Source: Candidatus Bathyanammoxibius amoris
GTDB taxonomy: Bacteria > Planctomycetota > Brocadiia > Brocadiales > Bathyanammoxibiaceae
Direction of reading: 5' to 3'
Assembly (NCBI GenBank): GCA_024451685.1
Contig: JAMXCW010000002.1
Span: 1-64,000 of the forward strand
Length of the DNA: 64,000 nucleotides
Shown here in pieces: positions 1 to 64,000 of the stretch. The position numbers and the translations under genes were made by a program. How positions within the stretch are numbered: the first letter of the stretch is position 1; each line of letters starts with the position of its first letter. The notes under the pieces were generated by a model. It searched no databases, was not told the origin of the DNA, and saw nothing but the letters and a program-made list of their open reading frames with translations.

Positions 1-351
1 ATAATGAACTGCACCTGCCCGCCATTCCGCTACGCTCCGTAGCGGCATAAGTCCTACCACACTATAAACACAACGAAATAGATTCTGGATGCCGTTCCGG
101 GACAGAGGTTTCGCAACTATTCCGGTAATGAAAAGGTGTATTATCCAGACGTGCTTGAAGCATTATTTTGAGTGCGAACATTCCGCTTAAACCCTTCCAA
201 GATGTTAAACTTGACAATCCTTCCAGCTAGTAGTAGATTCTCCCACTAGATGAGCCTGCCTGAGAGACATGCATTCCATAGATAACTGGATTTAACTCTA
301 AATCAAACTGCTATACGCATCCCAAAAGATGCCTTTGAAGGGAGGCTTACA
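1..351. other. Intergenic region, no gene seen
   Basis: I see no credible coding region here. Positions 27-45 form a hairpin with a perfect 8-bp stem (CCGCTACG / CGTAGCGG) and a 3-base loop. A promoter-like pair lies at 211-239. A good Shine-Dalgarno sequence (GGGAGG, about 340-345) precedes the gene at 352. The upstream boundary may hold the end of a neighbouring transcription unit outside the window. Confidence 0.6.
211..239 (+). promoter_or_regulatory. Sigma-70-type promoter
   Basis: TTGACA at 211-216 and TAGATT at 234-239 are separated by 17 bases. This lies about 110 bases upstream of the lipoprotein gene at 352. The -35 is perfect and the -10 has one or two mismatches. Confidence 0.5.
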
Positions 352-924
352 ATGAAAAGCTATTTAGGGTTTATGTTCACATTGTTATGTCTGCTATGCT
401 TCACTTTGTCTATTTCAGGCTGTTTTCATAATGGGAATGGTGGACAACTCCCCCCGGAAATTGTAACAGGAATAGGGGAAATAGCTGACGAAAGAGCAGC
501 GGCTGAGCTAGCGGTCATAAAACTACGAATGAATTGGAAGCCAGACGGCACAGTCTACAAAAAAGGCGAGAAACTCTATAATGATGCAATGGTTGCAGTT
601 AATGGTTGGATATACAAATTTAAGTTTGAAGTGCGCGCAGGTACTACTAGCCCATTAGAGGAACATGTGAAGTCCCTTGAAAAGGCCGCCAAGAAAAGCA
701 AAATTTTCATAAACTACGTAAACAGGTTACCTGAAACGCCAACCGCGGAGGAAGGAGAAATAGTGGCTAAAGGTGTCCTTGAAGAGTTTGGAGGATTCCT
801 AATTGATGGAGCTTTTAGAATTTGGAAAGGGTTGAGGGAAGCAGACAGAGAGAAGAGAGAAGAAGTAATAAAGGCACTGGACGAGTTAAAGTGGCCGTAT
901 TTCGCTGACATTCAACTCGCATAG
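352..924 (+). CDS. Putative lipoprotein of unknown function
   Basis: The product has 190 residues. The first 23 form a lipoprotein signal peptide: a Lys near the start, a Leu/Phe/Cys-rich hydrophobic stretch and the lipobox I-S-G-C with the lipidated Cys at residue 24. The mature part is hydrophilic, probably helical and rich in Glu and Lys, and I recognise no domain in it. A GGGAGG ribosome binding site sits 7-10 bases before the ATG, which supports this start. The gene stands alone behind its own promoter-like sequence in an AT-richer stretch. It is probably anchored in the outer or inner membrane facing the periplasm. Function unknown. Confidence 0.75.
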   Translation: MKSYLGFMFTLLCLLCFTLSISGCFHNGNGGQLPPEIVTGIGEIADERAAAELAVIKLRMNWKPDGTVYKKGEKLYNDAMVAVNGWIYKFKFEVRAGTTSPLEEHVKSLEKAAKKSKIFINYVNRLPETPTAEEGEIVAKGVLEEFGGFLIDGAFRIWKGLREADREKREEVIKALDELKWPYFADIQLA

Positions 925-1006
925 CCAGAGCATTTGATAAGTAGCACGAGAGGAACGGGAATTTAATCTCCCCGGCCGACCACCCCCACCCCTCTCTGCC
1001 GTCACG

Positions 1007-1028
1007 ACTGTCAAGTAACTGTCAAGTA
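1007..1028. repeat. 11-bp tandem duplication
   Basis: ACTGTCAAGTA occurs twice in direct succession (1007-1017 and 1018-1028) in the untranslated stretch between two small genes. It could be a slippage duplication or a pair of protein-binding half-sites. Nothing else nearby decides between these. Confidence 0.7.
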
Positions 1029-1210
1029 AATACACTCAAACTAGAGAGATTTGACACCTTATTTGAGGCAAAAGTGCTTGTCCAGAGGTGGCACAGGGAG
1101 TATAACATGCCAAGTTGTATAACTCGCTCTTAATCGCTGTACTAAGAGTGGGGGCGGGCCAATGTATAAGACTACAATGTCTTGCCCTTACGAAAGGGGT
1201 CTGATTAAGG

Positions 1211-1498
1211 ATGGGAACTATTTTTGAGATGTCCGTGGGAATCTTTGGCCTTACCTTACTTCTTACCGCCTTCATAATGGGTAACTTTTGGGGGAGAGGA
1301 CAAAACGTACTGCACTATCAGATAATGAACTTTATCGGCGGGGTTATACTAGCCTGGTATGCGTTTCAGCTAAGGTACTGGATGTTCGCCACGCTGGAAA
1401 CCGCACGGGGCACGTTTGCCCTGTACAGTCTGGTATTGTGTATTCGAACTATGGCAAAGAAGTCAAAAGTGCCCTCTGCCCAGGGGCAACATACGTAG
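1211..1498 (+). CDS. Small membrane protein, CBU_0592-like
   Basis: The protein has 95 residues and two or three hydrophobic segments (about 6-24, 36-52 and 60-78). The pattern is a first membrane helix, then a short polar linker, then Y-Q-I-M-N-F-I-G-G, then a further helix. This resembles the CBU_0592-like domain of small integral membrane proteins, in which an Asn-x-x-Gly motif starts the second helix. The assignment is from pattern only. An overlapping frame (1288-1566) lacks any membrane pattern or start signal and was not called. A purine-rich AAAGGGG lies about 12 bases before the ATG. Function unknown. Confidence 0.6.
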   Translation: MGTIFEMSVGIFGLTLLLTAFIMGNFWGRGQNVLHYQIMNFIGGVILAWYAFQLRYWMFATLETARGTFALYSLVLCIRTMAKKSKVPSAQGQHT

Positions 1499-1762
1499 CA
1501 GGACAGATAACACCTTTTCTAACGCCGCCTTATAGCTATAGAAATTTAAAGAGTTCATATGGATAAATTCTCTCAAACACATAAAACCCCGGAAATAAGT
1601 GTTGGAGTGCTTCACTCTTTAAGCGGGACGATGGCAGCTTTCCCCACAGTCCAAAAATCTTGTGGGAAGCGCGTGAATAAAAAGGGGAAGGTTACTTAAG
1701 CCCAGCATCAGTCCAGGTGTTATATCCCCTGTCTGGCGTCCAAGGGGGGTGAAGAGGATAGA

Positions 1763-2359
1763 GTGTTAAAACTGCCCGTTAGCTTTAAATTTTTTGTGTG
1801 TACCCTCCTCATCTGTGCCTATGTAGCATGTGTCCTGGGCACAGAGGTTGTGGGTTCGACGGATAAAGATACGGGCCTGCCTGCCAAACAAGAAGAGAGG
1901 ATAAGGGAATCAGTCTCCAAAATTTTAGATAATAAGCTCTTAAAGAGTATAAACGTAACAGAGTGTAGCGAGCACAAGGGGCTTTATGAGGTCTCTGTAG
2001 AGGTTGATGCCGTCATAGGGAGTTCACCTTTGGCGACCAGGAAATCCATTTTTCGGTCAATGAGGCTCAGTTACATGGCTATCTACCGGCTAGGACACCC
2101 TGCATGCAACGTTACCTTATCTGCCCATGCACCGGCTGAGAAGATGGGCTACCTCACAGGGAAGGTCAAACCTGGGGAACTCCTCTGGAAAACCTCCCTT
2201 ACAGAGGAAAGGGCACGCACCGTCCGGTGGGGCCGGTGGCCCGGTGGCTTTTTGTCTGGATTGCGCTCGACTTACACTAATCTTCCACTCCGCTGGCAGG
2301 AGCACTTTATACACCCCTTGCTAGCCGCAGGAAGGGGCAAAGGGCGAGCTGGCTACTGA
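1763..2359 (+). CDS. Exported protein of unknown function
   Basis: The 198-residue product begins at a GTG preceded by GAAGAGG (1751-1757). Residues 1-27 form a typical signal peptide (Lys, hydrophobic core with several Cys, then V-L-G-T). The following 90 residues alternate helix-like and strand-like segments and contain two Cys that could pair. The C-terminal part is Arg/Gly/Pro-rich and less protein-like, so the natural end or frame there is less certain. I do not recognise the family. It stands alone between the small membrane protein and tRNA-Gln. Confidence 0.55.
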   Translation: MLKLPVSFKFFVCTLLICAYVACVLGTEVVGSTDKDTGLPAKQEERIRESVSKILDNKLLKSINVTECSEHKGLYEVSVEVDAVIGSSPLATRKSIFRSMRLSYMAIYRLGHPACNVTLSAHAPAEKMGYLTGKVKPGELLWKTSLTEERARTVRWGRWPGGFLSGLRSTYTNLPLRWQEHFIHPLLAAGRGKGRAGY

Positions 2360-2372
2360 TTAAGGTTATTGC

Positions 2373-2394
2373 CTAAAAAGGTCCTCTTTTTTAG
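2373..2394. terminator. AT-rich hairpin, possible terminator
   Basis: CTAAAAA (2373-2379) pairs with TTTTTAG (2388-2394), giving a stem of A:T pairs with a T-run, just after the stop at 2359. It could end transcription of the exported-protein gene or of the minus-strand tRNA. It is a weak stem. Confidence 0.35.
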
Positions 2395-2460
2395 ACTCTC
2401 CTTGCTCCCTCATAACCCCTGAGAAACCAACGGCTGAAGGGGTCAAAAAGTGGAAACAAG

Positions 2461-2531
2461 CTGGGGAACCAGGATTCGAACCTGGACAAACAGATTCAGA
2501 GTCTGTCGTGCTACCGTTACACTATTCCCCA
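2461..2531 (-). tRNA. tRNA-Gln (anticodon CTG)
   Basis: Read on the minus strand this gives a cloverleaf. The acceptor stem is TGGGGAA paired with TTCCCCA, with discriminator G. The D-arm has GGTA. The anticodon stem ACAGA/TCTGT closes a CTCTGAA loop with anticodon CTG. The T-arm has the TTCGAATC loop. CTG reads the glutamine codon CAG. The 3' CCA is not encoded, so it must be added after transcription. Confidence 0.93.
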
Positions 2532-2584
2532 CTGATTAGACTGCACGCTTGAGGTAAAAAACCTAACAGAAAGCATGATACCAG

Positions 2585-3772
2585 TCAAGGTCTTTCGGCG
2601 GTATGAGAGGGGTCAAGGGCCTCTCTCATCAACTTGAACACGTCCGTGTTATCCATGCGCCCGCTAACGGCCCTGGCGCCGGGGCCCTGCGCCCATATGG
2701 GCACGTCCTCGGCCGTATGACGCCGGTGTATCCACTTCAGCTTCGGCTTATCGCCCCGCCCCGGCAGAAAGTTTTTGGGACCGACTATCGCCAGCCCGCC
2801 CGTTTCATGGTCCGCGGTGACTATCACCAGCGTCTCATCCGACAGGCCGTTTGCCTCAAGCCATTCCACCACCGCACCCACCGTCTCGTCAAACGCGACG
2901 GTCTCGTAAAGAACGGCGTCGCTGTCGTTCTTATGGCTCGCGTGGTCTATACGCCCGCCCTCTATCATAACAAAGAACCCGTCCGGGTCTTTGGACAATA
3001 CCTCCAGCGCCTTTAGAGACATCTCTATTAAAGACGGTTCGTCCAGCCTCCTGTCCATCGCGAAGGACATATGTTCCGGAGCAAACAGCCCGAGCAGCTT
3101 CTCCGTCTTCGCAATATCTACCCGTTCCAGCTCCTCTTTCGTATAGACCACCTCATAGCCCATGTCCCTTGCCTCTTTAAGGGGAAGGGTGGTCCATACC
3201 CGCAGGCCGCCTCCCATGATTACGTCGGGCCGTGAGCGGTGCAGGTAGTCCTCCGCAATCTCACGCGCGTTCTCGCGTGAGGACTCATGTGCGGCGAATG
3301 CGGCGGGGGTGGCGTGGGTAACCTCCGCGGTGGTAACCAGTCCGGTTGACCTGCCCGTGTCCCCGGCAATCTCAAGGACGGTCTTATATTCCTTCGCATG
3401 AACCGACTGTCCTATAACGCCCCGTCTTGTCTTATGGCCCGTGGCCAGGGCCGTGGCCGCAGCCGCGGAATCGGTTATCAGGCTCTGCAGGGAAAAGGTC
3501 GAGACATAACCCGAGTGTTCAAATTTGTCCATATAAAGCTCGCCCGCGGGGCCGTGAACGAAACTCCTCGCCATGACCAGATGCGACCACCCCATACCGT
3601 CGCCTATTAAAAGGACGACGTTCTTTGCGCCACTTTCCCCGGCAACGGCCGGGACCCCGAAGGGCGCGGTCAGGAGGATTACGGTTACGATTACGATTAC
3701 ACGGAACAGAGGGATATTCAACGGGCGGTAAATAGACCTACTACTACTTATAAACTGACGCGGCGATATCAC
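2585..3772 (-). CDS. phoA: Alkaline phosphatase (PhoA family)
   Basis: This is a periplasmic phosphomonoesterase that releases inorganic phosphate from organic phosphates. The 395-residue product has an N-terminal membrane or signal segment (about 22-45) ending near A-V-A-G. Family hallmarks follow: L-I-G-D-G-M-G with the metal-binding Asp at about 58, the D-S-A nucleophile motif (Asp101-Ser102), I-E-G-G-R-I-D-H-A-S-H with zinc ligands near 270-280, T-A-D-H-E-T-G-G near 320 and a final His in H-T-A-E-D-V-P near 355. Length is a little under the E. coli enzyme. The start could be internal, nearer the signal segment. It lies 6 bases downstream of xerD and may be cotranscribed with it. Confidence 0.9.
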   Translation of the reverse strand: MISPRQFISSSRSIYRPLNIPLFRVIVIVTVILLTAPFGVPAVAGESGAKNVVLLIGDGMGWSHLVMARSFVHGPAGELYMDKFEHSGYVSTFSLQSLITDSAAAATALATGHKTRRGVIGQSVHAKEYKTVLEIAGDTGRSTGLVTTAEVTHATPAAFAAHESSRENAREIAEDYLHRSRPDVIMGGGLRVWTTLPLKEARDMGYEVVYTKEELERVDIAKTEKLLGLFAPEHMSFAMDRRLDEPSLIEMSLKALEVLSKDPDGFFVMIEGGRIDHASHKNDSDAVLYETVAFDETVGAVVEWLEANGLSDETLVIVTADHETGGLAIVGPKNFLPGRGDKPKLKWIHRRHTAEDVPIWAQGPGARAVSGRMDNTDVFKLMREALDPSHTAERP

Positions 3773-3778
3773 CTCGGG

Positions 3779-4663
3779 CTACCCCCTGGGATGGAATTTT
3801 TTGTGGATATGTTTCAGGTGCTGGCGTTCTATGTGGGTGTACGTCTGGGTTGTGGCGATATTGGAGTGGCCCAGCATCTCCTGCACGCTCCTGAGGTCCG
3901 CGCCGCGCTCTAATAGATGTGTGGCAAAAGAGTGTCTCAGACCATGGGGTGAGATTTCCTTTATACCCGCTTTCTTCGCATAGTTTTTGACGATACGCCA
4001 GACGTCCTCTCTCCTCAGCGGTCTCCCCGACCTCGTCAAAAAGACGGACTCGCCTGGTAGTCCCCTGTCCAGTTTAGGCCTTGATTCGTTTAGATAACGC
4101 TCCAACATCTCACAGGCCTTTTTGCCCAGGGGCACTATGCGCTCCTTGTTGCCCTTACCGTGACACCTGACATACCCGTCCTCTATGTTCACATCCCCCA
4201 GCTTGAGAGAGGTCGCCTCTGAGGCCCTCGCCCCCGTGGCGTACAACACCTCAAGTACGGCCCTGTCCCTCAGGCCCTGTGCCCTCTCCAGCGAAGGGCT
4301 GTCCAGCAGTCTCTCTACCTCCTGCCAGTGCAGGACGTCCGGCAGACGCTTCCAGAGCTTCGGCGAATCCACCTCCGCGAGCACATCCTTCTTCAGGCGT
4401 CCGTCTATTACCAGGAATTTGTAGAACTGTTTTATGGCAGAAAGGTTCCGGGAGACGCTGTTTACGCCTATGCCCCGTTCCCTCTCGGCCACCATGTAGA
4501 GGTTGAGGTGCTCAGGCCTCAAATCCTCCATCTTCTCGATATCCCACTTGTCCAGGAATCCCCTGAATTTATTGAGGTCGTTCCTGTAGGCAAGGACGGT
4601 ATTTTCAGAGAGGCCGCACTCCAGACTCAGATAGTCTAAAAATGATTGTATCAGTTCTTCCAT
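3779..4663 (-). CDS. xerD: Tyrosine recombinase XerD/XerC
   Basis: This is a site-specific recombinase of the Xer type, normally resolving chromosome dimers at dif. At 294 residues it has the usual Xer length. An N-terminal core-binding SAM-like domain (1-90) precedes the catalytic domain. All catalytic residues are visible: Arg in A-T-G-A-R-A-S-E, Lys in H-G-K-G-N-K-E, H-G-L-R-H, His in L-G-H-S-N-I and the nucleophilic Tyr in T-Q-T-Y-T-H. No integrated element or attachment site is adjacent, so a housekeeping Xer role is more likely than a phage or ICE integrase. I cannot tell XerC from XerD with certainty. Confidence 0.88.
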   Translation of the reverse strand: MEELIQSFLDYLSLECGLSENTVLAYRNDLNKFRGFLDKWDIEKMEDLRPEHLNLYMVAERERGIGVNSVSRNLSAIKQFYKFLVIDGRLKKDVLAEVDSPKLWKRLPDVLHWQEVERLLDSPSLERAQGLRDRAVLEVLYATGARASEATSLKLGDVNIEDGYVRCHGKGNKERIVPLGKKACEMLERYLNESRPKLDRGLPGESVFLTRSGRPLRREDVWRIVKNYAKKAGIKEISPHGLRHSFATHLLERGADLRSVQEMLGHSNIATTQTYTHIERQHLKHIHKKFHPRG

Positions 4664-4676
4664 GTTATTCGTTTAA

Positions 4677-4764
4677 CGCAGAGCAAGCTCTGCCACTACA
4701 ATATTTTTTATTACGCCATAATAAAGTAACACACATCTTCTGTAGTGGTCGAGCTTGCTCGACG
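4677..4764. repeat. Inverted pair of 24-bp palindromic units
   Basis: Unit A (4677-4700, read on the minus strand) and unit B (4741-4764, plus strand) share the form TGTAGTGG, two variable bases, GAGCTTGCTC, two variable bases, CG. Each unit is itself a hairpin (GCAGAGC/GCTCTGC and GTCGAGC/GCTCGAC). They flank 40 bases of AT-rich DNA. This looks like a REP-type dispersed repeat between xerD and glyS, possibly acting as a transcription end. Confidence 0.65.
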
Positions 4765-4829
4765 TAAAGAATCATCATCAAACACCTTTCATACCGGGCA
4801 GAAAATCCAACGTCCTATTTGACGTCTTT

Positions 4830-6941
4830 TCACACAATCTCTACCAAATCCTCTGAACCGTCTTTCTCCGGGTGCACTATCTTTGAAAGCTCGGCAACCC
4901 TGGGCCCGTAGAGTTCGTTTATCTTTTTAACAAGAACGAGACGGTTGTTCCTGAGCTTCTCGTCTTCCACGTTCACGAACACCTTGTCAAAGAACGTGTG
5001 TACGGGCCCGGCAAATGTTTCACAGAACAACGCGGATGCCTCTTCATATTTCTTTTCGTCTATGAGTGCCGTTATCTTGTCTTTATTCTTTACGTAAACG
5101 TCCCAGAGATAGCGTTCTTCATCCTCCTTTAATAGACCTTCGTCAACCTCTCCGGCGGAGGGTGCGTTCTTTCCTATGTTGAATGTCCTTTCTGCCACGA
5201 CAACTAATTCCTGCCATTTGTCGGTCTTAGAAATCCCGGAGATAACTTCAACCCGGTTTTTGAAATCGCTTACATCGTCAAAGCCGGCGCTTAAAACAGC
5301 GTTAACGATGTCGTACCTGTAACCCCTTTCGCGGAACGTCTGGTAGAGCCTGTCTCTGAAGAACGCGTTTATCTCCTTCATGGCAGTGCCTTTTCCCGGA
5401 AAATTTTCCAGGGCCGCCACAATCGTGTCCTGCAGCGACAGGGACAGCCTGTGTGACTCAAGAATGCGGATTATCCCCTGGGCCTGCCGCCTAAGCCCGT
5501 AGGGGTCTTGAGAGCCCGTGGGCACCAGCCCTACCGAGAAGCAGCCACACAGCGCATCGAACTTGTCGGCCAGGCTGAGCGTCATACCAAGCCGTGACTC
5601 CGGCACTTTATCCCTCGCATGTCGCGGCATATAGTGTTCCTTAATTGCCAGCGCCACGTCTTCCGGCAGCCCCTCTTCTCTCGCATAGTGATAACCCATT
5701 ACTCCCTGCAGTTCCGGAAATTCTCCCACCATCTGTGTCAGCAGGTCTGCCTTACACAGGAGGGCCGCCTGGTGCAGAGCCTCCTTTTCCGCGTCCGCCA
5801 GGTTGAGCTCTTTTCGGGCCAGATACGCAGAAAGCCTGTCGATGCGCTCCGTCCTTTCCCGGTAGCTTCCCAGCTTCTCATGGAAGACCACGTCCTTCAG
5901 CCCGTCGAGCCAGTCCTTTAGCGAACGTTTTCTATCCTCTTCCCAGAAGAACTTTGCGTCCGCAAGCCGCGCCCTCAACACCCTCTCATTGCCCTCAACA
6001 GACCTGCGGGCCCCATGCTCATCCCGGTTGCACACGGCCACAAACTTGGATAGAAGCCTGCCGTTGCCGTCTTCTACGGGAAAATACCGCTGATGACTTA
6101 TCATCACCGTCTCCACCACCTCCTGCGGCACACGCAAAAACTCCTCCGGGAACGTGCACTCTACCGGAAACGGGTACTCCACCAGGTAATTAACCTCCTC
6201 CAAGAGTTTTTCTTCTCCCGACAGTTCAGAACCATATTTCCGCATTATTGCGTTTATTGCATCCCGGAGTACGGTCTTTCGTTCCTCCGGGTCTACTATC
6301 ACCTTCTCCTTTCTCAGAAGGTCTTTATAGGTCCCAAGGTCCGCCTTATTGATGGTAATCATTTTACCGGAGAGGAACGGGTGGCCGCGTGTGACCCGCC
6401 CGCTTTTTATACCGTTCAACTCGAATTCTATAACCTCGGCATCAAAGAGGGCCATTACCCGGGAAATCGGCCTTGCAAAGGAAAGTCCCGGTCCCCTCCA
6501 CCTCATCTTCTTCGGGAATGATATTGAACGGATGACATCGGAAAGAATCTCCGGCAGAAGTTTTATAGACGGTACTCCCTCATGGGTCTTAACGGCAAAC
6601 AGATACGACCCCTTAGGGGTGTCTTTGACCTGCAGTTCGCTAAAGTCCACGCCCTGCGCCCTGGCAAAGCCAAGCCCGGCCTTTGTGGGACGGCCGTCAG
6701 AATCAAGGCCAATCTTACTCGACGGTCCCGGCAGCTCCTCTGTCTGCGCCGGCTGTTTCTCCGGTATACCCTCCGCGTAGAGACCCAGATGGCACGGTGT
6801 CCCAAAGGTCTCCACCCTCCCAAAGCCCAGGCGGTTCTTCTTAAGCCCTTCTTTAAAAAGTACTTCCATTTGCCTGAGAGCTGGCGCTATATAGCCGGCG
6901 GGAATCTCCTCAGTGCCTATCTCCAGTAACAGCTTGCCCAT
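4830..6941 (-). CDS. glyS: Glycyl-tRNA synthetase beta subunit
   Basis: This is the beta subunit of the heterotetrameric glycyl-tRNA synthetase, which recognises tRNA-Gly and charges it together with GlyQ. From the ATG at 6941 the product has 703 residues, the normal family length. It opens with the diagnostic L-L-L-E-I-G-T-E-E-I-P-A, and an HD-like segment and a C-terminal anticodon-binding (DALR-like) domain follow. An upstream ATG at 6971 would add ten poorly matching residues and would lie under ten bases from the predicted transcription start, so I prefer 6941. The alpha subunit gene glyQ, often adjacent, is not in this window. Confidence 0.93.
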   Translation of the reverse strand: MGKLLLEIGTEEIPAGYIAPALRQMEVLFKEGLKKNRLGFGRVETFGTPCHLGLYAEGIPEKQPAQTEELPGPSSKIGLDSDGRPTKAGLGFARAQGVDFSELQVKDTPKGSYLFAVKTHEGVPSIKLLPEILSDVIRSISFPKKMRWRGPGLSFARPISRVMALFDAEVIEFELNGIKSGRVTRGHPFLSGKMITINKADLGTYKDLLRKEKVIVDPEERKTVLRDAINAIMRKYGSELSGEEKLLEEVNYLVEYPFPVECTFPEEFLRVPQEVVETVMISHQRYFPVEDGNGRLLSKFVAVCNRDEHGARRSVEGNERVLRARLADAKFFWEEDRKRSLKDWLDGLKDVVFHEKLGSYRERTERIDRLSAYLARKELNLADAEKEALHQAALLCKADLLTQMVGEFPELQGVMGYHYAREEGLPEDVALAIKEHYMPRHARDKVPESRLGMTLSLADKFDALCGCFSVGLVPTGSQDPYGLRRQAQGIIRILESHRLSLSLQDTIVAALENFPGKGTAMKEINAFFRDRLYQTFRERGYRYDIVNAVLSAGFDDVSDFKNRVEVISGISKTDKWQELVVVAERTFNIGKNAPSAGEVDEGLLKEDEERYLWDVYVKNKDKITALIDEKKYEEASALFCETFAGPVHTFFDKVFVNVEDEKLRNNRLVLVKKINELYGPRVAELSKIVHPEKDGSEDLVEIV

Positions 6942-6986
6942 AAGCGGATTTGTAGTGTGTTTCGGTGTCATTGAAAGACCGGCAGT

Positions 6987-7016
6987 ACTATAGCTACATT
7001 ATAGAGAACATGTCAA
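6987..7016 (-). promoter_or_regulatory. Promoter of glyS
   Basis: On the minus strand TTGACA (7016-7011) and TATAGT (6992-6987) are 18 bases apart, directly upstream of glyS. The -35 is perfect. Confidence 0.6.
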
Positions 7017-7093
7017 CAGAAAACCCTCTCTATCCCCTAGCTATTACAAGTGTTAACTGTTAACGTACTACCCGCGTAAGATTCACAATTGCA

Positions 7094-7122
7094 TTGACAA
7101 AGCCGGTGATATATTCTAGAAT
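7094..7122 (+). promoter_or_regulatory. Promoter of the tonB-exbB-exbD unit
   Basis: TTGACA (7094-7099) and TAGAAT (7117-7122) have a 17-base spacer. A leader of about 200 bases follows before the tonB start. It contains two short inverted repeats (CAAGAA...TTCTTG near 7174-7196, and CAAGG...CCTTG near 7237-7254). I do not recognise a known riboswitch there. Confidence 0.6.
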
Positions 7123-7326
7123 TTTTCTTTACACAAATACAATACTGAGTCTTTTAAAGGGGGAGCCCACTGCAAGAACAAGGCTGGTTTTCTTGTATTT
7201 TGTCGCAAGGTCCAAGTGTTGCCATTTAACTCTACAAAGGCGACTCATCCTTGTAAGGCCTTGTGAGATATAATTTATTTGTGGCGTGCGCAGACCACAA
7301 CATGTTATTTTGATTGCGGTTACAGA

Positions 7327-8772
7327 ATGGACAAAAAAGTTCTACGACTTGGTAGTTGGGAATTCCTCGGGCTTCTCATCCTTGCCTCCGCATTGATTCA
7401 TTTCCTCTTCATATTCTTCTTCCCTGCGGGTCACCTGTTGAGAACGGAGCTGTTTGGCGGTGTACCCGAGCCGGCAGCCATCTCTACGCCGATTGTCTTT
7501 GAGTTTGTCGAGGCCGGTGACGAGGTCGAAGAGCTCGCAAAGAAGGAAGAGCTTTGGAAAGAAGAACAAGAAGCAGCAAAAGAGGAAGAAGAAGAGGAGG
7601 AGGTTGAAGAGAAGAAGCGGCAGCAGTTCATGGATACGGCAGACAGCGCCGTTGACGAGGAGGTAGAGGTCGAGACCGAGAAGATAGGCGAGAAGAGCAC
7701 GCTTGCCAAAGACACCGCCCCTGACGAAGGTCCTGAGACAGAAGAACCCAAGCTGGAGGGTGACACTGAGATACCGGCAATCGGCGGCCCTCCTGGAGAA
7801 GGTCCCCTCAACACGGGGGGAATCGCAGAGATGCTGGCCGGCATATTTGATGAAGAAGTGCTGACCGAGGAGGAGGAAACAACTGCCGAGGCAGAAGAGA
7901 CAGAGACCGAGGTTGAGGGGACAGATACCGGCGAACTGACAGAGGTTGTTGAAGAGACGGAGGACACGGAGAGTACGACAGAAGACGAGGAATTACTGGC
8001 TGAAGCAGAGCTAGAAGAGGCTTCCCCTGAGGACACGGAACCAGATGAAACCTCCTCACCGGAAGAGGTAACTACAGAGGTCGCCTCAAGAGATGAGCCG
8101 GCCACGGAAACCCGGGCGGAAGAGCCTGAGGACACGGAGGTCTCAGAAGAAAAAGGCGCCTATCTAAAGAAAAAACTGGGCCTGCTTGACGAGGAATTTG
8201 AGAAGGAAGAGGACGGCCTGCTTCCGGTAGAGGAAAAACCCAAGGAGCTGGCATACATACCGCCGGAGGAGCCACGGAAGCAAAAGCAAGAAGTTAAGAA
8301 GCCCCCAAAAAAACAGAGCAAGAAAAAAAGACGTTCCTCCAGGAAGGGGGTAAGACCAAAGGTGGCCATCAGCTTCAACGCCAAGACACTCTCCGGTGGA
8401 ACGATAGAACCATTATACGACCACGAAGACGGCAACGTCACCAAGGACGGACTTGAGGCGTTTTCCGTGATGAAGGACCAATATGCACCCTACTACCGCC
8501 ACATCCGCGACAGGGTATCCTGGTATTGGATACTCAAATATGGCACGAGAGCGGAGATAAAACTGGAGACAAAACCAAATCATCCCATTATAATACAGTT
8601 CAAGGTGCTCCCTAACGGGACTACGGGAGAAGTAAAGGTTATAGACACCGCGGGGAATAACCTGCTTGCGTCCTATATAAGAGACGCTATTACCGAAACG
8701 CACCTCAACAAGTTCCCCTCCTACGTTGAGGAGGAATTTATCGACGTGCGGTTTAACTTTTATTTCTTTTAA
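7327..8772 (+). CDS. TonB-like energy transducer with a long acidic linker
   Basis: This protein probably couples the ExbB/ExbD motor to outer-membrane receptors, or in a TolA-like way to the envelope. From the ATG at 7327 it has 481 residues. A short cytoplasmic N-terminus leads into one membrane helix (about 14-34). A very long linker dominated by Glu, Thr and Ser fills about 60-270. A basic patch (about 315-340, many Lys/Arg/Pro) follows, then a C-terminal domain of about 110 residues with the TonB/TolA pattern (Y-R-H-I-R-D-R-V then strand-helix-strand, ending in R-F-N-F-Y-F-F). A TTG start at 7279 would add 16 residues not resembling the family. ExbB and ExbD genes follow. TonB linkers are usually Pro/Lys-rich, so this acidic one is unusual. 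Confidence 0.8.
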   Translation: MDKKVLRLGSWEFLGLLILASALIHFLFIFFFPAGHLLRTELFGGVPEPAAISTPIVFEFVEAGDEVEELAKKEELWKEEQEAAKEEEEEEEVEEKKRQQFMDTADSAVDEEVEVETEKIGEKSTLAKDTAPDEGPETEEPKLEGDTEIPAIGGPPGEGPLNTGGIAEMLAGIFDEEVLTEEEETTAEAEETETEVEGTDTGELTEVVEETEDTESTTEDEELLAEAELEEASPEDTEPDETSSPEEVTTEVASRDEPATETRAEEPEDTEVSEEKGAYLKKKLGLLDEEFEKEEDGLLPVEEKPKELAYIPPEEPRKQKQEVKKPPKKQSKKKRRSSRKGVRPKVAISFNAKTLSGGTIEPLYDHEDGNVTKDGLEAFSVMKDQYAPYYRHIRDRVSWYWILKYGTRAEIKLETKPNHPIIIQFKVLPNGTTGEVKVIDTAGNNLLASYIRDAITETHLNKFPSYVEEEFIDVRFNFYFF

Positions 8773-8876
8773 CGCTGCGGCGACACCGCGCCAGGAGAGA
8801 CTGTAAACCCGTTCGACATGACCGCACAACACAGTAAAGTCAGTTTGCATTCAAGAAGAGGGAGGTAGCGACTAAG

Positions 8877-9545
8877 TTGAGTTGGCTTATCGGCGGCGGC
8901 CCTGTAATGATACCGCTGCTCATCTGCTCCGTGATTGCCCTGGCGGTTGTTATAGAGAGAGCCCTGTGTCTGGGGAAGAACCGTATCATCAGGCCGGAAC
9001 TTGTCAGGCTCATCCACGACGTTAAAGACATAAGCGACGTCCCCAGGGCCTTTTCCAGATGCCAGCACATGCGCGGCCCTTTTGCCAATATCGTCAAACA
9101 CGTACTTACAAACCTCCACCTGTCCTGGGAAGAGAAGCTCCACGAGATACAGATCGCCGGGAGGGAGGAGTCAAAGACACTGGAACGCAATCTTGTTCTG
9201 CTTGAGATCGTAGCGGCCGTATCCCCTCTTCTCGGTCTTCTTGGAACCGTCATAGGGCTTGACTCGATCTTTGCGGCCATCGGCAAGGCAGGGCTGGGAG
9301 ACCCAAGCGCTTTTTCCCACGGCATCGCTCAGGCCCTGCGTACGACCATAATGGGCCTCTCCATCGCTATCCCGTCCATGATTGCCTTCAGCTTTTATGA
9401 CCGCAGGGTTGGCAACTTTGTGAACGAAATGGAAAGATTCTCTACAATCCTCCTTAACAAGCTCTATGCCTCCAAGGCCCGCCAAGAAAAGGAACGGCCC
9501 GAGGGGGCAAAGCTGCAGGGTCACTACCCCTCTCACGAAGGATAA
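8877..9545 (+). CDS. exbB: MotA/TolQ/ExbB proton channel protein
   Basis: This is an inner-membrane proton channel subunit that energises TonB or TolA together with ExbD. The 222-residue protein has three membrane segments: about 6-26, then a pair at about 108-132 and 155-180. The pair holds the conserved V-S-P-L-L-G-L-L-G-T-V-I-G motif. The start is a TTG 12-13 bases after a strong GGGAGG. The order TonB-ExbB-ExbD and common strand indicate one operon. TolQ is the alternative name, and the downstream partner does not separate them. Confidence 0.88.
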   Translation: MSWLIGGGPVMIPLLICSVIALAVVIERALCLGKNRIIRPELVRLIHDVKDISDVPRAFSRCQHMRGPFANIVKHVLTNLHLSWEEKLHEIQIAGREESKTLERNLVLLEIVAAVSPLLGLLGTVIGLDSIFAAIGKAGLGDPSAFSHGIAQALRTTIMGLSIAIPSMIAFSFYDRRVGNFVNEMERFSTILLNKLYASKARQEKERPEGAKLQGHYPSHEG

Positions 9546-9727
9546 TACTTAAAGATATAAACGCCCCCGAATTTGTCACTTTATTTTGTTGCCAAATTTG
9601 CTTAAAATTTAGAGACGTCTGTAACAGTGCTGCTGGCGGGCAGGCGGCCCAACCCCGGTCAGGCACAATATTACTGACAACAGACTATCGCCTGTACCGA
9701 AATGCGGTGTTCAGAGGTTAATAACAA

Positions 9728-10138
9728 ATGGATTTTCGGACCAGACGTGCCGTTAATTACAGTATTAACATAGCATCCTTGATAGACGTCCTTTTTTTAC
9801 TTTTAATGTTTTTTGTGGTCACGTCCGTGTTCATTGAACAGCCCAACATAAAACTTGAACTGCCCAGCGCAAGTCATGCCGAGACGACCAAGTTTGAGGG
9901 GCTGACCATTACCATCAACAAAGAGGGCCGGCTCTTCTTTGGAAAGCAGCCTGTCGGCATAACCGAGCTGGACGCCATCCTGCGCAGCAAAACCGAAGCG
10001 CTGGGAGACATCGTACTGGTCCTGAGGGCGGACAGGGACGTCGCCTACGGGGTGGTTATTGCGGTGATGGACGTTGCCAGAGGCGCAGGACTAAAGAGAA
10101 TAACTGCCCTCACGGTCTCAGAAGAAGAGACGCGGTAG
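9728..10138 (+). CDS. exbD: ExbD/TolR biopolymer transport protein
   Basis: The 136-residue partner of ExbB has one membrane helix (about 15-35) with the essential acidic residue in the motif I-A-S-L-I-D-V-L-F-L-L-L-M-F-F. The periplasmic domain after it binds TonB or peptidoglycan. GAGG precedes the ATG. A 182-base gap separates it from exbB. Length and motif are standard. Confidence 0.9.
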   Translation: MDFRTRRAVNYSINIASLIDVLFLLLMFFVVTSVFIEQPNIKLELPSASHAETTKFEGLTITINKEGRLFFGKQPVGITELDAILRSKTEALGDIVLVLRADRDVAYGVVIAVMDVARGAGLKRITALTVSEEETR

Positions 10139-10168
10139 GTCTCGCTATACTTTGCAGGAGAAGTCTCA

Positions 10169-10627
10169 ATGCTTAAGAAGAAATTTGCCAAAGATAAATG
10201 CGTCACTTGCAAACAGTGTATGTTCGCCTGTTCGGTGAGACATTCCGTCTCTAAAGACGTCTTTACCGCCATTTCCGAGGAACCTAAATCCATTCCCCGC
10301 CTCACGGTCAGCATACGCAAGGATAAGCCCCATATGACGGTATGCCAGAACTGCGCAAAACCTAAGTGCCGGGACGCCTGCGAGTACGGGGCGATTACAA
10401 AGTATGAAGACGGTAACGTGGTCATAGACCAGGAAAAGTGCACGGGCTGCTGGGAATGTGTAACTGCATGCCCCTTTGGAGCCATTTTCAAGAAAACCGA
10501 GATGAAAGTAGCTGTAAATTGTGACGACTGCAAGGGATATGATGACATGGCGTGCGTCGAGGCGTGTAAGACCGAGGCACTTGTTTACAAGGTGAAAAAG
10601 GAGGTCCTTGTAACGGCAGATAAGTAG
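10169..10627 (+). CDS. 4Fe-4S dicluster ferredoxin (CooF/HycB-like)
   Basis: This electron-transfer subunit has 152 residues and at least fourteen Cys grouped into four [4Fe-4S] motifs. Examples are C-V-T-C-K-Q-C-M-F-A-C at the start, C-Q-N-C...C-R-D-A-C in the middle and C-T-G-C-W-E-C-V-T-A-C-P. This is the pattern of the CooF/HycB/DmsB family, which passes electrons between a redox enzyme and another carrier. There is no signal peptide, so it should be cytoplasmic. It begins 30 bases after exbD in the same direction, yet no catalytic oxidoreductase lies next to it. Its partner must be elsewhere. Confidence 0.88.
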   Translation: MLKKKFAKDKCVTCKQCMFACSVRHSVSKDVFTAISEEPKSIPRLTVSIRKDKPHMTVCQNCAKPKCRDACEYGAITKYEDGNVVIDQEKCTGCWECVTACPFGAIFKKTEMKVAVNCDDCKGYDDMACVEACKTEALVYKVKKEVLVTADK

Positions 10628-11244
10628 CCCTCAGATTTTCGCTGTCTCTATAATATCTCTAACCCTTCTAAGTAACGACATTTAGACTGCGTTCTTGCGT
10701 ATCCAGAACTTAGACCCTGCGCTCCGTATACAGTCATTCTCACGTCCCCGCTAGCACCCCCGGCCGCATCAAAGCTCTCACGGTGAAGAAAGGGACTGTT
10801 GGCACCGCCAAATAGTTCTTGACTTTTACCATGACTTGTATAAAATTCTTCCAATAGAGACATATGTTGAGTACCTTCGGGGTTTTTGGAAAAGAGCTTA
10901 TTCTGGCGGCTAACAGGCCTTACCAGTATTTAGATATTGTGTCCTATTTGGAGGGTTTTAGGGGCTTTTTATCTCTTGTAAGATTGCCCCGCATAGTACG
11001 TTAGGGCAAACGCAAGGCCTTATTAAAAGAGCTTTTCTTACCCTCTATTAACGGACAATGGTGTGAAGGGGCGCCTCCGAAAAAGGCCGTTCTACCGGCA
11101 GGACACACCGCTGTTTCTTCCGCCATGTAAGCCCGTCTTCGAATCCCCGGGGTTTTAATCCACTGCACTATAAATGCCCTTTGGGTATTATTCGAAGGGG
11201 GGTGAAGTTCTATCCCTACAGTCGATATAAAGTTATTAATCGTA
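10628..11244. other. Long non-coding stretch and rny leader
   Basis: No convincing gene is seen in these 617 bases. A promoter-like pair lies at 10819-10846 (TTGACT, 16 bases, TAAAAT), which would give a leader of nearly 400 bases before rny. Within it GGTGTG (11060-11065) pairs with CACACC (11104-11109), enclosing a smaller GCCG/CGGC hairpin (11086-11099). TGCCC/GGGCA near 10985-11008 is another inverted pair. This suggests a structured leader or small RNA of unknown class. Confidence 0.4.
10819..10846 (+). promoter_or_regulatory. Possible promoter for rny leader
   Basis: TTGACT (10819-10824), a 16-base spacer and TAAAAT (10841-10846). It points toward rny, with about 390 bases of leader. 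Confidence 0.45.
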
Positions 11245-12780
11245 GTGTTGGTTTCCTGTGCCGTTTTTGTCCCCATTGGATACTTCCTGTGTTTCTTCCT
11301 CACCTCCAAGAAAAGACGCGTACAGGAAAGGGAGTCCAAACAAGCACTCGATGAGGCACATGCCGATGCGTCAAGGATAAGAAAAGAAGCTGACCTGGTC
11401 TTAAAGGACGAGCTCCTCAAACGAAAGGAGGAGATCGAAAGAGAGACCCAGGAGACAAGACACGACCTCCGCCAGCTTGAGAAGAGACTGTCCAAACGGG
11501 AAGACAATCTGGAAAGAAAGCTGGAGATCCTCTCAAAAAAGGAGCATTACGTAGACGGCCTTCAAACAAATCTGAGCACAAAACTCAAAGACGCCGAGAC
11601 CAAAGAGGCCCGTCTGAAAAGGCTTATAGAAGAAGAAGAAAGGGCATTGCTCAAGGTTTCGGGGTACACGAGAGAAGAAGCGGAAAAGACCCTGCTGGAC
11701 CGCCTCGATAAAGACCTGGAGGAAGAATGTTCAAAGAGGATCGCGGCATCCGTAAATAAGGTAAACGAAACCGCCAACGAGCAGGCTGCCAAGATTATAT
11801 GTGAGACCATTCAGAGGTGTGCGGCAAACCACACGGCTGAGAACATCATAAGCACCGTTGAGCTTCCTAATGAGGAGATGAAGGGCCGCATTATCGGCAG
11901 GGAGGGCAGGAACATACGGGCGTTTGAGAAGGCCACGGGCATAGACGTAATAGTGGATGACACGCCGGGGATTATCGTGCTCTCAGGCTTTGACGGCATA
12001 AGGCGCGAGGTCGCCCGGCTTACGATGGAAAAACTTATTCTCGACGGTCGTATACATCCCGCGCGGGTTGAAGAGGTCGCCGGGCAAACTAAAAAGGAAA
12101 TGGAAGAAACAATAAAGGAGACGGGGAAGCGCGTGTGCTTTGACATGGGTTTTCACGACATACACCCGGAACTCATTCAACACCTCGGCAGGCTCAGGTA
12201 CAGGACAAGCTACGGTCAAAACCAGCTCAGTCACGCCACGGAGGTGGCGGACCTATGCGCTCTTATTGCCGGCGAGCTGAAACTTGACACCAAAACAGCC
12301 CGGAGGTGCGGACTCCTTCATGACATCGGAAAGTCAACCGGCAGCGACGTGGAAGGCGGCCACGCGGCCGTCGGCGCGGAACTGGCAAAGAGGTATGAAG
12401 AAAAGCCTGCGGTGGTCAATGCCATTGCCGCCCACCACGAGGAGGTTCCCGCTGAAACCGCCTTTGCCCCGCTTGTAAGCGCGGCAGATGCCATATCCGC
12501 AAGCAGGCCGGGGGCACGGCGTGAATCGCTGGAAAAGTATATTAAGCGGCTGGAGAAACTCGAGGGTATCGCGGCCAGATTTAACGGCGTAAGAAGCGCC
12601 TATGCAATCCAGGCCGGCCGGGAGATAAGGGTCATTGTCGACCCCGAGGGTGTCGACGATAACATGGCCCAAAAGATCTGCTACGACATCGCACGCGGGA
12701 TCGAGGGGGAACTGGAATTCCCCGGCGAGGTGATAGTAACCGTTATCCGCGAGACACGCTCCATAGAGCATGCCAAATAG
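11245..12780 (+). CDS. rny: Ribonuclease Y
   Basis: This membrane-anchored endoribonuclease initiates mRNA turnover. The 511-residue product has the standard order: N-terminal membrane helix (about 1-20), a long charged coiled coil (25-200), a KH domain with I-I-G-R-E-G-R-N-I near 215, and an HD phosphohydrolase domain with H-A-T-E-V near 331, H-D-I-G-K-S near 354 and A-A-H-H-E-E. The called start is a GTG at 11245, but no ribosome binding site lies near it. A strong purine stretch (about 11194-11205) sits 40 bases upstream. The reading frame stays open from 11206, so translation may begin at a rare codon such as ATC 11212 or ATA 11227. Confidence 0.92.
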   Translation: MLVSCAVFVPIGYFLCFFLTSKKRRVQERESKQALDEAHADASRIRKEADLVLKDELLKRKEEIERETQETRHDLRQLEKRLSKREDNLERKLEILSKKEHYVDGLQTNLSTKLKDAETKEARLKRLIEEEERALLKVSGYTREEAEKTLLDRLDKDLEEECSKRIAASVNKVNETANEQAAKIICETIQRCAANHTAENIISTVELPNEEMKGRIIGREGRNIRAFEKATGIDVIVDDTPGIIVLSGFDGIRREVARLTMEKLILDGRIHPARVEEVAGQTKKEMEETIKETGKRVCFDMGFHDIHPELIQHLGRLRYRTSYGQNQLSHATEVADLCALIAGELKLDTKTARRCGLLHDIGKSTGSDVEGGHAAVGAELAKRYEEKPAVVNAIAAHHEEVPAETAFAPLVSAADAISASRPGARRESLEKYIKRLEKLEGIAARFNGVRSAYAIQAGREIRVIVDPEGVDDNMAQKICYDIARGIEGELEFPGEVIVTVIRETRSIEHAK

Positions 12781-12905
12781 CTTCCCAACCGGACGGATGC
12801 GATACTGAAAACCCCGTCCCTGCGCATTACAAGACAACCCGCCGGCCTTTTTGACATAAGTGTAAGAACGTCTGCCGTGTCGTCTCACTCCTTCCAATCT
12901 ATCCG

Positions 12906-12934
12906 TTTACATTCAATCTGGAATGATGTATAAT
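12906..12934 (+). promoter_or_regulatory. Promoter of the V-ATPase operon
   Basis: TTTACA (12906-12911), 17 bases, TATAAT (12929-12934), about 50 bases before the first gene of the operon. The -10 is perfect. Confidence 0.65.
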
Positions 12935-12986
12935 CCGCCCACCGTGCAGTACTTGTATCGTTAGTTGTCAGAGGAGGGTCAACAAA

Positions 12987-13295
12987 ATGTTGGCAGATTT
13001 CAGGGTCGTACCTATTGGGACCGGCTCCAGCAGCCTGAGCGGCCAGCTGGCAGAGGTGATGGACGTAGTGGAACAGAGCGGCGTCAGCTATAAGGTTAAC
13101 GACATGCGGACCGTTATTGAGGGTGACTGGGACACGGTTATGGGCCTTATAAAAAAATGTCATGACAGGGTGATGGAGAACTCTGAAAGGGTGTCTACCA
13201 TAATAACCATTGATGAGCGAAAGGGCAGGACCGTCCACATCGGGGAAAAAGTGGCTTCAATAGAGGGAGCGCTTGGAAGGTCACTGAACAAGTAA
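12987..13295 (+). CDS. MTH1187/YkoF-type thiamine-binding protein
   Basis: The small ferredoxin-fold protein has 102 residues and belongs to the MTH1187/DUF77 family. The pattern is V-V-P-I-G-T-G-S-S near the start, a helix, then S-Y-K-V-N-D-M-R-T-V-I-E-G-D-W. Family members bind thiamine or related ligands and form tetramers. The natural role is not settled. AGAGGAGG precedes the ATG. It is the first gene after the promoter and ends 7 bases before the first V-ATPase subunit, so it belongs to that operon. Confidence 0.82.
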   Translation: MLADFRVVPIGTGSSSLSGQLAEVMDVVEQSGVSYKVNDMRTVIEGDWDTVMGLIKKCHDRVMENSERVSTIITIDERKGRTVHIGEKVASIEGALGRSLNK

Positions 13296-13301
13296 TAAGT
13301 T

Positions 13302-13628
13302 GTGATGAAAGACGCTGAACTGGACATTGTAAAAGAGATTTCCAAGATTGAGCAGGAGGCCGATCGAGTGGTCGAAGACGCCAGAAAGAAGGCGAGGTCT
13401 CTTGAAGCCGGTTTGGAAGACAAGCTGGCGCCAATCAGGCTGAATTACGAAAGAGAGTTTGAGGCCGGGGCAGAGGAACTGAGACGCCGGTTTAAAGAAG
13501 AGATGCAGCGGGAAGAGTCCAAGCTCAAAGAGGCCTTCGAGGACGAACAGGCATTTGTCCTGCAAAGAGAGAGAGAACGATCCGATGAGGTAGTATCGTT
13601 TCTGATAAACAGGACACGTGAGTTTTAA
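13302..13628 (+). CDS. V-type ATPase peripheral stalk subunit G/H
   Basis: The 108-residue protein is almost entirely heptad-patterned and charged, as in subunit H/G of archaeal and bacterial A/V-type ATPases. That subunit pairs with subunit E in the peripheral stalk. The start is GTG 13302 or the adjacent ATG 13305. It lies 3 bases before the subunit I gene. Sequence alone shows only a coiled coil. The identity rests on length and position. Confidence 0.75.
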   Translation: MMKDAELDIVKEISKIEQEADRVVEDARKKARSLEAGLEDKLAPIRLNYEREFEAGAEELRRRFKEEMQREESKLKEAFEDEQAFVLQRERERSDEVVSFLINRTREF

Positions 13629-13631
13629 AAC

Positions 13632-15635
13632 ATGGCCATCGACAGGGTTAAAAGGGTCACCTTACTGGTCCCGGCCTATAATAGCAGGCCCCTTGTATCC
13701 AGACTTTACCAGCTAAATGTCTTACACGTCTTAGACGCCTTTTCAAGCATACCCACCGCACGAATTGTCCTGAAAAAGTACGGTCTAATCGGACACGACG
13801 GCGGGGATGAAATCAGGAAACTTGAGTTCATAGTCTCCACCCTGGCACCGTTCCTGACCGGAGAAAAGTCATTCCTGGAGGGCATCTTTCCCGTGCCGGT
13901 ACAGGTCAAAAAGGACGAACTCCTGGACATCCTCTCCTCTTTTAAAACAGACCAGATTTATGATGAGTGCAAGGCCTTCCACGACGAGCAGACCTCGATT
14001 GAGTCACAACTAAAGGATGTTCGCCGGGAAGCAGGTCTCATCAGGGAACTGCACGGGTTGCCCTGGACGGTGCGGGAGGTGAAGGCCGTCCATAGAGCGC
14101 GCCTCGGGCTCGGCATCTTTTCCGGGGAAGACTGGCGCAGCTTCACCCTTAACCCGCAGGCGAGAGAACTATGTGCGTGGCAGGACGTTACACCTCCCGG
14201 TGGAAAACGAAAGAGGGTCCTGCTGGCCTGTCTGCCAGAAGACGAGAGAGAGGCCGCAGCGTTAGCATCCGCGCATGGATTTGAGGAGTTAGCCGTCCCG
14301 GAACTTCCAGGCAGGGCCGAAGAAAGGACCTCTGAATTAGAGCAGAAGGAACGTGGATTACTGGAGAGGCAAGAAGTACTGCGGGCCAAAATGCTCAAAC
14401 AGGCGCACCTGCACCACCGCAGGGCCGTAGCGCTTCTCGGATACCGGGAAAGCCTGAGGGAAAGACAAAATACCGAGACAAAGTTCGCCAGGTCGAAAAA
14501 ACTCCTGCTGGTGACGGGATATATACGCACAAAAGACGTCCACATAATGGAAGACATGCTTAAGGCCGAGTTCCCCCAATATGCGACCATCTACAAGGAG
14601 CCGTCACCGGATGAAGACGTGCCCGTCTCTCTGACGTTAAACGCGCTGTTCCGGCCCGTACAATTGTTAACGAACATGTTTGGACTGCCCAATTATTTCG
14701 CCTTTGACCCCACGCCTTATATCGTCCTCAATTTTCTTCTATTCTTCGGCATCTGTTTCAGTGACGTCATATACGGGGTCGTGTTGATGGGTCTTTCCTT
14801 TTGTCTGATGAGGCGGTACCGGCTGAATCAGGGCCTGTGGAACTTCTTCTGCCTCTTTTTCTACGCCGGGGCCAGCACGACGGTCTGTGGCGCCTTAACG
14901 GGGGGATGGGCGGGTGACCTTTATAAGCCCGAGTATCTGGGCGAGGGCAATCCATTACTTTACATGAAAGAGAAACTAAGCGTCTTTGATCCGCTCGACA
15001 GCATCCTCGTCGCACTGGTTCTCGTGCTGGGGCTTGGGATAATCAACCAGTTCTACGCCCTGAGTCTCCGGATGTATCGCGAGTACAGGATGGGGAGGCC
15101 GCTGGACGCCCTGCTGGACGGAGGTCTGTGGCTTATATTTCTGTCGGGGCTGGTTATACTGATTGGACACGTATTTATTGCAATGCCGCCCAATACGGTG
15201 ACCGCGGGAAAGGGCATGGCCGTCCTGGGCGCCTTTGGGCTGGTACTTTCCCAGGGCAGAAGGGAGAAGGGCGTGGCCGCCAAGGCGATTACGGGACTCG
15301 TCAGTCTTTACGGTATAACGGGCACGTACGGTTCGACTATGTTCATAAGTGACATTATCTCCTATTCAAGGCTGCTGGCACTGGGGCTTACCACCAGTAT
15401 TATCGCCATGTCATTTAACATCATAGCCGCCATGCTGGGTTCGGCAGGGACAATATTTTTCATACTGGCCCTGATTATCGGCCATGTGCTGAACTTTGCC
15501 ATATGTATAATAGGTGCTTTTGTGCATCCGGCAAGGCTCATAATGCTTGAGTTTTTTGGCAGATTTTACGAGGCAGGGGGCATTCATTTCAGACCGTTTG
15601 GCTTCCACTCGCAGAAGGTTCAGGTAATAGAATAA
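13632..15635 (+). CDS. ntpI: V-type ATPase subunit I (a subunit)
   Basis: This is the membrane stator subunit carrying the ion half-channels. The 667-residue product has a cytoplasmic N-terminal half (1-345), with alpha/beta parts and a long coiled coil around 235-265. About seven or eight membrane helices follow from 350 to 645, including F-G-I-C-F-S-D-V-I-Y-G and D-I-I-S-Y-S-R-L-L-A-L-G-L. The latter contains the conserved essential Arg of the family. Length and architecture are normal. It sits between the stalk subunit and the proteolipid K, the usual order. Confidence 0.93.
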   Translation: MAIDRVKRVTLLVPAYNSRPLVSRLYQLNVLHVLDAFSSIPTARIVLKKYGLIGHDGGDEIRKLEFIVSTLAPFLTGEKSFLEGIFPVPVQVKKDELLDILSSFKTDQIYDECKAFHDEQTSIESQLKDVRREAGLIRELHGLPWTVREVKAVHRARLGLGIFSGEDWRSFTLNPQARELCAWQDVTPPGGKRKRVLLACLPEDEREAAALASAHGFEELAVPELPGRAEERTSELEQKERGLLERQEVLRAKMLKQAHLHHRRAVALLGYRESLRERQNTETKFARSKKLLLVTGYIRTKDVHIMEDMLKAEFPQYATIYKEPSPDEDVPVSLTLNALFRPVQLLTNMFGLPNYFAFDPTPYIVLNFLLFFGICFSDVIYGVVLMGLSFCLMRRYRLNQGLWNFFCLFFYAGASTTVCGALTGGWAGDLYKPEYLGEGNPLLYMKEKLSVFDPLDSILVALVLVLGLGIINQFYALSLRMYREYRMGRPLDALLDGGLWLIFLSGLVILIGHVFIAMPPNTVTAGKGMAVLGAFGLVLSQGRREKGVAAKAITGLVSLYGITGTYGSTMFISDIISYSRLLALGLTTSIIAMSFNIIAAMLGSAGTIFFILALIIGHVLNFAICIIGAFVHPARLIMLEFFGRFYEAGGIHFRPFGFHSQKVQVIE

Positions 15636-15651
15636 AAAGGGGTTTAAACCT

Positions 15652-16191
15652 ATGGAAGAATTCCTAAAGACTCAGTTCCTGGAGACTGGTCTTGGCTGGG
15701 CATGTACGGGAGCGATGCTGGCAGTAATGTTTGGGGGCGTGGGGTCGGCAGGGGGCATACGCACTGCCGTTACCCAGGCCGCAGGCGTTATTTCCGAAAA
15801 ACCGGAGCTCTTTGGGCGACTCCTTGTGCTGATGGCCATGCCGGGCACCCAGGGTTTTTACGGCTTTATCTGTGCCATCACCATTGCCATGAGGATAGGA
15901 CTCATTGAGGGCACAATAAACGTCACCCCAATAGTGGGAGTAGGGCTTTTCTCTACGGGCCTTGCTATGGGGGTAGTCCTGTGGAGGAGCGCGATATGGC
16001 AGGGAGAGGCCGCCGCAGCGGCTATAAACCTGACGGCCAAGAGGCCTGAAGAAGCTGGCCGGGCAATCCTCATGCCCGCTCTTGTAGAGACGTATGCCGT
16101 GGTCGCCCTCCTTGCGGCGATTCTCATGATAATGTGGCTCACTAAAACAGAAGGCCTTACGTTTGCTGTCCTGGAGACTATCCCTCACTAA
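15652..16191 (+). CDS. ntpK: V-type ATPase proteolipid subunit K (c-ring)
   Basis: This is the rotor-ring subunit. At 179 residues it contains two fused hairpins (four helices at about 15-38, 57-80, 92-116 and 137-162), like Enterococcus NtpK. Only the second hairpin keeps the ion-binding acid, Glu146 in L-V-E-T-Y-A. The first has the motif P-G-T-Q-G-F-Y-G with Thr66 and Gln67, and Gln117 lies in the third helix (W-Q-G-E-A). These match the residues that bind Na+ in E. hirae NtpK (T64, Q65, Q110, E139) with constant offsets. A Na+-translocating ring is therefore plausible but not proven. Confidence 0.93.
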   Translation: MEEFLKTQFLETGLGWACTGAMLAVMFGGVGSAGGIRTAVTQAAGVISEKPELFGRLLVLMAMPGTQGFYGFICAITIAMRIGLIEGTINVTPIVGVGLFSTGLAMGVVLWRSAIWQGEAAAAAINLTAKRPEEAGRAILMPALVETYAVVALLAAILMIMWLTKTEGLTFAVLETIPH

Positions 16192-16196
16192 AGCCC

Positions 16197-16784
16197 ATGA
16201 CACTGGAAAGAATAAACGCACGGTTGCTGGAAGACGCACGCAAAGAGGCGGAAAGGTTGGTTGAGGTTGCAGGGCACGGCATCAAACTGAAACTCGACCG
16301 GGAAAAGCAGTTGCAGAAGGAAAGGCTCGAGAAAAGACTTGAAACGCTGCGCAAGGAATTAGAGGAAGAAAAAGAAAAAAACCGGTCCCTCCTCAATGCC
16401 CGCTACAAGAAACAGATTCTGGAATCAAAGAACAACATAATCGACCGTCTTTTCCAGGAAGCGGCGGACAGCGTAATGTCCCTTGACAGACAGGAGTATC
16501 TGGCGCTGCTGGAGGAGTGGCTGGACAGATTAAGTATAGACGAAAAGGCGGAACTCACGCTCTCCAGCAAAGACCTCAGAGGCATCGGCCCGGAACTGGT
16601 AAGAAAGGCGAACGACTCGCGCAGTGAGGACGTCCTCTTTCTGGCAACGTCAGCGGCAGACATAAAGGGTGGGTTTATCTTAAAGACAAAAACCTTTGAG
16701 ATTGACCGCAGCCTGGAGTGTGTGTTGAGCCAACTGCGTGAAGATCCGATCTCAGAGATGGCAGAGAAACTGTTTGGCAGATAA
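16197..16784 (+). CDS. ntpE: V-type ATPase subunit E
   Basis: This peripheral stalk subunit has 195 residues. Residues 1-80 form a charged helix that would pair with the G/H subunit. Residues 85-195 form the globular C-terminal domain with the family pattern D-I-K-G-G-F-I-L near 155. It starts 5 bases after subunit K. A 184-base gap with a palindromic repeat follows before subunit C. Confidence 0.87.
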   Translation: MTLERINARLLEDARKEAERLVEVAGHGIKLKLDREKQLQKERLEKRLETLRKELEEEKEKNRSLLNARYKKQILESKNNIIDRLFQEAADSVMSLDRQEYLALLEEWLDRLSIDEKAELTLSSKDLRGIGPELVRKANDSRSEDVLFLATSAADIKGGFILKTKTFEIDRSLECVLSQLREDPISEMAEKLFGR

Positions 16785-16928
16785 CGCGAACACTCCGAAG
16801 AGACCACGGAAAACCCCTGCCTTCAGACCAGGGCGTTTATGGACCTTTGTCGCATAAATGGGGTAACTACGTGTTGTAGTCTTGTAAGGGTATGTCTCAA
16901 CGCTCAGCCTTTTAAATGAGGGGTATCC

Positions 16929-16957
16929 GTAGGGGCGACCCGGCGGGCCGCTCCTAC
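16929..16957. repeat. REP-like GC-rich palindrome
   Basis: The 29 bases beginning GTAGGGGCG and ending CGCTCCTAC fold into a 13-bp stem with one mismatch and a 3-base loop. This is the common GTAGGGGCG-type dispersed palindrome of many bacterial genomes. It lies inside the V-ATPase operon, between subunits E and C, where it could modulate message stability or partial termination. Confidence 0.75.
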
Positions 16958-16968
16958 CCTTTGGATAG

Positions 16969-17976
16969 ATGTGTCGTAAAATGAAAGAAAGAGATCCTCA
17001 ACAGTGGTGTTTTGTGTCGGGAAAGGTGAGCGTCCTTGAAACCACACTCCTCAGGGAAGCCTTTTTCCAGGAACTGTCACCTCTGGAAAAACGTGAAGAC
17101 ATACTCTACCGTATAAGGGATTCCTCATTGAGGGACTATTTTCACACGACCGACGATTTGTTGGATTATGAAGACATAGTAAATGACCGCTACCAGTCAC
17201 AGGTCCGGGAAATAAGAAGGTTTTCTCCCTCCCCGGTGGTCTGTGACTTCTTCCTCCTCCCCTACGAATTCATGAACCTCAAAAACTTTCTCAAGGAGGA
17301 GCTTTACGGGCTGCCTCCCGCAGGACGCTTCCCCGGTACTATAAGTGAGAATGTGTGGAGAGAGCTCTGGCAGGGAGGCAAAAGACCTTCTCTGCCGGAT
17401 GTATACGAAGAGGCCCTGTCGGCGCTTAAAGAGTCCCGCACACAAGGGAAGGCAGATGAGACCGGCGACCCCGGACTTGTTGACAGCATCCTCGACGGAC
17501 ACCAGCTGCATTACCTGCCGGCACTTATGGCTGGACTGGAATCTGAGTTGATATGCGGTTACGTAAGAGATTACAGGAGACTAAAGGGAATATTGATGCT
17601 TCAGAGGGTACCGACGGGGAGTGAGGCTGCGGCGTTGTGGTTCCTCAAGGAGGATGAATTATTCAAGATACCGGTGCAGGGTGCTCCACGACACTGGAGG
17701 GAAATGCTTCTTGAGATCGTACCTGAGAAAATTGTGGAGAAAATCATTACCGGGAGCAGAAGAGACCTGTTATCCAGGTATGAGAAATACACAGGCGACT
17801 ATCTCATGGAGAAGCTGGAGCCGGCGCGTTACGCGGCCTTTGGACCGGGAAAGGTCTTTAGATACCTTTCGGCACTTACAGCCGAACTGTTCAATCTCAG
17901 GTTGTTGATAGGCGGCGCATTGAATAAGCTGAGCCCGGGGGTCACCGGGAACATGCTTCGGAGGACGTGTTTCTAA
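16969..17976 (+). CDS. ntpC: V-type ATPase subunit C (d subunit)
   Basis: This central-stalk socket subunit connects the rotor ring to the D/F shaft. The all-helical 335-residue protein shows family features such as F-L-L-P-Y-E-F-M-N-L-K-N-F-L near 100 and Y-E-K-Y-T-G-D-Y near 270. The start is ATG 16969 or the ATG 16981 four codons later, and neither has a good ribosome binding site. It ends exactly where subunit F begins. The family is weakly conserved, so the assignment leans partly on position. Confidence 0.83.
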   Translation: MCRKMKERDPQQWCFVSGKVSVLETTLLREAFFQELSPLEKREDILYRIRDSSLRDYFHTTDDLLDYEDIVNDRYQSQVREIRRFSPSPVVCDFFLLPYEFMNLKNFLKEELYGLPPAGRFPGTISENVWRELWQGGKRPSLPDVYEEALSALKESRTQGKADETGDPGLVDSILDGHQLHYLPALMAGLESELICGYVRDYRRLKGILMLQRVPTGSEAAALWFLKEDELFKIPVQGAPRHWREMLLEIVPEKIVEKIITGSRRDLLSRYEKYTGDYLMEKLEPARYAAFGPGKVFRYLSALTAELFNLRLLIGGALNKLSPGVTGNMLRRTCF

Positions 17977-18303
17977 ATGCACAAAGCGGTTGTTATCGGG
18001 GAGCGCGAAAAAATACTGCCCTTTAAGATGCTGGGGATGGGCCTTGAGTATGCCGGCTCGGAAAGGGAGTTTGAAAGGGTCATGGAGAAGTTGGCCCAGG
18101 ACCCCGAGGTGTCTTTGATACTGGTGTGTGAGGATATTATATCGGCACGGCCGGAGGTCGTCTCAGCCTTCAGAGAAAAAGTGCGTATCCCCATAGCAGT
18201 CCTTCCCTCACATCTCGGCAGTGCGGGCACAAGCATCCGGGAGACCGGCAAAATGGTTAAGAGGGCCATCGGTATTGACATACTAGAGGGAGGCCCGGAT
18301 TGA
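17977..18303 (+). CDS. ntpF: V-type ATPase subunit F
   Basis: This central-shaft subunit of 108 residues has a CheY-like alpha/beta fold: a short strand (A-V-V-I-G), helix, then S-L-I-L-V-C-E-D-I near 46 and I-P-I-A-V-L-P near 70. Its stop overlaps the TTG start of subunit A. Length and pattern fit the family (also called NtpG/AtpF). Confidence 0.86.
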   Translation: MHKAVVIGEREKILPFKMLGMGLEYAGSEREFERVMEKLAQDPEVSLILVCEDIISARPEVVSAFREKVRIPIAVLPSHLGSAGTSIRETGKMVKRAIGIDILEGGPD

Positions 18304-20063
18304 AGGAAGGGGTGATAACCAAGGTCTCAGGACCTCTGGTGATAGCCAGGGAGCTGACCGGCACAAACATAAATGATATGGTGCGTGTGGGCGAGCAGAG
18401 GCTGCTGGGGGAGGTAATTGAGATACGCTCAGAAGAATACTCCATCCAGGTATATGAAGAGACGGAGGGGATAGGTCCGGGTCAACCGGTTTATCCTATG
18501 GGTGAACCGCTCAGTGTCGAGCTTGGTCCGGGCCTTATCGGCTCCATCTTTGACGGTATCCAGAGGCCGCTTGACATAATATCCGCCCACTCGGGTTCGT
18601 ACATAGCCAGGGGTGTGGAATACGCACCGCTGGACAGGACAAAAAAATGGCACTTCGTCCCCGCCCGGACGGTGGGGGAGAATGTAGGCCCGGGAGATAT
18701 CCTGGGCACCGTCCGTGAGACGGTGCTTGTGGAGCACAGGGTAATGGTTCCACCCGGTGTCGAGGGCAAACTTGTTGCCCTCGGAGAGGACGTCTACACC
18801 CTGGACGAGGTGGTGGCAGAGGTAAAAACTTCTGAGGATACTGTGGGCGTAAAGATGATCCAGAAGTGGCCTGTGAGACAGCTAAGGCCGGTAGCCAGAA
18901 AACTACCGCCCGGCGAGCCCCTGGTTACGGGACAGAGGGTAATCGACACCTTTTTCCCGGTGGCAAAGGGCGGCACGTCGTGTGTGCCCGGACCGTTTGG
19001 CAGCGGGAAGACGGTTGTGCAGCATCAGCTGGCAAAATGGTCGGACGCCGACATTATAGTCTATGTCGGTTGTGGCGAACGCGGCAACGAGATGGCAGAC
19101 GTACTCCTTACGTTTCCCGAGCTGAAAGACCCCAGGAGCCACGAATCCCTGATGGAACGTACCGTGCTGGTGGCAAACACCTCCAACATGCCGGTCGCCG
19201 CCAGAGAGGCCTCCATCTTTACCGGCACAACTATAGCAGAATACTACAGGGACATGGGCTACCACGTAGCCCTTATGGCCGACTCTACCTCTCGCTGGGC
19301 TGAGGCCATGAGAGAGGTCTCCTGCAGGCTGGAAGAGATGCCCGGTGAAGAGGGTTTTCCGACGTATCTGGGCAGCAGACTTGCCAGCTTCTACGAGAGG
19401 TCTGGAAGCGTGGAGTGTCTTGGAAGGGATGCCCGGGGCAAAGAGGGAAGAAGGGGAAGCCTGAGCATTATCGGTGCGGTTTCTCCACCCGGGGGCGACC
19501 TTTCCGAGCCTGTCACCCAGGCCACCCTGAGGACGGTAAAGGTCTTTTGGGGCCTGGACGACAGGCTTGCCTCCCAGCGGCATTTTCCCGCCGTGAACTG
19601 GCTCACAAGCTACTCCCTGTACCACCAGGTGGTAGACAAATATGTTACCGAAAAGATAGGGCCGGGGTGGAATAAGAACAGGGCAACGGCCCTGCGCCTG
19701 CTGCACAGGGAATCAGAGCTTGAGGAACTGGTCAGACTGGTCGGTGTAGAGGCCCTTTCTCCTGAGGACAAACTCATTATGGAAATAGCCAAGATGATAA
19801 GAGAGGATTTTCTCCATCAAAACGCCTACCACGAACTGGACACCTACACCTCGCTTGAGAAACAGTTTTACATGCTGAACATTATACTGAAATTCTACAC
19901 CAAGGCGCAGGAGGCGGTAGATAAGGGCGTTGAACTCTCAGGCATCATGGAAATACCGGTTAAAGACAACGTCTCCGACCTGCGGCTGGCGACCGAAGGA
20001 GACACGGAGTTCTTCGTGCAGATGGAGAGGGACATCGAAAGCCAGATAAACGAGCTTATATAG
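18300..20063 (+). CDS. ntpA: V-type ATPase catalytic subunit A
   Basis: This is the nucleotide-hydrolysing subunit. At 587 residues it has the normal length. It contains the V/A-type non-homologous insert (about 110-190), the P-loop G-P-F-G-S-G-K-T near 235, G-C-G-E-R-G-N-E, the catalytic region S-T-S-R-W-A-E-A-M and P-G-G-D-L-S-E-P. The TTG start overlaps the stop of subunit F, implying translational coupling. Confidence 0.96.
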
Positions 20064-20073
20064 GGGAGCGATA

Positions 20074-21456
20074 TTGGTATTTAAGGAATATCTTACGGTA
20101 AAGGACATCTTCGGACCTCTAATGCTGATAGAGCACGTAGACGGTGTCACGTACGGGGAACTCGCCGAGGTAAAGCTCGACGATGGCCGGATAAGGCGGG
20201 GAAGGGTGCTCGAGATAGCGGACTCCTGTGTCCTGATACAGGTATTCGAGGGTACCCTGGGATTAGGGAGGGACAACGTTCGTGTAAAGTTCCTTGGCAA
20301 GGGACTTGAGATAGGGGTCTCCCCGGATATCCTCGGCCGGATCTTTAACGGCGCGGGCAAGACCATAGACGGCGGTCCAAACATTATCCCGGATAAGAGA
20401 CTGAATATAAACGGCAACCCGATTAACCCCTGCGCACGAGACTATCCCAGCGAATTCATACAGACCGGCATATCTTCAATAGACGGCCTGAATACCCTGG
20501 TAAGGGGACAGAAACTCCCCATATTCTCAGGTTCAGGGCTTCCCCATGCGAAACTTGCCGCTCAGATAGCCCGCCAGGCACAAGTACCCGGCTCTCCCGG
20601 GGGCTTCGCGGTGGTGTTTGCGGCCATGGGAATAACCTTCGAGGAGGCAAACTACTTTATCTCCGACTTTCAGGCAACCAGGGCCATAGAAAGGGCCGTC
20701 GTATTCGTAAACCTGGCAGAGGACCCGCCGATAGAACGCCTCGCCGTGCCCAGGATGGCACTGACTACGGCCGAGTATCTGGCCTATGAGCTGGACATGC
20801 ATGTCCTCGTAATTCTCACCGACATGACCAATTACTGCGAAGCGCTTAGAGAGGTATCGGCCGCGCGTAAAGAGATTCCCGGCAGGAGAGGATACCCGGG
20901 CTACCTTTATACAGACCTCGCTACTATTTACGAGCGGGCCGGCCGAATCAAGGGTAAGAAGGGCTCCATTACCCAGATACCTATCCTGACCATGCCGGAA
21001 GACGACAAGACCCACCCCGTTCCCGACCTGACGGGGTATATAACCGAGGGACAGATAATCCTCTCCCGGTCGCTCCACCTGCAGGGCATCTATCCGCCCA
21101 TCGACGTCTTGCCGTCGCTGTCGCGGCTGAAGGACAAGGGCATCGGCGAGGGTAAAACCAGAGAAGACCATGCCGATATCTCAAACCAGCTCTATGCGTC
21201 ATACGCCAGGGGCAAGGCGGTAAAGGAGTTGGCCGTTATCCTTGGCGAGGGCGCCCTGAGCCCGTTAGACCTGTCCTTCGTAGACTTCTCAGACCACTTT
21301 GAAAATGAGTTCATCCGGCAGCTTGAGGGGGAAAACAGGTCCATCAACGATACCTTGGACATAGGCTGGAAATTATTCGGACTGCTGCCGAAAAAGGAGT
21401 TGAAGAGGATACGGCATGAATATCTGGACAAGTACTACAGGGAGAGAAAGAGGTGA
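20074..21456 (+). CDS. ntpB: V-type ATPase subunit B
   Basis: This non-catalytic nucleotide-binding subunit alternates with A in the V1 head. It has 460 residues, with [10 protein letters not shown] near 150 in place of a true P-loop, [11 protein letters not shown] and the conserved [12 protein letters not shown]. The start is a TTG preceded by AGGGGAG. The stop overlaps the GTG start of subunit D. Confidence 0.95.
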
Positions 21457-22082
21457 GGCTAAAGGTCAACCCCAACAGGATGGAACTCTTGCGACTCAGG
21501 CGCAGATATGCCCTGGCCCTGAGAGGCCACAGGATGATAAAGGACAAACTGGAGGGTCTTGTTAAGGAATTTCTGAGCTTATCACGGGATTACAAGGATG
21601 TACGCGGGGCCGTTGACAGGGAGCTGCCGGAACTGCTTAAGCCCTTTGTTTTGGCCAGGTTAACCTCTCCCAAAGGCGCGGTCACAACGGCCCTGGAACA
21701 CTCCGTAAGCGCGCTTGAGCTAGAGCTCGGACACAGCCGTGTACTGAACGTCACGTTACCCAGTTATAATGCAGTCTTACCTCCCGCGCCGCGCTACAGC
21801 CTGCTTGACACCGCCGGCAACCTCGACACGGCCGTATCACGGCTCAGGGACTATTTGCCCAGGATACTAAGGCTCACCGAGCTGGAGCATTCCGTCTGGT
21901 TACTGGCCAGGGAGGTGGAAGAAACCAGGCGCAGGGTAAACGCCCTGGAGTATATACTCATACCGGAGCTGAGAGGGTCCATCAGGTCCATCAAGGCAAG
22001 GCTGGACGAGATGGAGCGTTTCAATATCTCAAGGCTCATGAAGGTCAAAGAGATACTGGAGGCCAAAAGAACCACTTTCTAA
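21453..22082 (+). CDS. ntpD: V-type ATPase subunit D
   Basis: This is the central rotor shaft, 209 residues. Two long helices at the ends form a coiled coil. The N-terminal [12 protein letters not shown] and the C-terminal [10 protein letters not shown] motif are family signatures. It starts with GTG overlapping the end of subunit B and is the last gene of the operon. Confidence 0.94.
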
Positions 22083-22170
22083 AACTTGTATTCACTCTAT
22101 ACATCTTTAGTGATATCTGTTAATATTCGACATGAGGCTAAAGTTTGTTCCATAGCTTATCGAGGAGGGA

Positions 22171-23667
22171 ATGATGCGCAAAAGTTTGAAGAGGCTTACT
22201 ATTCTACCGCTTGCCGCGGGACTTGTTATGCTGTCGCTGTCATGGACGTCTTTCTTCAGCGTAGAGTCCGTCCAGGCAGAGCGTTCCAGGGCCGAGATTG
22301 AGAGGCTGCAGGAAGCTGCCGTAAAGTTCCAGGACTTGTTCGGAGAGATAGCAAACTACGTCAAGCCGTCCGTTGTCCACGTCAAGTCGGTAAAGGTGAT
22401 AAAGCAGGAGCAGTTCAGGCAGTTTCATCCACCCGGCGGTGGAGCCCAACCCCATGGTTTTGGGGACGATTTCTTCGAGCGCTTTTTCGGCGGACGCCCA
22501 CCTAAGCAGGAGGGTTTCGGTTCCGGGGTAATCGTAGACTCCAAGGGATATATACTCACAAACAACCACGTAGTGGAAGGCGCGGATGAAATCTACGTAA
22601 TTATGCCGGGTACGAAGAAGGAAATAAAGGCAGAGGTCGTCGGTTCCGATCCACCAACGGATATCGCGGTAATAAAGATAGACGGTGACGGGCTCCCGGT
22701 AGCAAAATTAGGAAACTCAGACGACGTCCACGTAGGTGACTGGGTACTTGCGGTCGGTAACCCTTTTGGGCTGACCCAGACGGTAACCTCCGGGATTATC
22801 AGCGCCGTGGGACGTGCCAACGTCGGCATTGCAGACTACGAGGATTTCATCCAGACGGACGCCGCAATCAACCCGGGAAACAGCGGCGGTCCCCTTGTAA
22901 ACCTGCAGGCAGAGGTAATCGGTATCAATAGCGCGATATTCACCAGAAGCGGCGGATACCAGGGCATTGGCTTTGCCATTCCCATAAATATGGCAAAGAC
23001 CGTTATGAACAGCCTTATTGAGCACAAGAGGGTTGTCAGGGGATGGCTCGGTGTGGCAATCCAGGATATTAGCGAAGATCTGGCCGAATCGTTTGGCCTG
23101 TCCGAGCCCGAAGGCGTGCTGATAAGCGACGTTACTCCCGACAGCCCGGCAGAGAAGGCCGGTATGCAACGCGGTGACGTGGTAGTTGGATATCAGGGTA
23201 AGGAGATAGAAGACACAAACGACTTGAGGAACCTGGTTGCACAGACACCCGTAGGCACGCAGGCGTCGCTGGAGGTGCTCCGCGACAACAAGCCCGTACA
23301 GCTTACCGTAGACATCGGAGAACAACCCGCCGACCTCTTCGCACGGCCCGGTATGCCCGGCGAACAGAAAGCAGAGCCACCGAGGGACTACGGCATGTCG
23401 CTTGATGACCTGACGCCGCAACTGGCACCGCGCTTCGGTTATGAGGACGAGACGGAGGGTGTGCTGGTCACGAATGTGATGCCTGGCGGTCTGGCTGCCG
23501 AGGCTGGTTTGCGGCCGGGCGACTTGATAAGGGAAGCAAACAGACAAAAGACCAGCAACACAAAGGAGTTCTGGGAGATAGTACAGGATTCGCCGCAGGA
23601 CAAAGGCATCCTGCTGCTTGTCAAGAGGGGCAAGGCCACTCACTATGTACTTTTAAAGCCGGAATAA
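22171..23667 (+). CDS. degP: HtrA/DegP periplasmic serine protease
   Basis: This envelope quality-control protease and chaperone has 498 residues. An N-terminal signal segment lies at about 8-32. The trypsin-like domain has the triad His (N-N-H-V-V-E), Asp (T-D-I-A-V-I) and Ser (G-N-S-G-G-P-L). Two PDZ domains follow (about 285-370 and 400-490). A His/Gly/Phe-rich loop around 88-112 corresponds to the LA loop. Two ATGs stand together after GAGGAGGGA. The gene is monocistronic, between the V-ATPase operon and a convergent gene. Confidence 0.94.
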   Translation: MMRKSLKRLTILPLAAGLVMLSLSWTSFFSVESVQAERSRAEIERLQEAAVKFQDLFGEIANYVKPSVVHVKSVKVIKQEQFRQFHPPGGGAQPHGFGDDFFERFFGGRPPKQEGFGSGVIVDSKGYILTNNHVVEGADEIYVIMPGTKKEIKAEVVGSDPPTDIAVIKIDGDGLPVAKLGNSDDVHVGDWVLAVGNPFGLTQTVTSGIISAVGRANVGIADYEDFIQTDAAINPGNSGGPLVNLQAEVIGINSAIFTRSGGYQGIGFAIPINMAKTVMNSLIEHKRVVRGWLGVAIQDISEDLAESFGLSEPEGVLISDVTPDSPAEKAGMQRGDVVVGYQGKEIEDTNDLRNLVAQTPVGTQASLEVLRDNKPVQLTVDIGEQPADLFARPGMPGEQKAEPPRDYGMSLDDLTPQLAPRFGYEDETEGVLVTNVMPGGLAAEAGLRPGDLIREANRQKTSNTKEFWEIVQDSPQDKGILLLVKRGKATHYVLLKPE

Positions 23668-23676
23668 CAGACACTC

Positions 23677-24645
23677 TTACGTTCTAAGGCTGAGCATGAG
23701 AGACCTTGCCGCACCAAGCGGGCCGGCATTGTCTCCCAGCTCAGCCTTAACTATTTTCAGCCCTTCCACTACCTTGGAAAAGGCCCTTTTCCTCACCTCT
23801 TCACGAACCGGGCCAAAAAGACACTCTCCAAGTTTACTCACCCCGCCGCCAACGACGACTACGTCGGGGTTTAATACGTTTGCAAGACTGGCAACGGCTA
23901 CGCCGAGTATTCTGCCAGTATCCTCTATGGCCCTCCTGGCCAGCTCGTCTCCAGACCGCGCCCGTCTTCCTATACTCTCCGGTGTAACCCTGCCGTCATT
24001 TTTAAGACCCTCTTCCTTCCCAATAAGCCCTTGCATACTCAAGATGAGTCCCTGGGAGGAGGCATAGGCCTCAAGGCAGCCCCTGTTGCCGCATGCACAT
24101 CTGCGGCCGTTGCGCACCAGTGTCATGTGCCCGATCTCCCCGGCAACCCCGCCTACGCCATGCCATACCCTGCCATTCAGGATTATCCCGCCGCCCACAC
24201 CGGTCCCGAGGGTAATACATATCAGGCACCTTGCTCCCCTGCCCGCGCCCTTCCAGTGTTCACCCAGGGCAACCAGATTGGCATCGTTGTCAAGAGACAC
24301 CGGCAAGTTCAACCTCTGCTCAAGTATGTCCCTCAGCGGCACGTTCGACCATCCGGGAAGATTCGGCGGGTCAAATACTACGCCTTTTATCGGGTCCAGC
24401 GGGCCGGCAAACCCTACACCCACCCCCGTAACGTCCACCATGCCGGCACCCGCCTTCTTCGCCGTGTCCTTCAATGTCAGTATCAGGCGCTCTATCAGCG
24501 CATCCCGGCCCTTGCGGGCGAGTGTGGACCGCTTCATTACCGCAAGAACCTGCCCCCGGCCGTCCACGGCGACGGCCTTTATATTGGTCCCGCCAACGTC
24601 AATGCCGAGCACTAACTTCTTTAATGTTCTTCTTCTCTTCTTCAT
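23677..24645 (-). CDS. ROK-family sugar kinase (glucokinase-like)
   Basis: This probable cytoplasmic sugar kinase has 322 residues. The phosphate-binding motif G-I-D-V-G-G-T-N-I-K lies near 14, the sugar-binding N-D-A-N near 120, and T-L-G-T-G-V-G-G-G near 145. The ROK zinc site E-I-G-H-M...C-A-C-G-N-R-G-C-L-E lies near 170-195. The gene runs convergent to htrA. Glucokinase is the most frequent activity for this form, but substrate cannot be read from sequence. The N-terminus has a Lys/Arg-rich stretch, and an internal start is possible. Confidence 0.87.
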   Translation of the reverse strand: MKKRRRTLKKLVLGIDVGGTNIKAVAVDGRGQVLAVMKRSTLARKGRDALIERLILTLKDTAKKAGAGMVDVTGVGVGFAGPLDPIKGVVFDPPNLPGWSNVPLRDILEQRLNLPVSLDNDANLVALGEHWKGAGRGARCLICITLGTGVGGGIILNGRVWHGVGGVAGEIGHMTLVRNGRRCACGNRGCLEAYASSQGLILSMQGLIGKEEGLKNDGRVTPESIGRRARSGDELARRAIEDTGRILGVAVASLANVLNPDVVVVGGGVSKLGECLFGPVREEVRKRAFSKVVEGLKIVKAELGDNAGPLGAARSLMLSLRT

Positions 24646-24840
24646 AAAGGTCTTGGAGGGATCGGCGGGTCATCTTGACAAGACTACGATCCCGGTATAG
24701 TACGCTCTCAAAGTCGGTAATGAATCCCGGCCATAAGGATAGCTACTGTAGTATCGCAAGTCAAGGTTACTGGCAGCCGTAATTTAAATAATTTGCCTTT
24801 GCCCATAAATAAAAGTATAAAAATAATTCAAGGGATACAG

Positions 24841-24862
24841 GGCAGGGGCTCCATCCCCTGCC
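24841..24862. repeat. Perfect 8-bp hairpin upstream of mobA
   Basis: GGCAGGGG (24841-24848) and CCCCTGCC (24855-24862) enclose a 6-base loop, 40 bases before mobA. No T-run follows, so it is not a normal terminator. It resembles the REP-like palindromes elsewhere in the window. Confidence 0.6.
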
Positions 24863-24901
24863 GTAAGCGGGCAAAGTGAACTTATACGGAGGACGGGGCG
24901 G

Positions 24902-25504
24902 TTGGTTAACATTAGCGCGGCAATTATGGCTGGCGGCAAGAGCGAAAGGATGGGCCGGGACAAGGCCCTCTTGAAGATAGGCGACCTTACCGCGGTAGAG
25001 TTTCAACTCCAGAGATTGAAACCCATCTTTGAGGAAATAATCCTCTCTACAAATGCCCCGGAAGAGTTTGAGGCACTGGGTATACCTGCCATCCCGGACA
25101 TCATATCCGATAAAGGTCCACTGGGCGGGATTTATACGGCGCTCTCGAATATCAAAAACCCTTACCTCTTTGCGATAGCCTGTGACATGCCCTGTGTAAG
25201 CCCTGCGCTCATCCAATACATGAAGGAGAGGTGTGAGGGATATGACGTCACAATACCGGAGACGGAGGGTGGACTGGAACCCCTGCATGCCATCTACTCC
25301 AGAGACTGCATCCCCGCAATTAAGAAAAAACTTGAGAGTAACGGCAGCGGGAGGGTGATAAGTTTCTTTCCCGATGTAAAGGTGAAGGTCGTAACAGAGG
25401 AAGAGACTGCCGGCATAAAAGGCGGTCATGACGCCTTCCTGAATATCAACACTATGGAAGACTACCAGAGAGTCTTGAAACTTCTCAAAATCAAAAAGAC
25501 ATAG
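24902..25504 (+). CDS. mobA: Molybdenum cofactor guanylyltransferase MobA
   Basis: This enzyme transfers GMP from GTP to molybdopterin, making the guanine dinucleotide form used by DMSO-reductase-family enzymes such as nitrate reductases and formate dehydrogenases. The 200-residue product shows the nucleotidyltransferase signature M-A-G-G-K-S-E-R-M-G-R-D-K-A at about 8-21 and the metal-binding A-C-D-M-P near 96. The start is TTG after GGAGGACGGGG. Its presence implies that the organism uses bis-MGD molybdoenzymes, though none are encoded here. Confidence 0.9.
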   Translation: MVNISAAIMAGGKSERMGRDKALLKIGDLTAVEFQLQRLKPIFEEIILSTNAPEEFEALGIPAIPDIISDKGPLGGIYTALSNIKNPYLFAIACDMPCVSPALIQYMKERCEGYDVTIPETEGGLEPLHAIYSRDCIPAIKKKLESNGSGRVISFFPDVKVKVVTEEETAGIKGGHDAFLNINTMEDYQRVLKLLKIKKT

Positions 25505-25595
25505 CCTTACCACTTGATACCACAATCATAATTATAAGCCCTCAAACATCCTGCCCCTGAACATACCACACGTACACAAACCACACAGATACTAT

Positions 25596-25624
25596 TTGCT
25601 ATTTTTGTATACAACGGGTAAAAT
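25596..25624 (+). promoter_or_regulatory. Promoter of the nuclease gene
   Basis: TTGCTA (25596-25601), 17 bases, TAAAAT (25619-25624), about 70 bases before the start at 25695. Confidence 0.55.
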
Positions 25625-25694
25625 TCCCCAAATACATCAATTTGTAGAGGGCTATTTCCGCTAATACTCTATACCTAACAGAGGCCCAATAACA

Positions 25695-26219
25695 ATGTTG
25701 AGGAAGATGGCCGCAAACAAGGAGATGTTGATTACAAGAATAACAGGTGGAGTGTTATTAATAACACTATTGTTTATTGCCTCCCCCGCCGCCGCACCCT
25801 ATCAGGAGACAGCACGTTGCATACGGGTAATAGACGGTGACACGATAGACCTCTCCAACGATAAGCGTGTGCGGTATATTGGCGTAAACTCGCCACCGAT
25901 CAAGAAAGCGGACGCAATCACCTGCGTGCTGGGGGAAAAGGCAAAGGCGTATAATGAGAACCTTGTCCTGAACAAGACTGTCAGGCTCATATTCGACGTT
26001 CAGCCGGAAGATAAATACGGCAGGTTTCTTGCATACGTTTACGTCGGGGATATTTTTGTAAACGCTGAACTCGTAAGGGAGGGTTACGCCTCGGCATCCA
26101 AACACCCGCCAAACGTGAGATATGCGGAGTTTTTTAAGGGCCTTGAAGATGAGGCCAAAGAAGGCAGGCAGGGTCTGTGGTCAATAGTAGAGAGGGTACG
26201 GTATCAACCTCAGGAATGA
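25695..26219 (+). CDS. Exported thermonuclease-like (SNase) protein
   Basis: This 174-residue secreted or membrane-tethered nuclease of the staphylococcal nuclease fold has a signal segment at about 14-33. It keeps V-I-D-G-D-T-I near 47, and the catalytic Arg (R-Y-I-G-V-N-S-P), Glu (G-E-K-A-K-A-Y) and second Arg (Y-G-R-F-L-A-Y-V) are all present. The active site therefore looks intact. It would hydrolyse DNA and RNA in the periplasm or outside, in a calcium-dependent way if like its relatives. Monocistronic. Confidence 0.9.
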   Translation: MLRKMAANKEMLITRITGGVLLITLLFIASPAAAPYQETARCIRVIDGDTIDLSNDKRVRYIGVNSPPIKKADAITCVLGEKAKAYNENLVLNKTVRLIFDVQPEDKYGRFLAYVYVGDIFVNAELVREGYASASKHPPNVRYAEFFKGLEDEAKEGRQGLWSIVERVRYQPQE

Positions 26220-26244
26220 TTATCGGGCATTTTAGTAGAAGGGT

Positions 26245-26817
26245 CTAAAGCCCCAGCTCACCGCTTATTTCCTGCATTGCTTTAAGGCTTAACCCGACAA
26301 AGTCCTCCAGGTCCATACCGAGTCTCTCGCACTCTTTGATGCCCCGCCTGTCCACGTTCCTTGCGAAGGATTTTTCCTTCATCCTCTTCATGATACTCTT
26401 AGGCTTTACGCTTGCGAGCCTTTTGTCTGGCAGCACCAGTGCGGCAGCCACGATAAGCCCGGTGACACACTCCGCGGCAGAGAGTGCGAGGCCCATCTCC
26501 GTGTCGCGTTCGATGCCCAGCGCCCCGGCGTTGTGGGCTTTGATGGCCTCTATCATGTCTTCCGGGACACCCCTGTCCCTGAGTATATCGGCAGTTCGGA
26601 GCGTGTGGCTTGTGGGTTTGTCTTTTGTCAATTCAAAATCCAGGTCATGGAGCAGGCCGGCCACACCCCAACTCTCCTCGTCCCTGCCGAATCTCCTGGC
26701 CAGGCTGCGCATTATTGCCTCGGTTGCCAGGCAGTGCTTGCGCAGGTTCTCCTGCCCGACATGGCTCATAAACAGCTCCCATGCCTCTTCCCTGTTCACG
26801 GCAGTATCTCCAAACAC
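26245..26817 (-). CDS. HD-domain hydrolase
   Basis: The 190-residue protein carries a metal-dependent HD phosphohydrolase domain: H-C-L-A-T-E near 33, H-D-L-D near 57 and K-A-H-N near 94. It belongs to the small HDIG-type group often acting on nucleotides. The substrate is unknown. It is convergent with the nuclease gene and divergent from the rhomboid gene. Confidence 0.85.
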   Translation of the reverse strand: MFGDTAVNREEAWELFMSHVGQENLRKHCLATEAIMRSLARRFGRDEESWGVAGLLHDLDFELTKDKPTSHTLRTADILRDRGVPEDMIEAIKAHNAGALGIERDTEMGLALSAAECVTGLIVAAALVLPDKRLASVKPKSIMKRMKEKSFARNVDRRGIKECERLGMDLEDFVGLSLKAMQEISGELGL

Positions 26818-26985
26818 GTTAGAAACCTAGGTGGATATTATAACCCCGCTACTACCGAATCTCAATAACGTCTGCGTCTTGACTTTTATGACGAAATGAG
26901 TATATTTAGATAAGCGGTTTTTGGCATACGTTAGCCATTGACACTTTAACCGAAACTATCGAGCGCATGTAAAGAAGGCTGGCAC

Positions 26986-27846
26986 ATGAGTCAGTGGTAC
27001 ACACCCGAATTTGGTATGTCCTTTGGCAGCAAGTGGACAAAGGTCATAAAAATACTCATTTCCGTCAACGTCGGGGTCTTCATCCTCCAGCTCCTGTTTT
27101 TCTCCATAAGCACGCAGTGGAGTGGCGGCAGGCCCGTTGAGGGGGCGGGTCTCGGCTATCCAGACCCTTTCACCAAGCTCTTCTGGTTTCACCCGCCGGA
27201 TACATTAGGCAACTTCTGGCTCTGGCAGCTTTTCAGCTACACCTTCCTGCACAGTATCTACGACCCATGGCACCTTATCATCAACATGTTCGCCCTGTGG
27301 ATGTTCGGCGCCGACGTAGAGAGGACCATGGGCACAAAGAAGTTTCTCACCTTGTACTTCACCGCCGGTATATTTTGCGCGTTGTTAAGCGCGTGTGTGA
27401 GTTACAACAGCGCCCTGCTGGGTGCCTCAGGTGCCGTCTTTGCCATAGAAGTGGCCTTTGCCATGTACTTTCCTGAGGCCACCATAATCCTGTTCATCTT
27501 CCCCATAAAGGCCAAACACCTGGTCATGATATTCGCCGGCATAACGGCCCTGAACTGTCTGCTGCCCAGTGGGGGAAACATTGCCTACTACGCGCATCTG
27601 GGTGGATTGCTTTACGGATTCTTGTTTGTCAGGTACGAGCCGAAACTCTGGGGGATGATAGAGGTCTGGCAGGCCAAGCAAAGGGAAAGAGAAGTGAGGG
27701 AGAATGTGGAGATACGCAGAAGGGTAGATATGCTCCTGGAGAAGGTAAACCGTGTGGGAATGGAGAACCTTACAAAGAGAGAGCTGGAGTTCCTGCAAAC
27801 GGCCAGTAAGAGATACAAGAAATGGCAGATGGAGCGAAAGGTATGA
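26986..27846 (+). CDS. Rhomboid family intramembrane serine protease
   Basis: The 286-residue polytopic membrane protease has six predicted helices between about 22 and 215. H-L-I-I-N-M-F-A-L-W is the oxyanion-side motif. The catalytic Ser lies in L-L-G-A-S-G-A near 147 and the catalytic His in Y-A-H-L-G-G-L-L-Y-G near 205. A charged helical cytoplasmic tail of about 65 residues follows. Substrates cannot be predicted. It ends 3 bases before dapB, so the two are probably cotranscribed. Confidence 0.9.
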   Translation: MSQWYTPEFGMSFGSKWTKVIKILISVNVGVFILQLLFFSISTQWSGGRPVEGAGLGYPDPFTKLFWFHPPDTLGNFWLWQLFSYTFLHSIYDPWHLIINMFALWMFGADVERTMGTKKFLTLYFTAGIFCALLSACVSYNSALLGASGAVFAIEVAFAMYFPEATIILFIFPIKAKHLVMIFAGITALNCLLPSGGNIAYYAHLGGLLYGFLFVRYEPKLWGMIEVWQAKQREREVRENVEIRRRVDMLLEKVNRVGMENLTKRELEFLQTASKRYKKWQMERKV

Positions 27847-27849
27847 CAT

Positions 27850-28641
27850 ATGATTAAGGTCGCGGTTAACGGGGCCTGTGGCCGAATGGGCTCAAGTGTT
27901 GTGGCAAACGTATTGAATGACGGGGAACTTCAGCTTGTAGCGGCGCTGGAACATGAGGGGCATCAGCTCCTTGGCCAAGATGTTGGGACCGCCCAGGGAC
28001 AGGGGGAAAGCGGCGTAAAGGTGTCGCGTGGGTTTAACGGCAAGGCAGACGTCCTCATCGATTTTTCTGAACCAGCCTGTAGTGTGGAAAAAGCGGTCAA
28101 TTTTGCCTCTGCGGGCACGGCCCTGGTAATATGTACCACGGGACACACCCCCGAACAGACCGCCAAAATCAAGGAAACTGCCCGCCAGGTGCCATGTCTT
28201 ATCAGCCCGAATATGAGCCTCGGGGTAAACCTCATCTTCCAGCTCGCAGCCCGGGTGGCCAAGACGCTGGGGGATGATTATGACATTGAGATTGTGGAGG
28301 TACACCATCGGTTCAAAAAAGACTCTCCAAGTGGCACGGCCATTAAGATTGCCGACGAAATCTGCAAATCGACAGGAAAGAAACTGGATGATGTGGCCGT
28401 CTATGGCCGCGAAGGCCAGGTCGGGGAACGCTCTAGGGGCGAGATAGGTATACACGCCATAAGGGCGGGAGATACCGTGGGGGATCATAAGGTCGTCTTT
28501 GGAAACCTGGGAGAGACCATCGAACTCGTCCACAGCGCGCACAGCCGTGACACCTTTGCCATGGGGGCGATCAAGGCGGCAAAATACGTCGTGAATAAGC
28601 CGCCGGGGCTATACGATATGAAAGACGTGATACATGTCTAG
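27850..28641 (+). CDS. dapB: 4-hydroxy-tetrahydrodipicolinate reductase
   Basis: This enzyme catalyses the NAD(P)H-dependent step of lysine and diaminopimelate synthesis. The 263-residue product has the nucleotide-binding G-A-C-G-R-M-G near 9 and the catalytic signature E-V-H-H-R-F-K-K-D-S-P-S-G-T-A near 155. The length is normal. It ends about 160 bases before dnaK, which has its own promoter. DAP supports a peptidoglycan-containing wall. Confidence 0.94.
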   Translation: MIKVAVNGACGRMGSSVVANVLNDGELQLVAALEHEGHQLLGQDVGTAQGQGESGVKVSRGFNGKADVLIDFSEPACSVEKAVNFASAGTALVICTTGHTPEQTAKIKETARQVPCLISPNMSLGVNLIFQLAARVAKTLGDDYDIEIVEVHHRFKKDSPSGTAIKIADEICKSTGKKLDDVAVYGREGQVGERSRGEIGIHAIRAGDTVGDHKVVFGNLGETIELVHSAHSRDTFAMGAIKAAKYVVNKPPGLYDMKDVIHV

Positions 28642-28675
28642 CCGTCTTTCCGCCCTCATACAACCGTTCAGGAGC

Positions 28676-28703
28676 TTGAAAAAGCGCAAAGGCATGTTAT
28701 AAT
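28676..28703 (+). promoter_or_regulatory. Promoter of dnaK
   Basis: TTGAAA (28676-28681), 16 bases, TATAAT (28698-28703), followed by a leader of about 90 bases with GAAAGGAGAG before the ATG. It looks like a vegetative promoter. I see no CIRCE inverted repeat. Confidence 0.7.
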
Positions 28704-28797
28704 ATGAAGTTAAACGAAAATCCGTATCTATTGAGTTATTAATTATGGCGCCTTTAAACAGGGCGCGTCTCATGAGCTGTGAAAGGAGAGCGTTTAG

Positions 28798-30741
28798 ATG
28801 GCCGAAAGGGAAAGGATAATCGGTATAGACCTGGGCACCACTAACTCCGTTGTTGCCGTAATGGAGGGTGACCAGCCTACGGTAATCATAAATTCCCAAG
28901 GCAGCAGACTCACCCCTTCCTGTGTCGGGTTTACCGATAAGGGGGAGCGCCTGGTGGGCCTGCTGGCCAAGCGACAGGCAATTATAAACCCGAATAATAC
29001 CATCTTCTCTATAAAGCGTTTCATGGGCCGGAGACACAGCGAGGTATCCGCGGAAGAGAAGATTGTTCCGTTCAAGATAGTAGGTGCGCCGGAAGAGCTT
29101 GTAAAGGTAGAGGCAAGGGGTAAAGACTACACGCCGCCGGAAATCTCCGCCATGGTACTGCAGGACTTGAAGAAAACTGCGGAGGAATATCTTGGCCATC
29201 CGGTCAAAAAAGCCGTCATCACCGTACCGGCGTATTTCAACGACAGCCAGCGCCAGGCCACCAAAGACGCCGGTCAGATAGCCGGCCTCGACGTGGTACG
29301 AATAATCAATGAACCTACGGCCTCCTGCCTCGCCTACGGCCTCGAGAAGAAGAAAACAGGCAAGCTGGCAATATTTGACCTTGGGGGAGGCACGTTTGAC
29401 ATCTCCATACTGGAGGTGGGTGACGGGGTATTCCAGGTCCTTTCCACCAACGGCGACACCCACCTGGGAGGAGACGACCTGGACGATGTCCTTATAAACT
29501 ATCTGGCAGATGAGTTCGAGAAGGAAAACGGCATAGACCTTAGAAAAGACGCTATGGCACACCAGCGTCTGAAGGAAACGGCAGAAAAGGCAAAGTGTGA
29601 GCTCTCCACCTCAAAGAGTACGGATATAAACCTTCCCTTCATCACGGCAGACCAGACGGGACCAAAACACCTTACCACAAGCATTACACGCGCGAAATTC
29701 GAGCAAATGGTCGAACACCTGATACAGAGGTGTAAGGGGCCCTGTGAGAGCGCCCTGGCCGACGCAAAGTTCTCTCCAGACGATGTGGACGAGGTCGTTC
29801 TGGTGGGCGGTCAGACCAGGATGCCCAGGGTACAAGAGCTGGTCAAAGAGATATTCCATAAAGCACCGTGCAAGGGTGTAAACCCTGACGAGGTGGTGGC
29901 CGTTGGGGCGGCCATTCAGGGCGCTGTACTCTCTGGCGAGGTCAAAGACGTGCTTTTGCTGGACGTGACCCCGCTCTCACTGGGCATTGAGACCCTGGGA
30001 GGCGTAATGACCACTCTTATACAGAGAAATACCACCATACCGACCGGCAAGAAAGAGGTGTTTTCCACCGCTGCCGATAACCAGACGGCCGTAGACATCC
30101 ACGTCCAGCAGGGAGAACGGCCCATGGCGAAGGATAACCGTACACTGGGCCGTTTCCAGCTGGCCGGCCTCCCGCCGGCGCCCCGGGGCATGCCCCAGAT
30201 AGAGGTCTCTTTTGACATAGACGCTAACGGTATACTGAACGTAAATGCAAAGGATACGGGCACGGGCAAGGAACAGTCTATCATCATAAAGTCGTCTTCC
30301 GGCCTCTCAGAGGAAGAGGTTGAAAAGATGAGGAAGGATGCTGAAAAACACAGCGAAGAGGACAAGAATGTCAGAGAGCTTGCGGAAGTAAAGAACCAGG
30401 CCGACCAGATGACATATGCCACCGAAAAGACAATGGCGGAACATGGGGACAAGATAGATCAGGCCGATAGAGACGCCGTTACCAGGGCATTAGACAGATT
30501 AAAATCTTTAAAGGATAGTAACGACGCCGGGGAGATTAAAAAGGCCCTCGATGAGCTTACACAGGCCTCCCACAAGTTGGCACAGGCCATGTACGAAGCT
30601 ACCGCAAAACAGGAGGCCGGGCCGGAACCTGGTGCAGACGCGGGCGCGGGTCCGGGCGCAGGTGCAGCAGGTGGCGGCAAGAAAAAAGAAAAACCGGGTG
30701 GTGAAGAGGTCATTGACGCCGACTACGATGTAAAGGACTAG
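28798..30741 (+). CDS. dnaK: Chaperone DnaK (Hsp70)
   Basis: The ATP-driven folding chaperone has 647 residues. It carries G-I-D-L-G-T-T-N-S near 9, F-D-L-G-G-G-T-F-D near 195, V-G-G-Q-T-R-M-P near 338, the linker region D-V-T-P-L-S-L-G near 390, a substrate domain and a helical lid. The C-terminus is a Gly/Ala/Pro-rich stretch ending in an acidic tail. No dnaJ or grpE lies beside it. A strong terminator separates it from clpB. Confidence 0.97.
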
Positions 30742-30768
30742 CCACATTCGTCAACTTTACACTTCTAG

Positions 30769-30797
30769 AAAGGTCGGGGTCATTCCCGACCTTTTTT
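30769..30797 (+). terminator. Rho-independent terminator of dnaK
   Basis: AAAGGTCGGG (30769-30778) and CCCGACCTTT (30785-30794) form a perfect 10-bp stem with a 6-base loop, running into a T-stretch to 30797. This is a textbook terminator between dnaK and clpB. Confidence 0.92.
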
Positions 30798-30819
30798 GTT
30801 TGAGAACGGGTGAAGTCAC

Positions 30820-33435
<2,616 letters not shown>

Positions 33436-33451
33436 CAAAAAATATGAAATA

Positions 33452-33526
33452 AATCCTCCCGTACTGGAAATAACTAAACAAGAAGGGTGTTAGTTTTTTT
33501 GGTTATCCCGTAAGGAGGATTAAATC
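33452..33526 (+). promoter_or_regulatory. Leader able to sequester a Shine-Dalgarno sequence
   Basis: AATCCTCC (33452-33459) is a perfect complement of GGAGGATT (33514-33521), which is the ribosome binding site of the gene at 33527. ATAAC (33470-33474) pairs with GTTAT (33502-33506) inside. An alternative hairpin AACTAA/TTAGTT (33472-33477 with 33490-33495) runs into a T-stretch at 33494-33500 and could terminate transcription. The two folds share bases, as in a switch or attenuator. No ligand can be named. Confidence 0.5.
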
Positions 33527-33883
33527 ATGTTTGCTAAGCTGTTGATTATGTTCTGTTTAATTGTAGGGCTTGCGTTATCGGCTGCTGACCTCGGGGTGAG
33601 CGTTGCTGACGAAGAGACCACTACCATTCAAGGGACGGTTGTCTGCCTTGGGTGCACGCTGAAAAAGACGGAAGGGGCCAATGCCGCATGCAAGGTCTAC
33701 GGTCACAAGCACGCTCTTGCGACAAACAGCGGAGAGCTATACTCTTTCCTCGAAAACAGTAAGAGTGAAGAAGTGATAAACACCGATAAGTATGCCATGA
33801 AAGAAGTGGAAGTTACCGGCAGGGTGTTTGAAAACGCACACATAATTGATCTGGAAGAAATTAGCGTTATCGAGGAGAAATAA
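33527..33883 (+). CDS. Small secreted Cys/His protein, unknown function
   Basis: The 118-residue product has a signal peptide (about 1-27). The mature part starts with strands T-I-Q-G-T-V-V-C-L-G-C-T, then A-A-C-K-V-Y-G-H-K-H-A-L, then E-L-Y-S-F-L, and ends with V-E-V-T-G-R-V-F and I-I-D-L-E-E-I-S-V-I. This looks like a small OB-fold-type domain with three Cys and two His that could bind a metal or react with thiols. I do not know a named family. AAGGAGG precedes the ATG and can be masked by upstream complementarity. It is followed 150 bases later by three thioredoxin-like genes, suggesting a shared periplasmic redox or metal role. Confidence 0.75.
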   Translation: MFAKLLIMFCLIVGLALSAADLGVSVADEETTTIQGTVVCLGCTLKKTEGANAACKVYGHKHALATNSGELYSFLENSKSEEVINTDKYAMKEVEVTGRVFENAHIIDLEEISVIEEK

Positions 33884-33976
33884 GTAGAAGTCTGCCGAGA
33901 AGAATAGAAGAGAAAACACAGGCAGTCAACTTTATCTGTTAGTGTTTGGGCTTCAACGGGTATATTTACGTCCAGT

Positions 33977-34011
33977 GGGCCCCCGGTTGAGTGGCGATCC
34001 AGAGGGGGCCC
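33977..34011 (+). promoter_or_regulatory. Strong GC hairpin in the leader of the selenoprotein gene
   Basis: GGGCCCCC (33977-33984) pairs perfectly with GGGGGCCC (34004-34011) across a 19-base loop. It ends 22 bases before the ATG at 34034 and leaves the ribosome binding site GGGAGAC free. No T-run follows. It may protect the message or regulate it. Confidence 0.5.
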
Positions 34012-34033
34012 CGTAGATGAAGGGAGACAAGAC

Positions 34034-34528
34034 ATGCGTAAATTTCTCACCGTGTTTGCCGCAGTTTCGCTTATTATTCTTTTTCTTTCCTGCCTGCCCC
34101 TGTCCGTCAGTGCTGAAGAAGAGGGGGCATTAGGCACGCTTGACCTCCAGGGCCTTAAGCAGCACCTTGCCGAAAACGACGGTAAGGTGGTGTTAATGAA
34201 CTTCTGGTCCCCGTTCTGATCCGTCTGCGGGAGGGAGGTTCCCTTCCTAATGGAGCTTTATGATAAGTACAAAGAAGACGGGCTGGAGATTATAGGCATG
34301 TCCATGGGTGCCCCACCAAATATGGTTAAGCTCTTCATGGAAAAGACGGGTATGAACTACCCTAATTTTATCGCGGGCAAGGACGTACTGGAGACGTACT
34401 CCGTGAGGGCTGTTCCTTTCAATATATTCTTTGGAAGAGACGGTAAGGAACGCGCGAGGGAGTTGGGGTACAACGAGCAGAAGAAAAAGGAGATTGAAAA
34501 GGAAGTAGCGGGGCTTCTGAGGGAATAG
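34034..34528 (+). CDS. TlpA-like thioredoxin, selenocysteine at the active site (UGA recoded)
   Basis: Read through the TGA at 34217-34219, this is one 164-residue protein: signal peptide (about 1-27), then a complete TlpA/ResA-type thioredoxin fold. The active-site stretch is F-W-S-P-F-U-S-V-C-G-R-E-V-P-F-L. The recoded residue 62 replaces the first Cys of the usual W-C-x-x-C site and Cys65 is kept. The cis-proline loop is A-V-P-F-N near 133. Reading frame, length and fold continue without change on both sides of the TGA, and the adjacent paralogue (34573) aligns across it with Cys at this position. A SECIS-like hairpin lies just after the TGA. Probable role: periplasmic disulfide or peroxide reductase. 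The alternative is a truncated pseudogene, made unlikely by the exact placement of the TGA. Confidence 0.85.
34217..34247 (+). promoter_or_regulatory. Bacterial SECIS element with UGA(Sec)
   Basis: UGA at 34217-34219 is followed by a 7-bp stem: GGGAGGG (34229-34235) pairs with CCCTTCC (34241-34247), including one G-U pair. The loop is AGGTT (34236-34240). The first loop G lies 18 bases after the UGA. Bacterial SECIS elements have a short stem directly downstream of the UGA and an apical loop with GG(U), as in E. coli fdhF. The match is by eye. Confidence 0.75.
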
Positions 34529-34572
34529 AGTATCTTGTGGCGGGTATCCGGACGTAAAGAAGGGGGAGCATC

Positions 34573-35067
34573 TTGTACAGGACCCTTTTAATCCTGGCCG
34601 TTACGGTATGCGTGTTGTTTTCCTCTCGAACAGGACCCGTTTACGGCAGGTTTATTCCGTTGCTGCCCGGGATAGACCTCTCCGAACTCGAGGCCAGACT
34701 TCACGCCAACAAGGGGAAGGTGATAATCCTTGAGTTCTGGATGCATAATTGCCCAAACTGTCTAAGAGAAGCGCCCTTTATGAGCAAGATGTACCGCAAA
34801 TATAAAAGGCGGGGGCTGCTTGTAATCGGTCTATCCGTAGACGAAGACTACGAAGACGCCCGGGAGTTTGTGTTAATAACGGGCATCAGATATCCCACCT
34901 TTATGGCGGATAAGAGTATTATGGACGCCTTTGGAGTGAAGTCCGTACCGTATCATGTTTACATTGACAGAAAGGGAGGGATACGCTGGCAGGATGTGGG
35001 GTTCTACAGTGACAGAAAGAAAGAGATCGAAAAGAGAATTATCGAGCTGTTGAAGGAAAGTAGTTAG
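34573..35067 (+). CDS. TlpA-like thioredoxin with CxxC site
   Basis: At 164 residues this is the same length as its upstream neighbour. A hydrophobic signal segment (about 1-27) precedes a TlpA/ResA fold with active site F-W-M-H-N-C-P-N-C-L-R-E-A-P-F. The middle has V-I-G-L-S-V-D, a P-T-F-M-A-D region and the cis-Pro loop S-V-P-Y-H-V-Y. The start is TTG after AGGGGGAG. C-terminal K-K-E-I-E-K is shared with the selenoprotein. It is probably a periplasmic thiol reductase acting on cytochrome maturation or other substrates, and it is the canonical-cysteine member of the tandem triplet. Confidence 0.88.
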   Translation: MYRTLLILAVTVCVLFSSRTGPVYGRFIPLLPGIDLSELEARLHANKGKVIILEFWMHNCPNCLREAPFMSKMYRKYKRRGLLVIGLSVDEDYEDAREFVLITGIRYPTFMADKSIMDAFGVKSVPYHVYIDRKGGIRWQDVGFYSDRKKEIEKRIIELLKESS

Positions 35068-35162
35068 GAGCCGGCGTAGTGCCTGTTGTCTCATCTCAGC
35101 AAAGCCAGGCTCAGCCTTACTTATAGAGACGTCTTGTGGAGAGACGTAATGCACTCTGTGGA

Positions 35163-35663
35163 ATGAGCATGCGAAGGACATTTGTATCAATAACCCTGCT
35201 GCTGGCCCTTATGTCGTGGTCGCCGGCCTACCTTCCTGCAGGCGATAAGACAACAACCGTGGGGAGGCTCAATGCCGCAGAGCTTAGGAACGTAATCAAA
35301 GAAAACAAAGGAAAGGTAGTGGTCCTTTGTTTCTGGAGCACCCTGTCTTCCATTTCCAGAGAGGAAGTGGTCTTTCTGGACACACTCTACGGCGCCGGTG
35401 AGAACGGTGTACTTGAGATTATAGGTGTTAACGTCGAGGGGGCAGAGCCGGACGTAATTGCGTCTTTTGTGGACATAAAGCAGATAAGATACCCCGTATT
35501 TGTGTGTGGGGACAACGTAATAGAGGCCTACGACCTTCAATTCATACCCGTCACCTTCATCCTGGGCAAGGACGGCCGGGTACGGCACAAAGAAATTGGA
35601 TTCAGTGAGGATGCAAAGCCAAGGTTCAGGAAGCTTATACAAAAGTTATCCATGGAAGAGTAG
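35163..35663 (+). CDS. TlpA-like thioredoxin with SxxS in place of CxxC
   Basis: The third tandem paralogue starts from the ATG at 35163 (or 35169) and has about 166 residues: a signal peptide, then the same fold. The site corresponding to CxxC reads F-W-S-T-L-S-S-I-S-R-E-E-V. Both Cys are Ser, encoded TCT and TCC, one base from TGT and TGC. V-I-G/I-I-G-V-N, I-R-Y-P-V-F and the cis-Pro loop F-I-P-V-T-F are intact, so the fold appears maintained while thiol redox chemistry is lost. It may be a binding or chaperone-like partner of the other two. An upstream GTG at 35136 is open but gives a poorer signal peptide. Confidence 0.83.
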   Translation: MSMRRTFVSITLLLALMSWSPAYLPAGDKTTTVGRLNAAELRNVIKENKGKVVVLCFWSTLSSISREEVVFLDTLYGAGENGVLEIIGVNVEGAEPDVIASFVDIKQIRYPVFVCGDNVIEAYDLQFIPVTFILGKDGRVRHKEIGFSEDAKPRFRKLIQKLSMEE

Positions 35664-35757
35664 AACGTGGCGGTTTTATGGCTAAAACATACCGGCTTTT
35701 GTCTTCTTGGTCTTCGTAATTTTTGGGGCTTTCTCCTTGTAACCCGGGGCCCTGGTC

Positions 35758-37056
35758 CTAGGCCTTGAGGACTTCCGCTTGCTCATGTCTTCCCACCCTC
35801 AGCATCTCCAGAAAACCTTCAAACCTGGTGCTAATCTGGCCCGCCATTACGTTGTGGTTGTCTACACAGTCCCCGTCAATGTTCAACACCGGGACCCCCT
35901 CCCGGTAGAGTTGTTTCTTTATTGTGGGCACCGCGGCATTATTCCTTCTGCATCCCCACTGAGAGAATACCACCGCGCCGTCTATGTCGTATTTACTCAC
36001 CAGCTTTTTGATAACCTTTATCCTGCGTTCAAGAGGACCGTTATTGGGGTTTGAGATGAGTTTCCTGGCAAGGCTCTCATATGGCCTGTCGGGGTCCAGC
36101 GCATCCCAGTACACGTAGTTTATCTCTTCAAAGGCGATCTTAGTATCACTGCTGACGTCTATCTTCGCGGGTATTTCAGCCTTAAAGTAAGGTTTAAGTT
36201 CCAGCCACAGGAGCCTTATCTTTCTATCAGGTTTTGAGCCGCGTTCCTCTTCGGCCTTTACCTTCTCCCTTAGTTCCAGAGAAAGCCTTGTATAGAATTC
36301 CTCCGTCATCCGGGAGCCTGAGAGCATGTGAGAGGGCAGCATGAAGCCCAATGCCCTTGTACCCGGCAGGTGTGCAAAGGGGCTGACTCTTGCCTCATTC
36401 ACCTCCAGCATACGTTGACGGGTCGTATTGGCCGTTTCTATGGTCTTACGGAGCCTTTCAGGGTCCATCTTGCGGCCGGATGCCTCTTCAAGCCCTTTTA
36501 CCAGGTTCCTTAATTGTCCTGCCAGATATCGCACCGATTCACTGCTGAGTTCATAAGGCACGTCCAGGACAAGGGTTTTCTTTCCTGTAATGGGCTCACA
36601 TATCTTTATCATCTTGAGGTTAGAGTCACATATGGAGCTTGTTGCCGCGTGCGCAATGGGTCTGGGCATATAGCCTTTGTAGGCAAAGCCGAGGGCCGAC
36701 TTGTGGAATGAACATACGTCTATGGGGACACCTTCGGAGTCTGCCTCCATCAATCCCCTTGAACTGTGGCCTCCACATGCGGAAAGCGCAGCACCCACCT
36801 CAAGGCTGAACGGGAGCAACCCCATACCGAAGAGTATTTCTGAGGGGACGAAGAGGCTTGTCCATACCACCCGGTCTTCATTCTTATAGGTCTGGTAGAA
36901 GTACTTGTAACCCTCTTCTGTCAGAAATGCCAACGACTCCATACCGTTATTGGTATTATCTTTGACAAATAGATGTCCAAAGCGGCATAACTGCTTCAGG
37001 AAGAAGCGTACGGCGTGGGCCTCAACATCTTTCTTTAGCCTGTCGAATTGTCTCAT
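35758..37056 (-). CDS. HgdB/BcrC-like 2-hydroxyacyl-CoA dehydratase family protein
   Basis: The 432-residue protein of the 2-hydroxyglutaryl-CoA dehydratase D-component family usually binds [4Fe-4S] or double-cubane clusters and takes ATP-activated electrons for difficult reductions. Cys positions that fit cluster ligands are L-S-A-C-G-G-H-S near 92, T-S-S-I-C-D-S-N near 142 and Q-W-G-C-R-R-N near 373. V-L-N-I-D-G-D near 397 is also typical. Its ATG overlaps the stop of the secreted protein upstream, so it is the last gene of the Bat operon. The activator ATPase (HgdC/BadF type) is not adjacent. Substrate unknown. A double-cubane-cluster protein is an alternative. Confidence 0.82.
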   Translation of the reverse strand: MRQFDRLKKDVEAHAVRFFLKQLCRFGHLFVKDNTNNGMESLAFLTEEGYKYFYQTYKNEDRVVWTSLFVPSEILFGMGLLPFSLEVGAALSACGGHSSRGLMEADSEGVPIDVCSFHKSALGFAYKGYMPRPIAHAATSSICDSNLKMIKICEPITGKKTLVLDVPYELSSESVRYLAGQLRNLVKGLEEASGRKMDPERLRKTIETANTTRQRMLEVNEARVSPFAHLPGTRALGFMLPSHMLSGSRMTEEFYTRLSLELREKVKAEEERGSKPDRKIRLLWLELKPYFKAEIPAKIDVSSDTKIAFEEINYVYWDALDPDRPYESLARKLISNPNNGPLERRIKVIKKLVSKYDIDGAVVFSQWGCRRNNAAVPTIKKQLYREGVPVLNIDGDCVDNHNVMAGQISTRFEGFLEMLRVGRHEQAEVLKA

Positions 37057-37649
37057 CTTAGTTTTGCGAGGTTAAAGGGGAACGACAGCTTCTTGCCGTC
37101 ACCGTTTTTTAAAATCAAGGTGACCTTTGCCTTGGGGTCTAAATCGGGTATGTCAAACTTGTAAAAACACAGGGCCCAGTAACGTGGAGAGTCTGGAAAA
37201 GAGCGCGTGTATTCCGCACTGGCAGGGACTTCCTTCTCGCTGGGTTCCAACTTCTTGTCCTTGTACATAAGGACTGCTTTATACTCATCTGCAAACTCTG
37301 CGTCGTCTCCGTAAATAGAACACCCGAAGACCAGCTTGCCCCTGTTCTCGGAGAGCGTCTTTTTTATCTCACCTTCACTGGGTTCGCGAGATCTCCGGGA
37401 CATCTCCTTTGAAAGAATCGCCAGGTTCCCAAACGGGGTTATAACCGTGGCAGAACCCACCCCGTAGCCCAGATTCACCCTCCAAACCTCTAGTACCTCT
37501 GGATGTGAGAGCTCTCTTCTCGAGTTGCCGTACTCCAGGGCGTCTTTTATGTCCTTTTCGCTGAGTTCCAGCTGGATCGATTGCGCCGGGGCGGCTGAAA
37601 GGACGGATAACAGGAGATAACAGGTAAGAATTTTTATGAATCTATGCAT
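37053..37649 (-). CDS. Exported protein of unknown function
   Basis: The 198-residue product has a clear signal peptide (about 1-24, ending A-P-A-Q-S). The mature part has a helical start (L-S-E-K-D-I-K-D-A-L-E-Y-G) and beta-rich remainder with two Cys. No family recognised. It follows the VWA gene by 97 bases on the same strand and its stop overlaps the start of the HgdB-like gene, so these two are translationally coupled. Confidence 0.72.
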   Translation of the reverse strand: MHRFIKILTCYLLLSVLSAAPAQSIQLELSEKDIKDALEYGNSRRELSHPEVLEVWRVNLGYGVGSATVITPFGNLAILSKEMSRRSREPSEGEIKKTLSENRGKLVFGCSIYGDDAEFADEYKAVLMYKDKKLEPSEKEVPASAEYTRSFPDSPRYWALCFYKFDIPDLDPKAKVTLILKNGDGKKLSFPFNLAKLR

Positions 37650-37746
37650 TGACCTTGCCTTTCCCTGACAGGGGGTGTTGAGAGGTGGAACTTATACATT
37701 TTCACTGACATTATTATGCACCATTTGTGATGTATAGTAATGCTGT

Positions 37747-38757
37747 TCAAACACAAAGGCCCAGGATGAGCAACAGGACTGCCGCAGCAAGGAAGTGCTG
37801 GGAGACGTCAACAAGTATGCTTTTCTCCCTTATCCCCACTATTTTCCTGTGTTTTTCTATGGCAGAGCGGAAGATGTCTTCCAATTCTTCCCCCGTCGCG
37901 TCATGCACGTAGCTGCCGCCTGAAAGCTGAGCGATCTCGCTTAGAAAAGACGGGTTGGGGCGCGTCTTAATAATCTTGTCATGCTGGTCTTTCTCATAAC
38001 CTACGGTAACGCCGTACCTGTCTTTTTTGGGGATGCGTGTCGCCCTATTGGGATCCCCTATGCCTATCATATATAGCGAAATGTTCTTCTTTTCAAGTAG
38101 TAATCTTATCGCCTCGGCTACCTGGCTTCTCACACCTATCTGCTCCTCACCGTCGGTCAGCAATATCAGCACCTTCTCGACGGGTTTGTCGCTGAAGGAG
38201 TCCATGGATATGAGGAGGGCGTTGCCGATATTTGTGCCATAAGGCACAACCCTTGAGTAATTCTCGTTTATGAGGTTCAGCAACCTGAGGAAGATGTGCT
38301 CGTAGTCCCGGGTTAGATAGGGCATAAGGGAGAAGGCCTTACCTGCAAACGCCACAAGGCCGACATTGTCGTTATGGAGCGTTTTCACCAGGTTTCTTAT
38401 CTCTGTCTTCGCCCTTTGAAGCCGGTTTGGTTTGACGTCATCTGCCAGCATACTTATGGAGACGTCCAGGGCAAAGACAATCTCCATTCCCTCCTGCTCG
38501 TACTGTTCCTCGGTAGTGAGCCACTTAGGGCCTAAGAGTACCAGGGCCAGCGCGGCGCCCGCAAGGCCGATGGACAGGCCCCTCAGGACGTCTCTAAACA
38601 CCCGGGGGACGCGGCTCTCCCCCGCGACCAGCCCTATGCTGCCAAATTCTCTCAGCCACCTCTTCTTTTTCCAGCAAGAATACAGATAGAGAAAGAAGAC
38701 GGCAAAGCAGATTACGCCTACCGGCCATAGATAAGCATCGTTGTCAAAAACCAGCAT
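37747..38757 (-). CDS. BatA/BatB-like VWA-domain membrane protein
   Basis: The 336-residue protein has a membrane helix near 12-30, a second near 60-78, a von Willebrand factor A domain (about 88-300) and a C-terminal membrane helix (about 318-336). The metal-ion-dependent adhesion site is visible as D-V-S-I-S-M-L near 100, with Thr and Asp later (L-L-T-D-G-E-E). It is the second of two VWA proteins in the Bat cluster and starts one base after the TPR gene ends. Such proteins are thought to assemble with MoxR on the membrane. Their function is envelope-related and poorly defined. Confidence 0.87.
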   Translation of the reverse strand: MLVFDNDAYLWPVGVICFAVFFLYLYSCWKKKRWLREFGSIGLVAGESRVPRVFRDVLRGLSIGLAGAALALVLLGPKWLTTEEQYEQEGMEIVFALDVSISMLADDVKPNRLQRAKTEIRNLVKTLHNDNVGLVAFAGKAFSLMPYLTRDYEHIFLRLLNLINENYSRVVPYGTNIGNALLISMDSFSDKPVEKVLILLTDGEEQIGVRSQVAEAIRLLLEKKNISLYMIGIGDPNRATRIPKKDRYGVTVGYEKDQHDKIIKTRPNPSFLSEIAQLSGGSYVHDATGEELEDIFRSAIEKHRKIVGIREKSILVDVSQHFLAAAVLLLILGLCV

Positions 38758-39342
38758 TTACCACCTCAGTCTTGGGCTGCCGCTGTATTGATACTTGTTG
38801 CCCCAGGGGAGCAGTTTAAGGGCCTGAACCCTCTCTTCCCTCTCCTCTTTGTCCGGGCTGAACATCATGGAGAACTGCAATTCGCCCAGACGCATCCTTT
38901 CGAGGTTCTTCTTTGCCTGAAAGTCCGTGTGGTTTATCCGGAGGACGTTTACGTAGCCCTGGGCGGCGTTGACGAAATCAAGTTTGTCGGCAAGCAGGTT
39001 GGCCTCATTGTAGAGAGACCTCGCCCTGAGAACCGGACTATTCGTCCTGGAGGCCTTCTTGAACCTGGCGGCAGCCTCATCTTTTTTCTCCAATAACGTC
39101 AGCACGACCCCGGTGTTGTATTCGAGTACAAGATCCTCCCCGCCCAATAAACGCAGGGCGCCGTTGAGTGTCGAGTTCCTTATCCGTTCGAGGTCCTCCA
39201 AGGCGCTCTTGTACCTGCTCATTGTGATGTCTTCTCTGGCCTTGGCCGTCAGTAGACAACGGTCGCGGACGCCCATCCCATAGGTTATCAGGCAGAGTGA
39301 CAGAAAAGCTATAAACCCCTTTATGATAATTGTCCTGTTCAT
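38758..39342 (-). CDS. TPR-containing BatC-like protein
   Basis: The 194-residue protein has an N-terminal membrane or signal helix (about 7-25) and helical repeats in the pattern of tetratricopeptides (A-L-E-D-L-E-R-I, V-L-T-L-L-E-K-K-D-E-A-A-A-R-F-K-K-A, A-A-Q-G-Y-V-N-V-L). It lies between the two VWA genes, the usual place of BatC. The TPRs would face the periplasm and bind partner proteins. Confidence 0.78.
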   Translation of the reverse strand: MNRTIIIKGFIAFLSLCLITYGMGVRDRCLLTAKAREDITMSRYKSALEDLERIRNSTLNGALRLLGGEDLVLEYNTGVVLTLLEKKDEAAARFKKASRTNSPVLRARSLYNEANLLADKLDFVNAAQGYVNVLRINHTDFQAKKNLERMRLGELQFSMMFSPDKEEREERVQALKLLPWGNKYQYSGSPRLRW

Positions 39343-39354
39343 TTTATCTACACC

Positions 39355-40401
39355 TCAGGGTATCGTTATCCAAATATTTTCTACGGTGACCATTCCAAGA
39401 ACGCAGACGAGTCCAAACAGTGCTGGATAGAAGTAAAGATCCTTCTTGCTGGTAACCTTTTCCAGGAATATTTTGTCTCTCTCAATGGAATCTATCTCCT
39501 TGTAAAATTTGGCTACCTCTACATAATCTTCTTTGTTGAAGTGCGGCCCTGTTATTACTTCCCCGCTCTTCATGAAATACGTCCCTCCGGTGGTCATTAC
39601 ACCTTTCTTAAGGTCTGATTTTCTTCGGGCCGCCAGTTCCGGTTCCACGCCCGTTTCTGCGGAGGGTTCTACCCCGACGGCATAAACCTTTATGCCAAGT
39701 CTTGAGGCCAGTCTGAGCGGCCTTGCGGGGTTTATACCCACGTTATATATGCCGTCGGTAAAGAGTATGATTATCCTGTTTTTCTTTGTCCCCAGCTCCT
39801 TGGCAACCTCCAGGGCGTAGTCTCCCAGTTTCTCTCTGTTAATGCTGTGTCTCAACTTCTTAATCTCAAACTTGGTGCCCATGTCACCCTCAATGAGCGC
39901 GATTATGGCGGTGAAAAGCCCCTCGCCGATAGCCGTCTGAAAACCCACCTGAGAGGCATGGATTCTCTTTATGGAATTCTCAAGCAGTGAGTATTCCTGA
40001 GTAGGCAGGACGACGAGCGCCGCGTCTGTGCCGAATATAGTTATGCCGATAAGGTCGTTTGGCCTCTCTCCTACAAAATCCGTGACTATCCCTTTAATCT
40101 CCTCCATGGCGTTGCCCGTCATGCTGAACGAGGTATCTATTGCCATTATCATCTCCCTGCCCTGTGTGTTCACCTCTATCTCCTGCAGGTCTGAGAGCGG
40201 ATGGCAGAGCGCTATAATTGTCGCAGTGACGGCCAGGAACCACAACGCGCGTGGAAGCCTTATCGCTAAGGCCTTGAGCGGAGAGAGCTTCGGCAGCCTC
40301 CCAAGGCTTGAATATCCCACGTATCCACGCCATCTGAACAGCCGGAAGAGTAGATACATGAGCGGTATTAAGAGTAAAAATACGGGTGCTTCCAGGCTCA
40401 T
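39355..40401 (-). CDS. BatA-like VWA-domain membrane protein
   Basis: The 348-residue protein has N-terminal membrane helices (about 5-20 and 55-73), a VWA domain with an intact metal site (I-D-T-S-F-S-M-T-G near 92, L-F-T-D-G-I-Y near 210), and a final membrane helix (about 320-345). The ATG overlaps the stop of the BatD-like gene by 4 bases. It forms a pair with the VWA protein at 37747. Confidence 0.88.
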   Translation of the reverse strand: MSLEAPVFLLLIPLMYLLFRLFRWRGYVGYSSLGRLPKLSPLKALAIRLPRALWFLAVTATIIALCHPLSDLQEIEVNTQGREMIMAIDTSFSMTGNAMEEIKGIVTDFVGERPNDLIGITIFGTDAALVVLPTQEYSLLENSIKRIHASQVGFQTAIGEGLFTAIIALIEGDMGTKFEIKKLRHSINREKLGDYALEVAKELGTKKNRIIILFTDGIYNVGINPARPLRLASRLGIKVYAVGVEPSAETGVEPELAARRKSDLKKGVMTTGGTYFMKSGEVITGPHFNKEDYVEVAKFYKEIDSIERDKIFLEKVTSKKDLYFYPALFGLVCVLGMVTVENIWITIP

Positions 40402-41762
40402 TTGTCTTCGCCGCCAGGCTGGAGCAGCTCCTCAATCCTGCCGATTAGCTCCTCAACCTTTTTTCTTTCCAGGCTTCCGCCAAAAATCTGCGTGTCCAGT
40501 CCCCTGAGTATCTCCTCCGAGGGCAGGGCTATCTCTGCGGGTATCCTGGTGAGCATTTCGGAAGTGGTTATCGCCAACGCCTTTTCCCTTGGCATGTTTG
40601 ATAGTGACCCGAGATAGACCCTCAGCGCCGTATCCACGCCCTCCAGATGCTTTCGGTCCTGGTATTTCTCTCCGCTGAAGCGGAACGAAGACAGGAGCGC
40701 CCTTAACCCCTGCACTACCAGTTCGGGTGTTTCAGACGGCTCCTCTTTGGGAGGAAAGAAGTTCTCCCTGATGCTGCGCAGCCCCGCCGGAACAAGCACG
40801 AGGAGAAAGAGGGAGACGCCAAGGAATATCAAGAAGTAGCCCCTGAAGTAAAGCTCGCTCCTACTGTAGGTTATCGGTCCTTTTTGGCCCTCCAGCGGGA
40901 CATCCACCACCTTAAGGAGTTTATTGATGATAACGGGGACAGGCTGTGTTTGTACTTCCTCCATTTCTACGACCTTTTGCTTCTCGCCGCCCAGTCCATC
41001 CGGCTTATAATAGAATACGGAGACCGGGGGTATCTCGTACTTCCTCTTCTCTCCCCCCATCTCGTAGATGGATAGATAGTAGTCAAGCTTCAGCTTCTTT
41101 ATCTGTGGTGTCTCTTCATGCTGGAAAGACGAGTGTAAGAGGACAAATGGCTCAAAACTGACCTCCTGTAGATTTTTTAACAGTATCTCCGTATCCTTTT
41201 CATAAAGGATTGTAAGGTGGTAACGTATTATGTCCCCAATCTGGATGACGTCTTTATCGACCTTGCCTATTATTGTCAGAGGGACCTTCTTTACGGTTAT
41301 GGGAGTTGAGGTGGCCAGCCCCTCCATCTGTGCCACTTCGTCTACAAACGAGACGCCGAAGGAGGGTACCGTATACTTGCCCTCTTTTGCGTCTTCCGGG
41401 AGGGACAGGATATACTGAATGACCCTAAAGTCTCGTTCGTTGTCAAATATCTGTCTCTCCCCGACGGTTACGTTGTCTACCTTAAACGGCGAGAGGTCAA
41501 CATCCATCAGGTCCTCAAAGTGGACGTTTATCCCCAACCTCCAGATTACCTGCACCGTGAGTATCAGGGCCTTGCCGGTCACCAGTCTGTGTGTACCCGG
41601 GAAGATCCAAATCTCTATGGGCTTTGTTTCGGTCTTTTCAAGCATGGCGGTGGGAGAGGGTGGTTCGGGAGTCGTTTCCGGGGCATACTGGGCACTTACA
41701 CAAAACGGGTATAAACACAATACAATAAAGAAGGTTATGACTATGACAATGAACCTCTTCAT
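40398..41762 (-). CDS. BatD-like membrane protein
   Basis: From the ATG at 41762, which overlaps the DUF58 stop as ATGA, the product has 454 residues. A signal peptide (1-25) is followed by two or more beta-sandwich domains (about 40-290) with the pattern I-G-D-I-I-R-Y-H-L-T-I. A membrane helix lies near 320-340. The last 110 residues are a helical cytoplasmic region. This matches BatD/oxygen-tolerance-like proteins in position and layout. An upstream start at 41825 would destroy the signal peptide and is rejected. Confidence 0.78.
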   Translation of the reverse strand: MKRFIVIVITFFIVLCLYPFCVSAQYAPETTPEPPSPTAMLEKTETKPIEIWIFPGTHRLVTGKALILTVQVIWRLGINVHFEDLMDVDLSPFKVDNVTVGERQIFDNERDFRVIQYILSLPEDAKEGKYTVPSFGVSFVDEVAQMEGLATSTPITVKKVPLTIIGKVDKDVIQIGDIIRYHLTILYEKDTEILLKNLQEVSFEPFVLLHSSFQHEETPQIKKLKLDYYLSIYEMGGEKRKYEIPPVSVFYYKPDGLGGEKQKVVEMEEVQTQPVPVIINKLLKVVDVPLEGQKGPITYSRSELYFRGYFLIFLGVSLFLLVLVPAGLRSIRENFFPPKEEPSETPELVVQGLRALLSSFRFSGEKYQDRKHLEGVDTALRVYLGSLSNMPREKALAITTSEMLTRIPAEIALPSEEILRGLDTQIFGGSLERKKVEELIGRIEELLQPGGEDK

Positions 41763-42625
41763 CCCTTCACCGCCCTTCTTGTCCTCGCCCTTTTCTCGAA
41801 GAAGTTTGCGAGCATGTTCACCCATACTCCCTCGTCTTCTCCTGTCTTTACGACTAAGTAGTCCAGACCGAGGCGTATAAACAGTTTGGCAAACCGTTCT
41901 CCCGTAAGAGGTTGCGAGAGGTCCAGGAAGCCAAACTCCCGGCTTTCCATGTCGCGCACCGCCAGAAAGGCCCTTGCCCCGGGAAGCACGTCCTCACGCT
42001 CGTCCTTAATCACAATGGGGATTACCTCGTGCTTCTTTGAAAGGGTGGATAAAGAGGCATGATAATTCTCTTCTGCGATAAAGTCAGACAGAATGAATAC
42101 CACACTGGGAGCCAGGCTAAGACTGTTGACATAGACAAAGGCGGCATCCAGGTCTGTGAGTGTGCCGTGTGGTTCTTCCGCCTTCAGCGCGCTCATCAGC
42201 CTGAGGAGCTGTCTCTGGTTTAAGTTCGGAGGGAAATATCTCTCCACACGGTCGGTAAAGGTGAGAAGCCCGACAGGGTTGCCGCTCTCTCCCACCACCT
42301 CTGTCAGTATGGAAAGGACAGAGAACAGGACGTCTTCCTTTATTACCTCTCTTGCGCCGAATTTCCTGGAAGCACTTTTGTCAATGAGAAACAGCACCGA
42401 AGTCCTCCGGTCAGGGAGGCTGACTCTTATGTGAAGGCTCCTAGTCCTTGCCGTTGTCTTCCAGTCGATGGCGCGGAGGCTGTCACCGGGCTGATATTCC
42501 CTTATCTCGTCGAGTTCAAGGCCCCTCGGGCCAGTAACCGAACCGGTGAAAGGACCCTCGAACAGGCTTGAGGCGAGCCTGCGGAAATATAGTTGGATTT
42601 TTCTAGTTCTCGTCCTTTGGGTCAT
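41759..42625 (-). CDS. DUF58 protein of the MoxR/Bat cluster
   Basis: The 288-residue soluble protein has the DUF58 signature G-P-R-G-L-E-L-D-E-I-R-E-Y-Q-P-G-D near 30-47 and D-W-K-T-T-A-R near 54. A VWA-like fold follows with L-I-D-K-S-A-S near 80. Family members normally accompany a MoxR ATPase. It starts 2 bases after moxR ends. Confidence 0.9.
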   Translation of the reverse strand: MTQRTRTRKIQLYFRRLASSLFEGPFTGSVTGPRGLELDEIREYQPGDSLRAIDWKTTARTRSLHIRVSLPDRRTSVLFLIDKSASRKFGAREVIKEDVLFSVLSILTEVVGESGNPVGLLTFTDRVERYFPPNLNQRQLLRLMSALKAEEPHGTLTDLDAAFVYVNSLSLAPSVVFILSDFIAEENYHASLSTLSKKHEVIPIVIKDEREDVLPGARAFLAVRDMESREFGFLDLSQPLTGERFAKLFIRLGLDYLVVKTGEDEGVWVNMLANFFEKRARTRRAVKG

Positions 42626-42627
42626 CT

Positions 42628-43605
42628 TTATTCAAGTCTTGGCACCGTCTCAAGCATGTCTCTTATGACTTCATCAGGGTCTATGTCGCTGGACTCTGCC
42701 TGGTGGGTCAGAATTACCCTGTGTCTGAGTACGGGGTAGGCCATGTCCTGTACGTGCTCCGGTAGCACTGTGTCGTCGCCCTTGATAAACGCGTATGTCC
42801 TCGCGGCCTTGGCCAGAGAGATAGAGGCCCTGGGTGAAGCGCCATAAAGCACCACACCCTTTATGAAACCGTTTGTGCTCTCTTCAGGCCTTGTCGCCCT
42901 TACAACCCTCGTAGAATATCTTACAATCGGGGATTCATCTTTAAGCGGGAACCACTCGGTTATATGGTGTCTGAGCTGAATTATATCATGCGGGTTGAAT
43001 ACCGCCTTTACGCCAGGTTCTTTATCCGTAACCTGTCTTTCCGTGATGGTTCTCTCCTCGGTGTAGGAGGGGTATTCTATCCTCAACTTCAGCATAAACC
43101 TGTCCACTTCAGCCTCCGGGAGGAGGTACGTGCCCGTCACCTCAATGGGATTCTGGGTGGCCAGTACGAAGAAGAGTTTTTCCAGGGCATAGGAGGTGCG
43201 GCCTATGGTGACCTGCCGTTCCTGCATGGCCTCCAGCAGCGCACTCTGGACCTTGGCCGGGGCACGGTTTATTTCGTCTGCCAGCAGGAGGTTGGTAAAG
43301 ACAGGGCCCTTATGGATGGTGGCCTTCATGGTGGCAGGCTCTATCATCTCGAAGCCTATAATGTCCGCAGGGATAAGGTCCGGGGTGAATTGTATGCGGT
43401 GGAATTTGGAGTCTATCGCCTGTGCCAGGGTCTTAACAGTGATGGTCTTGCCAAGGCCCGGGTAGCCCTCAAGCAGGATGTGCCCCTCTGAGAGAAGGGC
43501 CACAAGTATGCCCTCAATAAGCCCTTCCTGCCCGACTATAACCTTTCCTACCTCGACCTTAAGGGCCTCTATCTTTTGCCTCAGGTCTTCTATCGATACC
43601 TGCAA
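42628..43605 (-). CDS. moxR: MoxR-family AAA+ ATPase
   Basis: The 325-residue AAA+ chaperone has Walker A G-Y-P-G-L-G-K-T at about 42-49, Walker B L-L-A-D-E-I-N-R-A near 107 and sensor A-T-Q-N-P near 150. MoxR ATPases act with VWA proteins in assembling or activating complexes. It is the first gene of a minus-strand operon of eight genes, behind a promoter at 43693-43721. Confidence 0.95.
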   Translation of the reverse strand: MQVSIEDLRQKIEALKVEVGKVIVGQEGLIEGILVALLSEGHILLEGYPGLGKTITVKTLAQAIDSKFHRIQFTPDLIPADIIGFEMIEPATMKATIHKGPVFTNLLLADEINRAPAKVQSALLEAMQERQVTIGRTSYALEKLFFVLATQNPIEVTGTYLLPEAEVDRFMLKLRIEYPSYTEERTITERQVTDKEPGVKAVFNPHDIIQLRHHITEWFPLKDESPIVRYSTRVVRATRPEESTNGFIKGVVLYGASPRASISLAKAARTYAFIKGDDTVLPEHVQDMAYPVLRHRVILTHQAESSDIDPDEVIRDMLETVPRLE

Positions 43606-43692
43606 GGTATTTGGCCTTTATAAGATGAGCCGATAATACGATAAACGTATATCCTGCCGTTTAGAGCACTCCTGTGGAACAGGCACTAAAGC

Positions 43693-43721
43693 ATTATATA
43701 TTCATTCACTATCACAGGCAA
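43693..43721 (-). promoter_or_regulatory. Promoter of the moxR-bat operon
   Basis: On the minus strand TTGCCT (43721-43716), 17 bases, TATAAT (43698-43693), about 90 bases upstream of moxR. Confidence 0.65.
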
Positions 43722-43809
43722 GTACTTAGTCAGTCAACGTCTCGTAAGATAATATGACAGGAAGACAGCTCAATGTGAGGCGGGCCGTTTCGAACGTTGC
43801 GGCTATAAT

Positions 43810-44256
43810 CTACTCTTCCGGCTCAGACCTCATAACTATTCTTGGGTTTTTTCCCCTGTAGACCTCCATAAATGTGTCGTTTTCCAGTGCCGTCGTGACA
43901 GGTTCCATCAGTTTGTTGTACTCCTGTACATATTTCAGGTATTCTCTCGGACATTCCTTGTACACCATGTAAAGGCTCAATACCCTGATTGAGTCCGGCG
44001 GGTCGAGAATGGCGAACTGCATGGTCTCCGTCCATGACAGCCTGTCAAGCTCTCCCTCCAGAAGCGGATCGCCCTGCCGGTACGGGCGTTTATCTTTAAA
44101 ATGTTTCTGGTACCATGTTGTGGCCAGGTAAAAATGTTCGTCCTCGTCGGGACGTTCCCCTTTTACCTTGTCATAGATTTGTCTGGTAATTAACAGGATA
44201 TTCTTCGTAACAACCTGTTGCTGTGTCGGATCTAATCCTGACCTCTTGAAACTCAT
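43810..44256 (-). CDS. Hypothetical protein
   Basis: From the ATG at 44256 the product has 148 residues. It is hydrophilic and mostly helical (V-T-K-N-I-L-L-I-T-R-Q-I-Y-D-K-V, Y-L-A-T-T-W-Y-Q-K-H-F, Y-L-K-Y-V-Q-E-Y-N-K-L), with no signal peptide. The open frame extends to 44361, but the extra residues are Arg-rich and unlike the rest. AGAGG precedes the chosen start. Function unknown. It stands alone upstream of the moxR promoter. Confidence 0.6.
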   Translation of the reverse strand: MSFKRSGLDPTQQQVVTKNILLITRQIYDKVKGERPDEDEHFYLATTWYQKHFKDKRPYRQGDPLLEGELDRLSWTETMQFAILDPPDSIRVLSLYMVYKECPREYLKYVQEYNKLMEPVTTALENDTFMEVYRGKNPRIVMRSEPEE

Positions 44257-44476
44257 ATGACGCTCATAGCCTCTATTTAACGCATACTTCCCACCGCGAA
44301 GACGGCTATTATATAAGCTTCCGCGGATGCGGACAAGCCTCTTTAGTCGCGCGGAAAACACGCTACCATTTCCTTTTTCGCGGATAGAGTCTTTTTTTGT
44401 TTTCTAAGTCGGTGAGGAATGGTATCTTATTCGACACGGGGATAAAGAGGGGATACAAGATTAGAGAGGAATATGT

Positions 44477-44779
44477 ATGGGAAATGACATAAGAAGCTCA
44501 AGGTTGACCGGGCTTATCGCCGGGTTGCTCATGGCGATTCTGGCGGTCGTGGTAATCCAGTTCCTTCTGTCTTTTTACGGGATGTCCAAGCTGCCGGAGA
44601 GACTTAAGGTCCCCGATGTATCTGGCACCAATGGTGGGGTTTACACCGTAGTGCCTGTTGATCCCGGCACGTCTGGGTACTTCGGCAGGGTCATTTTGAC
44701 CAACAAACAGACCGGTGAGTCATGGATAATCTTTCCAAAGGGCCGTGCGGTCAAGGTGGAACTACCGGAAGAAGAATAA
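44477..44779 (+). CDS. Small membrane-anchored protein
   Basis: The 100-residue product has one N-terminal membrane helix (about 11-33) followed by a small beta-like domain (G-V-Y-T-V-V-P-V, G-R-V-I-L-T-N-K-Q-T-G-E-S-W). GAGAGGAA precedes the ATG. No family recognised. Together with the next gene it forms a small plus-strand unit. Confidence 0.62.
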   Translation: MGNDIRSSRLTGLIAGLLMAILAVVVIQFLLSFYGMSKLPERLKVPDVSGTNGGVYTVVPVDPGTSGYFGRVILTNKQTGESWIIFPKGRAVKVELPEEE

Positions 44780-44811
44780 TAGTACACCCTTGCGCTAAGG
44801 ACAACCGAATA

Positions 44812-44994
44812 ATGAAGAACACAGACATGATGCCCGTTTTGTGCCTTATGTGTGCGGTGTTATTGTGGCTAACTGTCTCCGTACTTGTCCTCTCCGGTGG
44901 TCTCACCCCCGTACCTGTAGCCCTCGAGGCAGGCATTTACTGTCTTGGCGTAGTCCTTATCGTGGAGGGATTTCTCCTGGAAATCCGCCGGTAA
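44812..44994 (+). CDS. Small two-helix membrane protein
   Basis: From the ATG at 44812 the product has 60 residues with two membrane helices (about 6-25 and 32-55). It follows the preceding gene by 32 bases on the same strand. Function unknown. A longer reading from 44722 would overlap the previous gene and adds a non-hydrophobic, improbable N-terminus. Confidence 0.5.
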   Translation: MKNTDMMPVLCLMCAVLLWLTVSVLVLSGGLTPVPVALEAGIYCLGVVLIVEGFLLEIRR

Positions 44995-45100
44995 AGGCGC
45001 AACGTGTTTTCGGGCTTGTTTTCAGCACAAATTTATGTATAAACTGTGCCGTGCGCTATTATAAATACCTGCATAACCTGCTCAATGCCTCGAAGATGCC

Positions 45101-45247
45101 GTGTATGTAGAGAAGGAATCCGGGGGGACAAGAAGGATTATCCTCACAGCAAACACCGCGGACCTCCAGAAATTCTTTTTGGAATATGCTGAACACCCCA
45201 AGGCATTTAAGCAGCTGGACTCATTACATCGTATGCCGGCCGAGTAG
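45101..45247 (+). pseudogene. C-terminal gene fragment
   Basis: An open frame from about 45079 to the TAG at 45245-45247 reads as protein-like sequence (D-A-V-Y-V-E-K, I-I-L-T-A-N-T-A-D-L-Q-K-F-F-L, H-P-K-A-F-K-Q-L-D). It resembles the end of exported proteins whose last domain has L-T-A-x-T-x-x-L-Q-x-F-L...F. There is no good start or ribosome binding site (GTG 45101 at best), and an in-frame TAA lies just upstream. It is probably the remains of a longer gene. Confidence 0.4.
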
Positions 45248-45406
45248 CCATCCGGCGGATTGCCGGAAATACCCATTCTACACCAGGCTCATTATGCTTG
45301 ACTATGGTTGCAGATAGCGGTAAATCCCGGCAACAGAGAAGCTCACCTCGGGGCATCTAGAAACTTATCACCCAATAGTCTAAACCTGTAGAAGGGGGGA
45401 GTAACG

Positions 45407-45463
45407 ATGGCCGAGTTCTTAATGGGATTGTTGCTAGGCTTGTTTTTAGCAGTTATATTTTAA
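45407..45463 (+). CDS. 18-residue membrane microprotein
   Basis: ATG at 45407 to TAA at 45461-45463 encodes M-A-E-F-L-M-G-L-L-L-G-L-F-L-A-V-I-F, a single Gly/Leu-rich membrane helix. The ribosome binding site AAGGGGGGAG is strong and at good distance. Small single-helix proteins of this type often bind and tune larger membrane complexes. It stands alone in a 400-base stretch between a gene fragment and rnpB, on the opposite strand to rnpB. Confidence 0.5.
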   Translation: MAEFLMGLLLGLFLAVIF

Positions 45464-45618
45464 AGGCTCACTGGTTATAGCCGAACAGGATTTTGTATCA
45501 GTCAGGCAGAAAACCCGGTGAAACTCCGGGCGTGCCGGGTGGCATAACTGCCCTTGGACTGGAAACAGAAAGGGGCTGTTATGCCTTGCCTGCTGAGTCT
45601 TAAAGCGATAAGAAAGCA

Positions 45619-45977
45619 GCCTGGGAGCGGGCAATAAGCCGAGTTTTGTCGTGGGTGACCATTAATCTGGGACGCGCCTTTCAGCACGCCTCAAACGGCT
45701 TACCCGGGGGTCATAGCGAAGCGGGCCGCTTCATCCCCCTCTATTCAGCCTTTCTCCGGGTGGGGTTTACCATGCCGGTCCTGTCACCAGGACCGCGGTG
45801 GGCTCTTACCCCGCCTTTTCACCCTTACCCCTCACCGAAGTGACGGGCGGTATGTTTTCTGTGGCACTTTCCCTGGGATTGCTCCCGGTGGGCGTTACCC
45901 ACCACCCTGCCCTGTGGAGCTCGGACTTTCCTCCCGCCTGCTCGTGGCGTGCGGGCGGCCACCTCGCCTGCTCCCGG
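45619..45977 (-). ncRNA. rnpB: RNase P RNA (M1), type A-like
   Basis: The catalytic RNA of RNase P matures tRNA 5' ends. On the minus strand it contains the universal conserved pieces: GAGGAAAGTCCGAGCTCC near the 5' end, CAGGGAAAGTGCCACAGAAA, the CCGGTAAGGGTGAAAAGG-like core and the 3' ACAAAACTCGGCTTA. The first stem forms between 45970-45975 and 45623-45628 (GGGAGC/GCTCCC). Length of about 360 bases is normal. It starts just after the stop codon of the zinc-ribbon gene on the same strand. Ends are approximate to a few bases. Confidence 0.95.
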
Positions 45978-45981
45978 GCCG

Positions 45982-46716
45982 CTAGCCTTCAGGGAGGCAG
46001 AGTATCTTACCACAGTTCAGGCACGGTATCAGCTCCTGTTTCCTGTGGACCAGGTTGTAGGTCTGGGGAGTCAACTGCATAAAGCAGCCTCCGCACGCCT
46101 GCCCTGATACCTCTACCACCGCTTCACCGTCTTTTTCTACCAACCGCTTATACAGCTCAAGTGATTCTTTATCTATCTGTTGCGCGATTTCCTGCCACGA
46201 CGCCTTTGTTTCTTCGATGTTCTTGTCTAAAACGGCAATTTCGCTTTCCACCGCCACCTTCAGTTCATCGTGTTCCTTTTCCAGTGTCTCCTTCTCTCTT
46301 TTCTGGTCTTTTTCTCCGGCGGTCACGTTTTCCATATCGGCCATCATGGAGAGTATCTTATCCTCCAGAAGGCTCTTGTCCGCTTCCCTTCCTCCTATTT
46401 CAGAGAGGACAGCGCTGTATTCCTTATTGTTGTTTATCTTAAGGAGCTTTTCTCTGGACTTCTGTATTTCTTCCTCTACGCACTTGAGGTCCAGGGACTT
46501 TTTGTCTATTTCTTTCTGGAAGTTCATTGACTCGGTATGCTTTTCTTCCAGGAGGGCCTTCGCCCCTTTGATCTTAGCCTTTGATTCGTTAATGCGGTTT
46601 TGTATTATTCCTTTTCGCTTGCTTGATTCCTGGATTTTATTGTCGATGGACTGGAGCCTTTTAAGCAGTTCCAGCCTGTCCAGTCCGGATTCTTTATTGG
46701 TTACTTCCAATGCCAT
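45982..46716 (-). CDS. C4-type zinc ribbon protein (DUF164 family)
   Basis: The 244-residue protein has a long coiled coil (about 12-185) and a C-terminal zinc ribbon: C-G-G-C near 208 and C-L-N-C near 234, four Cys in all. This architecture is the zf-RING_7/DUF164 family, proposed to bind nucleic acids. Its exact function is undefined. The start overlaps the end of rpoD by 23 bases and the stop lies at the 5' end of rnpB. Confidence 0.87.
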
Positions 46717-48358
46717 CGAGGAACCCTTCTAGTTTCCTGCTCCTTACGGGATGTTGTAGTTTTCTGACAGCCTTTGCCTCAATCTGTCTTACCCTTTCCC
46801 TGGTAACGTTGAACTTCTTTCCCACTTCTTCCAGGGTATACGTGTAACCGTCTCCTATGCCGTAGCGTAGTTTTATAATCTCTCTTTCCCTGTAGCTGAG
46901 AGTGTGGAGGACGGTCTCTATCTTCTCCTTGAGCATCTCCTGTGTGGCCGCGGAGACGGGGGATTCGGCCTTTTCGTCCTCGATGAAATCGCCGAACGAG
47001 CTGTCCTCGCTCTCACCCACCGGCCGGTCCAGGGAGATTTGTGAGCGGGAGATCTTCATTATCCGCCTTGCCTCAGGCACGGAGACACTCACCGCATTCG
47101 CAACCTCTTCTATGGTCGGTTCACGCCCCTTTTCCTGCAACAGCCGTTTTGACACGTTTCTGATCTTGCTCATGGTCTCTATCATATGAACGGGTATCCT
47201 GATGGTTCGCGCCTGGTCTGCGATGGAGCGTGTAATGGCCTGGCGTATCCACCATGTGGCATACGTGCTGAACTTATAACCCCGCTTGTATTCATATTTA
47301 TCCACCGCCCTCATAAGCCCGGTGTTGCCCTCCTGAATCAGGTCCAGGAAGTTCAGTCCCCTGTTCCTGTATTTCTTAGCTATGCTGACCACCAGACGAA
47401 GGTTTGCGCTGGAGAGTTTCCTCTTGGCCGTCTCATGCTCCAGGAATATCTTGTCAATGCGTGTAACCTTCCTGCTGAGGCTGTCGGGCGTCTCCAGCAC
47501 CTTCCTCTCCAACAGGGAAAGCGATTGGTTAAGCTCCCTCAGGCGGCCGTTGGTGGTATGACGGTTCCGTGTCCTGTTTATCTGCTCCTTGAGCGCGCTC
47601 ATCTCTCTACGTATGGCCTGCAAACGGTATATTAACGGCCGTATCTTTTTTGTTATTATGTTAAGACCTGCGATTCGCTCCAGGGCGTTGCGACGTCTTG
47701 ACCGTATCTTCCGCAGCAAGTTTACTCTTTCCGTCTCTGTGGTTTTCTTTAAGCGCGCCTTACTATAGTCATTCGTGTTTAACTCAATTGTCTTCCTAAG
47801 CGCCCTTATTTCTTTCGGCAGCCTCTGGAAAATCCTTTCCCTGCCGGTATCTACGGTGAAATCTAACTTCATGATTCCTTCGGCACGGCCACCTCCGTTA
47901 CACAGATTCTCCAGGGCATCCACGTAGACCTCGATGTTATAATCGGAGGAGAAGACCTTTCTGAATATGCGTTTCTTGGTTATCTCGATCTCCTTGGCAA
48001 GCTCTATTTCTTCGTCTCTGGTGAGCAGGGGTATCTCGCCCATTTGGGTCAGATACATCCTTACAGGGTCGTCTATCTTCTCCGGAATAACGACCTCATA
48101 CCCTCCCTCGGGCAGTCCTCCTTCAGCAATCTCAAGCTCCGCCGCGTCACGGGCATCGACCTCGGATTCATCGATGAGGTCTATCCCTATCTCATCCAAC
48201 ATTATCAGGATGTCGTCTATCTTTTCCGGTGAGACGACGTCGTTGTCGGGGAGAATATCGTTAAGCTCCTCGTAGGTCAGATAGCCCTTTTCTTTTCCCC
48301 GTTGAGCTAGTGTTTTTATTTTTTGTCCCAGCTTTTCCATTAAATCACGCCGTGTCAT
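46694..48358 (-). CDS. rpoD: Primary sigma factor RpoD (sigma-70)
   Basis: The housekeeping sigma factor has 554 residues. Region 1.1 is at about 5-60. Region 1.2 begins at [11 protein letters not shown] near 92, and a non-conserved insert spans about 130-300. Region 2 has [12 protein letters not shown] and W-W-I-R-Q-A-I-T-R near 365. Region 4 has the helix-turn-helix [17 protein letters not shown]. It overlaps dnaG by the ATGA, giving the classical dnaG-rpoD macromolecular synthesis unit. Confidence 0.97.
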
Positions 48359-50133
48359 TGTGTCCTCTTTCGAGAAAGATGTGCAAGCTTCGTCTTTTCA
48401 TGAAATTCTCTCAGAAGCTTCGCCTCTTCCATCTTCTCGTCACTATCCAACGTCTTTATTCTCTCTTTTGTGTCACCGATTTTCTTTTTGCTTTCTCGTC
48501 TCTTTACGTAATAGACACAATCATCAAACCGGTTACGGTAGTCGCCTCTTTCAACATCAAAGGTAACGTCGGCAATGGCCCTTGCGGGTTCATCGCCGTG
48601 GAAGAACGGAATCAGGTCCACTTCCCTTACATGACCGTTCTTGCGGTAAATCTCTAAGGCTTTGCTTGCTATCTCTCTGATGCTCTCGGTCTTCAGGGCC
48701 TTTGGTCCTACTTCTGCCTCAAACTCCTCTATCAGCTCATTGTGGGAAAGCAAAAGACCCAAAAGTTCCTTCTCCGCCCGGTAGTCTACACCGGGACCTG
48801 TCGTTACAACGGCCTCATCGTCCGCGGTCTTCCGTATACCATAGGGTGTTAAATTCCTGAACTCACGTCTCAATATATCTTCTTCAACCGCCATCTTCTT
48901 CGCTATGTCCTTTACAACGAGTTGCCGTTTTAACTCGTTCGGGATCTTCAATACCATGTGGAGAAGCTCCCTTATCGCGGCAAGTTTACCGGAAGCCGTT
49001 GAGACGTCGTGTTTCGCCTCTACCATCTGCACCTTAAAGCTGAAGAAATCAAGCGCATTACCAAGTAGTTCTTTAAACCGGTCTGCCCCATCTCTCAGTA
49101 TAAATTCACAGGGGTCATCACCTTCGGGCAGTTGGACTACCCTGGCCTCAATCTCCTCTTCTGCCAGTATGTCCAGGCTCCTGTCAGAAGATTTCCTCCC
49201 GGCAGTATCGCCATCCAGAACCAGGACAACCTCCGGAGTCCACTGCCGGAGCGTCCTTATATGCTCTACGGTGAGTGCCGTGCCCAGGACCCCCACCGCG
49301 TTAGAAATGCCTTCCTGATGGGCTACTATTACATCGGTGTAGCCCTCCATTATCAGGGCCTTTCTATTTTCAAGGATGGAGGGTTTCGCCGCGTATAATC
49401 CGTAAAGGCACCTGCCCTTACTGAACAATCTCGTCTCCGGGGAGTTGACGTACTTCGGTTCCGAACCGGATAAGGTCCTGCCGCCAAACCCTACCACGCG
49501 GCCAAGATAGTCGGTAATGGGAAACATCAAGCGGTTTCGGAACCTGTCATAAACACCGCCACCGCCGGACTTGGCTATGATAAGGCCGGAGGATTGTAAC
49601 CTGGAGAGAGGTATGTCTTTGGCCTGGGCCAGTCGGACAAGTGTATCCCAACTATCGGGAGCCAAACCTATCCGGAACTTTTTAATGGAGCTTTCTTTTA
49701 TTCCGCGGTTTTGAAGATAGTCCCTTGCAGGCTTTCCCTCTTCGCCCAGAAGACATTTATGAAAGAACTCCACCGCAAGATGATTAACTTCATAGAGTGG
49801 AACCCTGCCCTCGGACTTGCCCTCTTTTCCGCCAGGTTCCGGTATGTCAACCCTGGCCCTTTTAGCTAATACTCTCAGGGCCTCAGGAAAGGAAAGACCT
49901 TCCTTCTTCATTACAAACGTGAAAACTGTGCCACCCTCGCCACAACCGAAACATTTATATATTTGTTTCTCAGGACTAACTGAAAAACTTGGCGTCTTCT
50001 CTGCATGAAAGGGACACAGGCCTGTAAAATTCTTTCCGGCACGCTTGAGGTTTACGTGCCGATTAATCACCTCCACGATGTTTGTAAGTCTCTGTACTTC
50101 ATTAATCTTTTCGCTGGAGGTATATCCGGCCAT
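48355..50133 (-). CDS. dnaG: DNA primase DnaG
   Basis: The primase makes RNA primers for replication. The 592-residue product has the N-terminal CHC2 zinc finger (C-P-F-H...K-C-F-G-C, about 41-64) and the catalytic core with TOPRIM residues E-G-Y-T-D near 263 and L-D-G-D-T-A-G near 308. A C-terminal helicase-interaction region follows. It is the first gene of the dnaG-rpoD-zinc ribbon-rnpB group. Confidence 0.96.
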
Positions 50134-50174
50134 ACAGACCCTTTCATTTAGCTATAGAGTCTTTAAACTTTTAA

Positions 50175-50202
50175 ATTCTATCACAATATCACCAGGAGTC
50201 AA
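50175..50202 (-). promoter_or_regulatory. Promoter of dnaG-rpoD
   Basis: On the minus strand TTGACT (50202-50197), 16 bases, TAGAAT (50180-50175), about 40 bases before the dnaG start. Confidence 0.6.
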
Positions 50203-50308
50203 AGAAATAGATTGAAAAAGATTGGTTAACAACGTCGGTTTTTTAGGTAAGGTGTGTGAATACGGGAGGTTACACGCACATCCGGTTGGTTTCTTCACTA
50301 AAGATGGC

Positions 50309-50341
50309 GCGAAGGGGATTTTTTGAAAAAATCCCCTTCGC
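50309..50341 (-). terminator. Perfect 33-base palindrome, terminator of the lysine-rich gene
   Basis: GCGAAGGGGATTTTTT (50309-50324) is exactly mirrored by 50326-50341 around a single central base. It starts 13 bases after the stop of the lysine-rich gene. It carries the GC-rich base and A/T tracts expected of a two-way terminator, and would also insulate the dnaG unit that follows. Confidence 0.75.
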
Positions 50342-50354
50342 TAAAAAGCTCGTT

Positions 50355-50456
50355 CTACCTACAACGCCCCTTGGCCTTTTTTCTTTTGGCCTTCTTTTTA
50401 GCCTTTTTCTTTACTACCTTCTTTTTAGCCTTCTTTTTGGCCTTCTTTTTGGCCAC
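50355..50456 (-). CDS. Lysine-rich 33-residue basic protein (histone H1-like repeat)
   Basis: GTG at 50456 to TAG at 50355-50357 encodes 33 residues made almost wholly of A-K-K-K repeats, ending K-G-R-C-R. A near-perfect ribosome binding site (AAGGAGGTGA, complement of 50463-50472) lies 6 bases before the GTG, a consensus promoter lies upstream and a perfect terminator palindrome follows. So the unit has all signs of a real, strongly expressed gene despite its size. The composition suggests nucleic-acid binding, as in bacterial histone H1-like tails. The single Cys near the end is unexplained. Confidence 0.72.
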   Translation of the reverse strand: MAKKKAKKKAKKKVVKKKAKKKAKRKKAKGRCR

Positions 50457-50479
50457 TTTCTTCACCTCCTTCCAAAACT

Positions 50480-50536
50480 TTAGTTCACTAAGTAACTAAA
50501 CTTGCCGGATTATAACAAAACAACGCGTGTTGTCAA
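50480..50536 (-). promoter_or_regulatory. Consensus promoter and operator-like palindrome of the lysine-rich gene
   Basis: On the minus strand TTGACA (50536-50531), 16 bases, TATAAT (50514-50509): both hexamers perfect, with A/T tracts upstream like an UP element. Between promoter and ribosome binding site lies TTAGTT...AACTAA (50480-50485 and 50494-50499), an inverted repeat that could be an operator or a leader hairpin. Confidence 0.78.
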
Positions 50537-50625
50537 GCAAGTTTTGGCTTTTTTTGTAAATTTTGCCAAAAAAAATCCAAACCGGCAAAAAAAGTCTGGA
50601 AGGCAAAATCCGGGTGAAGTGTGCG

Positions 50626-51387
50626 CTACAGCCTCATGGTGACACCCTTTGACTTAAGGTAGCGCTTGACATCGTGAATGGAGTATTCCTTGTAGTGGAA
50701 CACGGAGGCGGCCAGGGCCGCGTCTGCCTTACCAATGGTAAAGACGTCATAAAAGTGTTCCAGTCTGCCTGCGCCCCCGGAGGCAATTATGGGTATGGAC
50801 GCGGCCTCTGAGATGCTGCTGGTGAGTTCGTAGTCGTAACCCTCCTTTGTGCCGTCGCAGTCCATGCTGGTCAGTAAGATTTCACCCGCCCCCCTTTTCT
50901 CGACCTCCCTGGCCCACTCTAACGCACCTACGCCTGTGGGCGTGCGGCCGCCGTTTACGTAGACCTCCCAGCCGCGCTCATTCCCCGCCCGCTTCGCGTC
51001 TATGGCCACCACAATACACTGGCTGCCGTAACGCCGGGACGATTGATTAATAAGTTCCGGGTCTTTTACTGCCGCGGTATTTATCGCAACCTTGTCCGCC
51101 CCCGCCCTGAGCAGCCTGCGGATGTCTTCCAGGTTGCGCACGCCACCACCTACCGTCAGGGGTATGAAGACCTCAGAGGCGGTCGCGGACACGACGTCTA
51201 TGATGATGTCTCTTTCCTCGTGTGAGGCGGTTATGTCGAGGAAGGTTATTTCATCGGCGCCTTCCCGGTCGTAAAATTCCGCTACTTCGACGGGGTCGCC
51301 GGCGTCCCGGAGGTTAAGGAATTTCGTTCCCTTTACGACCCTGCCGCCCTTTACGTCGAGGCAGGGTATGATTCTCTTTGCTAACAT
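50626..51387 (-). CDS. hisF: Imidazole glycerol phosphate synthase subunit HisF
   Basis: The cyclase subunit of histidine biosynthesis forms the imidazole ring using ammonia from HisH. The 253-residue TIM barrel begins [15 protein letters not shown] with catalytic Asp11. The second catalytic Asp lies in A-I-D-A-K-R near 130, and phosphate-binding G-G-V-R and A-S-G-G-A-G are in place. No other his genes are nearby. Confidence 0.96.
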
Positions 51388-51393
51388 TTGTTG

Positions 51394-51967
51394 TTAACGC
51401 GGATATGCAAAGTTATAAGAAAATGGCTGATAGCCAACTTCTTGCCGGAGCCGGTTTTCTAGCATATTTATTATGTTCCGTCGAAGAAGCTCAACGTCTT
51501 CATCGGAAACTTCGAAGCCAACAGTACTATCAAACTTTTCCCTAGGCTTGTCACTGATAACACTTAGGGTTACTCGGTATTCACCCGGCTTCCAGTAAAA
51601 CATTTGATCGTTGACATACGTGTAAGCTTGCTTATATTCATCGGTATTTCGAAGTTCTTTAAAAGCAGTCTCAATTGTGGCAGTGTCTTTATACACTAAA
51701 TCGTAAGCGTTTATCCAAATAGAATCAGTTTTTCGAATTATTCTTTCGAGGTACGGACGCATCATATTTTGTGTATCTTTATCATAAAATACGAGAACAT
51801 AGCGGTAAGGCTGATCTATTTTACATAGAAAGCTTGCCGGTAGGATATATATTTAACTTTCCGACTTTCCGGCGATTCCAAAGAGAAAAAATCCAGGGTT
51901 GTATCAAAGCCAGTATGGCAACAATTGCGATAACGACATCAGGATTTGATAACTTGTTTACTTCCAT
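51394..51967 (-). pseudogene. Frameshifted membrane-anchored hypothetical protein
   Basis: Two adjacent minus-strand frames look like halves of one protein. The first (51967-51821, 48 residues) has a hydrophobic segment (V-V-I-A-I-V-A-I-L-A-L-I) then W-N-R-R-K-V-G-K-L-N-I-Y-P-T-G. The second, open from 51852 to 51394, continues with Y-R-Y-V-L-V-F-Y-D-K-D, F-Y-W-K-P-G-E-Y-R-V-T-L-S-V and F-E-V-S-D-E-D. The only ATG in the second half (51765) lies well inside protein-like sequence. A single shift or a small deletion around 51821-51852 would join them. A sequencing error is possible. The stretch is AT-rich compared with its neighbours, suggesting transfer. Confidence 0.5.
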
Positions 51968-52071
51968 CGATAATCTACTTTGCTAATGAGTTAATAGCTT
52001 ACTCTAAGAAAAAAAGCTTTCTTATGATACACATTTTAACTTGGTAAAGAAGTACTTATTCAAATTTATGC

Positions 52072-52866
52072 CTAAAAATCCTTTTCCGGGCTGGACGCCT
52101 TTGCGTAGAGTTTTTTGGGGATTCTTCCGGCAAGGTATGCGAGCCGGCCCGATTCGCAGGCGTGCCTCATGGCCCTGGCCATCTTCACAGGGTCCTTTGC
52201 ATGGGCTATGCCCGTATTGAGAAGCACACCCTCGCATCCGAGTTCCATGGCTATAGCGACGTCGGAGGCGGTGCCCACACCAGCGTCTACTATGATGGGC
52301 ACCTTTGCGTTCTCGAGGATGATGCGGATATTGTTTTTATTCAATATGCCCTGGCCGGAGCCGATGGGGGCGCCGGCGGGCATCACACTTGTGACCCCCA
52401 CGTCCTCGAGTTTTTTTGCGATGACCGGGTCGTCTGTGGTGTATACCAGCACGGTAAAACCGTCTTTGACCAGTCGCCTCGCGGCCTCCAGGGTGCCGAC
52501 CGGGTCAGGCAAAAGAGTCCTTTCATCCGCCAGCACTTCCAGCTTTACCATCTCGGAGATACCCGTCTCCCTGGCCAGATGGGCCGTGCGGACGGCCTCG
52601 TCTGCGTTGTAGCAGCCAGCCGTGTTGGGCAGGATCGTGTACCGGTTGGTATCTATGTAATCGAGGAGTGACTCTTTGGGACGGTCTTTAAGCTTGAGCC
52701 GTCTTATCGCGACGGTGACCACCTCTGCGCCGCTTACCTCCAGGGCCTCGCGCATCACCTCCATCGAGGGATACTTGCCCGTGCCCACAAAGAGCCTTGA
52801 GGTGAACTCGTATTTTCCCAGGCGAAGCGTGTCTTCCTGCGCCTCTTTAGCGGGGGTCTTTCCCAT
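52072..52866 (-). CDS. thiG: Thiazole synthase ThiG
   Basis: This enzyme forms the thiazole ring of thiamine from deoxyxylulose phosphate, an imine and ThiS-thiocarboxylate. The 264-residue TIM-barrel protein shows [10 protein letters not shown] near 24, the Schiff-base Lys in V-K-L-E-V-L near 105, P-V-G-S/A-P-I-G-S-G near 165 and V-D-A-G-V-G near 193. It follows thiS by 17 bases in the same direction. Confidence 0.95.
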
Positions 52867-52883
52867 GATATAAAAACTACCTG

Positions 52884-53084
52884 CTAGCCTCCACCCACAA
52901 ACGTTACTATCTCAAGGGAGTCGTCTTCTTTTAAGGGTTGTTCCTTTAGCTTGCCGCTGGGAAGGACCTTGCGATTCAGCTCCACGGCTACAGGGCGCTC
53001 ACCGATGCCCAGTGAGTCCAATAGTTCCTGCACCGTCATGCCGTCCGGATGTGTCTCGGTCTCGCCGTTTATTATGAGACGCAT
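52884..53084 (-). CDS. thiS: Sulfur carrier protein ThiS
   Basis: The 66-residue ubiquitin-like sulfur carrier for thiazole formation ends in G-G-G, the C-terminus that is adenylated and thiocarboxylated. It pairs with ThiG directly downstream. ThiF, ThiH/ThiO and other thiamine genes are not in the window. Confidence 0.92.
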
Positions 53085-53113
53085 ATTTCTTACCTACCTG
53101 CCTGCCTGGGTAC

Positions 53114-54562
53114 TTATCCCTGCTTTTTGGCCCTTACATACTGGTCAATGGCCTTTGCCGCGTCCTTGCCCGCGCCCATCGCGAGGATTACGGTGGCGGC
53201 GCCGGTAACTATGTCTCCCCCCGCGAAGACCCCTTTCTTGGTGGTCTCGCCGGTTTCATCATTCACCACGATGGTGCCTTTTGCCGTTACCTCCATGCCG
53301 GTGGTGGTCATGGGAACAAGCGGGTTCGGGCGCGTTCCAAGCGCCATTATCACACAGTCAACGTCCAGTACAAACTCTGAGCCCTTTATCGGCACGGGTC
53401 TCCTGCGTCCCGAGTCATCCGGCTCTCCAAGCTCCATCTTTAGACATTCTATGGCCTTCACCCAGCCTTTATCGTCTCCCAGTATCTTGACCGGATTGGT
53501 TAAAAGCATGAACTTGATGCCCTCTTCCTCTCCGTGTTTAATTTCTTCTATACGGGCCGGCATCTCGTCTCTGGAGCGGCGGTACACGATGTATACCTCC
53601 TCGGTGCCCGGCATCCTCAGGGACGTTCGCGCGGAGTCCATTGCCACGTTGCCCCCGCCTACCACTGCGATACGCTTTCTCTTCAACAGCGGCGTGGCGT
53701 AATTCGGGTCATATGCCTTCATGAGATTGGCCCTGGTCAGGTACTCGTTAGCCGAGTACACGCCGCAGAGGTTCTCGCCGGGGATACCCATAAACATGGG
53801 CAGCCCCGCACCCACCGCCACGAACACGGCATCAAAACCATCGTTCAGGAGTTCGTCTACCGTCTCCAACTTCCCGATGACGATGTCCAGCTCTATCTTG
53901 ATGCCCAGCTTTTTCAGATAATCCACCTCAGCGCCCACAATCGCCTTGGGCAGCCTGAATTCGGGGATACCGTAGAGGAGCACCCCGCCGGCTTTATGGA
54001 GGGCCTCAAACACCACTGCCTCGTGGCCCATCTTGACCAGTTCCCCGGCGGCTGAAAGCCCCGCAGGGCCGGAGCCCACGATGGCCACCTTATACCCGGT
54101 GGGTGGTTGTTTCTCCGGTATCTCCACCTCTCCCTGCTCCCTTTCGGCGTCCGCCGCGAAGCGTTCCAGGTTGCCGATCCCGACGGACGTCCACTTCTTG
54201 GCTACGATGCAGACCTTTTCGCACTGGTCTTCCTGTGGACAGACGCGCCCGCAGACCGCAGGGAGGCTGTTCGTCTCCTTTAACTTTCTGGCCGCGCCGA
54301 CGAAATCACCCTCGGCGATAAGCTTTATGAACGCGGGGATGTCGATGCCTACCGGACAGCCCGGCACACACAGGGGCTTCTTGCACTGAAGACACCTAAG
54401 GGCCTCTCTCTTCGCCATCTCGGCCGTATAGCCCGTTGGTACCTCGTCCCAGTCCTTCGCCCTTACCTGAGCCTCTCGCTCCGGCATGCTTGTGCGGGGT
54501 TGTTTGTGCATGTTTTTAAGATTCTGTTCTTCGTCACATGAAGGGGTGGTGTCGTCTATCAT
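53114..54562 (-). CDS. nfnB: NfnB/GltA-like FAD and Fe-S oxidoreductase subunit
   Basis: The 482-residue flavoprotein has the GltA (glutamate synthase small-chain) layout. An N-terminal pair of [4Fe-4S] sites (C-L-Q-C...C...C near 57-69, C-G-R-V-C...C...C near 105-120) precedes a FAD-binding G-S-G-P-A-G-L-S-A near 163 and a NAD(P)-binding G-G-G-N-V-A-M-D near 293. Next to an NfnA-like subunit it should form the electron-bifurcating NADH-dependent ferredoxin:NADP+ oxidoreductase (or the related SudAB sulfide dehydrogenase). True glutamate synthase is less likely because no large subunit is present. Start overlaps the nfnA stop. Confidence 0.85.
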   Translation of the reverse strand: MIDDTTPSCDEEQNLKNMHKQPRTSMPEREAQVRAKDWDEVPTGYTAEMAKREALRCLQCKKPLCVPGCPVGIDIPAFIKLIAEGDFVGAARKLKETNSLPAVCGRVCPQEDQCEKVCIVAKKWTSVGIGNLERFAADAEREQGEVEIPEKQPPTGYKVAIVGSGPAGLSAAGELVKMGHEAVVFEALHKAGGVLLYGIPEFRLPKAIVGAEVDYLKKLGIKIELDIVIGKLETVDELLNDGFDAVFVAVGAGLPMFMGIPGENLCGVYSANEYLTRANLMKAYDPNYATPLLKRKRIAVVGGGNVAMDSARTSLRMPGTEEVYIVYRRSRDEMPARIEEIKHGEEEGIKFMLLTNPVKILGDDKGWVKAIECLKMELGEPDDSGRRRPVPIKGSEFVLDVDCVIMALGTRPNPLVPMTTTGMEVTAKGTIVVNDETGETTKKGVFAGGDIVTGAATVILAMGAGKDAAKAIDQYVRAKKQG

Positions 54563-55416
54563 TTCTTCGCCTCCTGGGCCACCTGAGCCCCATGTGTGCT
54601 GTTAAACCTGTCGTTCATCTCTTTTTCCTCGTCCGCGTATATCTTCAGTCTTGTCATAAGCTCCTTAAAATCGACCTCATGGCCGTCAAACTCCGGCCCC
54701 TCCACGCAACCGAACCTGGTTACTCCCCCTACGGTCACCCTGCAGGCGCCGCACATACCGGTCGCGTCTACCATTATCGGGTTGAGGCTTACCACGGTCT
54801 TTATCCCGTACGGCCTGGTGACTTCGCTTACGGCGGCCATCAGGGGAACCGGACCGACCGCCACTACCAGGTCAATTTTCTTACCGTCGTCTATGAGTTT
54901 CTTCAGCGCCTGTGTCGGAAAACCGTGAAAACCGCATGAGCCGTCGTCGGTACAGATTACCAGTTCGTGACTTATCGCCTTCATCTCGTCTTCAAACATC
55001 AGCAGGCCTTTATTCCGGGCGCTTATCATCGCTATAACGTGATTGCCCGCCTCGTAGAGGGCCTTCGTGATGGACATGCCCAGGGCGGTTCCCAGGCCGC
55101 CGCCTATAGATACCACCGTTCCAAACTTTTCGATATGGGTGGGCTGGCCCAGCGGGCCGGCGACGTCCTGCACGTAGTCTCCCGCCTTCAACGTCGCCAA
55201 CAGTTTGGTGGTGTAGCCCACGGTCTGGAATACGATGGTGATTGTGCCCGCCTCGGAGTCTGAATCATTAATGGTCAGGGGGACCCTTTCCCCGGTCTCA
55301 TCCACCTTGACCATGACAAACTGCCCCGCCTTCCTCTTCCTGGCGATCCGCGGCGCTTCAATAACCAATCTGTAGATAACTTCGCTGAGTTGTTCTTTTT
55401 CTCGCACCTTAAACAT
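54559..55416 (-). CDS. nfnA: NfnA-like ferredoxin-NADP reductase subunit
   Basis: The 285-residue protein has a FAD-binding beta barrel (1-95), NAD-binding domain (G-G-G-L-G-T-A-L-G near 106) and a C-terminal [2Fe-2S] site (C-G-A-C-R-V-T near 226 and a further Cys in R-F-G-C-V-E). This is the NfnA/SudB/HydG type. It overlaps nfnB by 4 bases (ATGA), so the two subunits are coupled. The pair would balance NADH, NADPH and ferredoxin pools. Confidence 0.87.
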   Translation of the reverse strand: MFKVREKEQLSEVIYRLVIEAPRIARKRKAGQFVMVKVDETGERVPLTINDSDSEAGTITIVFQTVGYTTKLLATLKAGDYVQDVAGPLGQPTHIEKFGTVVSIGGGLGTALGMSITKALYEAGNHVIAMISARNKGLLMFEDEMKAISHELVICTDDGSCGFHGFPTQALKKLIDDGKKIDLVVAVGPVPLMAAVSEVTRPYGIKTVVSLNPIMVDATGMCGACRVTVGGVTRFGCVEGPEFDGHEVDFKELMTRLKIYADEEKEMNDRFNSTHGAQVAQEAKK

Positions 55417-55464
55417 TTATTTTGCCCGCGTCAAATCTGTTGAATGTTCAGTAGAAACAAAAAG

Positions 55465-55505
55465 AGCAACCCGTATAGAATCATAAATAAATCACCTGGG
55501 TTGCT
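55465..55505. repeat. 8-bp inverted repeat upstream of nfnA
   Basis: AGCAACCC (55465-55472) and GGGTTGCT (55498-55505) pair across 25 AT-rich bases, in the 240-base gap between divergent nfnA and the phosphoesterase gene. It may be an operator or leader stem for nfnA. Confidence 0.45.
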
Positions 55506-55565
55506 TCATCAGGTGTGGCCCTTTTCGCATATTAACGATATCTCCGGCCAAATGCAAGAGGAGAT

Positions 55566-55594
55566 TTGACAAGGCACATGGATGGTTATATACT
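55566..55594 (+). promoter_or_regulatory. Promoter of the nrnA-like gene
   Basis: TTGACA (55566-55571), 17 bases, TATACT (55589-55594), about 60 bases before the start at 55655. Confidence 0.65.
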
Positions 55595-55654
55595 GAAAAA
55601 TCGGATAAAGATGTTTAAGAGAGACTAGCCCAATTCTCAGGAATAAAGGTTCTC

Positions 55655-56683
55655 ATGGAAGGCATAAAAAAGCTAAAAGAGCTTATAGACAGGTCCAAAA
55701 GGCCCTTGATAACGGCGCACATACGCCTTGACGGTGACGCCCTGGGGTCTGAGCTGGCGTTCTACCATGCGCTGAAGGCCATGGGAAAGGAACCCTGCAT
55801 CCTGAACGATTCCAGTATACCAAGGGTATACAAATTCCTTGTCAAGGACGTTGACGCAAGGTGCTGGAATGACGATACCAGGACATCCCTTTCCGCCCCG
55901 GGAAAGTCATACGGCTTTGATCTGGCCATTGTGCTGGATACGTCTTCGGCAGAGAGAGTCGGGGGCGTACGTGAGGTCGTCTCCTCCGGGATACCAATCA
56001 TTTGTATTGACCACCATCTGTGCACAGAGAACTTTGGCGACGTAAGTATTGTGCATACAGAGAAGTGCTCTACCGGGGAAATCGTCTACGATTTATTTCG
56101 CGGCATGGACGTGGAGGTAACCCCTGAGATAGCCAGGGCATTATACGTGGCAATAATAACGGATACAGGCCGCTTCATGCATCGCAACACCACCTCGGAC
56201 ACCTTCAGGGTAGGGGCCTACCTGATAGACCACGGGGCGGATCCGACAGACATAGGACAACGCCTGTACAAGATGAACACCTACGGTTATATGCAGCTCC
56301 AGTCCATGGCGGTCAAGACACTCAGCTTCCATTGCGACAAAAAGATCGCCTGCATGTGGCTTACGAGAGCGATGATGCGCGAGGCCCATATGCCTCCCAT
56401 AGACACCCAGGACTTTGCCGACCTGCCTTCTTCCATAGAGGGTGTAGTAGTCGGTGTGCTGCTAAGGGAACTGGGAGAGGGAAACAAGGTCAAGGTCAGT
56501 CTCCGGTCTCGTGACGGCATCGACGTCAACAAGATGGCTAATGGTTTTGGAGGCGGCGGCCACCAGAGGGCCGCGGGGTGTGAACTAGACGGGCCCATCC
56601 AGGAGGTCCAGGACCGGGTGGTAGAGGCCGCCATAAGGGCCTTAGAGTCCCCAGAGAAACTTGAGGAAGAAGCGCTTGCCTAG
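55655..56683 (+). CDS. nrnA: DHH/DHHA1 phosphoesterase, NrnA-like
   Basis: This probable nanoRNase / pAp phosphatase degrades short oligonucleotides left from RNA turnover. The 342-residue protein has A-H-I-R-L-D-G-D-A-L-G-S near 22-33, the DHH motif C-I-D-H-H-L-C near 113 and the DHHA1 motif G-G-G-G-H-Q-R-A-A-G near 297. It keeps all metal-binding residues I can see. It is followed by the uracil-DNA glycosylase gene after 59 bases. Confidence 0.9.
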   Translation: MEGIKKLKELIDRSKRPLITAHIRLDGDALGSELAFYHALKAMGKEPCILNDSSIPRVYKFLVKDVDARCWNDDTRTSLSAPGKSYGFDLAIVLDTSSAERVGGVREVVSSGIPIICIDHHLCTENFGDVSIVHTEKCSTGEIVYDLFRGMDVEVTPEIARALYVAIITDTGRFMHRNTTSDTFRVGAYLIDHGADPTDIGQRLYKMNTYGYMQLQSMAVKTLSFHCDKKIACMWLTRAMMREAHMPPIDTQDFADLPSSIEGVVVGVLLRELGEGNKVKVSLRSRDGIDVNKMANGFGGGGHQRAAGCELDGPIQEVQDRVVEAAIRALESPEKLEEEALA

Positions 56684-56742
56684 TCTTCACAGGTTGTAAT
56701 GCCTGCAACCTGCGCCGTTAAAACTTCAATACATGCTACGCC

Positions 56743-57450
56743 ATGGCCGGTAACAACAGGGACGAACTGGGCAGGATTGTCAGTTCATTAAGGGGGAAGC
56801 TGGAACTTGAAAAAAGTTTCGGGACGGATTTTGTGGTTAAGGGCCGCGCCGTGGAGGTAACTCCCGGGAAGAAAGAGGACGACCGGGTGCGGAACCTGGC
56901 CATACTGGAAGAGGATGCCGCCACCTGCATCAAGTGCCGCCTGAGCGAATCCCGCACGAACGTCGTCTTCGGTACGGGCAACGTATTTGCGGCCCTCATG
57001 TTCATCGGCGAGGGTCCCGGCTACGAAGAGGACCGGCAGGGTCTCCCCTTCGTAGGCAGGGCCGGACAGCTCCTGACAAAGATAATAGAGGCCATAAAAC
57101 TCACCCGTGAGGACGTCTATATCGCCAACATGGTCAAGTGCCGCCCGCCTGACAACCGCACCCCGAGACAGGACGAGGTTTCTATCTGTTCAACGAGCTA
57201 CCTCAAACACCAGATAGCGTTGATAAGACCAAAAGTCATCTGCGCCCTGGGTAATGCCGCCATCCAGTACCTGCTCGACACCAAAAAGGGCGTAACCACG
57301 CTGAGGGGGCAGTTCCATGATTATGACGGCATAAAGCTGATGCCCACGTTTCACCCGGCGTACCTGCTCAGAAACCCGGGCGAGAAGGGCAAGTGCTGGC
57401 AGGACATGAAGAAGGTCCGGGCACTGCTGGATGAGTTGGAGACGGACTGA
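56743..57450 (+). CDS. Uracil-DNA glycosylase, family 4
   Basis: This enzyme removes uracil from DNA. The 235-residue protein has an N-terminal extension of about 60 residues, then the family 4/5 core: C-I-K-C-R-L-S-E-S-R (iron-sulfur Cys), G-E-G-P-G-Y-E-E-D near 87, G-L-P-F-V-G-R-A-G and the H-P-A-Y-L-L-R motif near 205. Four Cys fit the [4Fe-4S] cluster of family 4. The GEGPGxEED form points to family 4 rather than 5. Confidence 0.92.
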   Translation: MAGNNRDELGRIVSSLRGKLELEKSFGTDFVVKGRAVEVTPGKKEDDRVRNLAILEEDAATCIKCRLSESRTNVVFGTGNVFAALMFIGEGPGYEEDRQGLPFVGRAGQLLTKIIEAIKLTREDVYIANMVKCRPPDNRTPRQDEVSICSTSYLKHQIALIRPKVICALGNAAIQYLLDTKKGVTTLRGQFHDYDGIKLMPTFHPAYLLRNPGEKGKCWQDMKKVRALLDELETD

Positions 57451-57694
57451 TACCCCGACCGGTTTGTTTGGCCCGCCAGGATGAACTCAGACCTCTGAAA
57501 AAATCGCCCTTACAATCTGCTTGCAGCTGCCCCATTTATGGGGCATCTATAAACAGCCTGATAAATCGGGCAACTAACATTTGGGGGGGGGGTACAGGAC
57601 GACAATCCGTGCCGGGGTGCCACAGGTCTCAAAGGTACGGGATGGATACCTTCAATATTCCGGGAAAGCAAAGCGAATCCGGGTTGATTTTCTA

Positions 57695-58357
57695 TTAAAT
57701 TTCCGTTCCTCCCGTGCCGCTTATCAAATCCTTCAGTTTAACTCTTACTTCCTCTAAACTAAACGGCTTCAAAAGATAACCGATGGGTTCCGCTTCCTTT
57801 GCCCTCCGCAACGCTTTGTCCCTGTGGGCAGTTACAAATATAACCGGGATATTCAGCTCCGCCTTGATTATTTTAGCGGCCTCTACGCCGTCTATCTTTC
57901 CCGGCATGACAATATCCGTCACAAGTAAATCGGGCCTCAGCTCCCTGGCCATGCTTATGGCTTCTTCACCTGATAATGCAGCCTCGCCGGAGGTCAGGTA
58001 GGGCGGGTTTTACGACACATCTGCGGCTGCTTCGGGGGTTAGTGGCTCAGCAAGAGAGGGTTTATGTTTGGGAGGTTTCACCCCCTTTAGTCCGAGGGCC
58101 TTGTCCCCATCCCTCAGCCCATAGAGGATCTCCTCAAATTCCTTCATCCTTTGTTCTACGAGCTTACGGGAGGCCTTCTTATCCGCGCCCTCTGCAAAAT
58201 ACTGATTGATAAGAAAGGCCTGGTCATAAGTGCGCCAGCGCTCGTGCCCCGCGTAGTTTATTGCGTTGGCATCGCCTTTAAGTTTGTAGGTGAGATACAG
58301 TGCGGTTCCCGTCATACCGCCTTCCATTGCCAGCAGCATCAGCAATATGGCTGACAC
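57695..58357 (-). pseudogene. Remnant of a two-component system (sensor kinase and response regulator)
   Basis: A single minus-strand frame runs from GTG 58357 to 57695, interrupted by one TAA at 58010-58012. The first 115 residues look like the start of a NarX-type sensor kinase: one membrane helix, then I-N-Y-A-G-H-E-R-W-R near 34 and F-E-E-I-L-Y-G-L-R-D-G-D, stopping inside the sensor domain. The part after the stop matches the last two thirds of a receiver domain, keeping the phospho-acceptor Asp (L-V-T-D-I-V-M-P) and Lys (L-L-K-P-F) but lacking the first strands with the acidic pocket. An internal deletion fusing two genes explains this. No kinase core remains. Confidence 0.65.
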
Positions 58358-58394
58358 CTTTCAGAAGATGATACGGCGAGATTTCTTTTTTATC

Positions 58395-58619
58395 CTAGTT
58401 TGACTCTTCGTCAGTAGTCTCCTGTTTAACATATCTCTTGTACAGCTTATATCCGGCCACTGCTACCGTAATCAACGTTATAACCAATAGGGCAGACCGG
58501 AACCCCTGGAAGTATTCCGCGGCGTGGCTGAACTTGGAGCCAAAGAAAAAACCCAGTAAGAAGAAAAAGATGTTAGTGACTATAAATATAAACGCCCAGA
58601 ACCTTGATATCTTTTTCAT
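58395..58619 (-). CDS. Small LapA-like membrane protein
   Basis: The 74-residue protein has two membrane helices (about 7-28 and 41-60) and a charged C-terminal tail, resembling DUF1049/LapA-domain proteins. Function unknown. It lies upstream of the two-component remnant on the same strand. Confidence 0.6.
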   Translation of the reverse strand: MKKISRFWAFIFIVTNIFFFLLGFFFGSKFSHAAEYFQGFRSALLVITLITVAVAGYKLYKRYVKQETTDEESN

Positions 58620-58693
58620 TTTGTTTAATACCTGCCTCGAAGCTTCGGGATTCAGAGAAATAAGGGTCTCTTCGTGTACCTGTTAAAACCGCC

Positions 58694-59308
58694 TCACATA
58701 CCCATAAACATGACTGCGACGCCGGTCAGGGCTATTATCCCCCCGGCCATGACGTGCGACCACTTCTCCATGTGCCTGCCCGGCAACAGTTCCAGACCGC
58801 GAAACGCCAGCATACTCTGGAAGGCTATCATAAACACGGTGACCAGGGAAAAGGCCGCCGTGGTCAGCCACACGCCGTACCAGCCGTGCTGAACGGCAAG
58901 GAACATGAGGGGTATAAGGGGTTCACACGGGCCGAAGATAAATATGGCTATCAGCGCCCAGACGGTTACCGTCTTTGCGTTGTCCATATGGAGGTGGTTG
59001 TGCCTCAGGTGTTTCAGTCCCCAGAGGGCATAGGCCGCCCCAAAACCAATCAGCAGAAAGCCGGCGATGTTGCCCCTGAAGGATTCGGCCCCTTCAAGGT
59101 GGAACAGGCCGAGGCCCAGAAATATCCCCAGCGCGCCAAGGACTATACTCGACCCGACGTGCGCCACGCCCGCAAGCAGGCTCACTATAAGGAGCTTCCG
59201 GCGCGACCAGCCCTGCGCCCTGGCTATCGAAGCAAAAGGCAGCCAGTGGTCGGGCGCCAGCGAGTGTATAAAACCAATGCTTAATGCCGAGAATATTAGA
59301 GCTTCCAT
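58694..59308 (-). CDS. Six-helix transporter, NiCoT/UreH-like
   Basis: The 204-residue membrane protein has about six helices. Helix I has H-S-L-A-P-D-H-W-L-P-F near 15-25, resembling the H-x4-D-H metal motif of nickel/cobalt transporters and of UreH-like proteins. A His-rich loop (L-R-H-N-H-L-H) lies near 104-110, and a later helix has F-G-P-C-E-P-L-I-P-L near 125-134. Ni/Co or other divalent-metal transport is plausible. Sulfite exporter/TauE-like function is the other option. Confidence 0.72.
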   Translation of the reverse strand: MEALIFSALSIGFIHSLAPDHWLPFASIARAQGWSRRKLLIVSLLAGVAHVGSSIVLGALGIFLGLGLFHLEGAESFRGNIAGFLLIGFGAAYALWGLKHLRHNHLHMDNAKTVTVWALIAIFIFGPCEPLIPLMFLAVQHGWYGVWLTTAAFSLVTVFMIAFQSMLAFRGLELLPGRHMEKWSHVMAGGIIALTGVAVMFMGM

Positions 59309-59359
59309 ATCACTAAGTGTATTCTAGTAAAATCCGGTTTTTGCGGGAACGAAAATCTT

Positions 59360-60322
59360 CTACCTGCTCGCATACTTCTCGCCCCTGTCAGGGAAGATGG
59401 TTACGACCCTCTTACCACTCCCGCCACCCAGTTCACGGGCGATAACGACGGATGCAAAGGCGGCGGCGCCGGAGGATATACCCACTACAAGACCCTCCTC
59501 CCTGGCAAGACGGGCGGTCATGTCCTGTGCGTCTTCATCGCTGACCGCTACCACCCGGTCAATAATGTCCTTATTGAGAAGTCCCGGCAGAAACCCCGCG
59601 CCCAGGCCGTGGATGCCATGCGTGCCGGGCCTGCCGCCGGATATAACGGCAGAGCTCTTTGGCTCCACCGCCACCACCTGTACGGAAGGGATCTTTGCCT
59701 TGAGCACCTCACCCACGCCGCTAATAGTCCCTCCCGTGCCGACGCCGGCCACAAACGTGTCGATGTCACCCCCTGTGGCCTCAAGTATCTCAGGGGCGGT
59801 CGTCTTCCTGTGTATTTCGGGGTTTACCGGATTTTCGAACTGGTTGGGCATAAAGAATCTTGTGGAATTTGTTCGCAACATATCCTGCGCCCGCTTAATG
59901 GCGCCGGGCATCCCTTCCGATGAAGGGGTTAGCTCCAGTGCCGCACCGTAAAAGCTCAGCAGGGCCTTCTGCTCACCGGGCACGTTCTCCGGCATCACAA
60001 GTATCAGCTTGTAGCCGCGCACGGCTGCTATCATGGCCAGCGATATGCCAGTGTTGCCGCCGGTGGGTTCTATTATGGTTGAACCCTTCTTTAATTTACC
60101 CTCTCTTTCAGCGGCCTGGACTATCCCCAGGCATACCCTGTCCTTCACGCTCCCGGTTGGGTTGACGCCTTCCAGTTTCGCAACCACCTCCGCGGAACCC
60201 GTCTCCACCACCTTGCACAACCGGACCATCGGTGTGTTAAAGATGAGTTCCAGCGCATCGCCGGCGATTGCCTTACCGGAGACACCGGGTTCGCGGGACA
60301 CTTTACCGCCTTCTGTTACCAT
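59360..60322 (-). CDS. cysK: Cysteine synthase A
   Basis: The PLP enzyme makes cysteine from O-acetylserine and sulfide. The 320-residue product has the PLP lysine in T-G-S-V-K-D-R-V near 62, P-T-G-G-N-T-G-I near 86, M-P-E-N-V-P near 108 and the phosphate-binding G-T-G-G-T-I-S-G near 197. The length is typical. It could be a cystathionine beta-synthase-like variant, but the pattern best fits CysK. It has its own promoter with an overlapping palindrome. Confidence 0.93.
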   Translation of the reverse strand: MVTEGGKVSREPGVSGKAIAGDALELIFNTPMVRLCKVVETGSAEVVAKLEGVNPTGSVKDRVCLGIVQAAEREGKLKKGSTIIEPTGGNTGISLAMIAAVRGYKLILVMPENVPGEQKALLSFYGAALELTPSSEGMPGAIKRAQDMLRTNSTRFFMPNQFENPVNPEIHRKTTAPEILEATGGDIDTFVAGVGTGGTISGVGEVLKAKIPSVQVVAVEPKSSAVISGGRPGTHGIHGLGAGFLPGLLNKDIIDRVVAVSDEDAQDMTARLAREEGLVVGISSGAAAFASVVIARELGGGSGKRVVTIFPDRGEKYASR

Positions 60323-60376
60323 GAGGAGAGGAATCTTTTTCTAAGTGTGTGCTATGTAAGAGTATATGATGGGGGC

Positions 60377-60417
60377 ATTATAGGTTTGCAATAACGCGAT
60401 AGCAAGAAAATTTCTTG
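60377..60417 (-). promoter_or_regulatory. Promoter of cysK with operator-like palindrome
   Basis: On the minus strand TTGCTA (60405-60400), 17 bases, TATAAT (60382-60377). The palindrome CAAGAAA-A-TTTCTTG (60403-60417) overlaps the -35 edge, the usual place for a repressor or activator site. Confidence 0.6.
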
Positions 60418-60438
60418 TGAAACCCATTTTCTACCGTA

Positions 60439-61056
60439 TTACAGTATACGGGTGCCTGTTTGTTTTTCTATTTTCTTGATTGCGGCGCCTAATTCCATTC
60501 TGAGTTTTATGTAGGCATCGGCGAGGCCGGGGGCGCGTTCAGCCCGAAATACGGCCTCGGCCTCTTTCAGATAGTCGTACGATTGGACCGTAAGCCGTGC
60601 TAATCGGTCTCTGTTCATCATTATAGTATTTGTGGAATTTCTGCTCAAGGAAGAGATCTTGTTTAAATTCGCATACGTCAGCGTCAACTTTTCCATGGCG
60701 GCGAGTCGCGGGACCTTTGTCAGCTCGAAACCCCTGACCTTAAGCGCCCGTTTCATATCCTCCACCGTTTCCATGGCCTTGTCTATATAGTTCTTCGCGG
60801 AGAGGTCGTCTCCGCGAGCTATCGATTTTCCGGCCATATCCAGCCGGGCGGCCCACTGCTTTTCCATCTTGTCTAACCGCTTCAGGTCATGTTGGGTCAG
60901 TGCTCTTCCGGGCCTCTTTTCTCCCTGGTGTGGACGGCCCTCATTAACGTGGGTTGGTCCTTGTCGGAAGCGGCTTTCATCCGGTGCACCCTGGACACAT
61001 ACGGCAGCTGCAAAAACCGTCACCAGAATTGCCGCCGGGGTAATCTTTTTCTTCAC
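60439..61056 (-). CDS. Exported helical protein of unknown function
   Basis: The 205-residue product has a signal peptide (about 1-23, ending V-C-V-Q-G-A). The mature part is basic and all-helical, with coiled-coil pattern (D-L-K-R-L-D-K-M-E-K-Q-W-A, M-V-E-D-M-K-R-A-L). No family recognised. It lies upstream of cysK on the same strand, which has a separate promoter. Confidence 0.7.
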   Translation of the reverse strand: MKKKITPAAILVTVFAAAVCVQGAPDESRFRQGPTHVNEGRPHQGEKRPGRALTQHDLKRLDKMEKQWAARLDMAGKSIARGDDLSAKNYIDKAMETVEDMKRALKVRGFELTKVPRLAAMEKLTLTYANLNKISSLSRNSTNTIMMNRDRLARLTVQSYDYLKEAEAVFRAERAPGLADAYIKLRMELGAAIKKIEKQTGTRIL

Positions 61057-61208
61057 AAGCCCCTCTCTTTGTTACATTTGTGTTTATTTATTTATCCGGG
61101 GAGTGTACTATCATTTGCTCCCGTTTGCAAAAAGTTTGTTTAATTTTCGGAGTTATATCATTCTAATTAGCGCACAGGCTGCGTTTACGCGCAATACGCC
61201 CTTATTCC

Positions 61209-61237
61209 TTGACATAACGGTTGTTCCGGGATATGAT
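61209..61237 (+). promoter_or_regulatory. Promoter of nifU-nifS
   Basis: TTGACA (61209-61214), 17 bases, TATGAT (61232-61237), about 45 bases before nifU. No IscR-type site could be recognised. Confidence 0.65.
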
Positions 61238-61281
61238 AGAGTGTTTTATAAGCCAGCATTTTTTCCTCCAGAGGTTTTCCA

Positions 61282-62118
61282 ATGTGGGACTATTCAGAAA
61301 AGGTGAAGGACCATTTCTTTCACCCGCGAAACGTGGGTGAGATACAGGATGCTGACGCAGTGGGCGACGTGGGCAATCTGGCCTGCGGTGATGCCATACG
61401 GCTCACCCTCAAGCTGGACAACGACCGTATCGTGGACGCCAAGTTCAAGACCTTTGGCTGCGGGAGCGCCATTGCGGCCGCAAGCGCCCTTACAGAGATG
61501 GTAAAGGGCAAAACGGTGGAGGAGGCCGAAAAGCTCACCAACCAGGATATCGCGGACTACCTGGACGGCCTGCCGGACGAGAAGATGCACTGCTCGGTAA
61601 TGGGTCAGGAGGCGTTAGAGGCCGCCATCGCGAACTACCGCGGCTACGAAAAGGCACCTTCCGAAGAGGGTACTATCATATGTAAGTGTTTTGACGTAAC
61701 CGACAAGGTTATTGAACGGGTAATCAGGGAAAACAATCTTGGCTCGATCGAACAGGTAACTAATTATACGAAGGCCGGCGGCGGTTGTAAGTCGTGCCAT
61801 CCGGACATCCAGCAGATTATAAACGATATCAGGGGTCCCGCCGTGGCGGTGGCGCCTGAACCTAAACCCGTAAAGAAGATGAGCAATATCAAGAAGATGC
61901 AGCTCGTTCAGGAGACCATAGAGAAGGAAATAAGGCCCGTCCTGACGTCCGGCGGCGATGACGTGGAACTTGAGGATATAGATGGAGACACGGTGTATGT
62001 TTCCTTCCAGGGTAACTGCATCCACAACGCCACGTCGAAGGAAAAGGTAAGGCACACGGTCGAGGCGAAGCTGAGAGAACTCGTTACCGAAGACCTGGTA
62101 GTAGAAGAGGCTACTTGA
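61282..62118 (+). CDS. nifU: NifU Fe-S cluster scaffold with altered C-terminal domain
   Basis: This scaffold assembles Fe-S clusters with sulfur from NifS. The 278-residue three-domain protein has an IscU-like part (1-125) with Cys in N-L-A-C-G-D, F-G-C-G-S and M-H-C-S, and a central [2Fe-2S] BFD-like part with C-K-C-F-D near 135 and G-G-G-C-K-S-C near 168. The C-terminal Nfu-type part (about 205-275) normally carries a C-x-x-C. Here it reads Q-G-N-C-I-H-N-A, so only one Cys remains. Cluster assembly at that end is therefore doubtful. The stop overlaps the nifS start by 4 bases. No nitrogenase genes are present, so a general Fe-S role is likely. Confidence 0.93.
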   Translation: MWDYSEKVKDHFFHPRNVGEIQDADAVGDVGNLACGDAIRLTLKLDNDRIVDAKFKTFGCGSAIAAASALTEMVKGKTVEEAEKLTNQDIADYLDGLPDEKMHCSVMGQEALEAAIANYRGYEKAPSEEGTIICKCFDVTDKVIERVIRENNLGSIEQVTNYTKAGGGCKSCHPDIQQIINDIRGPAVAVAPEPKPVKKMSNIKKMQLVQETIEKEIRPVLTSGGDDVELEDIDGDTVYVSFQGNCIHNATSKEKVRHTVEAKLRELVTEDLVVEEAT

Positions 62119-63323
62119 TGAGCAGGACCGTTTATGTAGACAACAACGCCACTACCCGGGTAGCAGATGAAGTAGTGGAGGAGATGCTGCCATATTTTAC
62201 GGAGCTTTACGGTAACCCCTCCAGTATGCACACCTTCGGTGGTCAGCTTCACAAGAAGATAGAACAGGCCCGCGAGAAGGTGGCCGACCTCATCGGGGCC
62301 GACCCTTCTGAGATAACGTTTACAAGTTGTGGTACGGAGAGTGACAACGCTGCGATACGCGGGGCGCTAGAGTCTCATCCCAAGAAGCGGCACATCGTTA
62401 CCACCCGTGTTGAGCACCCTGCCGTCCTTCACCAGTGCAGGCAGCTTGCCCGGCATGGCTACGAGCTCACTGAGATTGCCGTGGATCAGGAGGGACTCCT
62501 CGACCTCGGGGAACTGAGGGCGGCGATAAGGGGCGACACGGCCATTGTATCCGTCATGCATGCCAATAACGAGACCGGGGTAGTCTTCCCCGTGGAAGAA
62601 GCCGCTCAGATAGCCAGGGAAAAAGGGGCGGTATTCCACACCGACGCAATCCAGACGGTCGGCAAGTTACCAATGGACATGAGCAAGGGCAACATAGACA
62701 TGCTCACAATCTCCGGCCATAAGCTCCACGCCCCCAAGGGCGTGGGCGCGCTCTACATCAGGCGCGGCGTGAAATTCAAGCCCTTAATAGTAGGAGGCCA
62801 CCATGAGAACGGCAAAAGGGCGGGCACCGAGAACATACCGTATATAATGGGCCTCGGCAAGGCCTGTGAGCTGGCGAAGAAGTATATGAAAGAAGAACAG
62901 GGACGCGTCAAGTCTCTGAGGGACAAACTGGAGGAACATCTCCTTACAAACATTCCTAATGCCAGATTAAACGGTCACAAGACGCTGCGGCTCCCAAACA
63001 CGACCAATATCAGCTTTGAGTACGTGGAAGGTGAGGCGATACTGCTACTGCTTGACGAGGCGGGTATCTGCGCCTCTTCCGGTTCGGCCTGCTCGTCAGG
63101 TTCACTGGAACCCTCTCACGTTTTGATGGCTATGGGCGTACCTTTCACCGCCGCGCATGGCTCCATAAGGTTCAGCCTGAGCCACTATAACACGGAAGAC
63201 GATGTCGATTACATTCTAGAGAGCATACCTCCCATTATGAAAAAACTTAAGGACATATCCCCGTATGCCAGGGAGATAGAGGAATTGGAACAGAAGGCCG
63301 CTTCAACCGCTAACAGGGGCTAA
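62115..63323 (+). CDS. nifS: Cysteine desulfurase NifS/IscS
   Basis: The PLP enzyme releases sulfur from cysteine for clusters held on NifU. The 402-residue protein has D-N-N-A-T-T near 7, H-A-N-N-E-T-G near 153, the PLP lysine in I-S-G-H-K-L-H-A-P-K-G near 206 and the active-site Cys in S-S-G-S-A-C-S-S-G near 330. Group I architecture. Such enzymes can also supply selenide from selenocysteine, relevant to the Sec finding. It is coupled to nifU by an ATGA overlap. Confidence 0.95.
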   Translation: MMSRTVYVDNNATTRVADEVVEEMLPYFTELYGNPSSMHTFGGQLHKKIEQAREKVADLIGADPSEITFTSCGTESDNAAIRGALESHPKKRHIVTTRVEHPAVLHQCRQLARHGYELTEIAVDQEGLLDLGELRAAIRGDTAIVSVMHANNETGVVFPVEEAAQIAREKGAVFHTDAIQTVGKLPMDMSKGNIDMLTISGHKLHAPKGVGALYIRRGVKFKPLIVGGHHENGKRAGTENIPYIMGLGKACELAKKYMKEEQGRVKSLRDKLEEHLLTNIPNARLNGHKTLRLPNTTNISFEYVEGEAILLLLDEAGICASSGSACSSGSLEPSHVLMAMGVPFTAAHGSIRFSLSHYNTEDDVDYILESIPPIMKKLKDISPYAREIEELEQKAASTANRG

Positions 63324-63329
63324 ACAATT

Positions 63330-63566
63330 ATGAGTCAAACCGGAGAATTATTGGTCTTTACACAGGAAACATGTCCGAACTGTGACGCCGCGAAGAAGAA
63401 GTTGAAGGACGCGGGTCTGGAGTATAAAGAAATCTGCATTGACACCGTTGATGGAAGGGCGGAGTTTGCCCTTCAGATCTCCGGAATCACTACTACGCCG
63501 GCATTCCTCTACGACGGCAGGGAGTACAATAAAGTAGAGGACATATTGAGCCAGCACGGCAAGTAA
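63330..63566 (+). CDS. Glutaredoxin-like protein
   Basis: The 78-residue thioredoxin-fold protein has active site T-C-P-N-C near 15 and the cis-Pro loop T-T-T-P-A-F near 55. Size and motifs fit the glutaredoxin/NrdH group. It lies 6 bases after nifS, so it belongs to the operon and probably reduces intermediates of Fe-S assembly or other cytoplasmic thiols. Confidence 0.87.
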   Translation: MSQTGELLVFTQETCPNCDAAKKKLKDAGLEYKEICIDTVDGRAEFALQISGITTTPAFLYDGREYNKVEDILSQHGK

Positions 63567-63573
63567 AATCAAT

Positions 63574-63602
63574 TTGACAGAGCCGCTGAGTTTGTTTACA
63601 TT
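63574..63602 (+). promoter_or_regulatory. Promoter of the cytochrome c gene
   Basis: TTGACA (63574-63579), 17 bases, TACATT (63597-63602), about 130 bases before the start at 63732. Confidence 0.55.
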
Positions 63603-63731
63603 CTTCGGGTCAATCTTTAGTAGTGGAGCAGTGAGTAAGGGGGGGGACCGTAATTACATTAAATGGTTTCCCTTTTTGTTTTTAGCCGATGCAAACATGC
63701 TTGAACCGTTCGCAAGGAGATAAACCTAGAG

Positions 63732-64000
63732 ATGAAGAAGATGATACTCGGAGCGTTTCTGGTCTTTAGTATTGCATTTACACTTAACACTTCGAAGTGC
63801 TGGGCACAGGACGTAGACCCCAACCAGCTTTTTGGAATGCTCTGTGCACTCTGTCATGGTGTCGACGGTAAGCCCACAGAGCAGGGTATACAATTCGGTT
63901 CGCCGGATTTCACCAGTGCCGAATGGCAGGCCTCGAAGACCGACGAGGACCTGATAAAATCGATGACGGACGGCACCGATAACCAGAACTACGCCCCGGT
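63732..64000 (+). CDS. c-type cytochrome, partial (runs off the window)
   Basis: The first 89 residues are visible. A signal peptide (about 1-25, ending C-W-A-Q) is followed by the heme-binding C-A-L-C-H near residues 38-42 and a class I cytochrome c pattern (G-V-D-G-K-P, then D-F-T-S-A-E-W). AAGGAGA precedes the ATG. It is a periplasmic electron carrier or a subunit of an oxidoreductase. The continuation past 64000 cannot be seen, so further hemes or domains are possible. Confidence 0.88.
   Translation, partial: MKKMILGAFLVFSIAFTLNTSKCWAQDVDPNQLFGMLCALCHGVDGKPTEQGIQFGSPDFTSAEWQASKTDEDLIKSMTDGTDNQNYAP

Follow-up and report, generated by a model that had tools for sequence, protein, structure and literature searches.

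Thioredoxin-fold selenoproteins in which selenocysteine (Sec, U) occupies the position of the first cysteine of a CxxC active site have already been catalogued, and a 2026 review lists UxxC proteins of the PF00578, PF08534 and cd02966 (TlpA-like) types (PMC13188914). The gene described here, paralogue A, lies in a window comprising the whole analysed stretch of 64,000 nucleotides from Candidatus Bathyanammoxibius amoris (contig JAMXCW010000002.1). Its product shares the TlpA/AhpC-TSA thioredoxin fold with the Prx-like thiol:disulfide oxidoreductase, thiol-disulfide isomerase-like and Redoxin selenoproteins of that review, and has in common with those families the replacement of the leading CxxC cysteine by Sec and the existence of widespread Cys homologues. 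The comparison, which was made by description only, also showed differences: the reviewed families belong to a different lineage, the motifs of the window family are USVC/UDVC/UATC and UPHC/UPSC, and the genes of the window family, unlike the reviewed ones, stand in tandem with paralogues that have Cys or lack it.

Related proteins were also found closer to the organism. Other Planctomycetota (loci L151, L152 and L153, in genomes G077, G095 and G138) contain TlpA/ResA-like frames with the motif W-x-x-W-U-G-P-C, which are probably further selenoproteins. Like the window protein they place Sec at the first Cys of a TlpA/ResA-like domain, but they carry UGPC and some of them lie within longer multidomain frames. 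The same domain and Sec position characterize the ResA-like WAxxUGC motif protein (NF041054, WAxxUGC_long); the window protein scored 34 bits against this profile and did not reach its cut-off of 300. The initial annotation had considered that an exported protein of this type would be an unusual selenoprotein, and this is overstated given the TlpA-type UxxC proteins in the review and the UGPC genes of other Planctomycetota. The kind of protein is already known; what this case adds is the lineage, the Sec/Cys/Cys-less tandem array and the readable history. Literature titles and abstracts on selenoprotein plus anammox and on selenocysteine plus Brocadia included none that treated Sec use in this lineage, word searches in papers on deep-Sep and Porphyra planctomycetes returned nothing on the family of the window protein, and a plasmid search gave distant TlpA-type matches only.

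Table 1. Position and basis of the features of the array and its surroundings (all in window coordinates).
Feature	Position	Strand	Basis or remark
clpB, conserved upstream neighbour	30820..33435	+	also beside Cys homologue in Brocadiaceae
Shine-Dalgarno region ahead of the ATG, GAAGGGAGACAAGAC	34017..34033	+	direct sequence
Paralogue A, predicted Sec-containing TlpA/ResA-like thiol-disulfide oxidoreductase gene	34034..34528	+	read-through translation, Pfam
Predicted Sec codon TGA, first active-site Cys position	34217..34219	+	identical alignment column in homologous TGA genes
SECIS hairpin with a stem of 7-8 bp and an apical GGU loop on an A-U closing pair	34229..34247	+	folding, RNAalifold
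Paralogue B, CxxC (W-M-H-N-C-P-N-C), predicted secreted	34573..35067	+	alignment, tree
Paralogue C, without either of the active-site Cys (S-S-I-S), predicted secreted	35166..35663	+	alignment, tree

The read-through translation of paralogue A (Table 1) comprises 164 amino acids with a single in-frame TGA at residue 62 (W-S-P-F-U-S-V-C), and 102 codons lead from that TGA to a TAG. This bore out the original proposal that a lone TGA falls on the first active-site Cys and is followed by 102 codons in the same frame, and alignment likewise confirmed that paralogue B pairs a C-x-x-C across the TGA site. Inspection of the sequence showed a good ribosome-binding site 5' of the ATG. By eye, the N terminus looks like a hydrophobic signal with an AxA-type site, MRKFLTVFAAVSLIILFLSCLPLSVSA|EEE, and residues 3-18 form a helix in the AlphaFold model; the protein would be exported by means of this putative signal peptide.

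In the SECIS element of E. coli fdhF, the GGU apical loop occupies nucleotides 21-23 when numbering starts at the U of UGA. The window hairpin (GGGAGGGAGGUUCCCUUCC, folding energy -11.3 kcal/mol) has its GGU at this same position, but differs in having no bulged U, its stem being uninterrupted over 7-8 bp. The hairpin starts 9 nucleotides after the TGA, with the first unpaired loop G at 18 nucleotides, precisely as initially claimed for a 7-bp stem. Among the 1859 TGAs of the window, the one in paralogue A was the only one followed by 7 bp and a GGU at nucleotides 21-23. The bacterial SECIS (bSECIS) constraints quoted in PMC13188914 were satisfied as well (a GGU loop on an 8-bp stem, at a spacing of 17 nt and with -11.3 kcal/mol), so the suggested bSECIS check was passed, although the generic rule is a loose one that 24 of 150 random window TGAs (16%) also passed; as sole evidence it was rejected for this reason. 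The shuffled-energy z-score of the lone window hairpin (-1.4) is similarly unremarkable, and the worth of the hairpin as evidence lies in its conservation rather than in that score.

The conservation of both codon and hairpin was followed in a homologue search that covered 147 related whole genomes, together with direct translation of selected stretches. A TGA in the same alignment column was found in 11 homologous genes from eight genomes of one family in the order Brocadiales, with one such gene each in the window's own genome, G002, G003, G004, G006 and G008, two in G005 and three in G007; orthologues of paralogue A with the TGA are present in G004, G002 and G005. The family is Candidatus Bathyanammoxibiaceae by its named member, Planctomycetes bacterium RIFCSPHIGHO2_12_FULL_52_36 (G008), which carries a Sec gene and has been placed in that family (PMC9723696); the window's genome falls in the same family group, f1. 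The seven relatives that keep the Sec codon are groundwater or sediment bacteria, their genomes were assembled separately, and protein identity among the TGA homologues is as low as 35-40%. A contig scan for relatives showed that loci outside the family are more distant and that nearly all of them have Cys at the alignable site.

All seven stem pairs and the GGU loop were present at the same distance in 11 of the 11 TGA homologues (10 distinct), while the combination occurred in none of 108 distinct Cys homologues, one of which had a GGU at that place. RNAalifold recovered the seven pairs with compensatory changes at two of them (at the loop-closing pair A-U becomes C-G, and at the other G-C becomes A-U). 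In the hairpin alignment 100% of the paired cells could pair, against 91.9% after shuffling and no more than 83% when the partners were slid, and the covariation score was 0.26 against 0.12. For the five divergent pairs in which it was computable, dS was 0.17-0.50 over the hairpin codons against 1.1-1.4 for the whole stretch after the TGA. The dN/dS ratio was 0.08-0.20 before the TGA and 0.13-0.30 after it, which indicates that what follows the TGA is protein sequence under purifying selection.

Sec machinery was sought in the genome to which the window belongs, since its absence had been named as grounds for abandoning the proposal, and all of selA, selB, selC and selD were present. The tRNA-Sec scored 70 bits and was called by ARAGORN as tRNA-SeC with anticodon tca (UCA); selA (576 bits) and selB (376 bits) adjoin each other, and selD scored 352 bits. 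The SelD gene has an in-frame TGA of its own (CGG-U-AGK), and a full-length FdhA, the formate dehydrogenase alpha subunit, has a TGA in CART-U-HAPT followed by its own GGU-loop hairpin. These two textbook selenoproteins serve as internal positive controls. Of the other eight members of the family, seven yielded a selA match, as did many genomes of the Brocadiaceae group (f5); the f3 genomes of this order yielded none. Two further features of the sel loci were observed. A membrane protein of ~208 amino acids without a Pfam match is encoded just before selA (L154:2736-3362, C2 of the window's genome). It is linked to selA-selB, on their upstream side, in each of the seven family genomes inspected (L161-L166 as well), and is a candidate transporter, perhaps of selenium. 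In G013, G014, G016, G019, G023, G041, G054 and G059 the selA match is split into two in-frame pieces by ~100 additional bases, in most cases around model position 50-60, which looks like an insertion in SelA.

The protein itself was assigned to the TlpA/ResA-like fold family by Pfam matches to Redoxin (52.8 bits, cut-off 26.6; E 5e-14), AhpC-TSA (46.9 bits, cut-off 26; E 3e-12) and Thioredoxin_8 (42.3 bits, cut-off 27). The AlphaFold model (pLDDT 90) has the ResA fold, with U62 just before or at the beginning of helix 63-82; P128, which is invariant in the homologue alignment (A3), directly precedes strand 129-133. ResA was both the top structural match in Foldseek (1st9) and the best sequence match in the PDB (E 1e-20). 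ResA/StoA of Bacillus (NF002854, NF041202; PDB 4nmu, 1st9) are the best matches by structure and sequence, and U62-x-x-C65-x-x-E68 of paralogue A mirrors C74-x-x-C77-x-x-E80 of ResA (PDB-title numbering). It differs in that Sec replaces the first Cys, and it falls under both family cut-offs; the score with the ResA profile (NF002854/PRK03147) was 85.8 bits against a cut-off of 170, and by that profile test it is therefore not a ResA orthologue. No resBC or cytochrome-maturation genes were present among the neighbours of the array that were examined; genes for ResB-type cytochrome c maturation occur elsewhere in the same genome.

What the TGA represents was weighed against three other explanations. 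It could be a sequencing or assembly error for TGC or TGT, or mark a fresh pseudogene, and indeed the assembly is a draft and both paralogue B and the Brocadiaceae homologues have Cys at the site. The initial annotation had named homologues that expose such an error as grounds for refutation, and the TGA is instead kept in 11 genes of eight genomes, which shows that it is not one; taken with the co-conserved hairpin and the purifying selection downstream, this leaves error or decay barely credible. A true stop, yielding a 61-residue secreted peptide and a separate, internally started product (for example from the ATG at 34249, ~30 nt past the UGA), would fit the normal use of UGA as a stop in this genome. 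This is very improbable, since the UGA falls within the active site, constraint runs unbroken from one side of it to the other, the Cys homologues are single proteins and the hairpin is specific to the UGA copies. Nor is it credible, except at the very margin, that UGA encodes an amino acid throughout the organism, as the in-frame TGAs in three genes might suggest: TGA is the stop codon of 15 of the window's 43 long frames, which means that there has been no global reassignment, and the three genes all have their TGA at classic or homologous Sec positions. The frame, the conserved TGA, the hairpin, the selection, the Sec machinery, the synteny and the ordinary TGA stops together identify a genuine selenoprotein gene, neither an error nor a pseudogene, and we put the probability that paralogue A is an intact bacterial selenoprotein gene with Sec at residue 62 at about 96%. 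Selenium would accordingly be expected at that residue, to judge from the sequence evidence. Note that conventional gene calling splits or drops such a gene, and the one Sec paralogue of the array may thus be absent from annotations.

A separate question is what the selenoprotein does. Most likely, from fold and motif, it is an extracytoplasmic thiol-disulfide reductase, and confidence in its detailed function is moderate. It could be that it acts in peroxide defence, or in a relay between paralogues A, B and C, rather than in ResA-like disulfide reduction, especially as AhpC-TSA and Redoxin were matched as well as TlpA/ResA and the array contains both redox-active and redox-dead paralogues. 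We consider this somewhat unlikely: its U-x-x-C active site is that of a disulfide reductase, not the PxxxTxxU motif given for selenium peroxiredoxins (PMC13188914), and the top matches by sequence and by structure are to ResA. Points against the reductase assignment are the ResA score below the cut-off, the lack of a cytochrome-maturation gene among the examined neighbours of the array, and the Cys-less paralogue C, in which the scaffold has been kept although redox chemistry is lost.

For a ResA-like disulfide reductase, the following course of events may be envisaged. A ribosome arriving at the UGA would meet the hairpin, SelB carrying Sec-tRNA-Sec would bind the GGU loop, and Sec would be inserted at residue 62, so that the resulting U-S-V-C active site would stand where helix 1 begins in a thioredoxin fold of the TlpA/ResA type. 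Exported by its signal peptide, the protein would work as a thiol-disulfide reductase outside the cytoplasm and would probably be re-reduced by DsbD; by analogy with ResA, apocytochrome c is a plausible client in this cytochrome-rich, anammox-type lineage. The redox direction, the partner (DsbD) and the client are what we infer rather than observe. The genome has a single DsbD-type gene (L154:602-2457, C2). In the window's genome and in G005, dsbD and a thioredoxin gene lie divergently beside the operon of the membrane protein, selA and selB; dsbD is beside selAB in G002 and G004 too, where the contigs end within or just after dsbD. In G003, whose contig is short there, and in G006 and G007, no dsbD was detected next to selAB. 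The four genomes with dsbD at this place are those that have an A-type selenoprotein (G000, which is the window's own, G002, G004 and G005).

Across the family the order of genes is dnaK-clpB, the array, and a 2-hydroxyglutaryl-CoA-dehydratase-like gene on the opposite strand. In Brocadiaceae-group genomes a C-x-x-C homologue directly adjoins clpB, and because clpB is thus a neighbour of both, the Sec and Cys genes derive from one locus. The window also encodes, at 33527-33883, a small secreted-type protein with a C-L-G-C motif and without a Pfam match; a protein 81% identical to it lies likewise between clpB and the Sec gene in G002. In the tree the A genes formed a clade in which all are Sec genes, and the Sec genes of G003, G005, G006, G007 and G008 joined paralogue B of the window, G001, G002 and G004 (100/97); these related genes of the former five are UxxC, and paralogue B of the window is CxxC. 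The C genes formed their own clade, with CxxC in G005 and no cysteines in five of six genomes (window S/S, G001 V/S, G002 D/S, G004 S/S, G006 S/S). The Cys-less paralogue C persists in place in the window and in the orthologues L052, L053, L055 and L060, and is possibly a redox-dead thioredoxin-fold partner. In paralogue B of G002 the first Cys is lost (E-D-N-C), so that the Sec protein has the only complete active site of the array there.

Two changes of the Sec label are needed on the tree, and the starred branches force two. Rooted on Brocadiaceae, the simplest account of these sequences would be that the array arose behind dnaK-clpB with one Cys-to-Sec gain in the common ancestor of paralogues A and B, that one Sec-to-Cys reversion followed in the B copy of the window and its close relatives, and that paralogue C lost its cysteines within the array. 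The Cys-bearing B genes retain 4-6 of the 7 hairpin pairs, a possible remnant of a Sec past; this sign of a Sec-to-Cys change is suggestive only, as protein similarity alone raises pairing.

One interpretation of the array is that A, B and C make up one unit, in which a Sec reductase works with a Cys paralogue and a Cys-less partner or docking subunit. We regard this as doubtful, but if true it would give bacteria of the anammox lineage a previously undescribed, selenium-dependent system of extracytoplasmic disulfide reduction, perhaps of apocytochrome c. Among close relatives, one syntenic place appears to record the gain of Sec from Cys, a return to Cys and the loss of both cysteines, and the array is in this respect a clean case for studying the reasons for which Sec is gained and lost.
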